This document shows, piece after piece, positions 1 through 64,000 of a stretch of DNA of 64,000 nucleotides (the first letter of the stretch is position 1; each line of letters begins with the position of its first letter). The stretch comes from Candidatus Aramenus sulfurataquae (lineage in GTDB: Archaea > Thermoproteota > Thermoprotei_A > Sulfolobales > Sulfolobaceae). The stretch spans positions 62,001 through 126,000 of the forward strand of contig ASRH01000004.1 of the NCBI GenBank assembly GCA_000565255.1. The letters run 5' to 3'. Position numbers and translations under genes: made by a program. Below the pieces are notes generated by a model that searched no databases, was not told the origin of the DNA, and saw only the letters and a program-made list of their open reading frames with translations.

Positions 1-986
1 TCCTAGACCTATTGTCCTACTCAGCAAAGTTTGTCGACAAAACTCCTTATAAGTTTCTGGCCTTGGGAAGTCCTACAGTGGTAATGCAGGAATATGACTA
101 TGTGACGCTTATCGATATGGTCTTTACTGTAAGGTCTTCTATCTCAAGAGGAAAACCTCTGCACTTGTTTGGGGGAGGTCTTCCACAGATAATACCTTTT
201 GTTGTAGCTTTAGGAGTCGACTCGTTTGATTCAGCCTCCTACATAATTTACGCTAGAGATAACAGATACATCACAAGGAGTAGAACCTATAGGCTAGAAG
301 AAATGGATTACTTCCCATGTAGCTGTCCAGTTTGCTCTAGGTATACGCCTAAGGAGCTCATGGAAATGGACAAAAAAGAAAGAACGAGACTTTTGGCCAT
401 CCACAACTTGTACAAAATCATCGAGGAAATAAACGAGACTAAGCTAGCCATAAGAGAAAACAGACTATTTGAATACCTCCAGGAGAAATCATACGCTCAT
501 CCGAGCGTCTATTCTGCTTTCAGAAGGGTGCTAAAGTACGCCGAATACTTAGAGAAGTATGATCCGAGAGTTAAGGGTGAAATAAGGGGAATGTTCCTTT
601 ACGATGAGAACTCCTTGCATAGGCCTGAAATGTTAAGGCACAAGAGGTTCTTAGAATCAGTGACTAGTAAGCACAGTAAGGCTATAATAATATGCGGGGA
701 TAATCTTTCGGTTCCCTTTATCAATGACCCAAAGGTAAGAAGTGTTCTTCAGAGGCACTATCAAGACAGCGACGTGTACATAGCAATTCCTTTCTACGGT
801 CTAATTCCAGCCCTTATATCGGAGTCCTATCCTCTGGCCCAGTTCGAGCTACCTTCCGAGGTATCCGAAGGCGTTATCACAGAGACGTTGAACGTCATCA
901 AGAAGTTCCTGGTGAGTAAAAAATACGATAAAGTGGAATTCATTGAATGTGAAAACTCAAAGCTCTCACATGTAATGTCTATCTAG
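1..986 (+). CDS. tgtA: Archaeosine tRNA-guanine transglycosylase, catalytic part (5' truncated)
   Basis: Swaps guanine 15 of tRNA for preQ0, the first step of archaeosine formation. The frame is open to the window edge (codons read from base 3), so the N-terminus and first active-site Asp are missing. Visible are the HLFGGG-P stretch, the GVDSFDSA segment carrying the second catalytic Asp region, and the zinc-site start CSCPVC (family pattern CxCxxC...H). The protein ends after the C1-type domain without the C2 and PUA domains that full-length archaeal TgtA has. Those domains are encoded separately at 1666-2193. The 3' end overlaps the convergent PAC2 gene by 21 nt. Confidence 0.88.
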
Positions 987-1682
987 CGACGATTTACTGT
1001 ATTCCTTTTGAAGGTACTCAAGCTGTTTCTTTATTTCCTCTTCTATTCTTTTGGCATCCTCGTAAAGCTCACTTACGTCTACGTTAAGGCCAAGGATCTT
1101 ATTTATAGCCTCTATTGCGGCTGCAGCAGCTGCAGGATCTATCCTGTCTCTATCAGCGTAGGGCAAAATTACAGTGGCCGGTACTTCATATATCTCGGAA
1201 TAGACGGTATAGAGGGCTAAGGGTCCCACCATGATTAGCTGTTTATCCAAGATTGGATAGTCTAATTCCACGTTGCTTTTGGACGTCTTAATCCACTTGA
1301 GCTTCTCGTTGCTAGTTCTGTAGTTCTTGTCTAGCCCACCGATAAATATTGCGTTCTTTACCTCTAGTTTCTTGATCCAGTCTATTACCCTCTTCGAGTA
1401 CGCATTCCATTCCCTCTCAATCGGTAGCACGTGATTCAATTGGACTATTATATGGTATTCTTCGTCGTAAAATAGCTCGTAAGGAGTAGCTATTCCGTAC
1501 TCGTCAAGGAAGGTGACTGCAGTAAGGTATTTGGTTGTTATATAGCCTATCCTCTTCATTTTCCTATGTAGTATAATGTGTCTGGTAGCTAAGTAACCAA
1601 CTTCTCCAAGAGTCCTAAATCCAGTAATGTAATACGCGTGCTTAAGCTGGTTTTCGTCCACGTCCTTAAGTATTATTCTCAT
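966..1682 (-). CDS. PAC2-family protein (proteasome assembly chaperone-like)
   Basis: About 238 residues with the PAC2 fold pattern: the [12 protein letters not shown] segment near the N-terminus, AIFIGGL in the middle, and MVGPLALY followed by [10 protein letters not shown]. The C-terminus is a helical charged tail. PAC2 homologues in eukaryotes help assemble proteasome alpha rings; the archaeal function is not settled. It lies downstream of pan and the PUA gene on the same strand, overlapping the PUA gene, so a link with the proteasome is plausible. I chose ATG at 1682 because GGGGAG sits just upstream; an in-frame ATG at 1703 is possible. Confidence 0.75.
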
Positions 1683-2193
1683 TTTTAATTCTCCCCTTAA
1701 CATTTACGGCTACTCCTTTCTTATATTCTATTGCCTCCTCTCCAGAAACCTTCATTTTCCCGTAGGCTATTAGCCGGTCTTCCTCATTTACCACCAGTAC
1801 GTAGTCCCCAGCTCTCAAGGACTTATCAGCTTGGATCACGTGTTTCGAGAAAACATTACCACCCTCTCTTATTACCTCTGCTATATCGTTAGGGACGACA
1901 ACTCTGTACTCGGGTATCTTTGTACATTCCTTGATAGTTAAAGACGACGAGTCAGTTAAGGAAAACAAGTTGTCTTGCGCCTTAAGGACAAGGTAAAGTA
2001 TATTATCTTTTAGTACGTTCCTAATCCTCCAAGTGTTAAGAGACCTTTGGACAGAAAAAAAAGACTTTTCCGGGAAAAGGCAATCTGCGACATTTCGGTC
2101 AAACTGGTATTCAGCTATTGCCTTTAAGTAAATGAAGTCAAAATCCATCAAGCTCTCTGGCTTTGTGACAAACTTCTCCGCCTTCTCACGCAT
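1666..2193 (-). CDS. tgtA2: C2-PUA domain protein, separate RNA-binding half of archaeosine transglycosylase
   Basis: 175 residues. Residues about 25-95 match the C2 domain of archaeal TgtA (IAEYQFDRN, then the [11 protein letters not shown] and DNLFSLT pattern). Residues about 98-170 form a PUA domain ([40 protein letters not shown]). PUA binds the tRNA acceptor/CCA end in TgtA. The catalytic gene at 1-986 lacks exactly these domains, so the two probably act as one enzyme. Its ATG overlaps the stop of pan (8 nt), placing it in the pan operon. Confidence 0.8.
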
Positions 2194-3364
2194 ACTTCTC
2201 TTCTCTCGATTTGTGAGAATCCCTCTTATTCTTATCTTGAAGTCTCTCTATGGCCCTCACGAAGTCTGAGAACGCTATTTCCCTTCTTCCTTCCCTTATA
2301 GCTATGTAGCCTGCCTCAGTGCACATGTTCCTAATGTCAGCTCCGCTAAACCCTTCAGTCATCCTGGCTATCCTCTCTAGGTCGAAGTCCTCTAGCCTTA
2401 CTTTCATTTTCCTTATATATATGCTGAATATTTCCTTCCTAGCACCAACGTCAGGCAATGGTATTTCGACAAGTCTGTCAAATCTCCCCGGCCTCAATAA
2501 CGCTGGATCCAGTATGTCCACCCTGTTAGTAGCTGCAATTATCTTTACGTTATCTAGTGGATGAAAACCGTCTAGCTCAGCCAGTAGTTGCATGAGGGTT
2601 CTCTGAATCTCCCTCTCTCCGCTTGTACCTAGATCTACTCTCTTAGCACCTATGGCGTCGATTTCGTCTATAAATATTATGGATGGAGCTTTCTTTCTAG
2701 CTAACTCGAACACTTCCCTAACTATCCTTGCACCCTCTCCGACGAACTTCTGGGCGAACTCTGACGCTACTACGTGGATAAATGTGGCGTTACTCTCGGC
2801 AGCTACAGCTTTAGCTAGCATTGTCTTCCCTGTGCCTGGCGGTCCGTAGAGTAACACGCCCTTAGGTGGCTGTATTCCGAGCTCCTTAAACAACTCTGGG
2901 TTCTTGAGAGGTAGCTCAATTACCTCCCTCAGTTCTTGGATTTGTCTAGATAGCCCTCCTATGTCACTATACCTCACGTTGGGCCTCTCCTCAACTTCCA
3001 TTGTCTTTACTAGAGGATCTTCCCTATTGGGCAAGATCTCCACTATGGTAGAGCCCCTTTGGTTTAGGGCAACTGGGATCCCAGGCCTTAACTTAGATAA
3101 GTCAACGTTATCGCTAACGTTTACGACTAAGTTGGGTCCAGAAGTGCTCCTCACTATCACTCTCTTATCTTCTAAAACGTCTAGCACTATTGCCTCTATC
3201 AAGGGAGGGCTAAGCAACTTCTCTAGCTCTGACTTATAATAATTTAGCTCTTTCCTGAGGCTCTCGGTCTCTACTTGTAATGCCTTAATTTTTTCCTCAA
3301 GTAACCTTATCACTTGCTCGTCAGATTCAGAACTATCTCTTGAAAAGTCAAGGTTCCCAGACAA
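2186..3364 (-). CDS. pan: Proteasome-activating nucleotidase PAN (AAA+ ATPase)
   Basis: Hexameric ATPase that unfolds substrates and feeds them to the 20S proteasome. It has 392 residues: N-terminal coiled coil (about 15-50), OB domain (about 55-115), then the AAA+ module with Walker A GPPGTGKT (about 174), Walker B IIFIDEID (about 230), SRH region [19 protein letters not shown], and C-terminal helical lid. Proteasome-docking C-termini normally end in hydrophobic-Tyr-any; here the end is KYA, keeping the penultimate Tyr but with Lys before it. First gene of a minus-strand operon with tgtA2 and PAC2, divergent from mbf1. Confidence 0.96.
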
Positions 3365-3434
3365 ACTTACCCAATATACTCAGTTTATGAGATAGGCTAA
3401 AAATGTTTGTTGCTATCTATTATATAGTGAGAAG

Positions 3435-3953
3435 ATGCAGAAGGAGGTACAGAATTACTGCGAGCTGTGTGGTTCCCCCATAAAGGGTAAGGGGATAACC
3501 GTAAGTTACGAGGGTAGCATCATTAATGTGTGCAATTCCTGTTACGCGAAGATTAAGGGTCATTCTAAGATCGTCGACCCAAAGAAGGTTATCTACACCT
3601 CCTCAAAGCAACAACTCCCTAAGCACCAGAAGGCGCAACCTAAGCTAGAAAGCAAGGAGGACGTCTGGGAAATAATAGACGAATATCCTAAGCTGATTAG
3701 ACAGGCAAGAGAGAGGCTAGGCATGACCACTAAGGATTTGGCACAAAAACTGAAAGTCCAGGAGAACGTCATAAAGAGGTTCGAACTGGGTAGACTTAAG
3801 CCTACTATCCAGCAAGCCAGGGAGCTGGAAAGAGTTCTATCCATCAAGTTGCTGGTTAAGGTCGAAGAGAAGGGCGAAGAGGGAGGCGCTAACAAGGCCA
3901 AGTACGAACTTACCTTAGGAGATGTAGTAAACATTAGAGAGGGAAATGAGTGA
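3435..3953 (+). CDS. mbf1: Multiprotein bridging factor 1 homologue (aMBF1)
   Basis: 172 residues. An N-terminal zinc ribbon (Cys at about 9, 12, 33 and 36: CELC and CNSC) is followed by a Lys/Gln-rich linker. An XRE/Cro-type helix-turn-helix spans about 75-140 ([35 protein letters not shown]). Archaeal MBF1 associates with the ribosome and the translation machinery, while eukaryotic MBF1 is a transcriptional coactivator. It begins an operon whose next gene, hflX, starts 4 nt before its stop. Confidence 0.92.
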
Positions 3954-5014
3954 GAGCAGTACTCTTTGTATCAGACGAGTATAAAGAGGAAGCTTTAACT
4001 CTAGCCGAGAACGCGGGTTACGACGTAGTAGAGGTGTTCAAACTTCCTAAGGACCCCAACTCCCTGTTTTACATCCCTCAAGATAAAGTGGAAAAGTTGG
4101 CGGAGTCTGAGGACGTAGAAACCATAATAGTTTTTACCTTGCTTAAGCCAAGGCATTTTATAAATCTCGGCAAGAAGTTGCCAAATAAAAAGGTAATAGA
4201 CAAGCTCCTATTGCTGTTGGAGATCTTCGCCCTTCACGCGGGCTCAAAGGAGGCAAAACTGCAAATAGAGCTGGCCAAGTTAAGGTATGAACTGCCTATA
4301 GTAAAGGACCTATACAGGAAGACAAAGATAACAGAGCAACAAGGACCTCTAGGAGCCGGAGTATACGGAGTTGAGGCTGAACTGAGGCTCTACCGCAGGA
4401 AAATAGCGAGGATAACAAGGGAGCTGGAACACTTAAAGAAGGTGAGGGAGACGCAATTGCAGGACGTTAAGAGAATCGGTCTACCGACGGTGACAATTGT
4501 AGGTTACACTAACGCAGGAAAGACCTCAATTTTTAACGCCCTAACTGGGTTAAGGCAGAAAGTCGACAACTCTATGTTCACGACCACATCTCCTAAGAGA
4601 TACTCGATAAACGTTGATGGCAAAAAGGTACTCTTAGTAGACACGGTGGGCTTTATCAGGGGAATCCCTCCGCAAATTATCGAGGCGTTTTTCGTGACGC
4701 TCTCAGAGATCAAGTACGCCAACGGTATACTCCTAGTAGTTGACGTATCCCTGTCAGATACGTTGCTCGTGGACATGATAAGGTCCTCCTTTGCCATATT
4801 AAGGGAGATTGGGGTTTCTGGTAAGCCAATAGTGGTAGTAGCCAACAAGGTGGACAAGGTTACTTCTTCTAAAGAAGTCGAGGAAAAGCTGGAACTGATC
4901 TCAAAGCTGAGCGAGGAACTTTATAACCCAATAGTTAATGTTATAGTTACTTCAGCCACTAAGTTCTATAATATAGATAAACTGAGGGAGGAGATATTAA
5001 GGCTAGTGAGCTAA
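3950..5014 (+). CDS. hflX: HflX family GTPase
   Basis: Ribosome-associated GTPase. It has 354 residues with an N-terminal HflX domain, the linker helix ending in the family signature [19 protein letters not shown], then the G domain: G1 GYTNAGKTS (about 182), a Thr-rich G2 stretch (MFTTTSP), G3 DTVGF and G4 NKVD. GTG start overlapping the mbf1 stop codon. Its stop is followed directly by trm56. Confidence 0.95.
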
Positions 5015-5019
5015 AAAAC

Positions 5020-5550
5020 ATATACGTACTAAGGCTCGGACACAGACCTTTAAGGGATAAGAGGGTCACTACACACGTTGTCCTCGTTGCGAGGGCGTTC
5101 GGAGCCAGGGGTGTGTTTATTGAAGGGGAAGACCCTAAGCTTCTGGATTCAGTAAACAAGGTCAAAGAACTTTGGGGAGGCAGGGACTTCAAGGTTGAAT
5201 TCACTAAATCGCCAAAGGAACTTGTACGCTCCTGGAAGGAAAAGGGCGGGAAGGTTGTTCACTTAACTATGTATGGTATTAACATATCTTCTATATCTAG
5301 AGAATTAATAGAAGGCTTAGATAACCTTCTAATTATTGTAGGAGCAGAAAAGGTGGAAGGTTGGTACTACAAGGAAGCTGACTACAACGTAGCCATAGGC
5401 AACCAACCTCACTCGGAAGTTGCGGCTTTAGCAATTTTTCTAGACAGGGTATATAAGGGGGAAGAGATAAATGTATTATTTGAGGACTCAAAATTACTGG
5501 TTATCCCTCAGGAGGCCGGAAAGAAGGTGATAAGAGTTGACAGACGTTGA
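5020..5550 (+). CDS. trm56: tRNA (cytidine-56-2'-O)-methyltransferase aTrm56
   Basis: SPOUT-fold enzyme that 2'-O-methylates C56 in the T-loop of tRNA. The family N-terminus (VLRLGHRP, then RDKRVTTHV) is encoded from about 5020. Later motifs are [15 protein letters not shown] and the cofactor-knot [14 protein letters not shown]. The first ATG/GTG/TTG in frame is the GTG at 5113, which would delete the conserved RLGHRP segment. In-frame codons between the upstream stop (4978) and 5113 include only ATT (4996) and ATA (5020) as possible weak starts. I set 5020 provisionally, giving 176 residues, a usual length for the family. Confidence 0.88.
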
Positions 5551-6073
5551 CAGTTTAATTGTAAACCTTGCTAAAGAGCTTTTAGGAGAGGAAGTATTAG
5601 ACGTCTTACAGTTTCTCCTTAATAAGAAAATTGAGATAACAGACGACGAGATCGCTAACGAGCTCGGAGTAAAAGTAAACGAGGTTAGAAAGAAACTATA
5701 TGCGCTAGCTGACCAGGGCTTAGTTAGTTACAGGCGTTCTAGGGACAAGGAAACTGGTTGGTACGTATATTACTGGAAGGTGAACAGGGACCAAATAAAC
5801 GACATCTTACTAAGCAGGAAGAGGGAGATATTAACTAAGCTCAAGACGAGGCTGGAGTACGAACAGAATAACGACTTCTACATCTGCCCTGAGGATAAGA
5901 CCAAGTACACATTTGAGGAAGCCTTCGAGAACGAGTTTAGGTGTCCGCGCTGTGGTTCCCAACTTGAGTACTACGATAGTAAGAGCGTAAGGGAAGTACT
6001 AGAGAGGAAGATAAAAGAGCTTGAGGAGCAAATAGAAAAGGAGACTAAACTTGGAGCCAATAAGAGTGGTTGA
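5537..6073 (+). CDS. tfe: Transcription factor E alpha subunit (TFIIE-alpha homologue)
   Basis: Assists promoter opening with TBP, TFB and RNA polymerase. It has 178 residues with an N-terminal extended winged helix (about 1-85: [29 protein letters not shown]) and a zinc ribbon (CPEDKTKY ... CPRCGS, about 117-145). A C-terminal acidic helix ends in [10 protein letters not shown], as in Sulfolobus TFE. TTG start overlapping the trm56 end by 14 nt. Its end overlaps the methyltransferase gene by 23 nt. Confidence 0.96.
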
Positions 6074-7028
6074 CCTCTTTAGTGGTGCAGGGGGCTTTTC
6101 GCTTGGTTTCAGAAACAAGGGATTTGAGATATCGTTTGCTATAGACATAGACCACTCGGCGGCAAGGACATATTCCCTTAACTTCCCTGACACTGTTGTT
6201 ATAGAAGGAGATGTAAGGGAAATTTCCGGTAGGGATATTCTGGACATAGTAGGGAAGCCTCCAGAGGTCGTTATAGGCAGTCCGCCTTGTGAGCCCTTCA
6301 CTGCTGCAAACCCCTTAAGGCTTGACAATCCCATTGACAGATTATACATAGATGAAAGGGGAAACCTCACTTTAGAGTTCATAAGGCTTATGGGAGAACT
6401 TAGGCCAAAAGTATTCGTAATGGAAAACGTGCCCGCTATAGTAGAGACGGCAGAGTTAAGGGAGGCCATAATTCACGAGTTCAGGAGAGTCGGCTATGAG
6501 CCGGTCTTTAATTTCCTCCACGCAGAGGATTACGGGAACCCATCAAGGAGGCTGAGGGTCTTTATATCAAACGTTAAGATCACTCCAGGACGTTCAAGTA
6601 AAAGGGTTACGGTAGCCGAGGCTCTAGAAGGACTCGACGACAACCTTGACGTGTCAAACCACGAGATTCACGAGATACCGGAAAGAAAGATGCTAGAAAT
6701 ATCGAAACTAGGCTACGGGGACTACTTAACTATGTTCAGAGGCCATAAGGGCGAAATACCGGTAGGTATAAGGCTTGACCCCTACGACTTGGCGCCCACA
6801 GTTTTGGGAAACTCAAGGTTTATCCACCCCTTCCACGATAGGTATCTGACCGTAAGGGAACAGGCTAGGCTAATGAGCTACCCTGACGACCACGTGTTTA
6901 TAGGAAGTAGGGACGAGCAGTACAATCAAGTAGGGGAAGCAGTTCCAGTAGCCTTATCTACTGCTTTAGCCTCTTTTATAAGGGTGAACGTCTTTGGCCT
7001 TGATGATAGGTCTCCACAACGCCACTAG
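6051..7028 (+). CDS. Cytosine-5 methyltransferase (orphan, DNMT family)
   Basis: 325 residues with the ordered motifs of C5-cytosine methyltransferases: motif [14 protein letters not shown] (8-20), catalytic motif [10 protein letters not shown] (nucleophile Cys80), motif VI ENVP (125-128), motif VIII SRRLRVF (about 165), and motif IX/X around [15 protein letters not shown] and NQVGEAVP. The target-recognition segment between motifs VIII and IX is short (about 95 residues). Glu replaces the common Gln after the catalytic Cys. No restriction endonuclease lies beside it. It is co-transcribed with tfe (23 nt overlap, TTG start), so it may be a housekeeping DNA or even RNA methylase; the substrate is unknown. 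Confidence 0.85.
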
Positions 7029-7464
7029 TTACCAAAGGCTGATGGAGTTCTCAAGAGCAGCTTTCACTTTCAACGTAAAATACCTCGTTTTGACAAAGAT
7101 CGGGGGAACCGCGGCACAGTCTGGCGTGCCGGATTTAAGTAAGATTGCGTTTAAATCAGGAAAGTCCTTCATAGTTCTCCCAGACCTAAAGGACGCCATA
7201 GAGCTCTTGAAGCCAGACTACGTGTATTTAGTTAGTAGTTCAGCCGGTGAGGAGCTTAGGGTCGAGGAGATTGACGCCTACAAGAACGTGCTAATAGTTT
7301 TCTCTGGGATCGAAAGCGGTTTCACGAAAATAGAGCAGAGCCTAGGGAAGGTGGTCAAACTGCCAGGGTTAGAGGCCGATCCTGGTCCAGTAGCATCTTT
7401 AGGGGCTTTAATGTATTGCGTAATGTCAAAGAACTTGATGGAAAAAAATAAAAGTAGTCAGTGA
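6994..7464 (+). CDS. COG4080-family protein (annotated variously as RecB-like nuclease or SPOUT-like)
   Basis: 156 residues. I recognise the archaeal COG4080 pattern: [16 protein letters not shown] start, [47 protein letters not shown], and the C-terminal [17 protein letters not shown]. The alternating strand/helix layout and glycine-rich C-terminal loop resemble a SPOUT/Rossmann-like fold. The RecB-nuclease label used in databases has no visible catalytic motif here. The TTG at 6994 lies 6 nt after GGTGA; an ATG at 7003 is the alternative. Overlaps the methyltransferase gene by 35 nt. Confidence 0.55.
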
Positions 7465-7479
7465 AGAAGTTGATAAAGG

Positions 7480-7559
<80 letters not shown>

Positions 7560-7607
7560 TTTTATATTGATTGAAAGAATTCTTCTCGTCAAGCTTTTAC
7601 GTAGGTA

Positions 7608-8190
7608 ATGGCAGCGGGAAGAGCTGGTAGTAAATATCTGCCAGAAGTTAGTAACGCATAATTAAAGGCATCCGTAAGCATAGTCTTAGGCGTAAGCATT
7701 GCTATATTAACTGAATTTTATTTCACATAGCTTCATGATTATATTTATTGGTCAGTTATGGAGTTCTCTCTTAAGAATGGAATTCACTAGCGTAGTCCGC
7801 TACAATAGGTAAAGTAATATCTAATTCGGAGTCTCCGGCCCTAGAGAGCAGGCATCTTGAGTATAATTGCTTACGTGTCTGCACTAATTGCTAATGGTTT
7901 CATCGTCCTTTTATTCCTTAGAATTTACGTGTATTCCTTTTTAGTTTAATTAATCTAGCAGCGTGGACAGCTTATTTCTAAAGGAGAGAAGCCTTAGGCG
8001 ATAGACCGAGTTAATTTGAAGCCCTAGTGCCAGCAAGAGCCGAACAGCGCCCGAAATTTGGACTTGCAGTTCTAGCCGTTTCTTCCATTAAATTACCATT
8101 CTGTATAACTTTACGTGTCCACGTCATTACACCTTTACTCGACTTGTTAGCCATATTCAACTAGATCTTTATCGGTTCTGGCTAGCATAT
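7608..8190 (+). pseudogene. Decayed membrane-protein ORF (unidentified)
   Basis: No intact ORF, but the plus strand contains a run of hydrophobic segments interrupted by stops and at least one frame change. An ATG at 7608 opens MAAGRAGSKYLPEV and, after a stop, LKASVSIVLGVSIAILTEF. In the same frame, 7857-7946 reads a long hydrophobic helix (IIAYVSALIANGFIVLLFL). In another frame, from about 7945, come LINLAAWTAYF and, near 8065-8155, GLAVLAVSSIKLPF and ITPLLDLLAIF. This looks like a former polytopic membrane protein. The family is not recognisable. Confidence 0.4.
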
Positions 8191-8195
8191 CCCCC

Positions 8196-8845
8196 TTAGT
8201 CTAACCATTCCTCCATTTCTGGTCTAACTAGTTCGATGCTCTTTAGGAACGACTTGATATCTCCCTCTAATACGAGCAAGCTCTTCAGGACATCATCTGG
8301 CAATATCCTACACCCTACCTTTCTTTAGGAATAGCATTCTTATAGCAAACATGGGTAAATCGTTGAGGTTGTGAGTAAAGTATACTATTATAATACCCTC
8401 GTCACTACCGAGCTTCTGAAGGAAGGAGTAGAACTCCTAATACTGAAGTCCGAGTTGACTAACGTTCATCAAGGAGATACTTGGAGGAAGGAATAGAACC
8501 CTTAACAGCTTCACCCTCTTCTTCTACCCACTACTAAGCGCACTTCACTTTACGTTTATCTTCATTGGGAACTCCTTGGGTAAGTACACGAGCCTCTCCT
8601 TAGGGACGCCGTAAAACTCCCTCCGGAACTTCAACTACTCTTCTGCACCCATGAAGGAGGTTAAGACTAGACTAGGTAGTGATGTAGCCCATGAGTCTTC
8701 GCATAGACGTTCAGTGTAGACGTGGTATCTACCGATCTTTACTGTCCCGCGGTAGCAGTACTCCCAGCGAGACATCTCAGGTCGATCTTTCCTGTACCTT
8801 TAGGGCCCACAAGGCTGCTACTCATCCCCCCTTATTGTTAATCTG
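8196..8845 (-). pseudogene. Decayed ABC-transporter ATP-binding protein
   Basis: Reading the minus strand with frame changes recovers the order of an ABC ATPase. It starts with VAAL, one frame shift, then GPKGTGKIDLRCLAG (Walker A with TT changed to ID). Next come ALSSG-stop-KKRVKLLRVLFLPPSI (signature), a ruined Walker B (ISLMNV for the usual LLLDEP), and IIIVYFTHNLNDL (H-loop). It ends with FLKKGRV and a C-terminal tail finishing EMEEWLD-stop at 8196. Several stops and shifts and the loss of the Walker B acids show it is dead. It converges with the decayed membrane ORF. Confidence 0.8.
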
Positions 8846-8972
8846 GAAATGACTATCAACGTCCTGTCCCGATAGCCTTTTCCTACGTCTTCATCTCGGT
8901 GATCCTTGCCCACTCCAGCGTCTTCGTGCGTACGGACGTGTTCTTCTCTTCGCCGTGGAAGTTTTTCCTTAT

Positions 8973-8983
8973 TTTATAAATTT
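8973..8983 (+). promoter_or_regulatory. TATA box of ahcY
   Basis: TTTATAAATTT lies 28-38 nt before the ahcY ATG at 9011. That fits the archaeal arrangement for a nearly leaderless transcript. It is the first clear promoter after the decayed stretch. Confidence 0.6.
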
Positions 8984-9010
8984 AATAACGCCACTGTCTC
9001 TATCTAACTC

Positions 9011-10261
9011 ATGGAGTATAACGTAAAGGACCTCTCGTTAGCCGAACAAGGGAGAAAACAGATCGAATGGGCAGAAATGCACATGCCTGCACTGATGAGC
9101 ATAAGGAAAGAGTTTGCCGAGTCCAAACCCCTAAAGGGCATAAGGATAGCTGCCGTTCTCCACGTTACAAAGGAGACAGCAGCTTTAATGAGAACGCTTA
9201 AAGAGGCAGGTGCGGAGATCTGGCTTGCAGGGAGTAATCCTCTCTCTACTCAAGATGACGTAGCAGCTTCCCTAGTGAAGCACGACGGTATACATGTCTT
9301 TGCGTGGAAGGGGGAAAACGAGAAGGAGTATTACGATAATATTGAGGCAATAATTAAGCCCGAGCCAAACGTGGTCATGGACGACGGGGCTGACCTACAC
9401 GCCGTAATCCACGAGAAGCATAGGGACTTAAAGATCTTGGGAGGCACAGAGGAGACTACCACTGGGGTAGTTAGGCTCAAGGCGATGGAGGAGCAGGGCG
9501 TACTGCTCTACCCAGTGATTGCTGTAAACAACGCCTTTACCAAGTATCTCTTTGACAATAGGTTCGGTACTGGGCAGAGCGCCATAGATGGACTTCTTAG
9601 GGCTACCAACGTACTCATTGCAGGGAAGGTTGCTGTAGTAGCTGGATATGGCTGGGTAGGGAGAGGGATAGCATCTAGGCTGAGGGGTATGGGCGCTAGG
9701 GTAATTGTGGTAGAGGTAAGCTCTCTTAGAGCCCTTGAAGCGCTTATGGACGGCTTTGATGTAATGCCGATGAAGGAGGCAGCAAAGGTAGGGGACATCT
9801 TCATTACTGCGACTGGAAATATAAACGTGATATCCAGGGAACACTTCCCCTTAATGAAAAACGGAGCTATACTGGCCAACGCAGGACACTTTAACGTCGA
9901 AATAGACGTAAAGGGGCTCAAGGAGATGGCTGTATCTTATAGGACAATAAGGCCCTACACTGAGGAGTACACGTTGTCCAACGGGAACAAGCTCTACCTC
10001 CTGGCCGAGGGACGTCTAGTGAACTTGGCGGCAGCAGAGGGACACCCAAGCGAGGTAATGGACCTCAGCTTCTCTAACCAAGCACTATCCGTTAAGTATA
10101 TAGTAGAGAACAGGAGCAAGCTCGAAAGGAAGGTCTATAACGTACCATCGGAGATCGATGAAAGAGTGGCCTATCTCAAGCTGAAGGGAATGGGAATCGA
10201 AATAGACTCCATGACAGAGGAGCAGAAGGAGTATGCCAAGCAATGGAAATACGGCACATGA
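9011..10261 (+). CDS. ahcY: S-adenosylhomocysteine hydrolase
   Basis: Cleaves S-adenosylhomocysteine to adenosine and homocysteine, relieving product inhibition of the many methyltransferases, of which this window encodes several. It has 416 residues. Visible are the substrate-domain VLHVTKETA, the [10 protein letters not shown] segment, the NAD-binding Rossmann motif GYGWVGRG (about 215-222), [10 protein letters not shown] and the C-terminal [16 protein letters not shown]. It stands alone with its own promoter, followed by tRNA-Met. Confidence 0.97.
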
Positions 10262-10309
10262 TGGCCTGCACAAGTCTTATAAAGGATAACTTTTTAGAAG
10301 ATTAATGGT

Positions 10310-10397
10310 GGGCCCGTAGCTCAGCTAGGTAGAGCGCTCGGCTCATATGCTGGGCTGAGAGACCGAGTGGTCGAGGGTTCAAATCCCTCCGGGCCCA
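10310..10397 (+). tRNA. tRNA-Met(CAU), elongator type, with intron
   Basis: Acceptor GGGCCCG/CGGGCCC, discriminator A. Anticodon stem CTCGG/CCGAG; the loop reads CTCATA, then a 14-nt intron (10348-10361), then A38. The canonical 37/38 insertion site fits splicing by the archaeal endonuclease. The G1-C72 pair and intron suggest the elongator form. A TATA-like CTTATAAAGG is at 10276-10285. Confidence 0.93.
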
Positions 10398-10446
10398 CCT
10401 ATACGGTAATTTTAAAATCCATCCTCTTTAGTGGATTTAGACCCAT

Positions 10447-11139
10447 ATGTTTAAGGACAAGGATTTTCTCTATATAGAATACGTTGCCAAAATCAAGGAC
10501 ACTGGCGAGGTAATTGACACGACGATCGAAGAGGAGGCAAAGAAGGCCAACATCTACAACCCGGATAAGAAGTACGGACCTCAGCTGGTTATTTTGGGTG
10601 AGCACAGAGTAATTAAGGGACTAGAAGAGGCCCTCTACAATATGAACCTTAACGAGGAGAAGGTTATAGAAGTGCCCCCAGAAAAAGCTTATGGCGAGAG
10701 GGATCCCAGTAAGGTAAAGATTCTCTCGCTGGGAGAGGTGAAGAGGCAGGGGATAAATCCCTACCCCAATATGTTGGTGAGGCTTCAGGACGGCTCACTT
10801 GCTACCGTGAAGAGCGTCAGTGGTGGGAGGGTCATCCTAGACCTCAATCACCCATATGCTGGGAAGACGATAGTCTACCAGGTTAAGGTTGTCAAGCAGT
10901 TAACTGACGAGAAGGAGAAAATAAACGCCCTGACGGAGAGGTGGTTCGGGAGCAACCCTAAGTTGACGTTGGAGCTATCTGAGGACAAGAAGAGCGTTAA
11001 CTTCGCCATCTCTAAGGAGATATTCCTCCTCGAGGACATACAAATGAGGAAGTTCATGTTGGCTAAGGACATAATAACTTTTGTATTGCCGGAGTCAACT
11101 GTGAGCTTTGTGGAGAAGTACGATAAGTCCGTTTTCTAA
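10447..11139 (+). CDS. FKBP-type peptidyl-prolyl isomerase (SlyD-like)
   Basis: 230 residues. The FKBP core is visible in [32 protein letters not shown] and [12 protein letters not shown], with an insert-in-flap domain (about 100-150) containing [12 protein letters not shown], as in SlyD-like archaeal FKBPs. The C-terminal extension (about 160-230) is of unknown role. Catalyses proline cis-trans isomerisation and acts as a folding helper in the cytoplasm; no signal peptide is seen. Convergent with egsA, with no gap. Confidence 0.9.
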
Positions 11140-12192
11140 TCATCCGATAACTCCCGTCTCTCTTGCTATTTTTTCCGCGGAGCTCCACGTTAATCCGCGG
11201 TCTCCAAGTATAGTGTACCTCTCTGGCCTAATTGTATGGGCTATGGTTAAGGCCTTTATAATTACCTCGTCGGGTATTCCTAACTCTTTGGCTGTAAGCG
11301 GAAAGTCTATCCTCTTTAAGGCCCTCTTTATCTCCTTCCAGTTGATGCCGTGGATATAGGCCATTATGATAGTACCCACGCCAACTAGCTCCCCATGTAA
11401 CGCAGACCCTGGGTATAACATTTCGACTGCGTGGGCAAACAAGTGCTCAGAACCGCTAGCTGGTCTAGTGCTTCCTGCCATTCCCATTGCTACACCACTA
11501 CTTATTAAGGCCTCCATGAGTAGCCTTACTCCGTACTTCAAGTCCCTGTTTATGATTCTCGTACAGCTCAGTCCGTGCTTTGCGGATAGAATGGCCAAGG
11601 ACGCCGTGTAATCCCCGTAATATTCTCCCCTGAGCTTCGAGGCAAGCCTCCAGTCTCTTACAGCGACGATTTTCCCAATTATGTCACCTATACCCGCGTT
11701 TATGAGCCTTCTGGGTGCAGAGCTTAACACGTCTATGTCAGCTATTATGGCTATTGGTCCTTTTGCCTTAACTGAGACGGGTTTCCCAAGTCCCTTAATT
11801 GAGGCGAAAGGAGAAGTTATCCCGTCGTGGGAAGGGGCCGTTGGGACGCTTACGAAGTCCTTGTTTAGCCTAAAGGCGACATACTTGGCCACGTCAATGC
11901 TCTTCCCCCCACCCACGCCAATTATACTTCCAGATCTGAGCTTTTTTGAGAATTCCTCCACTCTAGCTACCTCGTCCATGTTTGCCTCCTCTATTTCAAC
12001 TACCTCTACGCTCTTGTCCCCTATCTTGTCCAAGATTTTGCTTACGACTGCCTTCCTAACGCTGGGGCCTGTGACTATGAGAAAGGGCGTGGGCAGGTTG
12101 AGTTGTTCGAAGTACTCGTCTATTTTGTTGATAATACCATTGCCCACGTAGATTTTCTTCGGCAGGTCAATTATGTGCTCATTGCTTTCCAT
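11140..12192 (-). CDS. egsA: sn-glycerol-1-phosphate dehydrogenase
   Basis: Reduces dihydroxyacetone phosphate to sn-glycerol-1-phosphate, the backbone of archaeal ether lipids. It has 350 residues of the iron/zinc alcohol dehydrogenase-like fold. Visible are the nucleotide-binding [12 protein letters not shown] (about 95-106), the [13 protein letters not shown] segment with a metal ligand, SEHLFAHA and HGELVGVGT supplying further ligand histidines. Divergent from the CPSF gene across a short A/T-rich region. Confidence 0.96.
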
Positions 12193-12201
12193 ACATTAAA
12201 A

Positions 12202-12218
12202 GACAAGTTTTAAATATT
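12202..12218. promoter_or_regulatory. A/T-rich divergent promoter between egsA and the CPSF gene
   Basis: The only 70 nt between the egsA start (12192) and the CPSF start contain GTTTTAAATATTAAAG, readable as a TATA box on either strand. For the plus strand it predicts initiation near 12235. That argues against the GTG at 12224 as the CPSF start and for a GTG at 12257 or 12266. Confidence 0.5.
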
Positions 12219-12265
12219 AAAGAGTGAGGATTGTATTTGTTGATCTCTACTTCTCGGTGAGTGTA

Positions 12266-14185
12266 GTGTCTAATAGTAGGTTAACAATAATACAGTCTAT
12301 ATACACGGGCATACCAAGAGACGCTCAGATAACGAGGATAGAGTTTGAAGGACCAGAGATCGCAGTGTATGTGAAGAACCCCTCGTTCATCTCGGGGAAC
12401 ATGGATGTTGTTAAAAAGATAGCTAAGGAAATAAAGAAGAGGATTGTAATAAAGGCAGATAGTTCGATCAGGAAGGACGAAAAGGAGACTACGGAGATCA
12501 TAAAGAACATCGTGCCTCAGGAGGCCGGAGTTACCGACATAAAGTTTGATGAAGACCTTGGCGAGGTCTTAATAAAGGCAAAGAGGCCTGGATTAGTAAT
12601 CGGAAAAGGAGGAACAATCCAGCAAAGGATATTCCTAGAGACCTTTTGGAGGCCTGTCATAGTAAGGGAACCTCCAATAAAGTCAAAAACCGTAGAGAGT
12701 ATAATAACACACATATATAATGAAACAGAGTACAGGTCAAAGATCTTAAAGACCTTCGGCGAGAGGATACATAGGGAGGTAATATATAAGGATAAGTATG
12801 TTAGGATAACAGCGCTAGGAGCTTTCCAGGAGATAGGAAGATCTGCAGTACTAGTTGAGACCCAAGAGAGTAGGGTTTTGCTGGATACTGGGGTTAACCC
12901 CAGCGTAAGCTTCGGAGAAAGGATGTACCCCAAGCTCGACATAGATCAATTGAGGCTCGACGACCTGGACGCAGTGGTAGTTACACATGCCCACCTAGAT
13001 CATTGTGGAATGGTCCCATATCTTTTTAAGTACGGCTACGAGGGACCCGTTTACGTGACTCCTCCCACAAGGGACGTTATGGCATTAATGCAGTTGGACT
13101 TACTTGATGTTGCGGAAAAAGAGGGAAGACCGTTGCCATATTCGGCCAAGGAGGTTAGAAAAGAACTTCTTCATACGATAACTCTTGACTACGAGGAGGT
13201 TACCGATATAGCCCCCGACATAAGGTTGACTTTCTATAACGCTGGACACATTCTTGGTTCCGCCATGGCACATTTGCATATAGGGGACGGTCTTCATAAT
13301 GTGGTGTATACTGGGGATTTCAAGTACGCTAGGACAAGGCTCTTAGATAGGGCAACTAGCGAGTTTCCCAAAGTGGATACGCTTATAATGGAAACTACTT
13401 ATGGCGCACAAGTACAAACAAGCAGAGAGGAGTCAGAGGAGGAACTAGTTAGAGTGATTCAAAACACAATAAACAGAGGAGGAAAAGTGCTTATACCGGT
13501 ATTAGCGGTTGGAAGGGGTCAAGAGATGATGCTCGTAATAAACGATGCCATGAAGAACAAGAAGATACCTGAGGTACCCGTTTACGTGACAGGCCTATTC
13601 GACGAGGTAACTGCAATCCATACCGCTTATCCAGAGTGGCTCAGCAGGGAAGTCAGGGACTCAATTTTGTACAAAGACGAAAACCCGTTTGTGTCAGACG
13701 TGTTCAAGAGGATAGAAGGTTACAGGGAGGACATAGCACAGGGAGAGCCATCAATAATTCTAGCTACTTCTGGAATGCTTAACGGCGGACCTGCGGTAGA
13801 GTTCTTTAAGGCATTGGCTCCAGACCCCAGGAACTCGATAGTCTTTGTAAGCTATCAAGCTGAGGGAACGTTGGGTAGGAAGGTAAGAGACGGGGCCAGC
13901 GAAGTTCAAGTGATAAATAGGGACGGAAGGGTAGAGAACATTACAATAAGAATGGAGAAGTATGCAATCGACGGATTCTCAGGACACTCTGACAGGAGGC
14001 AGCTGCTTAATTTCCTCAGGGATCTAACGCCAAAGCCTAAGAACATTGTGCTTAACCACGGCGAGGCCTCATCTATAAGGGCGTTTATGAGGATTATTGA
14101 GAACCCAAGGGAGAAGGAGAGGCTGGGGATAAAGAACTCCAATATCTACGCGCCCAGCATATTGGATAGCTTAAGGGTAACTTGA
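12266..14185 (+). CDS. fttA: aCPSF1/FttA ribonuclease (KH plus metallo-beta-lactamase/beta-CASP)
   Basis: Archaeal CPSF-like nuclease that cleaves RNA 3' ends and promotes transcription termination. N-terminal KH domains ([11 protein letters not shown], then [15 protein letters not shown]) are followed by a metallo-beta-lactamase domain with THAHLDHCG and GHILGSA/YTGDF zinc ligands. A beta-CASP insert follows ([34 protein letters not shown]), then the final SGHSD and LNHGE motifs. The frame opens at GTG 12224, but promoter position and family N-termini favour GTG 12266, about 639 residues. Confidence 0.94.
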
Positions 14186-14357
14186 CATAGAAACGTAAGA
14201 GTTTGGCGATTCTGAAGAAACGATAAGACGACTAGTCGATAATGCATCTATGTGGGACTCGGCAGCTAACTAAGGAAAGAGCGAGTAGGTTATCAATTCA
14301 AGGTCTACAAAAGGTTTAGATAAACGGGCCAAGCTTGAGCTGAACTAATATATTTAT

Positions 14358-14631
14358 ATGGGTTCCAAGGTTGAGGTCAGCTATAAGGTGTACGTAAACG
14401 AGGATTGTGACATAAAAGGAAACACTTATCCTAATGGTTTTGATAAGCTCGTTTTATTACGACGAAAATGAAAGGGCTGAGACAGTAAAGTATAAAGACT
14501 AGGCGGAGAAGCCCTATGTTTATAGGCCAATAGCTTTGTTCGATCTTTATGGCTATAGAGCCAGTCGAGAAGGCAATAAAGCGAAAGACTTTGAGAAAGC
14601 TTTTTATTCCATCTTTATCTTAGATTGCTAA
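14358..14631 (+). pseudogene. Decayed small ORF of unknown family
   Basis: An ATG at 14358 next to a TATA-like run opens 38 codons (GSKVEVSYKVYVNEDCDI, ending LVLLRRK). After a frame change near 14450 the reading continues as FYYDENERAETVKYKD, a stop, then AEKPYVYRPIALFDLYGYRASREGNK up to a stop at 14629. The two halves have matching coding-like composition, so this is probably one gene of about 90 codons broken by a shift and a stop. I cannot name it. The stretch 14186-14357 before it shows nothing I can assign. Confidence 0.4.
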
Positions 14632-14637
14632 CGGTGT

Positions 14638-14727
14638 CCCGCCGTAGCTCAGCCCGGTTTAGAGCGCCCGGCTGTAGGTAGGTTAGCGGTCACCGGGTGG
14701 TCCGGGGTTCAAGTCCCCGCGGCGGGA
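14638..14727 (+). tRNA. tRNA-Tyr(GUA) with intron
   Basis: Acceptor CCCGCCG/CGGCGGG has the C1-G72 pair typical of archaeal tRNA-Tyr; discriminator A. Anticodon stem CCCGG/CCGGG, loop CTGTAG, then a 14-nt intron (14678-14691), then A38. T arm CGGGG-TTCAAGT-CCCCG. Confidence 0.94.
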
Positions 14728-14743
14728 CTTTAATTGTCAAATA

Positions 14744-14754
14744 ATTTATAAATC
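14744..14754 (+). promoter_or_regulatory. TATA box of the Sm-protein gene
   Basis: ATTTATAAATC sits about 31-41 nt before the TTG start at 14785. It probably drives the Sm-L37e-aminopropyltransferase operon. Confidence 0.55.
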
Positions 14755-14784
14755 ACCTATCTATCTTATCGAATAGGTGGTACT

Positions 14785-15012
14785 TTGGCAGAAACCGCAC
14801 ACAAGCTTCTGGCTGAATCCCTAGGTAGCGTAGTTTTAGTAAAGCTAAAGGGCAGCAAGGAAGTAAGGGGTACTTTAAGGAGTTACGACCAGCACATGAA
14901 CCTAGTCCTCTCAGACTCAGAGGAGATTCAGGCAGACGGTAGTGGAAAGAAGATAGGTACTATAGTAATAAGGGGGGACAACGTCATATTAATTTCCCCT
15001 ATACAGCAATAA
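14785..15012 (+). CDS. Sm-like archaeal protein (SmAP/LSm)
   Basis: 75 residues, one Sm fold. Sm1 is seen in [32 protein letters not shown], Sm2 in [13 protein letters not shown]. Forms heptameric rings that bind U-rich RNA and tRNA-derived RNA in archaea. TTG start. It is followed 13 nt later by rpl37e; the LSm-L37e pair is a conserved archaeal arrangement. Confidence 0.95.
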
Positions 15013-15025
15013 AAGGTGTTAGGCA

Positions 15026-15211
15026 GTGAAGGGCACTCCTTCGTTCGGTAAAATGAACAACGGCTATACTCACATCAGATGCAGAAGGTGCGGTAGACAC
15101 TCATACAACGTGGCTAAGCACTACTGCGCTGCTTGCGGATTCGGGAGGTCAAAGAAGATCAGGAGGTACTCCTGGCAGAACAAAAAGGTGAATGGGGTAA
15201 GACTAGTATAA
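15026..15211 (+). CDS. rpl37e: 50S ribosomal protein L37e
   Basis: 61 residues, basic, with a C2C2 zinc finger (CRRCG at about 19-23 and CAACG at about 34-38) and the family end [15 protein letters not shown] start. Its TAA stop shares one base with the ATG of the next gene. Confidence 0.96.
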
Positions 15212-16122
15212 TGCAAATGGGTTGGAGTTGGCACATAGAGTGGCAAAGTTACTCTGAGTTTCACGGGCACTTAATAGAGAGGGTAATTGAGGACATAAAG
15301 TCCCCATACCAAAGAGTAATGGTTGCGGAGCTCACCAAGTTTGGAAAGACGTTAATCATAGACGGAAAGATCCAGTCCACTGTATACGACGAGTTTATCT
15401 ACCACGAAACGCTAGTTCATCCACTTCTACTTAGTATAAGAACTCCAGAGGACGTCTTGATATTAGGCGGAGGAGAGGGTGCTACACTCAGGGAAGCGCT
15501 TAAGCATAAGAGCGTAAAGAAGGCAGTTATGGTGGATATAGACAAAGAGGTTGTAAACTTCGCCAAGAAGTACCTTCAGGAGTGGCACAGAGGGTCCTTT
15601 GATGATCCAAGGGTTTCTGTTGTGATCTCTGACGCTTATCAGTACGTGATGAACACTAAGGACAAATTTGACGCGGTAATAATGGACTTGACGGACCCTA
15701 TACTTGGCAACTCCTCGTATAAGCTTTACACAAAGGAATATTATGAGAAGGTTAAAGAGCTAATAAAGCCAGGAGGTGGGATGGTAACTCAAGCTACCTC
15801 GCCTTCCTTTAACACCGAATCATTTACCGTGATTTACAATACGTTAAAGCATGTATTCCAATTCGCAGTGGCGTCCATAGTTTACGTTCCGGCCTTTGAC
15901 GGCCTATGGGGTTTCGTGTATGCCTCGGATTACGTAAATCCCCTTGATCTCCTAAAGGAGGATCTAGACAAGAAGATAAGAGAGAGAATAAACGGCGACT
16001 TAAGGTTTTACGACGCTGAGACCCACAGGATGATATTCAGTATTCCAAAGTACATAAGGGACGAGATACTGAGGCAGAAAAGGATATCCACAGAGAGCGA
16101 GCCCATTTATATACCAACGTGA
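15211..16122 (+). CDS. speE: Polyamine aminopropyltransferase (spermidine synthase family)
   Basis: Transfers aminopropyl from decarboxylated S-adenosylmethionine to polyamines, which thermophilic archaea make in long forms. It has 303 residues. Visible are the N-terminal [30 protein letters not shown], the cofactor loop [12 protein letters not shown], the acidic [15 protein letters not shown] and catalytic-region IMDLTDP. ATG at 15211 overlaps the L37e stop by one base; the longer open frame upstream lies within rpl37e and is not used. Confidence 0.94.
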
Positions 16123-16161
16123 CGTAATTTTTTAAATTGGCGTGTACTACATATTGATTGT

Positions 16162-16261
16162 GCCGGGGTGCCCGAGCGGACCAAGGGGGTGGGCTCGAGA
16201 CCTCAGACGGGTTACCCACTGTCCTTCGTGGGACACACGGGTTCGAATCCCGTCCCCGGCG
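16162..16261 (+). tRNA. tRNA-Ser(CGA) with intron
   Basis: Acceptor GCCGGGG/CCCCGGC with discriminator G. Anticodon stem GTGGG/CCCAC, loop CTCGAG, 14-nt intron (16200-16213), A38. A long variable arm (TGTCC/GGACA) marks it as class II. T arm ACGGG-TTCGAAT-CCCGT. Confidence 0.93.
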
Positions 16262-16264
16262 CGG

Positions 16265-16350
<86 letters not shown>

Positions 16351-16494
16351 CCTACTTCTTATAAGAGAGGGACATTTGCATTAAGGAAGATGTTTACAGT
16401 GAGCTAAGAGCCATTTAAGTTTTAGCATTTTAAAGGGGCGTCTCTGTTTTTAGTCGACTATAATACGGTGAGTTAAAATGTTGAAAAAGAACTA

Positions 16495-16504
16495 GTTATA
16501 AATA
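16495..16504 (+). promoter_or_regulatory. TATA box before the 43-codon ORF
   Basis: GTTATAAATA is 32-41 nt before the ATG at 16536, the usual archaeal distance. Confidence 0.45.
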
Positions 16505-16535
16505 CGGCGTCTACATTATGCGTGAGCGGGAAGGT

Positions 16536-16667
16536 ATGTATTATGTATATAAACTGGAGAACGCGGACGGTGAGGTAAAGGAAAAGTACGTCGACTTCTT
16601 AATTGATGTCGTTGAGACTTATCTAAAATTTGGAAAAATGATGAAGATGTGGAGGTATTCCGCATAA
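16536..16667 (+). CDS. Small hypothetical protein, 43 residues
   Basis: A short intact ORF between tRNA-Leu(CAG) and the opposite-strand tRNA-Val(GAC). It has a good TATA box and opens [21 protein letters not shown], continuing as an amphipathic helix ([18 protein letters not shown]). The composition is charged and soluble, like a real protein. An in-frame ATG at 16518 is too close to the TATA box. I recognise no family. It could be real or a leftover of a larger gene. Confidence 0.4.
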
Positions 16668-16672
16668 CCTCG

Positions 16673-16751
<79 letters not shown>

Positions 16752-16971
16752 TCATTATTCTATCAATGTCAAAGGCTTATAAGATTAATTAGCTATTCAT
16801 GTTCTTCAAAAAGGCCTTAGGGAACTAGATCGATATCCCTTCAATTTCGTCAATAAGAGACGTTGGGCTTATAAAGAAGAACTAGAAATTCTGAATTTTG
16901 ATATGGTAAATAGCTTATTACAACGCGAAACGAGCACTTGAAGCTCGCATTTCTGCCAACAACATAATTGG

Positions 16972-17070
<99 letters not shown>

Positions 17071-17113
17071 CGTTCAATAAAACTTTGGTCAAGTACCCTT
17101 AAATAACTTTCCC

Positions 17114-17126
17114 AAAAATTTATTTG
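17114..17126 (+). promoter_or_regulatory. TATA box of rpl21e
   Basis: AAAAATTTATTTG lies 35-47 nt before the rpl21e start at 17161 and likely serves the L21e-RpoF pair. Confidence 0.45.
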
Positions 17127-17160
17127 TCTATCCTATATTACCTAGAGATGGGTAGAGTTC

Positions 17161-17463
17161 ATGGTAAAGCACTCGAAGGGTAACAGGACTAGGTCACGTA
17201 AGTTGCTGAGGAAATCTCCTAGGGAGAGGGGCAGTGTACCGTCACTAAGCAGATTAATGTACGATTATCAGCCTGGACAGAAGGTGATTGTAAAGGTTAA
17301 CTCCTCTGTTCACAACGGGATGCCACACAGGAGGTATCAAGGAAAGGTAGGTACGGTGTTGTCCAAGAGAGGAAGGGCATACGAGGTGAAGGTTACCCTT
17401 GGAGAGAAGGAAAAGACAATAATAATTAGGCCGGAACACCTAGTTCCGTTTTCCGGTAGATAA
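17161..17463 (+). CDS. rpl21e: 50S ribosomal protein L21e
   Basis: 100 residues. Highly basic N-terminus (KGNRTRSRKLLRKSPRERG), then the SH3-like core YQPGQKVIVKVNSSVHNGMPHRRYQGKVG and IIIRPEHLVPF. Four nt before rpoF. This L21e-RpoF-DUF655-RsmA order is conserved in archaea. Confidence 0.96.
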   Translation: MVKHSKGNRTRSRKLLRKSPRERGSVPSLSRLMYDYQPGQKVIVKVNSSVHNGMPHRRYQGKVGTVLSKRGRAYEVKVTLGEKEKTIIIRPEHLVPFSGR

Positions 17464-17466
17464 GTA

Positions 17467-17805
17467 ATGTCTTCTTTAGAGGTAGTAGAGGAACACTTCA
17501 TATCGTATCCAGAGGCAAAGAAGTACATCTACGAGATAATAAGGAACGGCTCTCAGTCGGCCATACTTCAGAGGGTCTACGAGTACCTTAATAACGTCGA
17601 AAAATGCCCCGCTGAGGAAGTTGAGTCCCTAAAGGCGGAGTTAAGTAACGTCGTAAAAAAGGAAGAAGTAATTGCCATGATAGCGAGTATATGCCCCACT
17701 ACAATAGACGAGCTAAAGGCAATCCTTGTTATAGACAAAAGTAGCTACTCAGATGAAGACTTTCAGAAAATAATTGGTGCTGTTAAGAGCCACATCAAAG
17801 GTTGA
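17467..17805 (+). CDS. rpoF: DNA-directed RNA polymerase subunit F (Rpb4 homologue)
   Basis: 112 residues, all helical and acidic: N-terminal VVEEHFISYPEAKKYI and the HRDC-like C-terminal ICPTTIDELKAILVIDKSSYSDEDFQKII. Forms the polymerase stalk with subunit E (Rpb7). Confidence 0.93.
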   Translation: MSSLEVVEEHFISYPEAKKYIYEIIRNGSQSAILQRVYEYLNNVEKCPAEEVESLKAELSNVVKKEEVIAMIASICPTTIDELKAILVIDKSSYSDEDFQKIIGAVKSHIKG

Positions 17806-17848
17806 TATTTTTTTATTTAGATATGGTTATAAATTATTATGTGGCACT

Positions 17849-18490
17849 ATGTTACAGAGAAAGAGGCCTAAGGAGAGATACGTCTACATACTGGACTACT
17901 TGAGGGAAGGCAACCCCTTGGACAAGCATAGGAACCATAAGAACAGACCAATTGCGCAAGTGCTAGGAGAAGAGTACTTCATGTTGATGGAAGCTCTGGT
18001 CTTGGGGGGTGATTACCAGATCGAGCAGAGGGTTGACCTATTCAACGTCCAAGATCTAAAGATTGATCTAACGGTCAGTTACGATGACCTAACTTCTGTA
18101 GCTAAGGACGCTTTACCTAGGGTAGTGAAGAAGATTGTCGTTGACAGGGAGAAGGAGTTCGTGGAGTTCTTCAATAAGTCTGAGCCTTTAACGTTAAAGC
18201 TCCACTCACTGGAGCTTCTGCCGGGTATAGGGAAGAAGACGCTCAGGGAAATTTTAGAGGAGAGGAAAAAAGAGCCGTTTTCGAGTTTTAGTGATATAGA
18301 GAAAAGGACCACCTTAAGGAACGTTGCCGACATAATTACAGAGAGGATTCTCCTGGAGATACAGAGGAAGGACAAGTATTACTTGTTTGTATACCCCACA
18401 GAAGTAGACCACAGGAAGCAACAAGAGCAAGTTATATATGTAGGCTCCTTGGAGAGATTAAAGGAGGAGAAATTGAAAAAGAATGAGTAA
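17849..18490 (+). CDS. DUF655 RNA-binding protein
   Basis: 213 residues. N-terminal PKERYVYILDYLREGNPLDKHRNHKNRPIAQ and EEYFMLMEAL form the OB-like part. A helix-hairpin-helix region follows (LELLPGIGKKTLREILEERKKEPFSSFSDI). Conserved directly before RsmA/Dim1 in archaea; probably works in rRNA handling, but the exact role is unknown. ATG at 17849 is chosen because upstream codons overlap the rpoF end and carry no family sequence. Overlaps rsmA by 8 nt. Confidence 0.88.
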   Translation: MLQRKRPKERYVYILDYLREGNPLDKHRNHKNRPIAQVLGEEYFMLMEALVLGGDYQIEQRVDLFNVQDLKIDLTVSYDDLTSVAKDALPRVVKKIVVDREKEFVEFFNKSEPLTLKLHSLELLPGIGKKTLREILEERKKEPFSSFSDIEKRTTLRNVADIITERILLEIQRKDKYYLFVYPTEVDHRKQQEQVIYVGSLERLKEEKLKKNE

Positions 18491-19148
18491 GCTTTCTCAA
18501 AACTTTCTTCACGATAAGAGTTTCGTGGACAAGTTCGTGTATTACGTCTTCTCTATGGGCCTAACAAGGCCCCTAATAGAGGTAGGTTGCGGAAAGGGGA
18601 TCATTACCGCAAAGGTAAATCCAGATGTGTGCATAGAAATAGACGTGAACCTACTTCAGTACTTGAGGAGTTTTAGCCCGGTCGTCTCGGACGCTAGGTT
18701 TCTGCCCGTTTTTAGGGGTAGCATAGTGTCCTCCCTACCTTACTCAATAACTAGGGACTTTTTCATTGAAGTCTCGGAGCTCAATGACGTAAACAAGATG
18801 CTCTTAATCTTGCAGAAGGACTTTGTGGACAAGATTTTGGAGTACCCGAGCTACATATCCTTCCTGCTGAACTACTATTATCTCATCCGCCCAATGGACG
18901 TAATACCCCCTGATGCCTTTTCGCCAAAGCCTAAAGTATATTCTCAGATAGTTTACTTTGTGAGAAAGAGGAGATACGACGATCGAGTATCACAAGTAAT
19001 AGAGTGTGTGAGTAGGTTTCGCAACAAAAAGGTAAAGAAGGCTGCAGAGCTCTGTAACATTAAGTCGGACAACGAGAGAAGGGTGAGGGATTACAAACCA
19101 TGGGAGATTTTAGAGTTACTGAGCTCTATGGATATAAGCTCTGTGTGA
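18483..19148 (+). CDS. rsmA: 16S rRNA adenine dimethyltransferase family (RsmA/KsgA/Dim1)
   Basis: 221 residues, shorter than the usual 260-280. N-terminal SQNFLHDKSFVDKFV, motif I EVGCGKGIIT, acidic CIEIDVN. Motif IV reads SLPYSIT where family members have N-L/I-P-Y. C-terminal FSPKPKVYSQIV and a small helical domain remain. Expected to dimethylate two adenines near the 16S 3' end; the missing Asn and short C-terminal domain cast some doubt on activity. Overlaps the next gene by 49 nt. Confidence 0.88.
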   Translation: MSKLSQNFLHDKSFVDKFVYYVFSMGLTRPLIEVGCGKGIITAKVNPDVCIEIDVNLLQYLRSFSPVVSDARFLPVFRGSIVSSLPYSITRDFFIEVSELNDVNKMLLILQKDFVDKILEYPSYISFLLNYYYLIRPMDVIPPDAFSPKPKVYSQIVYFVRKRRYDDRVSQVIECVSRFRNKKVKKAAELCNIKSDNERRVRDYKPWEILELLSSMDISSV

Positions 19149-19699
19149 ACGAGGAAGTCTACGAGCCGGCAGAGGACAGTGAGCTTCTTCTTGGCGCCAT
19201 TCAAGTTAAGAAAGGAGAGAGGGTAGTAGAGATAGGCTCTGGAACGGGAATCTTAAGCGTCAAAGCTGCTAAGCTGGGAGGAGTAGTACTTTCAATAGAT
19301 TTAAACCCCTTCGCAACTGAGGCTACTCTTTGTACTGCCAAGCTGAACGGGGTATCTCTGGAAGTAGTCAACTGCGATATGTTTACTTGTATTAGGGACA
19401 AGTACTGGGACGTGGCTATATTCAATCCCCCCTACTTGCCAGTGTCAGAGTATAGATCCTGGATAGAGTATAGTTGGTCTGGAGGTGACAGAGGCGTAGA
19501 GGTGCTCTTACGGTTCTTGAATGTTGTCAGGGCGAAAAGAGTATACATTCTCTACTCTAGCCTCGACGATGAGGAGAGCGTCATGGGCGCTATAAATTCA
19601 AATAATTACATTATAACGAGAAAAGAAAAGAAATATATAGGCTTCGAGGAACTTATAGCTTTAGAGCTTAATGATAAGGGTAGTACTAGTAGAGCCTGA
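19100..19699 (+). CDS. HemK/PrmC-like protein N5-glutamine methyltransferase (Mtq2-like)
   Basis: 199 residues of the class I methyltransferase fold: VYEPAEDSELLL (family N-terminal mark), motif I VEIGSGTGILS, SIDLNPFA and the catalytic FNPPYLP. The small size without an N-terminal domain fits the archaeal/eukaryotic Mtq2 type that methylates the GGQ glutamine of release factor aRF1. The heptad SWSGGDRGVE is also family-typical. Confidence 0.87.
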   Translation: MGDFRVTELYGYKLCVNEEVYEPAEDSELLLGAIQVKKGERVVEIGSGTGILSVKAAKLGGVVLSIDLNPFATEATLCTAKLNGVSLEVVNCDMFTCIRDKYWDVAIFNPPYLPVSEYRSWIEYSWSGGDRGVEVLLRFLNVVRAKRVYILYSSLDDEESVMGAINSNNYIITRKEKKYIGFEELIALELNDKGSTSRA

Positions 19700-20378
19700 A
19701 GGCGAGTACAACGTGGGTTTCGTAGCTAGACTCTGCAAGAACTTTGAGGTCGACGAGCTATACATAGTTAATCCAAGGTGTGATATAGGCAAGGCTAAGG
19801 AGTTCTCTTCTAGGGGGAGGGAAGTACTCGACAAGGCCGTCATTGTGAGGTCTTACGATGAGGCTCTAAAGGGCGTTGACTTAAAAATATCCACCTCTAG
19901 CATAGCAGACGTAAAGGGGGATATTCTCAGGAAGTCAATAAGACCTTGGGAGCTGAAGGACTTAGCAGGCGATAGAAAGGTTGCCCTAGTCTTCGGTAGG
20001 GAAAGCGTTGGACTAACAAGGGAGGAAATAGAGAAGACCGATTTCCTCCTCCACATACCTGCCAGCGACAAGTACCCTGTTCTCAACTTATCCCACGCTG
20101 TCGGAATAGTCCTTTACGAGCTGTGGAAGGATAGGGCTGAAAGGAAGTCCAACGTGTCCACTGAGACCATAGAGCTAATAGACAAGTATTCGAGAATACT
20201 GGCGAACATTATAGGCGATTACAGCAGGAACTCGCCAATGTACTTGGCGTTAAAGAGGTCGCTAATCAAGGGCGTGAGTGACGAGGAGGAGGGAAGAACG
20301 GTGGTTAGACTGCTTAGAAAGCTTTACACAAGAATAGTTTACGGAAATAAGGACGTAGAGACAAAGAATGACTTTTAA
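19671..20378 (+). CDS. trmJ: tRNA 2'-O-methyltransferase TrmJ (SpoU/TrmH family)
   Basis: 235 residues. SPOUT motifs: VVLVEPEGEYNVGFVARLCKNF (motif 1), ALVFGRESVGLTREE (motif 2), PVLNLSHAVGIVLYEL (motif 3). Sulfolobus TrmJ methylates cytidine 32 of tRNA. A C-terminal helical part (about 165-235) probably aids dimerisation. Overlaps the Mtq2-like gene by 29 nt. Confidence 0.9.
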   Translation: MIRVVLVEPEGEYNVGFVARLCKNFEVDELYIVNPRCDIGKAKEFSSRGREVLDKAVIVRSYDEALKGVDLKISTSSIADVKGDILRKSIRPWELKDLAGDRKVALVFGRESVGLTREEIEKTDFLLHIPASDKYPVLNLSHAVGIVLYELWKDRAERKSNVSTETIELIDKYSRILANIIGDYSRNSPMYLALKRSLIKGVSDEEEGRTVVRLLRKLYTRIVYGNKDVETKNDF

Positions 20379-20404
20379 TACCTCGCGTATAAGTGATTTT
20401 TAAT

Positions 20405-21055
20405 ATGTCGTCTAAGTCATCTAAGGGTTCCAGCGGAGCAGTGAAAGACAAGTGGAAGATGAAGAAGTGGTTTAGCATATTTGCCCCAAAAGTATTTGGA
20501 GAGGTTTCCCTTGGTTCCACTCCGGCTTTTGACGTTAGCCAGACCATAGGCAGAAAGATAGAGACGACGCTTTATGACCTCACTGGGGACTTTAGCATGG
20601 TCTACGTTCACTTGTACTTTAAGGTTACGTCAAACGATGGCGATAAACTCTTCACTACTTTCTACGGTCATGAGCTTTCTAGGGACTACGTGAGGTCCCT
20701 AGTTAGGAGGAAGAGCTCCAAGATCAACACAGTTATAGACGTTACTACGAAAGACGGCTATAAGATAAGGGTAAAGGGGCTCGCTTTGACCACCTACAGA
20801 ATACATAGGGATCAGAGGACAGCTATAAGGAAGATAATGAACGACCTAATAGTAAAAGACGCAGAGGCGCGTACTTTTGACGAGTTCGTACAAGAGATGG
20901 TATTTGGAAACCTCGCTAATGAGATATTTAACCAAGCTAAGAAAATAGCTCCACTAAGGAAGGTTGAAATAGAGAAGTCCAAGGTCATGGGCCTACCGGA
21001 GATCCAAAAGGAGGTAGTAGTAGCTAGTGAAGGCAGTAGTGCTGGCAGCGGGTAA
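20405..21055 (+). CDS. rps3ae: 30S ribosomal protein S3Ae (eS1)
   Basis: 216 residues from ATG 20405: basic start, KWKMKKWFSIFAPKVFGEVSLGSTPA, TIGRKIETTLYDLTGDFS, and ALTTYRIHRDQRTAIRKIMND. It starts 26 nt after trmJ with a weak TATA-like run between. Its 3' end overlaps the nucleotidylyltransferase gene by 29 nt. Confidence 0.96.
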   Translation: MSSKSSKGSSGAVKDKWKMKKWFSIFAPKVFGEVSLGSTPAFDVSQTIGRKIETTLYDLTGDFSMVYVHLYFKVTSNDGDKLFTTFYGHELSRDYVRSLVRRKSSKINTVIDVTTKDGYKIRVKGLALTTYRIHRDQRTAIRKIMNDLIVKDAEARTFDEFVQEMVFGNLANEIFNQAKKIAPLRKVEIEKSKVMGLPEIQKEVVVASEGSSAGSG

Positions 21056-22226
21056 AGGAGAAAGGCTAGAGCCTATAACCCAAACTAGACCTAAACCCTT
21101 TGTTCCAGTTTTGGGTAATTATTTAATAGAGAATATAATAAATATTCTAAGTAAATACACGAGCGAAATTTATGTTGTGATCTCGAAAGAGCCAGAATAT
21201 GTACCCTTTTACGACAAGATAAAGGATAGGGTAAAAATAGTTTACCAGGAGAGAGGATCTGGTACTGCTTCCGCTCTCCAAAGCGTTAAGGGAATAAAAG
21301 GAGAGATGCTAGTCGTGTATGGAGACCTTTTCTTCGAGGAGGAAGCTGTGAAGAAGATCGTGTCTGAGGAGGAGAATGCAGTACTCGGCGTAAAGGTGAG
21401 TAACCCTTCAGATTTCGGTGTGATTTCCTTTGATAGGAATAGATTGAAGGAGATAATAGAGAAGCCACAGAATCCTCCATCTAATCTTGTCAATGCGGGC
21501 ATCTACAAGCTCTCAGACGATATATTTAGCTATATAGAGAAGACTCCCTTGTCGTCCAGGGGAGAGTATGAACTTACCGATTCGATCAATGCCATGGCAA
21601 AGGAGAGGAAAGTTACAGTGGTAACTTACGAAGGATACTGGAACGACGTCGGAAAGCCATGGCAAATTATTGACGTCAACAAAAGAGCTCTCGACGTGAG
21701 TCATCAGAGGATAAATGGCGAAGTTGACAGCAATGTAAAGATAAGGGGCAAGGTAATAATAGAGGAGGGAGCAGTAGTTCTTCATGGTACGTATATCGAG
21801 GGCCCAGCATACATAGGGACAGGAAGCATTGTAGGGCCAAATTCCTACGTAAGGCCTCACACTGTTCTTGTTAGAGAGAACAGAATTGGAGCCTCCGTGG
21901 AGGTTAAGGAGTCCGTTATAATGGAAGGTACTAAAATACCTCACTTAAGTTATGTTGGCGATAGCGTCATAGGAGAAAACGTGAATTTCGGCGCCGGGAC
22001 GCTAGTAGCCAACCTAAGGTTTGACGAAAAGGAAGTAAAAGTTAACGTTAAGGGAAAAAGAATCTCTTCCGGTAGGAAAAAGCTAGGAGCTATCGTAGGA
22101 GGATATGTGAAGACAGGAATAAACGTCTCTATCCTTCCTGGGGTCAAAATAGGCGCATATGCGCTTATCTACCCTGGCACAGTAGTTAACAGAGACGTTG
22201 GAATGAGGGAGTTCTATAAGGGCTAA
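21027..22226 (+). CDS. Bifunctional sugar-1-phosphate nucleotidylyltransferase/acetyltransferase (GlmU-like)
   Basis: 399 residues. N-terminal pyrophosphorylase domain: AVVLAAGKGERLEPIT and TRPKPFVPVLGNYLIE (nucleotide grip), GDLFFEEEAV, WNDVGKPWQI. The C-terminal left-handed beta-helix has hexapeptide repeats (about 235-390). The closest described type is the Sulfolobus ST0452 enzyme, which makes UDP-GlcNAc and dTDP-glucose and acetylates amino-sugar phosphates. GTG start. Confidence 0.9.
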   Translation: MKAVVLAAGKGERLEPITQTRPKPFVPVLGNYLIENIINILSKYTSEIYVVISKEPEYVPFYDKIKDRVKIVYQERGSGTASALQSVKGIKGEMLVVYGDLFFEEEAVKKIVSEEENAVLGVKVSNPSDFGVISFDRNRLKEIIEKPQNPPSNLVNAGIYKLSDDIFSYIEKTPLSSRGEYELTDSINAMAKERKVTVVTYEGYWNDVGKPWQIIDVNKRALDVSHQRINGEVDSNVKIRGKVIIEEGAVVLHGTYIEGPAYIGTGSIVGPNSYVRPHTVLVRENRIGASVEVKESVIMEGTKIPHLSYVGDSVIGENVNFGAGTLVANLRFDEKEVKVNVKGKRISSGRKKLGAIVGGYVKTGINVSILPGVKIGAYALIYPGTVVNRDVGMREFYKG

Positions 22227-22462
22227 ACCTCTCCGCTTACGAGTGAAACTATAGTTAACTTTTAACCCTATTCTTGAACGTTTTCTAGCTCAGTTGAGCT
22301 CTGGAAGACGACGAGCTATTAGTAAAGGAGCTATGAAGGAGTCAAGTTTAGTAGTCTGGACTTCAGATAATACCACAAGAAATGGAGATTGGGCGGATAA
22401 ATATCTCGCACACGGGGGATAGCAAGGAGTTTAGATCTTGTGGTATGAAGACAGATATCTGA

Positions 22463-23665
22463 TTACCCGTGGGCTAAGGTTGACACTATTTTGATCACGT
22501 CGTTATTCCTAAGTTTATAGTTCTCGCCGACTCTCATCTTCCTCTTTGCGTCTATGGCGTAAAGGAACCCCTTACCCAGATCTGTGTGTACTACGTATGC
22601 TAAGTCCCTAGGCGTAGATCCATCCTTTATGAGGATGGCGTCTGGTAGTACTTCTCCGTTCCTGTTAGTGAACTTTCTCTCATCCTCCACGGGGTAAACC
22701 ACTATTAGCTTCAGAGCATCGAATACTGCCATATTAATGGCTTGCTGGACTCCGGTGAAACCATATACTTCCAGAACGTTTTTCTTTATGTAGTCAAGGG
22801 CCTTCATTCTCTTCTCGTCTATAGAACCCTTAATAGAAAAGGTGGACTCTCCTGGTACATAGTCTATCAGCCCTGCTTTTGCTGCCTTTCTCAATGCTAG
22901 TTCAGACTCTGCGCTTGTTGGGACTACGTATTTGTACTTTGCTTTAAGTTTCTCTATATTTTTCCTCGCAGTAGGCACATCGCTCTTGTTGGCAGCAATA
23001 ACTATTGGTTTTGAAATTTCCCTCAGCTTCTTGGAAAACAGCCTTAAGTCATCGTTGGTCCATTGCATTAATTTCAAGTTCTCCAGCTTGGTTTCCTTTA
23101 AAGTGGTTACGATCTGCTCTCTATTTATCGACAGTCCAGAGAGCCTCGACAGGAGGGACTCTACGACGTCCTTTCCGGTCAAATCCACTACTCTTGCGAA
23201 TTTCTCCCAGTCCTTTGAAATTATAGAGAAGAACCATTCGTCCAGCTCCTCCTCTATAAACTTTATGTCTTCCTCCGGATCCCTAGATCCTGGAGGAATT
23301 GGCTTTCCCTCTTCGTCAGTTGAACCACTAGCATCAATCACGTGGATCAATACGTCGGCCTTTCTCAAGTCGTCCAAGAACTTATTTCCAAGTCCCCTTC
23401 CTTCATGCGCTCCCGGTATTAACCCAGCGACGTCAACCAGTTTCACTGGAATAAATCTGTAGTCTCCTAGGCAAATGGAGTTCTTGGGGTTGCATTTTAC
23501 GTTCAACTCAGTATGTACGCACTTGTTCTTAACGTAAGCTATCCCAACGTTTGGTTCTATTGTAACGAAGGGCCTATTAGCTATTTCCACCTCAACTAAC
23601 GTAGAGGCCTCAAAGAACGTGCTCTTCCCCACGTTAGTCTTTCCAACTAGTCCAACCGTAATCAT
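22463..23665 (-). CDS. YchF/Obg-like GTPase with TGS domain
   Basis: 400 residues. G1 GKTNVGKST (8-16), G2 area FVTIEPNVG, G3 DVAGLIPGAHEGRGLGNKFLDDLR (Obg/YchF signature), G4 NKSD, and a C-terminal TGS region (KLIVVYPV ... VVHTDLGKGFLYAI). Archaeal members of this family associate with translation and the ribosome; the nucleotide preference is not decidable from sequence. It stands alone, divergent from rpl15e. In the gap 22227-22462 I see no gene. Confidence 0.88.
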   Translation of the reverse strand: MITVGLVGKTNVGKSTFFEASTLVEVEIANRPFVTIEPNVGIAYVKNKCVHTELNVKCNPKNSICLGDYRFIPVKLVDVAGLIPGAHEGRGLGNKFLDDLRKADVLIHVIDASGSTDEEGKPIPPGSRDPEEDIKFIEEELDEWFFSIISKDWEKFARVVDLTGKDVVESLLSRLSGLSINREQIVTTLKETKLENLKLMQWTNDDLRLFSKKLREISKPIVIAANKSDVPTARKNIEKLKAKYKYVVPTSAESELALRKAAKAGLIDYVPGESTFSIKGSIDEKRMKALDYIKKNVLEVYGFTGVQQAINMAVFDALKLIVVYPVEDERKFTNRNGEVLPDAILIKDGSTPRDLAYVVHTDLGKGFLYAIDAKRKMRVGENYKLRNNDVIKIVSTLAHG

Positions 23666-23735
23666 CTTGTATTTACCAACTAAGAATGATACAACACACT
23701 TTTTAATTAGTTATCTACATGTAGCTTGAGAAATA

Positions 23736-24383
23736 ATGGTTGCTTCAATGTATAGCTACATTTCCCAACTGTGGCAGTCTGACGAGTGGAAGAAAACCGT
23801 TGTCAGGAAGAGGATGATTGAGTGGAGAAGAGAAGGAAGCATAGTAAGGATAGAAAAGCCTACGAGGCTGGACAGGGCTAGGGAGATAGGATATAAGGCC
23901 AAGCAAGGATTTGTGGTAGTTAGGGTTAGGGTAAACAGGGGAGGTATGGACAAGCCAAGGCCTAATAGTGGTAGAAGGCCAAAAAGGATGGGCGTTTATG
24001 GTTACTCCCCGGCAAAGGGTTATCGTTGGATAGCCGAGGAAAAAGCTGCTAGGAAATTCCCGAACCTTGAAGTCTTAGGGAGTTATTACGTAGGTGAAGA
24101 TGGACTCTACAAATACTACGAGGTTATCTTAGTAGATCCGAACCACCCAGTCATTAAAGCAGATAAAGATTTGAAGTGGTTACAAGACCCAGCCAACAGG
24201 AGGAGGGTGTTCAGGGGTCTCACATCTGCGGGCAAGAAGGCTAGAGGGCTATTGAAGTCCAGAGGTCTGAAAGGCACAATTGGCCACAAATTCAAGAAGA
24301 AGCAGAAGGAAAGGGAGCAAAAGAAGAGGCACGAAGCCGGCAAGTACTATAGGTTGCAGAACTATAAGATCCCAGGAAAGTGA
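23736..24383 (+). CDS. rpl15e: 50S ribosomal protein L15e
   Basis: 215 residues, very basic: [63 protein letters not shown] 23736 keeps the family-length N-terminus; ATG 23748 is possible. First gene of the exosome/RNase P superoperon, ending 1 nt before the next start. Confidence 0.96.
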
Positions 24384-24384
24384 A

Positions 24385-24822
24385 ATGAAAATAGGATCTG
24401 TAATGTTTTTGATTTTTTCTTATCAGACAGAGAATAAAGAGAGGATAAAGGAGGCTTTGTGGAAGACGTTAGGTAACGTGATCTCTGAAGCTCAAGTTGA
24501 AGAGGTAGTGTTACAAGGGCATTACGGTGACGTAATAACTGAGATAAAGTACATGTTTAAGGGTAAAGCAGGCGAGCACGTGTTAAATGCCCTGATTTCT
24601 AAGCTTGATAAAAGTGACGTCATTTACCTCCTTAGTACTTTACAGGATAGGGTAGATGGTTCAAAAATCCACTTAAGGTTAGACAAGCAGGTTCTAGTTG
24701 CAATGAATAAGCTTGCAATAAAGGATGGCGATGATGTGGTAAAGGTTGTCATTAACACGGCTGGAAACGTGACAGGGATCAAGGAGGAACTAAAGAAAGT
24801 TGCTAGTGGAGACCTGCATTAA
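24385..24822 (+). CDS. COG1325 RNA-binding protein, predicted exosome-associated
   Basis: 145 residues. Pattern of the archaeal RNA-binding family COG1325: IFSYQTENKERIKEALWKTLG, VVLQGHYGDVITEIKY, LDKQVLVAMNKLAIKDGDDVVKV. Comparative genomics groups it with exosome and RNase P genes, exactly its setting here. ATG 24385 is used; the open frame further upstream lies inside rpl15e. Overlaps the Rpp30 gene by 23 nt. Confidence 0.8.
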   Translation: MKIGSVMFLIFSYQTENKERIKEALWKTLGNVISEAQVEEVVLQGHYGDVITEIKYMFKGKAGEHVLNALISKLDKSDVIYLLSTLQDRVDGSKIHLRLDKQVLVAMNKLAIKDGDDVVKVVINTAGNVTGIKEELKKVASGDLH

Positions 24823-25348
24823 AAACCCAGCCCTTTTCCCTATCCTGAAGAAGATCGGCTATAGTGAGGGAATTCTAGAAGAAGTAAACTCCCAGAGCAG
24901 ATGGAGAAGGGTTACCATCCCATTCAGTGATCCAGAAGGCTTTAGGAGGAGAGCTAGCTCTTTTGAGAAGAATGTCTTAGTTTTCGCCAAACCTTTAAAT
25001 AGGCAGGCACTCAGATATGCTTTATCTCAAGAAAGGGTGATCGCAATAACTATCGACAACGACAACTGGATGCTATTGACCAGAAGAGCGTCGCTAAATA
25101 TGATAAGACAGCAAGGGAAATTAGTTGAAGTATACATGTCAGCGTCATCTGGCATAATATTTAAGGTAATACCACTAGCGTATAAGTGGTTTAACGTTGT
25201 GTTTTCGTCTTGTGCTTCAGACATGACTCAGCTATGGCCTCCATTATCTAAAGTAAACTACTTAGTAATACATGGGGCGGACGAAGAGGAGGCAATAAGG
25301 TGGGTATATGATAATCCAAGTAAGTTACTACTCTATGCTAGCTCTTGA
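24800..25348 (+). CDS. rnp3: RNase P protein subunit Rpp30 (Rnp3)
   Basis: 182 residues of the PHP/TIM-barrel-like Rpp30 family: VETCIKN start, KNVLVFAKPLNRQALRYAL, RVIAITIDNDN, LNMIRQQGKLVEVYMS (the conserved family segment) and FSSCASDMTQLWPPLSKV. Works with Pop5 in 5' processing of tRNA precursors. TTG start. Overlaps pop5. Confidence 0.85.
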   Translation: MLVETCIKNPALFPILKKIGYSEGILEEVNSQSRWRRVTIPFSDPEGFRRRASSFEKNVLVFAKPLNRQALRYALSQERVIAITIDNDNWMLLTRRASLNMIRQQGKLVEVYMSASSGIIFKVIPLAYKWFNVVFSSCASDMTQLWPPLSKVNYLVIHGADEEEAIRWVYDNPSKLLLYASS

Positions 25349-25763
25349 CATAGTTATTATAGGGTGGCTTGCAGTACTTACGTATGTTACGCTAAGAAAG
25401 AATTACATCTTTGCGAAAAAAGTTAAGAACAAGAGAAATCTGAAGTCGAAGAGGTACATAATTTTCGAACTATTAGTCGACGAGAAGGACAGAGACAAAG
25501 TGGATCAAAACTCGATAAACGCTGCCGTTAAGGGTGCAGTTAAGGAGCTCCTTGGGAAAATGTGGCTTGAGATCTCAGATCCTAAGGTGATATTTTTCGA
25601 TAAAAGGAGCTTAAAGGGGATAATTTCGACTAATAGGGCAGGTTACAAAGCAGTTATAGCGTCACTTCCTTTTGCGAAGGAGATAAATGGTGCAAAAGCT
25701 TTAATAGTTACAATAAGGACAACTGGTAGTTTTAAGAGAGCTAAAAAGATTATGAACATGTGA
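25308..25763 (+). CDS. rnp2: RNase P protein subunit Pop5 (Rnp2) with N-terminal membrane helix
   Basis: About 151 residues. The Pop5 domain is at about 50-150: KSKRYIIFELLV, INAAVKGAVKELLG, KRSLKGIISTNRAGYKAVIASLPF. Before it lies a strongly hydrophobic stretch, MLALDIVIIGWLAVLTYVTL, followed by basic residues (RKNYIFAKKVKNKRN). That is a typical single membrane anchor with a cytoplasmic catalytic side. The start could be ATG 25308 or ATG 25335. The stop codon lies inside a candidate C/D-box sRNA. Confidence 0.85.
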   Translation: MIIQVSYYSMLALDIVIIGWLAVLTYVTLRKNYIFAKKVKNKRNLKSKRYIIFELLVDEKDRDKVDQNSINAAVKGAVKELLGKMWLEISDPKVIFFDKRSLKGIISTNRAGYKAVIASLPFAKEINGAKALIVTIRTTGSFKRAKKIMNM

Positions 25764-25812
25764 TGAAGCCGCTCCAGACTGTAAGATGATGTACTCTGCG
25801 ACGAGCTGATAT
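25758..25812 (+). ncRNA. Candidate C/D-box guide sRNA
   Basis: Boxes occur in the right order and spacing: C box GTGATGA (25760-25766), 12-nt guide, D' CTGT (25779-25782), C' ATGATGT (25786-25792), 13-nt guide, D box CTGA (25806-25809). About 55 nt in total, the usual archaeal size. D' and C' each differ by one base from consensus. The C box includes the pop5 stop codon. It lies in the gap before the psmA promoter. Confidence 0.6.
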
Positions 25813-25820
25813 ATGTAACA

Positions 25821-25830
25821 CTTTTATTAA
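25821..25830 (+). promoter_or_regulatory. TATA box of psmA
   Basis: CTTTTATTAA lies 32-41 nt before the psmA TTG start (25862). It is likely the promoter for the psmA-SBDS-exosome run. Confidence 0.45.
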
Positions 25831-25861
25831 TTACTATAACTTATGTATTCTGGGATGTTAG

Positions 25862-26587
25862 TTGGCGTTCGGACCGGCAGCGATGGGATACGATAGGGCT
25901 ATAACGATATTCTCACCGGATGGAGATCTCTACCAAGTTGATTACGCATTCCAGGCAGTAAAGAAAGGTTGGACAACCTTAGGCGTTAAGACCAAAAAGG
26001 CCGTCGTGATAGCTGGGGAGAAAAAGAGGTCTATGTTAGTGGACATCGATAGCGTGGAGAAGATTTTCCTAATAGACGATCACGTGGGATGCAGTTTCGC
26101 GGGGCTTGCTTCAGATGGAAGGATTTTAATAGACTACGCTAGGAACTCCTCTCTTCAGCACAGGCTTGTTTACGACGAGCCCATAAGCATAGACTACCTT
26201 ACTAAGCTCGTTGCCGATGTTAAGCAAGCGTACACTCAACACGGAGGCGTTAGGCCCTTCGGAGTATCTTTAATAATAGGTGGCGTAGACAAGGGAGTTC
26301 CAAAGCTATTCATGACCGAACCAAGCGGGCAGTATATGCCCTATTTGGCAGTTGCCATCGGAGAGAACTATACTACTGCCACAGAATACCTACAGAAAAA
26401 CTACAAGGACGATCTCGACGTAGAGGATACCATAGCTTTAGCAATCAACGCGTTGAGGAGCTCTAGGCAGGGCGGAGAGAAGATAGGGCCGAGTGAAGTA
26501 GAAATAGGTTACGCAGCAGCTGACACGGGCATCTTCAGAAAGCTGAGCCTAGAGGAGAGGGCACAGATACTCCAAAAACTAGGGTGA
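25862..26587 (+). CDS. psmA: Proteasome alpha subunit
   Basis: 241 residues. N-terminal alpha signature YDRAITIFSPDGDLYQVDYAFQAVKKG, then GLASDGRILIDYAR and QHGGVRPFGVSLIIGGVD. No catalytic N-terminal Thr, as expected for alpha. The 20S outer ring is gated by PAN (2186-3364). TTG start. Confidence 0.97.
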   Translation: MAFGPAAMGYDRAITIFSPDGDLYQVDYAFQAVKKGWTTLGVKTKKAVVIAGEKKRSMLVDIDSVEKIFLIDDHVGCSFAGLASDGRILIDYARNSSLQHRLVYDEPISIDYLTKLVADVKQAYTQHGGVRPFGVSLIIGGVDKGVPKLFMTEPSGQYMPYLAVAIGENYTTATEYLQKNYKDDLDVEDTIALAINALRSSRQGGEKIGPSEVEIGYAAADTGIFRKLSLEERAQILQKLG

Positions 26588-26596
26588 TAAAATTAA

Positions 26597-27295
26597 ATGC
26601 CCACAAAGGACGTTATAACGGTGAAGTACGAGTCGCATGGGGAACACTTTGAGATCTTAGTGAAGCCTAAGGAGGCTTTTTTGTTCAGATCTGGTAAGAA
26701 CATTCCTATTTCTGACATAGTGGTTTCAGATACTATTTACAAGGACGTAAAGAAGGGTCAGAAAGCCTCACCTTCTGCTCTTAAAAAAGTGTTCGGCACT
26801 ACCGATTTTGAAACAATAGTCAAGGACATCCTCTTGAAGGGAGAATTGCCTCTCACCTCAGATCAGAGAAAAGAGATGTTGGAAAACAAAAGAAAGCAGA
26901 TAGTGGACTTCATACATAGGAATGCCGTGGATCCCAAGACCAACTTGCCAATACCCATTTCTAGGATAGAAATGGCAATGGAGCAGGCTAAAGTACAGAT
27001 AGATCTAAACAAAGACGCGGAGGCTCAAGCACTACAAATTATTCACGAACTAGCGAGGATTATACCTATTAAAGTAGCGAGAGCTATCCTAGAGATAAAG
27101 GTTCCTCCAAAGTATAGCCCTAAGGTCAAGTCCGCTCTTTCTAATCTAGGCTCAGTTAAGAAGACCAACTGGTTAGCCGATGGAACCTTAACAGCGGAAA
27201 TAGAGATACCAGCAGGGGCTCAAGAGGAGGTAATTGATAAGCTAAATTCAATAACCAAAGGTGAAGTAGAAGTTAGAGTAATCCAAGTGAAGTAG
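26597..27295 (+). CDS. sbds: Ribosome maturation protein SBDS homologue (Sdo1)
   Basis: 232 residues: the N-terminal FYSH domain (HFEILVKPKEAFLFRSGK, KKVFGTTDFETIVKDIL), a central helical domain (RKQIVDFIHRNAVDPKTNLP) and a C-terminal ferredoxin-like domain (IKVARAILEIKVPPKYSPKV). Acts in 50S maturation together with EF-2-like GTPases. Conserved upstream of the exosome genes. Confidence 0.96.
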   Translation: MPTKDVITVKYESHGEHFEILVKPKEAFLFRSGKNIPISDIVVSDTIYKDVKKGQKASPSALKKVFGTTDFETIVKDILLKGELPLTSDQRKEMLENKRKQIVDFIHRNAVDPKTNLPIPISRIEMAMEQAKVQIDLNKDAEAQALQIIHELARIIPIKVARAILEIKVPPKYSPKVKSALSNLGSVKKTNWLADGTLTAEIEIPAGAQEEVIDKLNSITKGEVEVRVIQVK

Positions 27296-27297
27296 AG

Positions 27298-28029
27298 ATG
27301 TCGTCGAACAATAAGATTTACTTTCCAAATAGGAGCGTAGTAGTTCCAGGAGACCTGGTGGCTGAAGGGAATTTTCAAGTCCCTTGGTCTCCGTACTACT
27401 ATAAACAAGGTAACAAGTACTATTCTACAGTAATAGGGCTGTTTGAAGTAAAGGAACCAATCTTCGAAATAATACCACTTGAAGGGTCTTATTATTATCC
27501 CAAAATAGGCGACACGGTGATAGGATTAGTTGAGGACATAGAACTATACGGCTGGATACTCGACATAAAGTCCATGTATTCGGCCTACCTTCCCGCTTCT
27601 TCCCTACTGGGAAGGCCCGTGAACCTAGGAGAGGATCTAAGAAAGTTTATTGACGTGGGGGACTACGTTATCGCAAAAGTGGAAAACTTTGACAGGACAA
27701 CCAACCCTGTCCTCAACGTTAAGGGCAAAGGACTAGGAAGAGTAGCTTATGGTACCGTAATAGACATCATGCCAGTAAAGGTCCCAAGAGTAATTGGGAA
27801 GAACAAGAGCATGTTAGAGGTCTTAACTTCTGAAACAGGATGCGAGATATTGGTTGCGCAAAATGGAAGAGTATGGGCGAACTGTCCATCTAAAGATAAG
27901 GAGAATATTTTAATCTTTGCAGTAAAGACAATTGAGGCGGAATCACACATTAGAGGTTTAACAGATAGAATAAAAAGTCTGATTAAAGAAAAAATTGGTG
28001 AGAGTAATGATTCAAATACAAAAGCCTAG
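27298..28029 (+). CDS. rrp4: Exosome RNA-binding subunit Rrp4
   Basis: 243 residues: N-terminal domain ([11 protein letters not shown]), S1 domain ([25 protein letters not shown] ... SSLLGR), and KH domain ([44 protein letters not shown]). Caps the Rrp41/Rrp42 ring and threads RNA. Overlaps rrp41 by 32 nt. Confidence 0.95.
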
Positions 28030-28741
28030 ATTAATCTTGGACGACGGAAGGAGATTGGACGGGAGAAAGCCAGACGAGCTAAGGCCGATGAAAATGGAGA
28101 TAGGCGTCCTTAAAAACGCCGACGGGTCCTCGTTAGTTCAAGTGGGAAACACCAAGATAATTGCTGCAGTATATGGCCCTAGGGAGATGCATCCTAGGCA
28201 TTTGGCAATGCCAAATAGGGCAGTGTTAAGAGTTAGATATCATATGACTCCCTTCTCCACTGATGAGAGAAAGAACCCAGCGCCGAGTAGAAGGGAAATA
28301 GAACTGTCAAAGGTAATCAGGGAGGCGTTAGAATCGATAATTCTAGTTGAGGAATTCCCAAGGTCCTCTATTGACATATTCATGGAGGTTATACAAGCAG
28401 ACGCGGGGACCAGACTGGCGTCTTTGATGGCAGCGTCTTTGGCGGTAGTCGACGCTGGTATACCGGTTAGGGATCTCATAGCCGCAGTTGCAGTGGGTAA
28501 AGCTGATGGGGTGCTTGTCCTAGATTTAAACGAGCCAGAAGACATGTGGGGAGAGGCAGACATGCCGGTGGCGATGATGCCTGCGCTAGGCCAAATTAAC
28601 CTCTTACAGCTTAACGGTAACATGACTCCAGAAGAATTTAAGCAAGGCCTTGAGCTTGCAATGAAGGGGATAAACATAATATATAACATGGAGAAGGAGG
28701 TCTTGAAGAGTAAGTACGCAGAATACAAGGAGGAGAGCTAA
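27998..28741 (+). CDS. rrp41: Exosome 3'-5' exoribonuclease subunit Rrp41
   Basis: 247 residues of RNase PH type, the catalytic half of the archaeal exosome ring: [75 protein letters not shown] and [23 protein letters not shown] with the conserved acids. GTG 27998 gives a start that lines up with known family N-termini; ATG 28007 is also possible. Confidence 0.96.
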
Positions 28742-28743
28742 AT

Positions 28744-29574
28744 ATGTCTATGACTCCTTCTAACGAAAACATAGTACCACTAATAAAGAAAGAGAGCATA
28801 TTACACATGTTAGAGAGGGGTTTAAGGGAAGACGGCAGAAAGCTCAACGACTATAGACCGCTAAGTATAACCTTAGATTACGCAAAGAAAGCTGACGGGT
28901 CAGCTTTGGTAAAGCTAGGAGACACGGCAGTATTAGCTGGAGTTAAGGTAGAGGAGGAAGAGCCATTTGAGGACACCCCAGCTCAAGGGAACTTGGTTGT
29001 TAATGTTGAGTTACTTCCGTTGGCATACGAGACATTTGAACCAGGGCCACCAGACGAAAATGCGATAGAACTATCGAGAGTTGTGGATAGGAGTTTGAGG
29101 GACTCTAAGTCGATAGATCTAGGCAAGCTGGTTATTGAGCCGGGCAAAAGGGTCTGGACTGTGTGGGTAGACATATACGTCCTCGATTATGGCGGTAACG
29201 TCCTCGACGCTTCCACGTTAGCGGCAGTAGCAGCTTTGTACAGTGCTAAACTCCCTAAGGTTGTTAACGAGAACGGAGAAATTAAGGTCGTGAAGGAAGA
29301 GAAGGGGGATAGACTGCCCATTCTTTTCCCAGTTGTCACAGTGACCGCAGCTAAGATAGGCAAATACATTGTAATAGACCCAGACCTGGAAGAAGAGGCT
29401 ATAGCTGATGCTAAGCTCTCGATATCCTACACGCCAGAGGGCAGGATAGTCGGAATGCAGAAGTCTGGAGCAGGTAGTTTTAGCGTTCAAGAGGTGCTAT
29501 ACATCGAAAATACCGCAAGGGCCGCTGGGCTTAAGCTCCTAGAAGATTTTAAAAAGCAGCTAAATATACAATAA
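28744..29574 (+). CDS. rrp42: Exosome ring subunit Rrp42 (non-catalytic RNase PH-like)
   Basis: 276 residues: LREDGRKLNDYRPLSITLDYAKKADGSALVKLGDTAVLAGVK, FEPGPPDENAIELSRVVDRSLR, VVDIYVLDYGGNVLDASTLAAVAAL with one residue change, and GSFSVQEVLYI. Pairs with Rrp41 in the hexamer and shapes its RNA-binding site; it lacks the catalytic Asp pair. Starts 2 nt after rrp41. Confidence 0.95.
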   Translation: MSMTPSNENIVPLIKKESILHMLERGLREDGRKLNDYRPLSITLDYAKKADGSALVKLGDTAVLAGVKVEEEEPFEDTPAQGNLVVNVELLPLAYETFEPGPPDENAIELSRVVDRSLRDSKSIDLGKLVIEPGKRVWTVWVDIYVLDYGGNVLDASTLAAVAALYSAKLPKVVNENGEIKVVKEEKGDRLPILFPVVTVTAAKIGKYIVIDPDLEEEAIADAKLSISYTPEGRIVGMQKSGAGSFSVQEVLYIENTARAAGLKLLEDFKKQLNIQ

Positions 29575-29584
29575 GGTGATCAAG

Positions 29585-29803
29585 ATGGCGAGGTATAAGG
29601 TAGTCGGGATAGCGGGTAGATTTGGCGCCAGATACGGATCCACCCTAAGGAAGAAGTGGAAGGAAGTTATGGAGAAGAGGTACGCTGATTATCAGTGCCC
29701 CGTTTGTAAAACTACTGGAAAAGTAATTAGAGTGGCTTCCGGCATTTGGTACTGTGAAAAGTGCGGGAGCAAATGGGCTGGGCTTGCTTACACGCCGTAT
29801 TGA
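29585..29803 (+). CDS. rpl37ae: 50S ribosomal protein L37Ae
   Basis: 72 residues from ATG 29585: KVVGIAGRFGARYGSTLRKKWKE, zinc finger CPVC/CEKC, KWAGLAYTPY end. An in-frame ATC-ATG extension upstream is unlikely. Overlaps the Brix gene. Confidence 0.96.
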   Translation: MARYKVVGIAGRFGARYGSTLRKKWKEVMEKRYADYQCPVCKTTGKVIRVASGIWYCEKCGSKWAGLAYTPY

Positions 29804-30293
29804 AATCATACTTACGTCTTCTAGAGACGCATCAGCAAGGACAAGGAGTTTTTTAAATGAGCTGGAGATAATCATACCTAATTCCTTAAAGATAAACAGG
29901 GGGAGAAGAAGCCTTGACGAAGTTTTTTCCTTGGCGTATAGGCTAGGTGCTAGCTCTGTATTGTTAGTGTTGACAGATAAGGGAAACCCTTCGAAACTCG
30001 AATTGTATTCCATAAGCCATAACATAGTTAATTTAGAGTATAAGCTAAAAATTGAAAGTTTGTCACTAATATCAGACGTTAAGCTAAAAAAGGCGCCAAG
30101 ATTACCTTGTATAGACAAGTTCGAGTGCACAGAATTGACCGGCTTCCTTTCTAGTCTAAATTTGTTGAGGTTCTCAAAGTGCAGATCGTTTATGGACTTA
30201 CTAAAACAAGGCAGTTCTTGTGAGATAATATTTAAAGATCTAAAAGGGGAGAAACTAAATCCAAAAATGAGGCTCTCAATATGCTCCACGTAG
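29784..30293 (+). CDS. Brix-domain rRNA biogenesis protein (Imp4-like)
   Basis: 169 residues. Brix pattern: RRIEIILTSSRDASARTRSFLNEL, IPNSLKINRGRRSLDEVFSLAYRLGASSVLLV, GNPSKLELY. Expected to help pre-rRNA folding and assembly. TTG 29784, inside the end of rpl37ae (20 nt overlap), is the best start; a GTG at 29754 would extend it. Its end overlaps pcc1 by 13 nt. Confidence 0.85.
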   Translation: MLTRRIEIILTSSRDASARTRSFLNELEIIIPNSLKINRGRRSLDEVFSLAYRLGASSVLLVLTDKGNPSKLELYSISHNIVNLEYKLKIESLSLISDVKLKKAPRLPCIDKFECTELTGFLSSLNLLRFSKCRSFMDLLKQGSSCEIIFKDLKGEKLNPKMRLSICST

Positions 30294-30505
30294 AAATAGA
30301 GCTTTCTGGGCTTGATGACAAGACGAAGTCAATTATTTTCAACACTGTAAAGGTGGAGGAGATGGACAGGAAATACGTGAGGATTGAAGAAGATCCGTTC
30401 AAAATAACTATAAATGCAGAAAGGCTAAGCAGAGGGAGAGCTATAATGAACTCTTATATATTCTGGTTATATACCATTTTGCGAATAGTAGAAGAGGTGA
30501 AATAG
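30281..30505 (+). CDS. pcc1: KEOPS complex subunit Pcc1
   Basis: 74 residues: an Rpr2-free small alpha/beta protein with [41 protein letters not shown], the Pcc1 signature. Dimerises Kae1 units in the machinery that makes t6A37 in tRNA. Conserved between the Brix and prefoldin-beta genes. Confidence 0.85.
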
Positions 30506-30507
30506 TT

Positions 30508-30891
30508 TTGGCAGAAAGGTTACCCCCAGAAGTGCAAACCCAGCTAGTAAAGCTCCAACAGTTACAGAGCCAGTTGGAGAGGCTAAGTTACGAGAAAAGC
30601 GTCATAGACTCGGAGTTAAGGGAAATAAACAAGGTTTTGGAGGAGCTGTCTTCCCTTCCTGCAGATACTTCCGTGTATAAGGTCGTCGGTAACTTGCTAG
30701 TAAAGAAGGACAAAAGTAGCGTAGAGAAGGAGCTAAACGATAGGAAGGAGATATTGGAGCTCAGATCTAGGACTTATCAGAAACAGGAAGACATACTGAA
30801 AAAACAATTTGAAGATCTTCAAAAGAAGGTAAATGACTTACTGCAGAAGTACTATCCACAAGGTCCCTCAAGTAGTCCTCCAAAAGCTTAA
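30508..30891 (+). CDS. pfdB: Prefoldin beta subunit
   Basis: 127 residues: two coiled-coil helices ([22 protein letters not shown] ... and the C-terminal [21 protein letters not shown]) joined by the beta hairpin ([18 protein letters not shown]). Co-chaperone that hands unfolded proteins to the thermosome. TTG start right after pcc1. Ends in a Pro/Ser-rich tail. Confidence 0.93.
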
Positions 30892-30918
30892 AGCGGATTT
30901 AAGGCTAGTAAATACTGA

Positions 30919-31611
30919 ATGCTGAGAATTTACGTTGACGATAGAGAGCTTAACAGCGGAATTCCAGAAATTCTAAGGGAATTAGGCATCGCGGTTATCA
31001 TTAAGCAACTGAGCGTTGGAGACTACGTGATAAGTGAAGACACTGCAGTGGAAAGGAAGACTGTAAGCGATCTCGTGAACTCTGTTTTTGATAAGAGATT
31101 TTTTGACCAACTTGAGAGACTCTCTTCAACTTACGCTAACCCTTTCTTGGTCATAGAGGGAGACGTTACGAGAATTAGGGAAATAACAGACAGATGGAAA
31201 GCCGTAAATTCTGCACTTGTGTCGGCTACTCTCTCGTTTAACGTAAAAGTTCTGTATTCAATTGATAAACGGGAAACAGCAGAGATACTAAAGAAAATAT
31301 CAGAGAAAGTGAGTTCAGAGTCCAAGAAGAGGGGAATAACCTTACACGACAAGCCTAAGTTCGAGAACATTAAGCAGGAGCAGGAGTACTTGGTAGAAGC
31401 TTTCCCACAAATAGGAGAAATTCTAGCTAAGAAGTTGCTCGAGTACTTTGGAACAGTGAGGAGTATATGTAATGCCTCGATTTCGGAACTAGAAAAGGCA
31501 ATAGGGAGCAGGAGGAAGGCAGAGGAGATTTTCAAGATAATCAATACCCCTTACAATACTCCTTCCGCAAACAGTGATAGCAAAAGATCCCTTTTAGACT
31601 ATTTCAAATAA
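30919..31611 (+). CDS. xpf: XPF/Mus81-family structure-specific endonuclease
   Basis: 230 residues, the short crenarchaeal form without helicase. Nuclease motif GDYVISEDTAVERKTVSDLVNSV (GDY...ERK.xxD), then a tandem helix-hairpin-helix domain (EAFPQIGEILAKKLLEYFGTVRSICNAS). The end, KRSLLDYFK, looks like a PCNA-interacting peptide, which this enzyme needs in Sulfolobus. Cuts 3' flaps and related branches in DNA repair. Confidence 0.95.
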   Translation: MLRIYVDDRELNSGIPEILRELGIAVIIKQLSVGDYVISEDTAVERKTVSDLVNSVFDKRFFDQLERLSSTYANPFLVIEGDVTRIREITDRWKAVNSALVSATLSFNVKVLYSIDKRETAEILKKISEKVSSESKKRGITLHDKPKFENIKQEQEYLVEAFPQIGEILAKKLLEYFGTVRSICNASISELEKAIGSRRKAEEIFKIINTPYNTPSANSDSKRSLLDYFK

Positions 31612-31682
31612 TGCGTAAATTAAGAGTCACATTTTAATAGTACTTAAGTAGAGTAGTAGTTAAGTCACGTTTGGTGAGATAG

Positions 31683-33893
31683 TTGCCTAGATTCAAGACT
31701 ACAGAAGAGGTACTCAATTTAATGAAAAACAGAGAAAGGGTTAGGAACATAGGAATAATAGCCCACGTAGACCACGGCAAGACTACCACCAGTGACCAAT
31801 TGCTGGCGGCTTCCGGGATAATATCACCTAAGGTAGCGGGCGAGGCCTTAGCGCTGGACTACCTCTCAGTGGAGCAACAGAGAGGTATAACGGTTAAAGC
31901 AGCCAACGTCAGCTTGTACCATGAGTTTGAGAACAAGGGTTACGTAATCAACTTAATCGATACGCCAGGTCACGTGGACTTCAGTGGAAGGGTTACGAGG
32001 AGCTTAAGGGCATTGGACGGCTCAATAGTGGTAGTAGACGCAGTTGAGGGAGTAATGACTCAAACCGAGACCGTACTAAGGCAGAGCCTTGAGGAGAGGG
32101 TAAGGCCAATACTATTCGTTAACAAGGTGGACAGGCTAGTGAAGGAGCTCAAGCTTGGGCCCCAAGAGATGATGCAGAAGCTCCTCGATATAATTAAAGA
32201 AGTGAACAACCTAATAGACATGTACGCAGAGCCGGAGTTTAAGGAGAAGTGGATGATAAATCCCACTGCTGGAAACGTGGTCTTTGGATCGGCTAAGGAC
32301 AAGTGGGGCTTTAGCATACCTATCGCCCAGAAGAAAGGAGTTAACATGAAGAACGTAATCGACGCATATAGCACCACTGACAAGTCGAAGATCGAAGAGT
32401 TAGCTAATACTGTTCCCATCCACGAGGCTTTGCTGGAGACAGTCATAAAGTTCGTGCCTAACCCGATTGAGGCACAGAAGTACAGGATACCCAAGATCTG
32501 GAAGGGTGACATGGACAACGAGTTAGTAAAGTCTATGTTGAACGCAGATCCAAACGGGCCAGTAGTAATGATGATAACCGACATGAAAGTAGACCCCCAC
32601 GCTGGTTTAGTAGCTACTGGGAGGGTATTCTCTGGGACGTTAAGGCCTGGCGCAGAAGTATGGTTAGTAAACGCTAAGACCTCCCAGAAGATCCTCCAAG
32701 TGAGCTTGTACATGGGGCAGTTCAGGGAGCTAGCTAACGAAATACCTGCAGGTAATATTGCAGCAGTCTTAGGTCTTGATAAAGCCAGGGCTGGCGAGAC
32801 CTTAATTGACCCACGCTTCAAGGATCTCCAGGGGAGCTTTGAGTCGTTACATTACGTGTCTGAGCCTGTAGTAACGGTGGCTGTGGAACCCAAGAATCCA
32901 AAGGACCTTACTAGGATGATAGACTCCTTGAGGAAGCTTAGCATAGAGGATCCCAACTTACACATAAAGATCAACGAAGAGACTGGAGAATACTTGATAT
33001 CGGGTATGGGATTCCTTCACGTGGAAGTCTCCTTACAGCTGCTCAAGGATTATTACGGAGTTGAGGTAATCACTAGTCCGCCAATAGTAGTATATAGGGA
33101 GAGTATAAGGGCAAAGAGTCAAGTGTTTGAGGGTAAATCTCCTAACAAGCACAACAAGTTCTACATAAGTGTAGAGCCCCTAAACAACGAGACCATTGAG
33201 CTGATTGCAAGCGGTACAATTAAGGAGGATATGGATGCGAAAGAGATGGCAAAGATGCTGAGGGATAAGGCTGAATGGGATTATGAGGAAGCTAAGAGGA
33301 TAGTCGCAATAGATGAGAACGTTAACGTGTTCGTCGATATGACTAGCGGAATACAGCACTTAAGGGAAATTATGGACACGCTACTTCAAGGCTTCAGGCT
33401 GGCCATGAGGGAGGGACCTCTAGCCCACGAGCCTGTAAGGGGACTAAAGATAGTCCTACACGACGCCGTTATTCACGAGGATCCAGCTCACAGAGGTCCA
33501 GCTCAGATCTTCCCAGCCGTTAGGAACGCTATATTTGCCGGCTTCCTCACAGCGAGGCCAACGCTCTTGGAACCTATTCAGAAGCTAGACATAAGAGTGC
33601 CGATGGATCTAATAGGAAACGTCACAGCGGTTCTAACTAGGAAGAGGGGTAAGGTACTTAATATGTCACAAGTGGGTAATGCAGCAAGGATATTAGCCGA
33701 GATACCCGTGTCTGAATCCTACGAATTGGCCAGCGAGCTAAGAGGAGCCACAGGAGGTAAAGCGTTCTGGGGAACAGAGTTCAGCAGATGGGCACCTGTT
33801 CCTGACAGCATACTAGTTGACGTTATTATGAAGATAAGAGAAAGGAAAGGATTGCCAAAGGAGTTACCAAAGCCAGAAGACTTCCTCTCGTGA
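31683..33893 (+). CDS. fusA: Elongation factor 2
   Basis: 736 residues. GTPase motifs [15 protein letters not shown] (about 27), [12 protein letters not shown]; domain II, III, IV and V. The segment [13 protein letters not shown] carries the His that becomes diphthamide. TTG start, with a TATA-like ATTTTAATAG around 31630. Translocates the ribosome. Next gene begins 4 nt before its stop. Confidence 0.98.
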
Positions 33894-34624
33894 ATGTTAT
33901 GGAGGAATTTAGTGAGTTTAGAAATATAAGGGCTATACTTTTTGATTTTGATAATACTCTTGTAAATTTTGAGCCAAATTCACTTAAAGCACTCCAGGAA
34001 GTCGCCAGGGAAATACACGACTACATAGTAGATAATGGTTTCTCAGTTTCCATTACACATGAAGAAATCTACAATACGTTGCTGTCTATTTCGTCTAAGT
34101 TTGATTCCGAGGGAGTATATGACAGAACCGTGTGGTTTAACACTCTCCTTGAGAAGATACACGTTAGTGCTAGTAAGGACCAAGTCCTAGAGTGGGTGTC
34201 GCTTTACTGGTCAATTGCCAGTATGGCAAGGCCGTTTGAGGAGGTACAAGACACGTTAGAATTCCTAAAGAAAAAGGGGTATAAGCTAGGGATAGTTACT
34301 AACAGCGATGGTGAAGGTGGGAACAAGCAAAAGAGGATGGAAAGATACGAGTTCATAAAGTTGTTTGACGTTGTTGTTATTGGAGGGGAAAACAACATAA
34401 AACCTAAGCCAAGTGTTCAGCCCCTTGTTTACGCCTGCGAAAGACTTGGATTCCAGCCTTCTCAATGCGCAATGGTGGGGGATGACCCCGTAAAGGACTG
34501 CCTTGCAGCAAAGAAAGCGGGAATGATGGCGATTTTAGTAGATCGTCAAGGTAAAGTAAAGTTTGCCGAACTCTACGCCGATTTTGTCATAGACGACATG
34601 GAGGAGTTACAGGAAGTCTTTTAA
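33890..34624 (+). CDS. HAD-superfamily hydrolase
   Basis: 244 residues. Motif [13 protein letters not shown] (nucleophile and acid Asp), a helical cap (about 35-115), motif II TNSD, motif III KPKPS, motif [10 protein letters not shown]. Probably a phosphatase of small phosphometabolites; the substrate is unknown. Translationally coupled to EF-2 (GTG start overlapping the stop). Its end overlaps the convergent peptidase gene by 18 nt. Confidence 0.88.
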
Positions 34625-36025
34625 GATCTGATCTATGATATAATTATATATTTTTATGTATTCCTCTACCTTTGATGAGATATATTGTTCGTAAAAGTTG
34701 GATTGGACTATTTCCTCTGCAGGCGAACCCTCTATGTACACTTTTGGATTGGATCTCAAAAGGTTTATCGCAAAGAAGTGCGGGAAAGGCCTTACGATAG
34801 CGTAGGTATCACTTGAGCCCATAACACCCCCATACAATTTGAAAAGCCTTGTCCCAAGCTGCTTCAAGATACTATTGTTTAGTAAGTTAACACTGCGGGA
34901 CCTCAACGCCAAGGGTAACGAGTGCGTGGCTTCAAGTAGGTCTTGTGAGATCTCATTAACGCTTACCTCAATCTTTTCGTCTAGCATTCTCCTCAATGTA
35001 GCGACTACGTTCAGGAATCCTTCCTCTTCTTCTTGTGTGACCAGGTCGAAATCGCTGTGGTAATTCTCGTTAACTCCTTCAACTGTGATAGTAGGTACTC
35101 CTTTCTTAAAGAAACTGTAACCATCGCTGTATATTTCAACTTCCCCCTTTGCCTCAGCGAAGAACTTCCTAGATAGGCCAACTACGCCAGGGGAAGCCTT
35201 TACTACTAAGCTTGAAGGCACGACGTTGTCTAGGTTAATATTGAGTACGGCGTTTTCTACTTCCTTTATTTCCTCTACGAAACGCCTAGAACCGTAGCTC
35301 CAAGAAAAGGAAGAGAAGTTAGGGGACCCGCTTTCCTCCGCCGTAAAGCTAATAAGGTGTATCTCATATTTTTCGCTCTTGATTTCCTCCATCATTGCTA
35401 TAGACGCTAAATTGTCGTGCTCCCCGGCTAACCAGTGGTCGTGATGAGAGGTAACGTATATCTTCTCCTCGCCTCTAGAGTTCCTTATGGCCTCAAGGAC
35501 GTACCCTGTAGACCTCCGCACTGTGGGGAAGTTCTTCACAGATAAACTCTCTTTTATGTAGGCAGAATCTGTCCTCCTGACGTAAAAGGCTGGAATTGGA
35601 GGAGGTGTGGAGGACGAGAGATTAAGTAGGGGAGAACTCTTTACAACAAATTTCCTTAATTTGTCATCTAAGGTAAAGACTACGAATTGACAACCAGAAC
35701 TAACAGCCTCTAGGTAGTATTTGTTCACTTCGTAAAGGTTCTTTAGCTCTATTAACGCGCCCGAGTTCTTACATTCCTTTACGTTCCTGGAAATTCTACC
35801 GGAGAAATCTATAGGGGGAGAGTAAGGAAATGCAACAGCTTCTATTTCCTTCTCCCCCTCGATGAACGTCTTCGACTCGTAATGCAACACTTCTATGGGA
35901 TAAACCTTCCTTTCATCAACACCAGTTAAGATGTCCTCTATCTTAGAGACAAGTCTTCTCTCTTTAGGATCTCCGGCTACTACTTCGCCAAGCCTAGAAA
36001 GATCTTTTACTCTTTCGTATATCAT
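34607..36025 (-). CDS. M28-family zinc aminopeptidase-like protein
   Basis: 472 residues. Metal ligands of the M28 group are visible in order: TSHHDHW (about 195), AGEHDN, FTAEES, INLDN and YHSDFD. A PA-like N-terminal region is present (about 30-170). No signal peptide, so cytoplasmic. The C-terminal 110 residues are helical. Likely trims peptides, possibly products of the proteasome. Divergent from the DUF447 gene with a 9-nt gap. Confidence 0.8.
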   Translation of the reverse strand: MIYERVKDLSRLGEVVAGDPKERRLVSKIEDILTGVDERKVYPIEVLHYESKTFIEGEKEIEAVAFPYSPPIDFSGRISRNVKECKNSGALIELKNLYEVNKYYLEAVSSGCQFVVFTLDDKLRKFVVKSSPLLNLSSSTPPPIPAFYVRRTDSAYIKESLSVKNFPTVRRSTGYVLEAIRNSRGEEKIYVTSHHDHWLAGEHDNLASIAMMEEIKSEKYEIHLISFTAEESGSPNFSSFSWSYGSRRFVEEIKEVENAVLNINLDNVVPSSLVVKASPGVVGLSRKFFAEAKGEVEIYSDGYSFFKKGVPTITVEGVNENYHSDFDLVTQEEEEGFLNVVATLRRMLDEKIEVSVNEISQDLLEATHSLPLALRSRSVNLLNNSILKQLGTRLFKLYGGVMGSSDTYAIVRPFPHFFAINLLRSNPKVYIEGSPAEEIVQSNFYEQYISSKVEEYIKIYNYIIDQILKDFL

Positions 36026-36034
36026 GCACCTAAT

Positions 36035-36622
36035 ATGGCTCAGGAAATTAATGATATTTTCCCCGGAGAAGGGGTGTTTGAAGTAATTTTAGGTACTAAT
36101 GGCGTTAAGCCCAACCTTTCTCCCATAGGAGTTATAAAAAAAGGGGAAGAGCTCACGTCTAAGATATACAGGGAAACTTTAACCTATTCTAACATCATGA
36201 AATTAGCCTTGTGTACTATCCACGTCACTGACGATCCTAGAGTCTTTTACTCAGCCCTTATGAAGAACTTAGAATTCGCGATACTCGAAGGATTGCCTGC
36301 GCTCAGCTCTGGGGTTTACAGCATCATAAGGGCTAAGTGTGAGTACACTGAAGGGAACAACCCTGCTACCTTTAGGCTAATCCCGATAAACGTCCAGGAA
36401 TTAGGCAAGCGGAAAAAGGCTTTCAGTAGAGGGCATTCCCTTTTCATAGACGCCATGGTCCACTTTACAAGACTGGAGATCTTACCTAAAGAGGAGGTTA
36501 AAGAGCTATTAGAGGTGCTTAGCTACGAGCTAAAGACGTGTAAGAGAATATCTCCGGACATACGAGATTTGGTGGAGGACCTAGAGAAGAGGATAGTATC
36601 TAAAGGTTTTAAGCTGGCGTGA
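36035..36622 (+). CDS. DUF447 family protein (COG2457)
   Basis: 195 residues. Family features: VFEVILGTNGVKPNLSPIGVIKKGE, SKIYRETLTYSNI, CTIHVTDDPRVFY, and a helical C-terminus. The fold is related to flavin-binding split barrels. COG2457 genes occur in tetrahydromethanopterin biosynthesis clusters of methylotrophs, so a role in the related pterin of Sulfolobales is plausible but not shown by this sequence. Confidence 0.82.
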   Translation: MAQEINDIFPGEGVFEVILGTNGVKPNLSPIGVIKKGEELTSKIYRETLTYSNIMKLALCTIHVTDDPRVFYSALMKNLEFAILEGLPALSSGVYSIIRAKCEYTEGNNPATFRLIPINVQELGKRKKAFSRGHSLFIDAMVHFTRLEILPKEEVKELLEVLSYELKTCKRISPDIRDLVEDLEKRIVSKGFKLA

Positions 36623-36635
36623 TGGTATTCTCTCC

Positions 36636-37652
36636 ATGGGTTTCCTAATAGCCTTAATACCGGGTGACGGAGTGGGGCCTGAACTTGTTAATGCCAGCAA
36701 GAAGATAATCGGAAAACTCGTGGAGACTTATAAACTCGATATCAACGTAACAGAGGTAGAGGCTGGAGATTCAGCCCTAGCTAAATACGGGTCAGCTCTC
36801 CCCCAGCAAACGTTGAACGTGATAGATAAGGCTGACGCGATATTAAAGGGACCAGTAGGAGAGAGCGCCATGGATGTGGTTGTCAAATTGAGGCAGATGT
36901 ACGACATGTATGCAAACATTAGGCCCGCAAAGTCCCTGCCAAACGTGCAGTCAAAGTTCCAAGATGTCGATATCCTTATAGTCAGGGAGAACACTGAGGA
37001 CCTTTACAAGGGCTTTGAGTACATGGCCAGCGATGACGTAGCCATAGGAATGAAGGTAATAACTAGGAAGGCTTCAGAGAGGATAGCACGGGTAGGTCTA
37101 GAATACGCCAGGAAAAGGAATAGGAAGGTTACTTGTGTTCACAAGGCTAACGTAATGAGGGTTACAGATGGACTATTTGCTAAGGTGTGCAGGGAAGTGA
37201 TAAAGGGTAAGGACGTCGAATATAGCGAAATGTACGTAGATGCAGCTGCTGCAAACCTAGTCAGGAACCCCAACATGTTTGACGTCATAGTTACAACCAA
37301 CGTCTATGGAGATATACTAAGCGACGAGGCAGCCCAAATAGCTGGAAGTCTAGGTCTAGCGCCTTCAGCTAACATAGGAGACAAGAAGGCCTTGTTCGAA
37401 CCAGTTCACGGCGCAGCCTTCGATATTGCGGGCAAAGACATTGCTAATCCCACGGCCTTTCTGCTTTCTTTGGCAATGCTCCTAGAGTACCTATATGATA
37501 GATCGAAAGAGAAGAAGTATTTAGATGCCTCAAGGTCTCTCACTGAGTCAATACTCTCAGTTTACAAGGAGGGAACCCACCTAACTCCAGACATAGGGGG
37601 AACGGAGAAGCTAAGCGGAATGGCAGACGTAATATACCGAAGAATAACGTAA
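36636..37652 (+). CDS. leuB: 3-isopropylmalate dehydrogenase
   Basis: 338 residues, closely like the Sulfolobus enzyme. ALIPGDGVGPELV, DAILKGPVGESA, the substrate loop LRQMYDMYANIRP, RENTEDLYKG, the catalytic VCHK-type CVHKANVMR, VTTNVYGDILSDEAA, and the NAD-binding FEPVHGAAFDIAGK. Decarboxylates 3-isopropylmalate in leucine synthesis. The beta-decarboxylating family also includes isocitrate and homoisocitrate dehydrogenases, so substrate is inferred by similarity. Confidence 0.88.
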   Translation: MGFLIALIPGDGVGPELVNASKKIIGKLVETYKLDINVTEVEAGDSALAKYGSALPQQTLNVIDKADAILKGPVGESAMDVVVKLRQMYDMYANIRPAKSLPNVQSKFQDVDILIVRENTEDLYKGFEYMASDDVAIGMKVITRKASERIARVGLEYARKRNRKVTCVHKANVMRVTDGLFAKVCREVIKGKDVEYSEMYVDAAAANLVRNPNMFDVIVTTNVYGDILSDEAAQIAGSLGLAPSANIGDKKALFEPVHGAAFDIAGKDIANPTAFLLSLAMLLEYLYDRSKEKKYLDASRSLTESILSVYKEGTHLTPDIGGTEKLSGMADVIYRRIT

Positions 37653-37711
37653 TTAACGCCCCGTAGTAACGTTTTTTAATCGTAGCTAAAATACTAACGA
37701 GGTGGACTACA

Positions 37712-40700
37712 TTATCCGTCGTAAAGCCTCTTGGTAATAAATTCGACTTAAAAGCCATAGAAAGCGAGATAATCGAGTTTTGGGACAAAGAAAAGGTCTA
37801 CGAAAAGTTAAAGGAGGAAGTGTCTAAGAGGTCTAAGAAATTCCTATTCATAGACGGTCCGCCCTATCCATCAGCACCAGTACCGCACATAGGGACAATA
37901 TGGAATAAAGTGATAAAGGACTGCATACTGCGTTTTGAACGTCTTAACGGTTACAAGGTCTATGATCAACCAGGCTACGATACTCATGGGCTTCCCATAG
38001 AGGTTGCAGTGGAAAAACAGCTTGGGATAACCAAAAAACAGGAAATAATAGACAAGATAGGAGTAGGCAAGTTTGTCTCGTTATGTAAAGAATTTGCCCT
38101 CAAGAACGCGTCTTCAATGACTCAGAATTTCATTAACATAGGAGTCTTCATGGACTGGAAGAACCCGTATTACACCCTTGACAACAAGTACATAAGTAAC
38201 TCGTGGGCCCTCATAAAGAAGGCACATGAAAAGGGGTTGCTTGAAAAAGACGTGGAGGTTCTTCATTGGTGCCCAAGGTGTGAAACTACCCTGTCAGACT
38301 ACGAGGTCTCGGAGTACAGGGAGCTTGAAGACCCGTCAATTTACGTGAAATTCAAGGTAAAGAACGAGCCTAATAAGTACCTAGTGATTTGGACTACCAC
38401 CCCTTGGACCCTTCCATCTAACGTTTTTGTCATGATCAACAAGGACTACGACTACGCTGACGTGCAGGTAGGAAACGAGGTATACGTTATAGCAGAGAAA
38501 AGGGTAAAGGACGTAATGAAGGAGTCCGGAATAAAGGAATACAAGGTATTGAGGGTGTATAAGGGCTCCGAGCTCTTAGGTGTTCAATACGAGCATCCGC
38601 TAAAGGACTTAGTTAAAGCCCAGGCTAGTTTGGACAGCTACCACGTAGTCGTTGACGCAGGAGAGGTCGTGACGTTAGAGGAGGGAACGGGACTGGTTCA
38701 CTCCGCTCCAGGCCACGGTGACGTTGACTTTGAAATAGGGAAGAAATTGGGTATGCCAGTGGTAATGTTAGTGGATGACAGGGGGAACTTCACAGAGGAC
38801 GCAGGAAAATACAAGGGCAAATACGTCAGAGATGCCTCAGCCGAAATAGTCGAGGATCTCAAAAACAGGAAAGCTCTCTTGCATGCTAGCAAGATCGTTC
38901 ATAGATATCCCGTGTGCTGGAGGTGTAAGAGCCCCCTGATACTTAGGGCAATTCAACAGTGGTTCATTAGGGTTACTAAGCTGAAGACAGATTTGCTGAA
39001 GGAGATAGAGAGGGTCAATTGGGTTCCAGAGTGGGGGAAGACCAGGATAGGGAACATGGTAAAGGAGTTAAGGGACTGGGTAATAAGCAGGCAGAGGTTC
39101 TGGGGTAACCCACTGCCCATCTGGGTCTGCAGTAAGGGCCACGTCACGGTAGTGGGAAGCGTGGACGAACTTAGGAAGATAGCTTTGAATGAAGTCCCAG
39201 AAGACCTCCATAAACCTTGGATAGACGAGGTTAAAGTGAGGTGCGGCCAATGTGGAGAAGAGGCTATAAGGGTACCGGACGTAGCTGATGTCTGGTTCGA
39301 CAGCGGAGTTGCCTTCTTTGCTAGCCTAGGAGATGACTGGGAGAAGAAATGGGCAGAGTTATCTCCAGTAGATTTAGTCCTTGAGGGTCACGATCAGCTC
39401 AGGGGTTGGTTCTTTAGCTTGTTAAGGGCTGGCGTCATCTTAACTGGAAAGGCGCCGTATGAGTCAGTGCTGGTTCACGGCTTTATGCTGGACGAGCAAG
39501 GAAGGGAGATGCATAAAAGCTTAGGAAACTACGTTGAGCCCTCTGTTGTAATAGAGAAATATGGAAGGGATGTGCTGAGGCTCTGGCTTCTTAGGAATAC
39601 CACGTGGGAGGACGCTAAGTTCTCCTGGAAGTCGCTGGAACTGACCAAACGTGACCTACAGATCGCTTGGAACGTCTACGTTTTCGCTAGCATGTACATG
39701 AGCTTGGACAACTTTGACCCACAGAAGTACTCCTTTAGCGACGTTAGGAACGCCCTTAAGTCAGAGGACTTGTGGATACTCTCTAGGTTTAACAGGCTCT
39801 TAAGGGACGTTAAGGAATCGATGAAGAACTACAAGGTACACGAGCTTGCAAATAGGGTTATGCAATTCATAGTGGAGGACGTCAGTAGGTTCTACCTTAG
39901 GTTAGTAAGGAGCAGGGCTTGGGTAGAGGGTGACGACCCAAGCAAGATCGCCATGTATTACGTGCTCTATTACGTGCTCAAAAACTGGGCTATTCTAGCT
40001 TCTCCTGTCATTCCTTACACTGCTGAGAAGATATACAGGAGTTTTGTGGTAGGAGGAAAGCTCTCGGTGTCAACGGAGTTATTGCCAGAAGTGGATCCGA
40101 CTCTCATAAACGACGAGCTGGAGAAGGCTTTTGATTTAGTCAGGGAAATAAGCGAAGCTGGGTTAAACGCTAGGGCTAAGGCTGGGGTAAAGTTGAGGTG
40201 GCCTCTAAAACACGCCTACGTTTTCCTCAAGTCAAGAGATGATATCAATACCTTAAGCAAAGTTAAGGAAGTACTAAGGACTACTCTAAACGTAAAGAAC
40301 GTGGAGGTAATGGAGATCGATTCGTTGCACAAGTTCAGTAGAGTAGTTGCTGAACCCAACTCTGGGGCCATAGGGAAGGAGTTCAAACAACTGACACCTA
40401 AGATAGTATCTTACATTAATGAAAACAGAGAAGTTGTAGCTGAGGACGTCCTGGAGAAAGGATCTCATAGGGCGATAGTAGACGGGATTGAGACTGAGCT
40501 CAAGATAAGTCACGTCAATATAAAGGAAGAGACGGCAGAGGGGTATGCCATAGCTAGGTTCGACAGTGGAGCCATAGCAATAAGCAAGGAGCTAAGCAAG
40601 GAAGAGGAAGAGGAAGGGTTAGTAAGGGACATAATAAGGAGGATACAGTTCATGAGGAAACAGCTTAACTTGAACGTAGTAGACAACATAGTGGTCTCAA

Positions 40701-40864
40701 TTGTACCTCCTGAGGATAAAAAGGCGATAATAGAGAAGTGGAAGGATTACATAAAATCCGAGACTAGGGCTGTCGAGATAGTTATGGATAGTGCAGAAGG
40801 AGATTTGGTTAACGAGTGGGAGATAGAAGAGGACAAATACGTAATAGGAATTAAGAAAACGTAG
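37712..40864 (+). CDS. ileS: Isoleucyl-tRNA synthetase
   Basis: About 1050 residues. Class I HIGH motif is PHIGT; the KMSKS motif is MHKSLGN. The editing domain has [11 protein letters not shown] and [11 protein letters not shown], and a zinc-type CPRC/CWRC appears in the inserts. The family N-terminus ([14 protein letters not shown], then [15 protein letters not shown]) is encoded upstream of the first GTG (37820). No in-frame ATG/GTG/TTG exists between the stop at 37667 and 37820. A TTA codon at 37712 sits 7 nt after GAGGTG and is my provisional start. Single gene ahead of the SPOUT/L3 cluster. Confidence 0.95.
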
Positions 40865-40866
40865 CC

Positions 40867-41604
40867 ATGTTTGAGTTTCCGAGAAGGAAAGATCTCAACG
40901 TTGTACTTTTTTCCTCTACGCTGGGCATAGAGTCGTCGCTTGAAGAGATTACTCTCAAGCTATCTGAGATATTTAGGTATCTTCTTCTGGCCAGGGTATC
41001 GAACCTTCTCGTAGTGGATGATTCAAACGGGCTCTATAAGCTCATCAAGGAGATCCATAGGTACGCGTTAACTCCACCGTACCTAAAGAGGAAGATTCCG
41101 AAGAAAAGGGCATTAAGCAAAGTGGGATTACTGGCTCCAATGAACGTGTACTATCACGTAGTTCACAGATTTCCAGTAGAGGGAGAGGTGAGAATAGGCA
41201 AGAACGGTGATTTTGGCCTAAAGGAGCGTTTAGGAAAGGAGTTTGATACAGTATTGATAACTGATTCTACGAAAATGAAATACGTACCTTATCAACGCGT
41301 TTATTACGACGGATTTCAGCTAAGGAAGATAAAGCTCCCAGAAGTGGAAAAGATGAGCAACGTTATAGTAGGTAGCAGGAGCGGAAAGGATCCATTTCTG
41401 TACAGCGAAGAGATCAGAAAGCTTTACGAGACAGGTGGTCTAACGCTGATTCTAGGGCCACCTAAGGGAGAGCTGATCCGTAACTTGGGAGAAAAGTATA
41501 TCTCAAGGTCTTATAACTTTGTTCCTAGGCAAGGAGTATCGGATGTAAGAGTGGAGGAAGCATTAGCGTTTTCCTTAGCAGTTCTGAACTCTATTCTCAA
41601 ATAG
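40867..41604 (+). CDS. SPOUT-family RNA methyltransferase (COG2106)
   Basis: 245 residues of the alpha/beta-knot family conserved directly upstream of rpl3 in archaea: VVLFSSTLGIESSL, LKRKIPKKRALSKVGLLAP, VGSRSGKDPFL, LTLILGPPKGEL and the knot end YNFVPRQGVSDVRVEEALAFSLAVLN. A central OB-like insert (about 95-150). Eukaryotic relatives methylate uridine N3 in rRNA; the archaeal target is not shown. Confidence 0.85.
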   Translation: MFEFPRRKDLNVVLFSSTLGIESSLEEITLKLSEIFRYLLLARVSNLLVVDDSNGLYKLIKEIHRYALTPPYLKRKIPKKRALSKVGLLAPMNVYYHVVHRFPVEGEVRIGKNGDFGLKERLGKEFDTVLITDSTKMKYVPYQRVYYDGFQLRKIKLPEVEKMSNVIVGSRSGKDPFLYSEEIRKLYETGGLTLILGPPKGELIRNLGEKYISRSYNFVPRQGVSDVRVEEALAFSLAVLNSILK

Positions 41605-41607
41605 TTA

Positions 41608-41617
41608 CATTTATAAC
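41608..41617 (+). promoter_or_regulatory. TATA box of the ribosomal-protein cluster
   Basis: CATTTATAAC begins just after the SPOUT gene stop and 40-50 nt before the rpl3 TTG start. It probably drives the long L3-L15 operon. Confidence 0.5.
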
Positions 41618-41656
41618 CACTGGTAATCATGAGTTAGAGAGATTAGGGGATAGACG

Positions 41657-42679
41657 TTGGGACATCGTAAGCTTTCATCGCCTAGAAGAGGATCTTCGGG
41701 TTTAAGACCTAGAAAGAGGTCTAGTGAGCTCTTACCTACTCCTAGGTCTTGGCCCGAAGTGAAAACTAAATCGCCCACTCTTTTGGGTTTCATAGGCTAC
41801 AAAGCGGGAATGACTCACGCTTTTATAATCGACAACATCAAGGGATCTGAGAACTTTGGAAAAGAGGTGTTCACTCCCGTAACCGTAATAGAGACCCCAC
41901 CTATAGTGCCCATTGCAATAAGGGCCTATGCATTAGACTCCAAGGGAGAGCCCTCCACTTTGACTGAATACTGGGTAGCCCCTCCAGCAGACGTAAAGTT
42001 GGAGAGAAGGATAAAGTCCCTGAAGATTAACCCTGAGAAGCAGGGTCAATTCCTAGACAAGATAAAGAGCAACGCAAACAACATTCTCTATCTAAGAGTC
42101 ATAGCAGCAACCCAGCCAAAGTTGATCCCGTCCCTAGGTAAGAAAACTCCGGACATCGCTGAAATACAGATAGGAGGGGGAGATGTAAATGCCCAGCTAG
42201 ATTATGCTTTAAATCTCTTGGGCAAGCCTTTAGCAGTTAACTCGGTTTTCAAAGAAGGTCAGCTTATAGACATAATAGGAGTAACAAAGGGAAAGGGATT
42301 CCAAGGCGTAATCAAGAGGTATAGCGTTCAAGAGTTACCTAAATGGCACAAGCACAGGAAGGGCAGTAGGAAGGTTGGAACAAAAGGTCCCTCTTTGGGC
42401 ACCCCAAGCTACGTCCCTCAACCAGGACAGATGGGCTATCATCGCAGGACTGAGTACAACAAGCTTATCCTAAAGATTGGGACAAACCCAGACGAGATCA
42501 ACCCCAAGGGAGGGTTTGTGAGGTACGGCCTAGTGAGGAACGCTTATCTTTTGATTCAAGGCTCTACTATCGGCGTAAGGAAGAGACCCCTATTCTTGCG
42601 TTATCCAATAAGGCCTTACACGTTAAACCCAATTACTCAAGCTATCACGTATATAGACCTAAATAGCAAGCAAGGGTGA
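41657..42679 (+). CDS. rpl3: 50S ribosomal protein L3
   Basis: 340 residues, uL3: basic start [74 protein letters not shown]. First gene of the S10/spc-type cluster; TTG start. Confidence 0.97.
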
Positions 42680-42686
42680 AAAGGTT

Positions 42687-43478
42687 ATGTACTACGAGGT
42701 TCAGTTAAAAAAGACGAACGTTCTTGATCTCAACGGGAACAAGATAAAGGAAATCGAGCTTCCAGTGATTTTTAGCTACCCTGTAAGAAAGGACTTGATA
42801 AGGAGGGCATTTCACGCGGAGTTCACAGCATCTCTTCAGCCAAAAGGAAGGGATCCAATGGCAGGTAAAAGGACGACTGCCTACAGCTTCGGAATTAATC
42901 TAGGACTAGCGAGGGTTCCGAGGATTAGGACATCAGGGGAAGCAGCTCTTGCCCCTAATACTGTAGGTGGCAGGGCAACTTTTCCACCAACTACTATGGA
43001 GAAGATAGTAGAGAGAATAAACGAGAAGGAGAAGAAGCTAGCCGTAATAAGCGCCCTTTCAGCTACCGCAGATAAGTATTTTGTCGCACTCAGGGGTCAT
43101 AGGGCTACATTCGATGTTTTACCAATTGTTGTCTCTGACGATTTTGCTAACTTAGGTAAGGCGAAAGACGTTCTTGAAGCTCTCGAGAGGCTGAAGGTAT
43201 CAGAGGAGTTGGAAAGGGTAAGGAACGGCATAAGGATAAGGGCAGGAAAGGGCAAGATGAGGGGTAGGAAGTATAAGGTTCCCGTAGGACCTCTAATAGT
43301 GGCCCACGACGTTAAGAAATTATTGCCTGCGGCCAGGAACATTCCTGGAGTTGACGTAATTGACCCTATGTTAGTAAGCGTAATTCACCTTGCGCCAGGA
43401 GGACATCCAGGAAGGTTAACTGTATTCACTGAAAGTTCCATAGGTGTCCTCAACAAGAGATTAGGTGGTGTGTTATGA
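42687..43478 (+). CDS. rpl4: 50S ribosomal protein L4
   Basis: 263 residues, uL4 of archaeal length: [20 protein letters not shown], a long loop [24 protein letters not shown], and [19 protein letters not shown]. The last 4 nt overlap rpl23. Confidence 0.97.
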
Positions 43479-43726
43479 CGGTAATAATTCAACCTCTAGC
43501 TACCGAAAAAAGCACGAGGCTAATTGACTCGACTAACACGATAGTCCTAATAGTGGACAAAAAAGCGACAAAGCCTCAAATTAAGTCGGAAGTTGAAAAG
43601 ACGTTTGGGGTAAAAGTGGAAAAGGTAAACGTTGTAATTACACCTACCGGTGAGAAGAAGGCATATGTAAAGTTAAAGCCGGAGTTCAAGGCCACTGATG
43701 TGGCCCATAAACTAGGCATATTATGA
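43475..43726 (+). CDS. rpl23: 50S ribosomal protein L23
   Basis: 83 residues, uL23: [46 protein letters not shown]. Lies at the peptide exit tunnel and binds SRP and the translocon. ATG within the end of rpl4. Confidence 0.96.
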
Positions 43727-43738
43727 AGGTGATTTGAG

Positions 43739-44458
43739 ATGGGCAAAAAGTTAATGCAGCAGAGAGCAGGAAGGGGAAATATAAACTTTAGAAACCCTGG
43801 ATGGTTAAGGATCGGTAAGGTAAGGTATCCAAGTAACTTAACTTCCCATCACATAGGGAAAGTTTTGGACATACTCCACAACCCTGGTATGTTGGCTCCA
43901 GTGGCTAAGATAAAGATGGACGACGGAACTACTTTCTATACTCAAGCAGTACAAGGCCTAGCAATAAATCAGAAAATAGAAATTGGTGCAGGCTCTCCAC
44001 CGGTTATGGGTAACATAGTGGAAGTAGGTTCACTAACGGAGGGTACAATTATTTCCAACGTCGAGAAATATAGAGGAGATGGAGGGCGCTATGCCAGGTC
44101 TGCTGGTAGTTATGCAATAGTTATAGGAAAAAGTGGAGATAAAGTCCTAATAAGACTCCCGTCAGGTAAAATAGAGGAGGTCATGCCTAACGCTCTAGCA
44201 ACTATAGGGACAGTTGCAGGAGGAGGAGTTACGGATAAACCGTTGCTCAAGGCTGGAAACAACTACTGGAAATACAAAGTTAAGGCAAAGAAGTGGCCCG
44301 TGGTTAGAGGAGTTGCGATGAACGTCGTTGATCATCCACATGGTGGAGGACTTCACCAGAGCGTAAGCAGGTCCAGTACAGTGTCTAGGAACGCGCCTCC
44401 TGGTAGAAAAGTAGGTCACATAGCTGCTAGAAGGACCGGGAGAAGGGAGAGGAAGTGA
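43739..44458 (+). CDS. rpl2: 50S ribosomal protein L2
   Basis: 239 residues, uL2: [34 protein letters not shown], and the catalytic-centre [26 protein letters not shown], which contains the conserved His. Needed for peptidyl transfer and subunit joining. Confidence 0.98.
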
Positions 44459-44490
44459 AATTTATAAGGCAATTGGGGGATTGAGATTTA

Positions 44491-44913
44491 ATGTCAGTTG
44501 AGATTCCTCCGGAATGGAAGAAGTTCATGTACAGGGGAAAGACTCTAGAGGAGCTTATGCAGATGCCGATGGACGAATTTGTTAAGCTATTACCCTCTAG
44601 GCAGAGGAGGTCTTTGACCAGAGGGTTTACTAATGCACAACGTAGATTACTGGAGAAGATAAGGAAAATGAGGAGGCAGGGTCTATTTGATAAGACTATA
44701 AAGACCCATGTGAGGGACATGGTGATACTGCCAGAGATGGTTGGGTTCAAGTTTGGCGTTTACAACGGTAAGGAATTCGTAGAAGTCCAAATAGTTCCAG
44801 AGATGATAGGACATTATCTGGGCGAGATATCTGTAACTACAAAGAAGGTAGAGCATGGTGAGCCTGGGCTCAAGGCCACTAGGTCGAGCCTCTTCCTGGC
44901 CATGAAGGGATGA
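44491..44913 (+). CDS. rps19: 30S ribosomal protein S19
   Basis: 140 residues, uS19: [73 protein letters not shown]. Located in the 30S head. A 32-nt gap separates it from rpl2. Confidence 0.97.
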
Positions 44914-44916
44914 GCT

Positions 44917-45387
44917 ATGGGATCTTGGAGATATCCTTTACTCAAGATTGACGATACCAAACTTGGTAAAGCTGTGAGCAGGAACGTTCACGCGTCTATA
45001 AAGGATTTGTACAACGTCTGCAGGGCAGTAAGGGGCAAGAACCTACAAGAGGCGAAGAAGTTCCTAGAGAACGTCATAAACATGAAGGAACCAGTTCCTT
45101 TCTGGAGGTACCAGTCAGGAGCCTCTCATAAGCCTAGTCTTGAGACCAAGTGGAAGATCAAAAGCGGAAGGTATCCAGTGAAGGCAGCCAAGATTGTTCT
45201 TAAGGCACTTGAGAACGCTGAAGCCAATGCAGTAGCCAAAGGGTTAGATCCGGACAACCTTAAAGTAATTCACATTGCCGCACATAAGGGCATAACGCTA
45301 AAGAGGTTCATACCTAGGGCGTTCGGAAGGGCCACCGCTAAGTACAAGAGAACTTCAAACATCGAAGTGATAGTGGGTGAGGTCTGA
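44917..45387 (+). CDS. rpl22: 50S ribosomal protein L22
   Basis: 156 residues, uL22: [36 protein letters not shown] and the tunnel loop [27 protein letters not shown]. Lines the exit tunnel. Confidence 0.97.
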
Positions 45388-45393
45388 AGAGTC

Positions 45394-46092
45394 ATGGTGA
45401 ACGTAAAGAAGTATTTCCTTCAAAAGTCTATGATAAGAGTGATGGTAGACGAATACCTAGCAAAGCAGTTCTACAACGCAGAGTATGCGGGAACTGATAT
45501 TATAAAGACCCCGATAGGAACTAGAGTCATAATATACGCTGGAAGGCCAGCTATGATAATAGGCAAGGGAGGAAGGACCATAAAGCAGTTAGCACTTGTT
45601 TTGGAGAAGTACTTTAACCTAGAAAATCCGCAGATAACTGTAACTAATGTTGAAAACCCTGAGCTTAACGCGAGAGTGATGGCATTTAGGTTAGCCGTTG
45701 CTTTAGAGAAAGGTTACCATTTCAGGAGGGCAGCATTTATCACGATAAGGAGAATTATGAATGCTGGCGCTTTAGGAGCTGAAGTAATAGTTAGCGGTAA
45801 GATAACTTCTGAAAGGGCTAAGTACGAAAAGTTAAAGGAGGGCACGGTGTATAAGGCTGGAAATAGCCTGGAGCAAATAGTAGATCGCGCAATTGCCATT
45901 GCCTCGCTCAAGATGGGTATCTATGGAGTAGAGGTTGTCATAGCCAAGCCAATGAGGCCAGTGGATAAGATAACCTTCAGGGAGGCTCCAAAGGCCCCTG
46001 AGGGCGGAGTCACGGTAACAAATGTCAGGTTTATAGAGGAGTCCGGGAACGTTAAACAGGAGGGTGACCAGGATGCCTCACAAGCGCAATGA
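45394..46092 (+). CDS. rps3: 30S ribosomal protein S3
   Basis: 232 residues, uS3: KH domain [17 protein letters not shown] and C-terminal [26 protein letters not shown]. The end, after KPMRPVDKI, is a variable acidic tail ([13 protein letters not shown]). Overlaps rpl29 by up to 29 nt. Confidence 0.96.
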
Positions 46093-46309
46093 GTTCTTAA
46101 AGAACATCAAAAACCTTGATATAGCTGAACTGCAGAAGAGGCTCCAAGATATGGAGATGGATCTTGTCAAACTAAGGGCTGAGTCTAGGGTTGGGACAAT
46201 CAAGGACACAGCGGCAATAAGAAATACAAGGAAAAATATAGCAAGAATCTTAACAGTTCTTTCGGAAAAAAGGAAGGCGTCAAATGCGCAAAAACCTTCT
46301 CAAAAATAA
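46073..46309 (+). CDS. rpl29: 50S ribosomal protein L29
   Basis: 78 residues, uL29: two helices, [27 protein letters not shown] and [22 protein letters not shown] 46073 is chosen; GTG 46064 would add three codons. Overlaps rnp1 by 26 nt. Confidence 0.94.
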
Positions 46310-46547
46310 AGCAGATTTTATAGGTTTTTCGCTTAAGATTTTAGGCAATTCTGATTCTAACTTGATAGGCATTAGGGGTCAAGTGATATTCGAAACCAAG
46401 AACACTTTTCTTGTTTATATGGGAGGAAGAGTTAAGAGGATAGTAAAGGCCAACGGTTTTTATGAGTTAGATTTTAAAAGATCTCATATTACTATTTGTG
46501 GTTACAAGTTGGTAGATAGACCAGCCAAGAGGGTAAGTAGAGGGTGA
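46284..46547 (+). CDS. rnp1: RNase P protein subunit Rpp29 (Pop4/Rnp1)
   Basis: 87 residues with the Sm-like Rpp29 core: LIGIRGQVIFETKNTFLVYMGGRVKRIVKANGFYELDF. Its place between rpl29 and rps17 is the conserved archaeal site of this gene. With Rpp30 and Pop5, three RNase P proteins are encoded in this window. Confidence 0.94.
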   Translation: MRKNLLKNKADFIGFSLKILGNSDSNLIGIRGQVIFETKNTFLVYMGGRVKRIVKANGFYELDFKRSHITICGYKLVDRPAKRVSRG

Positions 46548-46552
46548 ATTGG

Positions 46553-46888
46553 ATGAGTCAAGCGAAAAGTGTAGGAATACCTAGTGTTAATCCACCTTCA
46601 ACTACATGCGATGATAAGAATTGTCCCTATCACGGCTCCTTGAGAGTTAGGGGTATGGTTTTTGAAGGAGTGCTGTTGAAGCTTAGGGCAAATAAGACTG
46701 GTGTATTCGAGAGGGATTACGTAATATACAACTCCAAGTATAAGAGGTACGAAAGAAGAAAGAGCAAGATCCACGTACATGTCCCTCCTTGTGTGAACGT
46801 TAAAGAAGGGGATAAAGTTATTATTGGTGAATGCAGACCAGTTGCAAAGTCCGTCGCGTTTGTGGTACTAGGTAAGGTAGGTGGGTAA
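46553..46888 (+). CDS. rps17: 30S ribosomal protein S17
   Basis: 111 residues, uS17: an N-terminal [10 protein letters not shown] extension typical of archaea, then [54 protein letters not shown] 46553 chosen; the GTG at 46544 overlapping the rnp1 stop is the alternative. Confidence 0.95.
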
Positions 46889-46890
46889 TC

Positions 46891-47307
46891 ATGCCGGAAA
46901 AGCTTCAAATGTTAGGTTCAAGAAAAGCGAGAACACCGGGTATACAAAACTACACTAGGGTAGTGGTTTCCGACAACAGCGGAGGTAAGGAGGCAGTTAT
47001 AATAGGAGTTTACGGTTATAGAGGTGTGCTCAGGAGGGTGCCCTTTGCTAACGTTGGCGATTTAGTAATGGTTTCAGTGAGGAAGGGTACTCCTGAGGTA
47101 AGGAAACAGAAGTTCAAGGCAGTTGTAATAAGGCAGAGGATGCCTTTTAGGAGGCCAGATGGTACGTGGATAGCTTTTGAAGACAACGCAGTAGTAATAG
47201 TAAACCCTGACGGTACCCCTAAGGGTACAGAAGTTAGGGGACCCGTGGCTAGGGAAGCTGCAGAGAGATGGCCTAAGGTAGCTAGCCTAGCTACTTTAGT
47301 CATCTAA
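46891..47307 (+). CDS. rpl14: 50S ribosomal protein L14
   Basis: 138 residues, uL14: [45 protein letters not shown] and [38 protein letters not shown]. Sits at the subunit interface. Confidence 0.97.
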
Positions 47308-47317
47308 GGTGAGGGAA

Positions 47318-47695
47318 ATGGTCTCGTCTAAGCCCACAAAACAAAGGAAATTTATCTATAATACGCCTAATCACCTTAGAAAGCTAAAGCTTGTAGCACC
47401 TCTTTCCAAGGATTTGGTGAAAGAAGTAGGAGTAAAGAGGCTCCCAGTTAGGAAGGGCGATACTGTAAAGGTTACGAGAGGAGACCACGTGGGGTTTGAG
47501 GGGAAGGTTGCTGGAGTAGATACAAAATCTGGCAGGATAGCTATAGAAGGCCTTACTAGGAAAAAAGCAGATGGAAGTCCAATATACGTATGGATACACG
47601 CCTCAAAGGTTCAGATTACTAAGCTCGACTTGTCAGATCCTAAGAGAAAGGAAATGATAGAGAGAAAGTCAAAGGCAAAGGCTCAAGGTGAGTGA
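47318..47695 (+). CDS. rpl24: 50S ribosomal protein L24
   Basis: 125 residues, uL24: KLVAPLSKDLVKEVGVKRLPVRKGDTVKVTRGDHVGFEGKVAGVD (KOW motif). ATG 47318 gives the family N-terminus. Overlaps rps4e by about 4 nt if the upstream start of that gene is used. Confidence 0.95.
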   Translation: MVSSKPTKQRKFIYNTPNHLRKLKLVAPLSKDLVKEVGVKRLPVRKGDTVKVTRGDHVGFEGKVAGVDTKSGRIAIEGLTRKKADGSPIYVWIHASKVQITKLDLSDPKRKEMIERKSKAKAQGE

Positions 47696-47697
47696 AA

Positions 47698-48423
47698 ATG
47701 GTTCACGTAACTAGGTATTCGGCCCCTTGGTTCTTAAGGATAAGCAAGAAGGAGTACAAGTGGACTGTAAGGGTATCTCCAGGCCCGCATAGTTTACAAG
47801 CCAGTATACCCCTTAGTCTATTCTTGAGGGATTATCTTAAAGTCGCCATTAACCTTAGGGAGGCTAAGAACATAATTTCTGCGGGGAAGGTACTTGTTGA
47901 CGGAAGAGTAAGAAGGGATTACAGATACCCGGTTGGGCTCATGGACGTAGTTTCAATACCTTCCGCCGACCTTTACTTCAGGATCGTGCCAGACAACGCC
48001 AGATACATGAGAGCTGTGCAGATACAGAAGGAGGAGGCGGGCTTTAAGTTAGCTAGGGTTCTAGATAAGAGAATAGTAAAGGGCGGAAACATTCAGCTCA
48101 ATTTGGACGGAGGGCGCAATATACAACTGGCTAAGGACAAAGCCTCAGAGTATAAGTTCCCCACCCTTATTACGCTTAAGATAGCCATTCCGAATCAAGA
48201 AGTCCTAGGATATTACGAAGTTAAGGAGGGTAACTACGCCGTCATAATAGGCGGTAAGAACGTGGGAAGGCACGGCACTATAGCGAAGATACAGAAAGCA
48301 ACTTATAAGACGAGAAGGTATAGTATAGTCACTATTCAGACAAAGGACGGTAATACGTACGAAACCAACTTGGAGAACATTATGGTTATAGGGAATGAGC
48401 AGCCAGAGATAAAGGTGGACTAA
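47698..48423 (+). CDS. rps4e: 30S ribosomal protein S4e
   Basis: 241 residues, eS4: [10 protein letters not shown]-like N-terminus ([21 protein letters not shown]), an S4-type RNA-binding segment ([32 protein letters not shown]) and a C-terminal KOW ([19 protein letters not shown]). ATG 47698 is favoured over 47692. Confidence 0.96.
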
Positions 48424-48424
48424 A

Positions 48425-48955
48425 ATGGCAGAGCAGGTTCAAGTTACTAAAAATCCCATGCAAAGTGTCAAGTTGGCTAAGGTCACTGTAAACATTGGAT
48501 TAGGCGAGTCTGGTGAAAGGCTGGAGAAAGCTTACAGGTTGTTAGAAGAGCTTACTGGAGCTAAGCCTGTTTATACAAAGGCTAAAAAATCAATCAAGGA
48601 GTTCAACGTAAGGAAGGGACAACCGATAGGCGTGATGGTAACATTGAGAGGAGAGAACGCCAAAGAGTTCTTGAAAAAGGTCCTATCCGCAGTCAATTTT
48701 AGGCTAAAGGCGTCGAGTTTCGATAACGCAGGTAACGTTAGCTTTGGCATAGCAGAGCACGTAGTTATTCCGGGGACTAGGTACGATCCTGAGGTAGGGA
48801 TATTCGGAATGGACATAGCGATAACCCTTGAGAAGCCAGGCTATAGGGTTCAGAGGAGGAAGAGGAAGAAGAGTAAGATAGGCCCAAAGCAGAGGGTTAA
48901 CAAAGAGGAAGCAATGAACTTTTTAAGGGAAACTTTTGGTGTTACCATTATATGA
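48425..48955 (+). CDS. rpl5: 50S ribosomal protein L5
   Basis: 176 residues, uL5: [80 protein letters not shown]. Binds 5S rRNA. Begins 1 nt after the rps4e stop. Confidence 0.97.
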
Positions 48956-48968
48956 ATTGGTGAGGAGA

Positions 48969-49133
48969 ATGGGCAAGTACAAGCCACCGGCTGAGAGGAG
49001 GCATGGAAAAGGGGTTCAGGAATGCAGGAGATGTGGGAGTAGAGATTCCGTGATCCAGAAATACGGTATTTACTTGTGCAGGCAATGCTTTAGGGAAGTC
49101 GCATACCCTATGGGCTTTAAGAGGTTGAGGTGA
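48969..49133 (+). CDS. rps14: 30S ribosomal protein S14 (zinc type)
   Basis: 54 residues, uS14: PAERRHGKGVQECRRCGS and YGIYLCRQCFREVA form the CxxC...CxxC zinc site. ATG 48969 with GGTGAGGAG upstream decides the start; the longer frame lies inside rpl5. Confidence 0.96.
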   Translation: MGKYKPPAERRHGKGVQECRRCGSRDSVIQKYGIYLCRQCFREVAYPMGFKRLR

Positions 49134-49139
49134 TCGTCC

Positions 49140-49541
49140 GTGACAAATCTAAATAGTTTAGCCAACGCCTTAGTCAGCATAAATAACAACGAAGTAAGGA
49201 GGAATAAGCAGGCTATCATAATGCCTGCATCAAAGCTGATAGTTAACGTACTTAGAGTGATGCAAAAGGAGGGTTACGTGGGGGAGTTCGAATATATAGA
49301 TGATGGAAGGTGGGGAAAGGTTACAGTTCAGTTGTTGGGCAGAATCAACAAATGCGGTCCTATAACTCCTAGGTTCTCCCTGACTTATAGGGATATGATA
49401 AACCTTCCGGATTACATTAGGAGATATCTGCCGTCAAAGGAAATAGGCATAATCATTGTCTCCACATCAAAGGGAGTAATGTCGCATAAGGAAGCGGCAA
49501 GGCAGAGGGTAGGAGGAATAGCCCTCGGTTACGTCTACTAA
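49140..49541 (+). CDS. rps8: 30S ribosomal protein S8
   Basis: 133 residues, uS8: [80 protein letters not shown] start, 6 nt after rps14. Confidence 0.97.
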
Positions 49542-49558
49542 AAGGGGTGTTATTTCAC

Positions 49559-50104
49559 ATGATGGAACCTCTAATTTATGAAGAGCTTAAGATCCCTAGC
49601 TCAGTTAAGGTTGAGGTTCAGGACGGTAAGGTTATAGTTAAGGGCCCAAAGGGACAAGTAGAGAAGGACATATCCCACGCTAAAGGTATCATAGTATCGG
49701 TGTCTGGAGATAAGGTGACTTTTGAGGCTACCTTTGCCACTAGGAGACAAAAGGCGACGCTTTATAGTCTAAAGAGGGAGATAGAAAACATGTTCATTGG
49801 CGTGACTAAAGGCTATAGGTATTATCTAAAGATAATATTCACCCATTTCCCCATTTCGGTTAAGGTAGTAGGTAATGAAGTTCAGATCACCAATTTGATT
49901 GGCGAGAAAAACGTAAGGAAGGCAAATATAATGCCTGGAGTTAAAGTTACTGTGAAAGGGGAGGACATCGTCGTAGAGGGATCGGATCTAGAGAAAGTGG
50001 CGCAAACGGCTGCTAACATAGAATCCGCGTCAAAAATAAAAGGCTTTGACAGAAGAGTCTTCTCCGACGGCATATACATTTACAAGAAGGAGGTAGTTGA
50101 ATAA
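49559..50104 (+). CDS. rpl6: 50S ribosomal protein L6
   Basis: 181 residues, uL6: [70 protein letters not shown] 49559 (or 49562) chosen; a GTG at 49547 is upstream. Its TAA overlaps the rpl32e ATG. Confidence 0.96.
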
Positions 50105-50505
50105 TGGTCTCGACTGAACTGAAAAGGATACAGAGACTTAGGGCTATTTATAAGTCCAGAAAACCTGAGTTTCTAAGGTACGACTGGGACAAGTACTTTA
50201 GATTGGAAAGACAAGAGACGTGGAGAAGGCCAAGGGGAATAGACAACAAGACTAGGCTTCACTTAAAGGGATTCCCTAAGCTGGTATCCTCGGGCTACAT
50301 AAAGCCTAAGGAAATAAGGTATAGACATCCATCCGGATTAGAGGCAGTTTACGTTAGGAGTATTAACGACCTAGATAAAATACCCGCAGATAAGAGAAAA
50401 AGTGTAATAGCGATTTTAAGTGGTAATATAGGGCTAAAGAAGAAAGCGGAAATTATAAAGAAAGCTTCTGAGTACGGCATAAGGGTAGCTAATGGTGGTG
50501 CATAA
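50104..50505 (+). CDS. rpl32e: 50S ribosomal protein L32e
   Basis: 133 residues, eL32: PEFLRYDWDKYFRLERQETWRRPRGIDNKTRLHLKG, KEIRYRHPSGLEAVYVRS. Overlaps both neighbours by one base. Confidence 0.97.
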   Translation: MVSTELKRIQRLRAIYKSRKPEFLRYDWDKYFRLERQETWRRPRGIDNKTRLHLKGFPKLVSSGYIKPKEIRYRHPSGLEAVYVRSINDLDKIPADKRKSVIAILSGNIGLKKKAEIIKKASEYGIRVANGGA

Positions 50506-50960
50506 TGCCGGATCTTTACTTACAAAGGAGACTAGCCGCAGATATTGCTAACGTTGGCCTAAATAACGTAAAGTTTTTGCCAGAGTACTTAGACGAGGTA
50601 AGAGATGCTCTTACTAGGGAAGATGTAAGGAAACTGATCGAGGAAGGGAAGATAATAATAGAGAAAAAGAGGGGGATCAGCGGATCTAGAACAAAGACTA
50701 GGAGGAAGAACAGGAGAGTTAAGGGAGAGGGCAGGAGAACTGGAAGCAAAAAGGGCGGGAAGAACGCTCGTTCGAATGAAAGGGATATGTGGGTTGTGAG
50801 GATTAGGAAAATGAGAGAGTACTTAAGGGAGCTAAGGGATAATGGAACCATAGATAGCTCAACCTATAGGTTATTCTATAGGAAAGCTAAGGGAGGAACA
50901 TTCAAGAGTCTGGCTGATTTAAGGAATACCTTAAGGCAACAAGGTAAGATAAAGGGGTAA
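50505..50960 (+). CDS. rpl19e: 50S ribosomal protein L19e
   Basis: 151 residues, eL19: LYLQRRLAADIANVGLNNVKF, KRGISGSRTKTRRKNRRVKGEGRRTGSKKG, then the helical WVVRIRKMREYLRELRDNG and KGGTFKSLADLRNTL. Confidence 0.97.
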   Translation: MPDLYLQRRLAADIANVGLNNVKFLPEYLDEVRDALTREDVRKLIEEGKIIIEKKRGISGSRTKTRRKNRRVKGEGRRTGSKKGGKNARSNERDMWVVRIRKMREYLRELRDNGTIDSSTYRLFYRKAKGGTFKSLADLRNTLRQQGKIKG

Positions 50961-50966
50961 GTTGAC

Positions 50967-51560
50967 ATGGCGTCTGGACCAAATTATAAGGTTAAGTTTA
51001 GGAGAAGAAGGGAAGGTAAGACAAACTACTACAGAAGGTATGTCTATGTATTGAGTAAGGCAACGAGGCTAGTGATAAGAATTACCAACAAGTATGTAGT
51101 AGCTCAAATAGTGAAGTTTGATCCAAAGGGAGATAAGACTGTTGTAATGGCCCACTCGATAGAGTTGGCTAAGAAGTTTGGGTGGAAGGGGGATACCAAC
51201 AACACTTCCGCTGCCTATTTGACAGGTTACCTACTGGGATTAAGAGCTAGGAAGGCTGGGGTAGAATCAGCTGTGCTAGACATAGGACTTTTCACTCCGA
51301 CGGTTGGCTCCAAGATATTCTACGCAGCCAAGGGCGCTGTAGATGCTGGTCTAAAGCTTCCTTTAGGTGAGGATCTGAAGTTTGACGAAGATCGCATAAA
51401 AGGAGCACATGTAGCGGAATATGCATCGAAACTAGAGACGGAAAATCCAGAAAAGTTTAACAGGATATTCTCAGGGTATCTAAAAAGAGGTCTAAATCCA
51501 AAAGATTTAGTAGCCCATTTCCAAGAGGTCTTAAATAAGATAAAAACTGGTGAGAAATAA
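50967..51560 (+). CDS. rpl18: 50S ribosomal protein L18
   Basis: 197 residues, uL18 of archaeal length: NYKVKFRRRREGKTNYYRRYVYVLSKATRLVIRITNKYV, AAYLTGYLLGLRARKAGV, VLDIGLFTPTVGSKIFYAAKGAVDAGLKLP. Binds 5S rRNA. Confidence 0.97.
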   Translation: MASGPNYKVKFRRRREGKTNYYRRYVYVLSKATRLVIRITNKYVVAQIVKFDPKGDKTVVMAHSIELAKKFGWKGDTNNTSAAYLTGYLLGLRARKAGVESAVLDIGLFTPTVGSKIFYAAKGAVDAGLKLPLGEDLKFDEDRIKGAHVAEYASKLETENPEKFNRIFSGYLKRGLNPKDLVAHFQEVLNKIKTGEK

Positions 51561-52204
51561 TGGCAGAGGAAGTTCCTGTAACTAACGTAGAGGAGTGGAA
51601 ACCCAGGACTAAGGTAGGACAACTTGTAAAGGAAGGCAAGATTACATCGATGAAGGAGCTTTTTGAGAAAAACTTGCCTATAGTAGAACCTGAAATTGTT
51701 GACGTACTTTTACCCAATCTTAAGTACGAGGTCATTGATATTAGGGTAGTACAGAAGCAGACTGACGCGGGAGAGTTGTCTAGGTACAAGGTGTTAGTTG
51801 TTATGGGCAACTTCGACGGTTACGTAAGCATTGGGTTAGGAAAGGCCAAGCAGTTGAGGGTGGCGATACAAAAGGCTGTAAGAGATGCCAAGATGAATAT
51901 TATCCCTGTTAGAAGGGGTTGCGGTAGTTGGGAGTGTACGTGTGGAGAACCTCATAGTTTGCCCTTTACGGTAAGCGGTAGGGCGGGAAGCGTGGAAGTA
52001 GTGTTGAAGCCTGCCCCTAAGGGGACTGGTCTCGTGGTAGGGAGCGTTCTAAAGACGTTGCTGTCTTACGCTGGGCTGAAAGACGTGTGGTCTTTCAGCA
52101 GTGGTGAGACTAGGACAAAGGAGAACTTCATTAAAGCAGGCTATAGTGCCCTGTATAATACTTACAGATTCGTTACTCCCGCAGACTGGGCAAGAAAGAG
52201 GTGA
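51560..52204 (+). CDS. rps5: 30S ribosomal protein S5
   Basis: 214 residues, uS5: EWKPRTKVGQLVKEGKITSMKELFEKNLPI, VVMGNFDGYVSIGLGKAKQL, IIPVRRGCGSWECTCGEPHSLPF, GTGLVVGSVLKTLLSYAGLKDVWSFSSGETRTKENF. Helps decoding accuracy. Confidence 0.97.
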   Translation: MAEEVPVTNVEEWKPRTKVGQLVKEGKITSMKELFEKNLPIVEPEIVDVLLPNLKYEVIDIRVVQKQTDAGELSRYKVLVVMGNFDGYVSIGLGKAKQLRVAIQKAVRDAKMNIIPVRRGCGSWECTCGEPHSLPFTVSGRAGSVEVVLKPAPKGTGLVVGSVLKTLLSYAGLKDVWSFSSGETRTKENFIKAGYSALYNTYRFVTPADWARKR

Positions 52205-52211
52205 TGTAGTT

Positions 52212-52682
52212 ATGCCTAGTCCAATCTTAGTTATAAGGATAAGGGGATCAGCTGGCGCTCCGTGGAATATAGAAGAGACTCTCAGCATGTTAAGGCTAAG
52301 GAGGCCTTTCAACGGGATGATATATCCCAATACTCCCGCAGTGGTAGGCATGTTAAGGAAGGTTCAGTCTTATATTACATGGGGCGAGATAGATCAACCG
52401 ACTTTAGAGCTAGTAATGGAGAGGTTAAGGACCAGAAACGGCGAGAAGCTCAGTGACGATGTGGCCAAGAAAGTTTTAGGGATGGCTCTCGATGAGCTAA
52501 AGAAAGGAATACTTGAAGGAAAAGTCTATGTGAACAAGTTAGATAATGTGTTAAGCCTTCCATTACGTTTCCACCCGCCTAGAGGGGGGTTTAAGGGCAA
52601 AGTTAACGCTCCCTTTGGCGCTGGTGGAGAATTTGGGTATAGGGGGAGTAAAATATCAGAACTCGTGAAGAGGATGGTGTAA
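52212..52682 (+). CDS. rpl30: 50S ribosomal protein L30
   Basis: 156 residues, uL30 of the long archaeal type: ILVIRIRGSAGAPWNIEETLSMLRLRRPFNGMIYPNTPAVVGMLRKVQSYITWGEI and LPLRFHPPRGGFKG. ATG 52212 is chosen; the frame is open further upstream but inside rps5. Confidence 0.96.
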   Translation: MPSPILVIRIRGSAGAPWNIEETLSMLRLRRPFNGMIYPNTPAVVGMLRKVQSYITWGEIDQPTLELVMERLRTRNGEKLSDDVAKKVLGMALDELKKGILEGKVYVNKLDNVLSLPLRFHPPRGGFKGKVNAPFGAGGEFGYRGSKISELVKRMV

Positions 52683-52683
52683 A

Positions 52684-53118
52684 ATGGCGGTAAGAAGGCA
52701 AAAGAAGACCAGAAAAATGAGAGGCCACAGGACTATGAGCTGGGGTGCAAAGACGCAGCACAGGGATAGAGGAAAGGAAGGAGGAAGGCAAGTTGGTATG
52801 CATAAGCATAAGTGGTCTTGGCTAGTAAAGTATGGCAAGGATTGGTACGGTAAGCACGGATTTGTAAATCCCACGTCTGAGGAGAAGACAATTATAACAT
52901 TAAGACAACTAAACGAAATGATAACTAACGGTAAAATTCAAGTAGAAATGAAAGATGGAAAGGCGTACGTTGATCTGACTAAACTGGGGTACGAGAAATT
53001 GCTCGGAGGCGGGAAAGTTAGTATGCCCCTAGTTGTAAGGGTAGCAGAAGCTACTGAGCTCGCTAAAAGTAAAATAGAGAAGGCAGGAGGCCAACTTGTC
53101 CTCGAACAAAAGGAGTAA
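52684..53118 (+). CDS. rpl15: 50S ribosomal protein L15
   Basis: 144 residues, uL15: RRQKKTRKMRGHRTMSWGAKTQHRDRGKEGGRQVGMHKHKW and YGKHGFVNPTSEE. Last ribosomal gene of the run before secY; a T-rich stretch follows. Confidence 0.97.
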   Translation: MAVRRQKKTRKMRGHRTMSWGAKTQHRDRGKEGGRQVGMHKHKWSWLVKYGKDWYGKHGFVNPTSEEKTIITLRQLNEMITNGKIQVEMKDGKAYVDLTKLGYEKLLGGGKVSMPLVVRVAEATELAKSKIEKAGGQLVLEQKE

Positions 53119-53163
53119 TCTTTTTAATCATGGTTATTTTTGAAAATTTCCTCTATTTTTACC
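53119..53163 (+). terminator. T-rich region after rpl15
   Basis: Three T-runs (TTTTT, ATTTTTG, TATTTTTA) follow directly after the rpl15 stop. Archaeal termination uses such U-rich tracts, so the ribosomal operon may partly end here before the separate secY promoter. Confidence 0.4.
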
Positions 53164-53205
53164 TAATACGTAAGCTTCTCACTTACTTGTTCTTTTGCGG
53201 GATAG

Positions 53206-53217
53206 AAAATATAAACC
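53206..53217 (+). promoter_or_regulatory. TATA box of secY
   Basis: AAAATATAAACC lies 29-40 nt before the secY ATG at 53246. secY, unlike its upstream neighbours, therefore seems to have its own promoter. Confidence 0.5.
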
Positions 53218-53245
53218 AGTTTTCGCAAATGATTGTTGAACATTT

Positions 53246-54646
53246 ATGTCGTTTATGGACTCTTTAGCGAAACTGGGGCAAGTATTGCCAGCAGTAACAA
53301 AGCCGTCACAGAAACCCTCGCTAAACCAGAAGCTAATATGGTCTATTGTCGCAGTGGCTATCTACCTCGTTATGTCGTCCGTGCCCCTATACGGTCTTCA
53401 AGTGTCTAACTCGTCTTTTTTCAGCAATTTCCTTCTTGAACAAGTTATATTTGCATCTACCGCAGGGACGTTAGCGCAACTCGGCATAGGTCCCATCATT
53501 ACAGCTGGTTTAATAATGCAGATCCTAGTAGGATCCAAGCTCATTAACATGAACCTAAATGACGAGGAGGATAGGGCTAAGTTTACGGAAGCGCAAAAAG
53601 GCCTAGCGTTCATATTCATAATTATTGAGGCTTTTCTTTTTGGCTTTGCACTGGCAGGAAATTCTGGCCTCTCGAGGTTGGATTTTGCCTCTATTATAGC
53701 AGGCCAGCTAATAGTTGCAACGTACTTCATACTGCTTTTGGACGAGATGATCCAGAAGGGGTGGGGGCTCGGATCCGGAGTCAGCCTATTCATATTGGCT
53801 GGAGTTATGAAGATAATGTTCTGGTATATGTTCGGAATCGTTACGGTCTCTTCTCAGAACCTTCCAGTTGGTTTCTTCCCATCCCTTGTCTCTACTGTGG
53901 TATCTCACGGTAATATCCTGGACCTCATAGTAAACACAACGAAGCCCTTCCAGCCTGATTTGGTGGGATTGGTCTCTACCATAGGGCTTACGATACTTAT
54001 AATATACTTGGAGTCCATAAACATAAATATCCCAGTAACTTCTCAAAAGCTGAGGGGGATAAGGAGGACCATCCCCCTAAATTTCCTATATGTAAGTAGC
54101 ATTCCAGTTATATTTGTAAGCGTGTTAGGGGCAGACATCGAGCTTTTCTCCACTTTGGCCTCGTACGTTTCTCCAGGTGTGCAGAGGGTGCTAAATGCGA
54201 TAGATTCTGCGTTTGTGTTCCCTCCGCCTAATACGACCATTCCGCATAGCGTTTACGCTCTTGTCGAGGATCCGGTAGGTGCAGTAGTTTACGCTTTGGT
54301 GTTCCTAGTGTTAGGGATAATATTTGGGCTGGTGTGGGTGGAGGTAGCCGGCTTAGACCCTGCAACTCAAGCTAGGTCACTAGTCGAGGCTGGAATAGAG
54401 ATTCCGGGAATGAGGAGCAATCCAAGAGTTATAGAGGGCATACTTGCAAGGTATATATACCCTCTGGCCTTCTTTAGCTCAGTGATAGTTACTCTAATAG
54501 CGGTAGTTGCCACATTCTTAGGAGTATACGGGACTGGTGTGGGGCTTATACTGGCTGTGTCTATAGCTATGCAGTACTACAGTCTGCTAGCCTACGAGAG
54601 GTCAATAGAGATGTATCCTTTATTAAAGAGAATTATCGGTGAATAA
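53246..54646 (+). CDS. secY: Preprotein translocase subunit SecY (Sec61 alpha)
   Basis: 466 residues with about ten membrane helices; LWSIVAVAIYLVMSSVPLYGL is the first. Marks include GIGPIITAGLIMQILVGSKLI, the periplasmic plug region and ESININIPVTSQKLRGIRRTIPLNFLYVSSIPVIF with basic cytoplasmic loop. Forms the protein-conducting channel. Followed 15 nt later by adkA. Confidence 0.97.
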   Translation: MSFMDSLAKLGQVLPAVTKPSQKPSLNQKLIWSIVAVAIYLVMSSVPLYGLQVSNSSFFSNFLLEQVIFASTAGTLAQLGIGPIITAGLIMQILVGSKLINMNLNDEEDRAKFTEAQKGLAFIFIIIEAFLFGFALAGNSGLSRLDFASIIAGQLIVATYFILLLDEMIQKGWGLGSGVSLFILAGVMKIMFWYMFGIVTVSSQNLPVGFFPSLVSTVVSHGNILDLIVNTTKPFQPDLVGLVSTIGLTILIIYLESININIPVTSQKLRGIRRTIPLNFLYVSSIPVIFVSVLGADIELFSTLASYVSPGVQRVLNAIDSAFVFPPPNTTIPHSVYALVEDPVGAVVYALVFLVLGIIFGLVWVEVAGLDPATQARSLVEAGIEIPGMRSNPRVIEGILARYIYPLAFFSSVIVTLIAVVATFLGVYGTGVGLILAVSIAMQYYSLLAYERSIEMYPLLKRIIGE

Positions 54647-54661
54647 TATAGTGGTGGGTGA

Positions 54662-55255
<594 letters not shown>

Positions 55256-55256
55256 A

Positions 55257-55700
55257 ATGGAGTACCAAATCTTAGGTATCATTTTGTTATCTTTTTTGTC
55301 TAATTTTATAATATATATCATATACAGGAGTTTTATACAACGCAAACTATTAAACGCTATAAGGATGCTAGAATATTACAACTCGAGGCTTGAGAGGGTA
55401 GTCTCGCCCAAGAGAAAGGAAAAAGTATATAAAAAAGTTTCGTCGGAAATTAAGGCCTATAATTCCAGGTTATATAAGTATTCTTTCGTCCAGTCAGTTC
55501 TTCTTATAGCTTTCTACATGGTTGACCTCTTCGTTCTATTGACATATTTTGTAGTTCCAGTCCGTTTTCCCTATTACGTACCATACCTTACCCTCAAGAA
55601 AGATGGCCAATACTATCTAAATCTGGGTTACCTACTCGTATTTATATTGTCGTTCATACTTTTCACGCCTATTTCGCTAAGACGCCCGAAGATTATTTAA
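55257..55700 (+). CDS. DUF106 membrane protein (Oxa1/EMC3/TMCO1-like insertase)
   Basis: 147 residues with three hydrophobic helices (about 5-23, 78-98, 122-142) and a charged coiled segment between the first two (RMLEYYNSRLERVVSPKRKEKVYKK). This is the layout of the archaeal Ylp1/DUF106 group of the Oxa1 superfamily. It is conserved between adkA and rpl34e next to secY, supporting a role in membrane-protein insertion. Confidence 0.8.
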   Translation: MEYQILGIILLSFLSNFIIYIIYRSFIQRKLLNAIRMLEYYNSRLERVVSPKRKEKVYKKVSSEIKAYNSRLYKYSFVQSVLLIAFYMVDLFVLLTYFVVPVRFPYYVPYLTLKKDGQYYLNLGYLLVFILSFILFTPISLRRPKII

Positions 55701-55730
55701 GCCATTAGAATTATCTAAAATTGGTCACTT

Positions 55731-55994
55731 ATGCCTAGACCCGCACTTAGGTCAAGGTCACTTAGAAAAATAAGCGTTAAGTTACCAAGTGGTAGGTCTG
55801 CTACACACTACGAGAGGAGAAAGAACTCAGAGGCGGTCTGTGCAATATGCAAAAAGCCTTTGAGGGGAGTACCCACCAATGGGGTAAACAAGCTAAGCAA
55901 GACTGAGAAACGCCCTCAAAGAATGTTCGGAGGTTATCTCTGCCACCATTGTTTGGAGAGGTTAATTAAGTCATCCTTGAGAGGAAATTCATGA
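55731..55994 (+). CDS. rpl34e: 50S ribosomal protein L34e
   Basis: 87 residues, eL34: [25 protein letters not shown], zinc site CAICKKPL ... CHHC. The end overlaps cmk by 4 nt. Confidence 0.95.
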
Positions 55995-56548
55995 TAGTTT
56001 TGATAAGTGGTCCTTCTGGTAGCGGAAAGACCACAGTTGCTAGGTCTCTTTCTGCAAAACTAAATCTGAATTACGTCTCCGCAGGGGAACTATTTAGGCA
56101 AGTCGCTAAGTCAATGGGAAAGGACATCTTAGATCTAAACCTTGAGGCAGAAAAGGACTTTTCCATAGACAAAGAAATAGACAGGAAAATATTTGAAAGG
56201 GCACTTAGGGGTAACGTAGTAATAGAGTCCCATATTGTGGGTTGGCTTTTGAGGGACTTATCTGACGTTAGCGTATATCTGTGGGCACCGGTGGAGGAGA
56301 GAGCAAGGAGAATTTCTATTAGGGATAACCTTCCCTACAAGGAAGCCCTTGAGAAGGTTATAGCTAGAGAAGACAGCCACGGAAGTAGGTTCTGGAAATA
56401 CTACGGTGTTGATTTTTCCGATCTTTCCGCCTACGATCTTACTCTCAATACCTTCGGGCTAACGGCAGATAAGGTAGTCGAAATAATTCTCCAATACATT
56501 CGCTCCAAAAATAGTTTTGTTGATCTCCCAACTGCTTTTAAAAGTTAG
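55991..56548 (+). CDS. cmk: Cytidylate kinase
   Basis: 185 residues: P-loop [41 protein letters not shown]-type [22 protein letters not shown], and a lid RRISIRDN. Phosphorylates CMP and dCMP. Conserved after rpl34e. Confidence 0.93.
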
Positions 56549-56567
56549 GGAGGAAAGGTGTGATTAG

Positions 56568-56801
56568 TTGACTGTAGAGGCGCTTGTCCAACAGCTTACT
56601 ACTCAAGTCACTGAGATAGCGTGGAGCGTGTTTATACTGGCGTGGGCCGTTGGGTGGGCTGTGAGGGGATCTCCTATACCTATATTTAAGGTAAAGAGGA
56701 CAGGGCAGGACATAATTGAGGACGCCATACTTGCGGCCTTCTGGTTAGCTGTTGGTACTACCGTGTTCAGCTTGATCTCCTATATAGCGGGCCAAGTTTA
56801 A
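56568..56801 (+). CDS. cedA1: CedA1, small membrane subunit of the Ced DNA importer
   Basis: 77 residues with two membrane helices (about 17-34 and 53-74) linked by PIPIFKVKRTGQDIIEDAI. Size, topology and position directly before cedA match CedA1 of Sulfolobus. With CedA, CedA2 and the ATPase CedB it imports DNA between cells after UV-induced pili-mediated contact. TTG start 19 nt after cmk. Confidence 0.75.
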   Translation: MTVEALVQQLTTQVTEIAWSVFILAWAVGWAVRGSPIPIFKVKRTGQDIIEDAILAAFWLAVGTTVFSLISYIAGQV

Positions 56802-56813
56802 AGGTGATCGCCG

Positions 56814-57599
56814 TTGTATAGCTCGTTCGAGTTTCTGGGGATAGCTTTCGACCTAGCTATCCTCACGTACTTTATAGGAACTCTAATAATGGGCCTTCCT
56901 ATACCCGTTTACGGCTTGAAGAAATGGGGTCCTAAGCTTATTTCTGATGGAATATACTCAGCTGTTCTAGTAAACCTCTTTGAGCTCATCCTTTACGTCT
57001 CACAGGAGATCTCGTCAGCTATTGGCGCTAGCTGGGCGAACTTTTACCAGTGGATATATGAAGTTATAGCTCAAGAGCTCAACATCTTTTTCTTAGTTAA
57101 GGTACTCTACGCTGTGGCCGCTGCGTCGGAAGACCCTGCACTGAATGTACTTATGTCTCCTCTGCTTTTCATTTTTTCCTTTCTAACTGGGCTTATAACA
57201 ACAATGGAGACTATCCTCATAATATCTTACATAGTGTTGCAGGACAACGGGTTATTCATAGCTATGGGGATATTGCTGATGGCTTTGCCTTTTAGAATCG
57301 GGAGGAGTATTGGTGGTGCCTTGATCGGATTCGCGGTAGTCTTTTACATAGGCCTTCCTTACCTCCCAAACTTCTTGACTGGACTAGGCATGAATTTGCT
57401 CAACATGTCAAACGTTAACACCAATAACACCCAGGACTTTGTTACCTTCCTTATAACTTACGCTATTCCTTACTTAATAGAGAGTACAGTAGTTCTTCCC
57501 ACAGCGTATATTACTATACTCTCTGGACTCTCATTAGGCCTTGGTTCGGCAATAAGCGGGTATTCCTCTAGGCTACCTATACCCATTGATATCTTCTAG
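56814..57599 (+). CDS. cedA: CedA, DNA-import channel protein
   Basis: 261 residues, with about six or seven membrane helices: FDLAILTYFIGTLIMGLPIPVYGLKK near the start (echoing the CedA1 PIPIF..K motif), AVLVNLFELILYV, LLFIFSFLTGLITTMETILIISYIVL, and a C-terminal IPYLIESTVVLPTAYITILSGLSLGLGS. No signal peptide. TTG start. The ATPase cedB is not in this window. Confidence 0.78.
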   Translation: MYSSFEFLGIAFDLAILTYFIGTLIMGLPIPVYGLKKWGPKLISDGIYSAVLVNLFELILYVSQEISSAIGASWANFYQWIYEVIAQELNIFFLVKVLYAVAAASEDPALNVLMSPLLFIFSFLTGLITTMETILIISYIVLQDNGLFIAMGILLMALPFRIGRSIGGALIGFAVVFYIGLPYLPNFLTGLGMNLLNMSNVNTNNTQDFVTFLITYAIPYLIESTVVLPTAYITILSGLSLGLGSAISGYSSRLPIPIDIF

Positions 57600-57613
57600 A
57601 GGGTGCAAAAGTA

Positions 57614-57772
57614 TTGAAGAGCAAGACCTTGGCTGTAGCGCTTATAGCTGTAAACATGGTGATAATGTCGTTATCCACAAAAAACGTCGTTTACTTAGTC
57701 TTTAACGCCATCTTAATTGTAGTAATTTACGTTGTTGTAACCCTTATTTCGAAGAGGTTTGCTGAGGGTTAG
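57614..57772 (+). CDS. cedA2: CedA2, small membrane subunit of the Ced DNA importer
   Basis: 52 residues encoded from a TTG 14 nt after cedA, too short for common gene-length cutoffs. Two hydrophobic helices, ALIAVNMVIMSLS and VVYLVFNAILIVVIYVVVTLIS, are separated by a short polar turn (TKN) and end in KRFAEG. Number, topology and place after cedA fit CedA2. GAGGGTGC lies just upstream of the start. Confidence 0.72.
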   Translation: MKSKTLAVALIAVNMVIMSLSTKNVVYLVFNAILIVVIYVVVTLISKRFAEG

Positions 57773-57878
57773 ACTTCCTCTCCTTTTTTACCTCCTTAGT
57801 CATAAATATAGTAGTTTTTTGCCTTCCACCCATATTAGGTCAAGTAAAGTTAAAAGGCGATAGTAAAAAGCCTTACCT

Positions 57879-58298
57879 ATGAAAAAGTTTGAGTTTTTCG
57901 ATCACACTGCGGACGTGGGGATTAGAGCTTACGGAAGGACGCTTGAAGAGGCGTTTGAGAACGCAGCGTTAGCCGTCTTTGAGGTAATGACTGACACCTC
58001 TAAGGTCGAGGGAAGGGAATGCAGAGATGTAGAAATAGAAGGTTATGATCTCGAAAATCTATTGTATAGGTGGATCGAATCCCTACTTGTGTTCTACGAC
58101 TCCGAGCTTTTGCTCTTTAGTAAGTTCTCCGTTAAAATAGATCAGGATAACTTTAAGCTCAAGGGGAGGGCTTGCGGGGAGAGGTTTGACGAGAGCAGAC
58201 ACGAGAGAAGAACTTTGGTGAAGGCTATGACTTACAGTGAAATGAGGATAGAACAAAATGATGGCATTTACGAGCTAACCTTCGTCGTTGATATTTAA
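57879..58298 (+). CDS. Archease
   Basis: 139 residues: FFDHTADVGIRAYGRTLEEAFENAALAVFEVMTD (metal-binding Asp), LLYRWIESLLVFYDSE, ERRTLVKAMTYSEMRI, FVVDI end. Activates the tRNA ligase RtcB and is thus tied to the splicing of the intron-bearing tRNAs seen here. TATA-like GTAAAGTTAAAAGG lies about 20-35 nt upstream. Convergent overlap of 24 nt with the next gene. Confidence 0.95.
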   Translation: MKKFEFFDHTADVGIRAYGRTLEEAFENAALAVFEVMTDTSKVEGRECRDVEIEGYDLENLLYRWIESLLVFYDSELLLFSKFSVKIDQDNFKLKGRACGERFDESRHERRTLVKAMTYSEMRIEQNDGIYELTFVVDI

Positions 58299-58775
58299 CC
58301 TTGCCTTACAATCTTCACAGTAGTAGTTTGGAAGTAAGTCCAACTCATGGACGTCTTTAAACCCTCTCATAATACATTGGTTTTTGCAGCCCTCTAAACC
58401 CGCTATTTTTCCAATAGAAAAGAGCGACATCTTCTTAAGCCTCTCTATAGTTTTATCCATAGACACGTCTTCAAGGTTTCTGATGAAAAGTAGAGCTAGT
58501 TTGTCCTTGGTTGCGAAAAGGCTAGGCGTTACGATGGGCACATCAGCTATTCCCAATACCACGTCGTACGGATAACCGTAGAACCTCTTGGCAAAGCTGT
58601 CTAGAAGGCTAGACGAGTTATATCCGTTCTTGTCCCACTCATAGCTAGTTACAGAGACGTGGAATATTTCGGGATACGTCTTCACGCTGAAGCCATTCTC
58701 TGTCAGGAATGAGGAGATGGCATTGAGTAAGCTTTTGTCTACTTTGTTGACTTGAACCAATAGGACTTTCTTCAT
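58275..58775 (-). CDS. Archaemetzincin homologue without catalytic residues
   Basis: 166 residues. The overall archaemetzincin plan is kept: YDVVLGIADVPIVTPSLFATKDKLALLF (family: LGVTDVDLY...), and near the end GLEGCKNQCIM ... YYCEDC, the structural zinc site. But where active members have HExGHxxGLxHC, this one has FSIGKIAGLEGC: both flanking His, the catalytic Glu and the third His are replaced by F, S, K and G. It should therefore not be a protease. The ORF is intact, so it may have another role, perhaps binding. Confidence 0.72.
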   Translation of the reverse strand: MKKVLLVQVNKVDKSLLNAISSFLTENGFSVKTYPEIFHVSVTSYEWDKNGYNSSSLLDSFAKRFYGYPYDVVLGIADVPIVTPSLFATKDKLALLFIRNLEDVSMDKTIERLKKMSLFSIGKIAGLEGCKNQCIMRGFKDVHELDLLPNYYCEDCKARLNINDEG

Positions 58776-58900
58776 GTGGGGGGCCCTGGAGACCCTATCT
58801 CATTGAGCCCTTTTAAGGGCATCTCCTAGAGAGTCGCCAAGCCCCCGTCTCTAATACTTTGACAAAAATTTTAAGTTTGAGACCATACATAAATATGATT

Positions 58901-58974
58901 GCCGTCGTAGCTCAGCCCGGGAGAGCGCCCGGCTGAAGACCGGGTTGTCCGGGGTTCAAGTCCCCGCGACGGCA
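58901..58974 (+). tRNA. tRNA-Phe(GAA)
   Basis: Acceptor GCCGTCG/CGACGGC, discriminator A, anticodon stem CCCGG/CCGGG with loop CTGAAGA (anticodon GAA), T arm CGGGG-TTCAAGT-CCCCG. No intron. T-rich and TATA-like bases (TTTTAAG) lie about 25-40 nt upstream. Confidence 0.97.
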
Positions 58975-59049
58975 CTCTGATTCTCCGCTTATTTATGCGC
59001 CATTATTCTACGTCATTGTATAAACCACTAAAATCCTACAGAACTAAGG

Positions 59050-60369
<1,320 letters not shown>

Positions 60370-60385
60370 AAGGTTCTTTATTCAT

Positions 60386-60395
60386 CTTATATAAG
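60386..60395. promoter_or_regulatory. Palindromic TATA box between coaBC and ard1
   Basis: CTTATATAAG is a perfect palindrome lying about 22 nt from the coaBC ATG (minus strand, 60369) and about 28 nt from the ard1 ATG (plus strand, 60419). These are the distances expected for leaderless transcripts in either direction. It is the only TATA-like site in the 49-nt gap. Confidence 0.55.
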
Positions 60396-60418
60396 CCACT
60401 AATAAAAACATTATATCT

Positions 60419-60958
60419 ATGGAACAGTCGGTAAAAGGTAAAAGAGTCCCCTTTACTATAAGAAACGTAAGACTGGACGATGTAGACTCAATAATTAAGA
60501 TAAACAGACTGACTCTGCCAGAGAATTATCCCTATTACTTTTTCGTGGAGCACGTAAAGGAGTACGACAAAGCCTTCTATGTGGCTGTTGTAGACGGAGA
60601 GATCGTCGGCTACATTATGCCCAGGATAGAGTATGGGTTTAGTAACTTCAAGGCGATACCGACGTTAGTTAAGAAGGGACACGTAGTTTCCATAGCCGTA
60701 TTGGAGAAGTTTAGGAACCAAGGAATAGGGAGCGCCTTATTGGATGCTTCAATAAAGAGTATGAAGGAGGACTACGGCGCAGAGGAAGTGTACCTTGAGG
60801 TTAGGGTGACCAATTATCCAGCAATATCGCTTTACGAGAAGTTCGGTTTCACAAAGGTCAAGGTTCTAAAACATTACTATGCAGATGGAGAGGATGCCTA
60901 TCTCATGGCAACTCTCTTGAAAGAGAACTCCAAGGTATCCGGCAATAACTCCACGTAA
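60419..60958 (+). CDS. ard1: Protein N-terminal acetyltransferase Ard1/RimI type (GNAT)
   Basis: 179 residues: RNVRLDDVDSIIKINRLTLPENYPYYFF (substrate side), GYIMPRIEYG, and the acetyl-CoA grip SIAVLEKFRNQGIGSALL, LEVRVTNYPAISLYEKFGF. Like Sulfolobus Ard1, which acetylates protein N-termini. The 3' end overlaps the convergent phosphoesterase-like gene by 61 nt. Confidence 0.94.
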   Translation: MEQSVKGKRVPFTIRNVRLDDVDSIIKINRLTLPENYPYYFFVEHVKEYDKAFYVAVVDGEIVGYIMPRIEYGFSNFKAIPTLVKKGHVVSIAVLEKFRNQGIGSALLDASIKSMKEDYGAEEVYLEVRVTNYPAISLYEKFGFTKVKVLKHYYADGEDAYLMATLLKENSKVSGNNST

Positions 60959-61386
60959 AACCCCTTTAGTACTGACCCCACAGAGATCACGGTAATCTCA
61001 TCCTTCTTCACAACGGATGGATAATCCGAGTGACCATGAAGGATAAGCACTTTTTCCCCCTTAGGTATTGGCATGTCTTTTCCCACCGTAAAGCCTCCAA
61101 TAGTTCCCGTACCGTAGCCCTTTGGAGGAAAGTGAGTCATAAAGACCTTTAGCCCTAGGTTAAACAACCGTTCGAAAGTGCTGGAGTCTATTAGCCTACC
61201 TGTGCTTTTTAAGTACTTCATTACAAATACGCTTTCCATCTCGCCCAAGATGCCGTAGAAGTTTTCTAAATACTGAGGACACTCCACGTCTCCTAGTCCT
61301 ATAATTGCCTCATATTCTTGAGAATTAAAGTAGTCTACTGCATCCACGAGGCAGGGGAAGCCTGACACTAGAGCGAGTTTTCTCAT
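60898..61386 (-). CDS. Metallophosphoesterase-like protein, degenerate active site
   Basis: 162 residues. The calcineurin-like layout is visible: LALVSGFP, IIGLGDVE (keeps GD), GILGEMES (for GNHD/E), VFMTHFPP, ILHGHSDYP (for GHxH) and VISVGSVLKGFYVEL. The first metal-binding DxH is lost and other ligands are altered, so activity is uncertain. It ends the minus-strand operon, overlapping the CitG-like gene by 62 nt. Confidence 0.65.
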   Translation of the reverse strand: MRKLALVSGFPCLVDAVDYFNSQEYEAIIGLGDVECPQYLENFYGILGEMESVFVMKYLKSTGRLIDSSTFERLFNLGLKVFMTHFPPKGYGTGTIGGFTVGKDMPIPKGEKVLILHGHSDYPSVVKKDEITVISVGSVLKGFYVELLPDTLEFSFKRVAMR

Positions 61387-62239
61387 ACCACTGCTCTAAG
61401 CGATACAAAGAAATGCCCAAAGCTATAATGTCTGCGGTCGACCCAGGATTGTAGCCCTTTGAAGTTAAGTACTGGTTAAACTCGTGAAGCTCTGCGTCTG
61501 TAGGACACTCGTGGAGTCTCCCTGCGTAAGCCGAAACTTCTAACGCTGCCCTTCCTCCGTACTTTCTGTATATTAGACCATCAGGGTTCTCTCTGAGCAC
61601 TCGTATAAATGCGCTTTGAACGTCTTTTTCTAAACTATTGCACTTATCTTCCTTGAGGATCTCGTAGACCTCTATGCTATACTTGTAGTTATTAGTAATG
61701 TTTCTCATTAAGCTGTCCTCCCTAGCAGAGTAGAGGAACACGTCCCAAAGCCTCTCTTTCATTTCCCTGAAGTCCATACTTTCAAGCCTACCCAAATACG
61801 ATGGGGTCTGGAGGAAGAGCGCCTTAGAGAACCATTCAGTCTCCTTTTCATCCAAACTCCTCATTACTTCGCTAGCCTTTCCAATTAGAGTACTCACATT
61901 AGCAGAGAGAGTTATGGAGTACGCCAAGGGAAGGTGGGCTAGGGCTGTACCGAAGATGGCGAAGTCTATCCCCATTTTCTTTGCAGTTGAGATGGAGGAG
62001 TAAAGGAGGTCGTAAATGGGCCTCTTGGAGTTGTATCCTCTAATACAAGCTTGAGCATAGCTATCCACTGATATTAGAGCAGAGAGTAACAAGTCTACGT
62101 ACCTAACTCCTCTTATATTTTGATACATGGAAGCGTTTCCAGGTTTAAACACACTTGCCTCTATTACGGTTGAACTGGATAGAACCACTGAGGCCTCTCT
62201 ACATATCTGGTGTAACGTATCCTCCAACTCTCCTGTCAC
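61325..62239 (-). CDS. CitG/MdcB-like triphosphoribosyl-dephospho-CoA synthase family protein (COG1767)
   Basis: 304 residues, helical. Family marks: VIEASVFKPGNASMYQ (usual pattern E...KPG), DFAIFGTALAHLPLAYSI and NPGSTADIIALGISLYRL. No citrate or malonate decarboxylase genes are present. COG1767 members also occur in tetrahydromethanopterin synthesis clusters, so a pterin or similar ribosylation role is more likely than acyl-carrier modification. Overlaps the nucleotidyltransferase gene by 41 nt. Confidence 0.78.
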   Translation of the reverse strand: MTGELEDTLHQICREASVVLSSSTVIEASVFKPGNASMYQNIRGVRYVDLLLSALISVDSYAQACIRGYNSKRPIYDLLYSSISTAKKMGIDFAIFGTALAHLPLAYSITLSANVSTLIGKASEVMRSLDEKETEWFSKALFLQTPSYLGRLESMDFREMKERLWDVFLYSAREDSLMRNITNNYKYSIEVYEILKEDKCNSLEKDVQSAFIRVLRENPDGLIYRKYGGRAALEVSAYAGRLHECPTDAELHEFNQYLTSKGYNPGSTADIIALGISLYRLEQWYEKTRSSVRLPLPRGCSRLL

Positions 62240-63101
62240 CTACTACTATTACCTCCTTATCGTTGCACTGCATTAGTGCCCCCTTTACGCTAACTTTACG
62301 GGCACCGTACATGACTGAGCTAAATATTCCCTCAAAGGAAATAACTTCGTACTCCTTTTCCGCCTGCAGTACGGCTGAAGAAGGATAGTAGAGGGCCTTA
62401 ACATCCCCGTAAATAGTTCCCTTAGTTTCTATTTCTCCTGCTTGCCTACAAACCATTTCGCAGTACCTTCTCGGCTTCTCGTTGACGAATAGCACTGAGA
62501 ACTTAACTCCCTTGTATATACCTCTCGTCTTATTATTGTAAAGTCTTTTGGCAACCTCTAGTGACAGGCCATAGTTCCTGGAGGTCTCCAGTATCCAATC
62601 GTCGTCTCTCTGAAAGCCTGGGAAGCTGTGTAGGAAGTCCTCCGAGCTCTTGTCCCCGTAAATCACGAGGTCTACATCGGAGTTCTCATGGGCTATGCCC
62701 AGTAGAAGTGAGCCAGTGACCCCCGCGTTTCTAGCGTCTATCTCGTGGGCGTAGATAAAGTCAATTAGAGCTTCAGTCGCCTTGTCCTTAGGGCTCTCGC
62801 GGACTATTTTCTCTAATCCTTCCTCTGGTCTAAGATGCTCTTTAACTTCTGACAAGTAGACAACTGGGTAGGTGACGCCATAGCACGGTTCGTAGTCAAA
62901 CCTTTGAGGCAACTTGATCAGCCTTTTGACGCCGTAATAAGGCAGGACCCTTTCGTAACCCTTCCAAAGTCCCCTGGAGGTGTAGACGTACTTGAGGTAC
63001 GCGAAGAGGTAACCGGGCGGGTTATAGTTTGTGAAAACAAAATAAATATTCCCTTGCTTGTCTACTAGAGCGTCCTTATCAAGGAAGTAATCTCTTCCCA
63101 T
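62199..63101 (-). CDS. Predicted nucleotidyltransferase (COG1665-like)
   Basis: 300 residues. The central GVTGSLLLGIAHENSDVDLVIYG is the GS...DxD signature of the polymerase-beta nucleotidyltransferase fold. The N-terminal part (IYFVFTNYNPPGYLFAYLKYV, YGVTYPVVYL) and C-terminal YYPSSAVLQAEKEYEVISFEGIFSSVMYGARKV are typical of an archaeal family without a known substrate. Overlaps both neighbours. Confidence 0.8.
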   Translation of the reverse strand: MGRDYFLDKDALVDKQGNIYFVFTNYNPPGYLFAYLKYVYTSRGLWKGYERVLPYYGVKRLIKLPQRFDYEPCYGVTYPVVYLSEVKEHLRPEEGLEKIVRESPKDKATEALIDFIYAHEIDARNAGVTGSLLLGIAHENSDVDLVIYGDKSSEDFLHSFPGFQRDDDWILETSRNYGLSLEVAKRLYNNKTRGIYKGVKFSVLFVNEKPRRYCEMVCRQAGEIETKGTIYGDVKALYYPSSAVLQAEKEYEVISFEGIFSSVMYGARKVSVKGALMQCNDKEVIVVGDRRVGGYVTPDM

Positions 63102-63961
63102 CCCTTTAGTCTCACAAATGATATAGGGGTATTTGAGCTCTTAAGCATATCAACGTAAACCCTATAAATTCCTCCTCCTAAGGCGTTGGCTATTAACGAA
63201 GCCCCAACAGACGCTTCCTTGAACTTCACGTTGAGCTTTATGCCCCAGTCGATTTCATCTTTTCCCCTGCCCGAAACTATTATGGGTATGTCGTACTTTT
63301 GACTGTACCACTCTGAGATTATCCTGGCTATCTCCTTTGCCCTCCTCTCGTTACCTCCTGAGTATATGGTCTCCTTGGTTATCCTAGAGTATTTGGAGAG
63401 GAGGTAAGCCACTTCGCCGTCAATCGCCCCAGGGGATACGGGACCGGGTATGTAGGTACCACCAAATCCGTCTACGATCTTTCCATCGACTACCACCAAA
63501 ATAGAGTAGAAGTGTCTTCCAGCTTCAAGCAGAACAAAGCTGTCGTACAAGGTTCTATAGAAGAATGCAGAGGCAACCTTGTCCGCAGTCCCCATGTCCA
63601 CCGTGTTTACCTTCCTGTACTCTGGGACGCTGTCGAGCTCAATGACAGAGGGAATTGTGATCCCCTCTCCTCTAAAGCTCTTCAGGAACGAGTGTAGAGG
63701 TCCCTCTTTATCTGGGTCGCTCAAAGTAAGCAAAAATATCTCCCTAGCCCCTATTTCCCTGGCTTTAATCAACGGGAGTCCGTGGCCTGAAGGCAAAGCT
63801 ACGAGTTTTGGCTTCCAAGCTAATATGTAGCTAACTAGCGTGGGAGATGCCTTTACCACGAGTGAGGTAGGTACCTCTAAGTACTTCACTACCCTGCCGA
63901 GTTCGTCGACCGCAGATATCGCGTAACTTTCGCTACCAGGATCAACGCCCACGAATAGCAT
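63065..63961 (-). CDS. DUF1464 family protein (actin-like ATPase fold, COG2441)
   Basis: 298 residues: FVGVDPGSESYAISAVDE (phosphate-1 loop), VNTVDMGTADKVASAFF, GFGGTYIPGPVSPGAIDGEVAYL, YSGGNERRAK and ASVGASLIANALGGG. COG2441 has been called a predicted butyrate kinase, but the role is not established. First gene of a four-gene minus-strand operon; TTTAAAAG about 15-25 nt upstream is a likely TATA box. Confidence 0.83.
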   Translation of the reverse strand: MLFVGVDPGSESYAISAVDELGRVVKYLEVPTSLVVKASPTLVSYILAWKPKLVALPSGHGLPLIKAREIGAREIFLLTLSDPDKEGPLHSFLKSFRGEGITIPSVIELDSVPEYRKVNTVDMGTADKVASAFFYRTLYDSFVLLEAGRHFYSILVVVDGKIVDGFGGTYIPGPVSPGAIDGEVAYLLSKYSRITKETIYSGGNERRAKEIARIISEWYSQKYDIPIIVSGRGKDEIDWGIKLNVKFKEASVGASLIANALGGGIYRVYVDMLKSSNTPISFVRLKGWEEITSLIRTL

Positions 63962-64000
63962 AATAAGACTTTTAAATTCAGGGGAAATAAATCAAATTGA

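What the first reader, a model, noticed from the sequence alone, without database searches (positions are those of the whole stretch)
58275..58775. Archaemetzincin homologue that has lost every catalytic residue
The motif HExGHxxGLxHC is replaced by FSIGKIAGLEGC, while the structural Cys site and the N-terminal family core are intact, and the ORF shows no stops. Loss of all four active residues with an intact frame suggests selection for a non-proteolytic function (pseudoprotease).
Basis: partly seen in the sequence, partly recalled or inferred. Interest (0 to 1): 0.55.

Follow-up and report, generated by a model that had tools for sequence, protein, structure and literature searches.

The report
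Archaeal pseudo-archaemetzincin, repeatedly inactivated
A protease-shaped protein of an archaeon has lost its cutting machinery but is still kept and protected by selection, and relatives lost theirs several times independently, which suggests the protein does a useful job that is not cutting.

Summary
The ORF at 58275-58775 (-) is real and its 166-aa product is an archaemetzincin: AlphaFold2 pLDDT 95; Z 20.8, rmsd 2.0 over 154 residues against AfAmzA. All three catalytic-zinc histidines and the general base are gone (F, S, K, G at 119, 120, 123, 129); the four structural cysteines and the Met-turn Met remain. It is the only copy found in the genome. It does not look like strain decay: the one other species of the genus held has the same loss (FAIGKIASLEGC), dN/dS is 0.10-0.11 (bootstrap 0.04-0.20), and the cysteine codons differ only synonymously or not at all. 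30 of 31 genomes of the family keep a homologue: 14 intact, 2 with Asp as third ligand (one also without the Glu), 14 inactive. Species trees need at least three, probably four, separate inactivations; Metallosphaera and genus g6 keep only the N-terminal domain. Best reading: a selected pseudoprotease that acts by binding, as CarG of Myxococcus does; the partner is unknown. New variant of a known kind. In passing: a conserved H/ACA-like RNA overlaps the gene's ATG.

The parts
58275..58775 (-). pseudo-archaemetzincin ORF, 166 aa, only copy found in the genome
58386..58421 (-). former catalytic motif, FSIGKIAGLEGC (residues 119-130) in place of HExGHxxGLxHC
58308..58388 (-). retained Cys4 structural zinc site C130, C134, C153, C156 with Met-turn M136
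   Evidence: cysteine codons differ synonymously (C130, C134) or not at all (C153, C156) from the sister species
58461..58775 (-). N-terminal domain (residues 1-105) with W47, the part that Metallosphaera and genus g6 keep alone
57879..58298 (+). archease, convergent neighbour overlapping the ORF's 3' end by 24 nt; archease found near archaemetzincin in 54 of 63 loci examined
58774..58846 (-). conserved H/ACA-like RNA whose ACA overlaps the ATG of the ORF (ACATG)
   Evidence: no Rfam match

Best explanation
This is a catalytically dead archaemetzincin maintained by selection as a binding protein. Shown: the predicted metzincin fold and four structural cysteines are kept, the catalytic zinc ligands and the base are gone, no second copy was found, and the coding sequence is under purifying selection between the two species held. 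Inferred: without catalytic zinc it cannot hydrolyse peptides; the Cys4 zinc holds the C-terminal half together; the protein works by binding a protein or peptide partner without cutting it, as the zinc-bound, protease-dead CarG does with CarD. Because related lineages lost catalysis separately and some kept only the N-terminal alpha/beta domain, the binding surface is most likely on the N-terminal domain, around the backing helix and the conserved (D/E/N)W turn.
For: Fold: pLDDT 95.2, pTM 0.90; Z 20.8, rmsd 2.0, 154 residues against 4axq. Purifying selection: dN 0.036, dS 0.334, omega 0.109 between the two species; 0.101 with bootstrap 0.042-0.203, N-domain 0.085, C-terminal part 0.112; intact archaemetzincins of sister genera give 0.07-0.20 except in two very close pairs. 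Same loss in G001. Retention: 30 of 31 family genomes, 28 of 28 near-complete ones. 14 of 30 inactive, all with open frames. Separate losses: g9, g2+g3 and g1+g10 sit beside or apart from intact genera. The N-domain-only form of Metallosphaera javensis is predicted to fold as the archaemetzincin N-domain: pLDDT 81.6, Z 11.9. W47 kept in 30 of 30 family homologues. Precedent: CarG, no protease activity, in a tight complex with CarD (passages of PMC8156234).
Against: No partner, expression or phenotype is known. Selection was measured on one species pair. Omega is higher than in 48 of 63 genes compared, so the gene is among the less constrained. Metallosphaera copies diverge fast (31-55% identity; omega 0.14-0.33 where dS can be computed, at dS of 2 to 4, so unreliable), which also fits slow decay. 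Genus g8 lost one of the four cysteines and the Met. W47 may be purely structural, and it is V in one degenerate copy outside the family (G045). In genus g6 the copy is only 103 aa, not beside archease in the stretch read, and matched at E 7e-5.
Confidence: 0.62

Rival explanations
1. Slow vestigial decay: proteolysis became unnecessary in this family, and the remnant is being lost step by step (catalytic residues first, then cysteines, then the C-terminal half), with the frame kept only for a while.
For: A graded series exists: third His to Asp (g9), catalytic residues gone with Cys4 kept (g1, g2, g3), one Cys gone (g8), C-terminal half gone (g10, g6). Metallosphaera copies evolve fast. Omega above the median of the genes compared.
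Against: Omega 0.10 with an upper bootstrap bound of 0.20; 8 synonymous to 3 non-synonymous differences in 18 codons around the former active site; 14 of 14 inactive family homologues have open frames although synonymous sites are saturated between many of them; retained in 28 of 28 near-complete family genomes.
Confidence: 0.2
2. A new, non-peptidase ligand or metal site: the emptied cleft has become a binding site for a small molecule or another metal.
For: The scaffold is predicted intact. In Metallosphaera several residues are fixed in 6 of 6 species, including an E-C pair and a Cys near the C-terminus.
Against: The window protein has F, S, K, G at the old site, not a new set of usual metal ligands. 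The Metallosphaera E-C pair has no counterpart in the window protein.
Confidence: 0.08
3. Still an active peptidase by a migrated active site.
For: AMZ-tk single zinc-ligand mutants (His to Asp) kept about 20% activity (passage of PMC4681839), so archaemetzincins tolerate one changed ligand.
Against: Here all three His and the Glu are lost at once; the Glu to Gln mutant of AMZ-tk had minimal activity. No HExxH elsewhere in the protein (sequence).
Confidence: 0.04
4. Selection acts on overlapping elements rather than on the protein: the H/ACA-like RNA at its 5' end and archease at its 3' end hold the locus together.
For: The RNA overlaps the start codon here; archease overlaps 24 nt.
Against: The overlaps cover only the start codon and the last 24 nt; omega is low in both halves.
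Confidence: 0.06

Closest known systems
Archaemetzincin / AmzA, peptidase family M54 (AfAmzA 3zvs and 4axq, MkAmzA 2x7m, MlAmzA 3lmc; AMZ-tk)
   Same: Fold, Cys4 zinc motif with the spacing of AfAmzA, Met-turn, single-domain form
   Different: All four catalytic residues replaced; GLNFVFG and the R/Q of DWxRxQY lost; below the NCBIfam family cut-off (51.2 against 145 bits)
CarG of Myxococcus xanthus; NCBIfam NF033824 (non-proteolytic archaemetzincin-like protein)
   Same: Archaemetzincin-like protein with a Cys4 motif and no protease activity; the model for how a dead archaemetzincin can work (partner binding)
   Different: CarG keeps HQxxH...H and is reported to hold two zinc atoms, losing the Glu (passage); bacterial; partner CarD. 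The window protein scores 21.5 bits against the model's cut-off of 250
PIG-S subunit of GPI transamidase (AmzA-like portion)
   Same: Folds similarly to AmzA without a metzincin active site; the authors of PMC9098846 suggest substrate recruitment (passages)
   Different: Eukaryotic membrane complex, no Cys4 site; no sequence relationship shown here; it matched the Metallosphaera model only weakly by Foldseek (E 0.024)
Human AMZ1
   Same: A family member whose catalytic motif is altered (third His replaced; passage of PMC3427221)
   Different: Only one ligand changed; aminopeptidase activity has been reported and is questioned in that paper

Membership tests
Archaemetzincin fold family (M54) | metzincin fold of AmzA | tested here: met
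   predicted model: Z 20.8, rmsd 2.0, 154 residues, 23% identity to 4axq; Foldseek E 3.9e-12 to 3zvs
Archaemetzincin fold family (M54) | Cys4 structural zinc motif and Met-turn | tested here: met
   C130, C134, M136, C153, C156; zinc binding itself not testable
Archaemetzincin fold family (M54) | sequence profile | tested here: inconclusive
   Pfam above its cut-off (33.1 against 24.4); NCBIfam E 1.4e-13 but far below its cut-off
Active M54 peptidase | HExxHxxGxxH catalytic motif | tested here: not met
   F, S, K, G at the four positions
CarG-type equivalog NF033824 | score over the curated cut-off | tested here: not met
   21.5 against 250 bits
CarG-type (works like) | stable complex with a protein partner | not testable with these tools
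   no interaction data
Pseudoprotease (selected, inactive) | purifying selection after loss of catalytic residues | tested here: met
   omega 0.101, bootstrap 0.042-0.203; one species pair only
Pseudoprotease (selected, inactive) | no proteolytic activity | not testable with these tools
   inferred from residues only

The most novel reading that the evidence does not exclude
In this archaeal family the retained job of archaemetzincin is non-proteolytic and resides in its N-terminal domain: proteolysis is the dispensable part, lost at least three times within the family and probably also in two other families of the order, leaving the N-domain, nearly always with its (D/E/N)W turn. Archaemetzincins in general would then be binding proteins first and proteases second.
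Probability: 0.28. Interest if true: 0.7.

Novelty: new variant of a known kind. Interest (0 to 1): 0.5.

Why it matters
The abstract of PMC3427221 says very little is known of the biological importance of archaemetzincins; two archaeal ones (AfAmzA, MkAmzA) showed no activity in the assays it reports or cites, while AMZ-tk degraded casein (PMC4681839). A natural series from intact through Asp-liganded and ligand-free to N-domain-only forms, in one archaeal family with some genetically tractable members (recalled, not from a call), makes the question 'what does archaemetzincin do besides cutting' directly testable: pull-downs with inactive and N-domain-only forms cannot lose their partner by cleaving it.

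Tried and rejected
Tried without gain: the protein-seeded scan of genome contigs found no relative; an archease-anchored scan gave named loci instead. Rfam had no match for the upstream RNA. Full-text searches: archaemetzincin (24 papers, all listed), archaemetzincin with Sulfolobus (3), 'peptidase family M54' (2), pseudoprotease terms (10 of 138 listed), pseudoenzyme with archaea and protease (8 of 20 listed). In the titles and abstract starts listed, none concerned an inactive archaeal archaemetzincin; bodies were read only as passages of four papers (PMC3427221, PMC4681839, PMC8156234, PMC9098846; of PMC4681839 also the abstract). Subscription journals are not held, and MEROPS was not consulted.

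Rejected: a second copy in the genome (one match only); strain-specific decay; a different fold. I also tested whether faster change of the catalytic part marks the inactive genus, and it does not: several intact pairs show the same. I first took the abutment of the upstream RNA to the gene as a mark of inactive lineages; looking again, several intact g5 genes have in-frame TTG or GTG codons within a few bases of the RNA, so that mark is weak and depends on which start is used.

The two-marker tree and the 23-marker tree disagree on genera g6 and g8, so I claim at least three losses and call four only probable. In one search four genomes (G027, G029, G040, G047) had no archease found and G006 none was sought; they are in the tree by EF-2, and G002 by archease alone. 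The 23-marker IQ-TREE run hit its time limit before bootstrap values; support comes from FastTree and SH-aLRT, where the position of g6 is unresolved.

Rows left out: G019 (71% complete) has no homologue found and is not in the trees; G024 and G028 are in the residue table but not in the trees. Three of the 14 rows of the RNA alignment (L010, L008, L173) were not carried into; L010 does not hold the RNA. Weak matches in G116 and G071 and G149 were not examined. The eight handles were my guess at the eight unlisted genomes. Genus labels g1-g11 are the tool's; Metallosphaera is named through L065 and L066, whose contig lengths equal those of G018 and G022. No call named the organism of the window.

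Full report
1. Observation. The ORF at 58275-58775 on the minus strand encodes 166 aa without stops. Its only significant family matches are archaemetzincin: Pfam M54 33.1 bits over the cut-off of 24.4; NCBIfam archmetzin E 1.4e-13, residues 4-160 to positions 2-170 of 170, but 51.2 bits against a cut-off of 145; and the myxobacterial 'non-proteolytic archaemetzincin-like protein' model at 21.5 against 250. By phmmer it finds 3zvs and 4axq (E 7e-7), 3lmc (0.0013) and, weakly, 2x7m (0.051). Residues 119-130 are FSIGKIAGLEGC. All four catalytic positions differ (F, S, K, G for H, E, H, H), while the four structural cysteines and the Met-turn methionine stay. One copy was found in the genome. The N-domain is intact as a fold but not in its family signatures: GLNFVFG is lost and DWxRxQY reads EWDKNGY.

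2. Structure. With an alignment of 22 sequences AlphaFold2 gives pLDDT 95.2 and pTM 0.90. The best solved matches are AfAmzA (Z 20.8, rmsd 2.0, 154 aligned) and the other archaemetzincins (Z 18.6-20.5); the next rows, snake-venom and ADAM metzincins among them, lie at 13.4 and below. The model was built with homologues in the alignment, so it shows compatibility with the fold, not zinc binding.

3. Selection. The other species of the genus held, G001, has FAIGKIASLEGC and 93% identity. Across 63 genes of the window compared with G001, median omega is 0.06; this gene has dN 0.036, dS 0.334, omega 0.109, higher than 48 of the 63. With a codon bootstrap it is 0.101 (95% 0.042-0.203); N-domain 0.085 (0.017-0.210), C-terminal part 0.112 (0.025-0.350). 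In the 18 codons around the former active site there are 8 synonymous and 3 non-synonymous differences; two cysteine codons differ synonymously and two not at all. Intact archaemetzincins of sister genera give 0.07-0.20, apart from two very close pairs with 0.31 and 0.74 on tiny dS. Decay in this genus is therefore unlikely, though one species pair is a thin basis and the gene is among the less constrained of those compared.

4. The family. In 31 genomes of the family a profile search finds a homologue in 30, and in 28 of 28 near-complete genomes. Residues at the key positions: intact HExxH...H in 14 (genera g4, g5, g7, g11); two genomes of g9 with Asp as third ligand, one of them also with Gly for the catalytic Glu; and 14 inactive: g1 (2, this genus), g2 and g3 (3), g8 (2; three of four catalytic positions lost, one Cys and the Met lost), g10 = Metallosphaera (6) and g6 (1), the last two without the catalytic and Cys4 part. 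W47 is kept in all 30. The Metallosphaera form is 132-135 aa in 6 of 6 species, counted from starts chosen by alignment, with open frames and 31-55% identity. The model of the M. javensis protein (pLDDT 81.6) matches archaemetzincin with Z 11.9, rmsd 2.7, 121 aligned.

5. How often. On an EF-2 plus archease tree, g9 is sister to intact g7 (bootstrap 96), g2+g3 lie beside intact g5 (68), and g1, g10, g6, g8 form one clade (80). On a 23-protein tree g1+g10 are sisters (SH-aLRT 100), g2+g3 join g5 (99.8), g9 joins g7 (100), and g8 and g6 are basal with g6 unresolved. Without regain, the first tree needs three losses and the second four or more. Outside the family, degenerate or N-domain-only copies were read in G045 (the same protein as in named locus L081, an Acidilobaceae archaeon) and in G074 and G048 of another family; these matches are weaker (E 1.2e-7, 7.5e-7, 0.004), and G045 has V in place of W47. 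In the order, 119 of 147 genomes match the archmetzin model, 102 over its cut-off.

6. Context. Archease overlaps the gene by 24 nt here and was found near archaemetzincin in 54 of 63 loci examined, several of them from the same genomes and not always convergent. It is 57-95% identical and adjacent in 25 of the family genomes or more, so most inactive copies are the old gene in its old place; g6 is the exception. Beyond archease lie CedA2 (below cut-off), CedA and CedA1 of the Ced DNA-import system. Directly upstream is a conserved 73-nt hairpin with an ACA end.

7. Mechanism. Shown: predicted fold, loss of catalytic residues, selection in one pair, retention, recurrence. Inferred: no hydrolysis; Cys4 zinc as structural staple (supported by published cysteine mutants of MkAmzA and CarG, passages of PMC3427221); action by binding a partner, with CarG as precedent (passages of PMC8156234); binding surface on the N-domain. 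Published point mutants suggest why g9 may be half-way: AMZ-tk with single His to Asp changes kept about 20% activity, while the Glu to Gln mutant had minimal activity (passages of PMC4681839).

8. Novelty. Inactive archaemetzincins are known (CarG; the NCBIfam model; AMZ1 with one ligand changed). What I did not find in the listings of the searches named is an archaeal family where the catalytic site was lost repeatedly, down to N-domain-only forms. I file it as a new variant of a known kind.

Noticed in passing
58774-58846 (-): A conserved 73-nt hairpin with a k-turn-like GA/UGA and an ACA 3' end, perhaps an archaeal H/ACA guide RNA (motifs recalled), lies directly upstream; 9 of 21 predicted pairs show a two-sided change in 11 sequences, fold z-score -2.86, no Rfam match. 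A regular expression finds it at 26 of 30 family loci (not at G006, G009, G011, G017). Its target was not worked out.
   Followed up: partly
58773-58776 (-) and loci: In the 13 inactive genomes with this RNA its end overlaps or lies within 3 nt of the beginning of the conserved coding region; in the 13 intact ones the gap is 12-129 nt with the starts I chose, or the RNA is on the other strand (g4). Several intact g5 genes have in-frame TTG or GTG codons closer to the RNA and few lineages stand behind the pattern, so it may be an artefact.
   Followed up: partly
L059, L060, L173: In genera g2 and g3 no usual start codon follows the RNA closely; the frame is open through the whole RNA back to an ATG at its 5' end, so the protein may begin inside the RNA.
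   Followed up: no
56568-57772 (+): CedA1, CedA and a divergent CedA2 (23.9 bits against a cut-off of 80) of the Ced DNA-import system stand beside archease.
   Followed up: no
L063-L066 and others of g10: Metallosphaera N-domain-only forms share fixed residues in 6 of 6 species, including an EC pair and a cysteine near the C-terminus; two N-domain-only proteins of another family (L217, L218) also have cysteines in a roughly similar place.
   Followed up: no
L010, L011: Genus g9 has HExxHxxGxxD (L011) or HGxxHxxGxxD (L010), the third ligand of Asp-zincins inside an archaemetzincin.
   Followed up: partly
60898-61386 (-): A calcineurin-like phosphoesterase relative (Pfam 19.9 bits, below its cut-off of 27) has the highest omega of the 63 genes compared, 0.338.
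   Followed up: no
10310-10399 and 16969-17069: ARAGORN reports two tRNAs with four-base anticodons, perhaps intron-containing tRNAs read wrongly.
   Followed up: no
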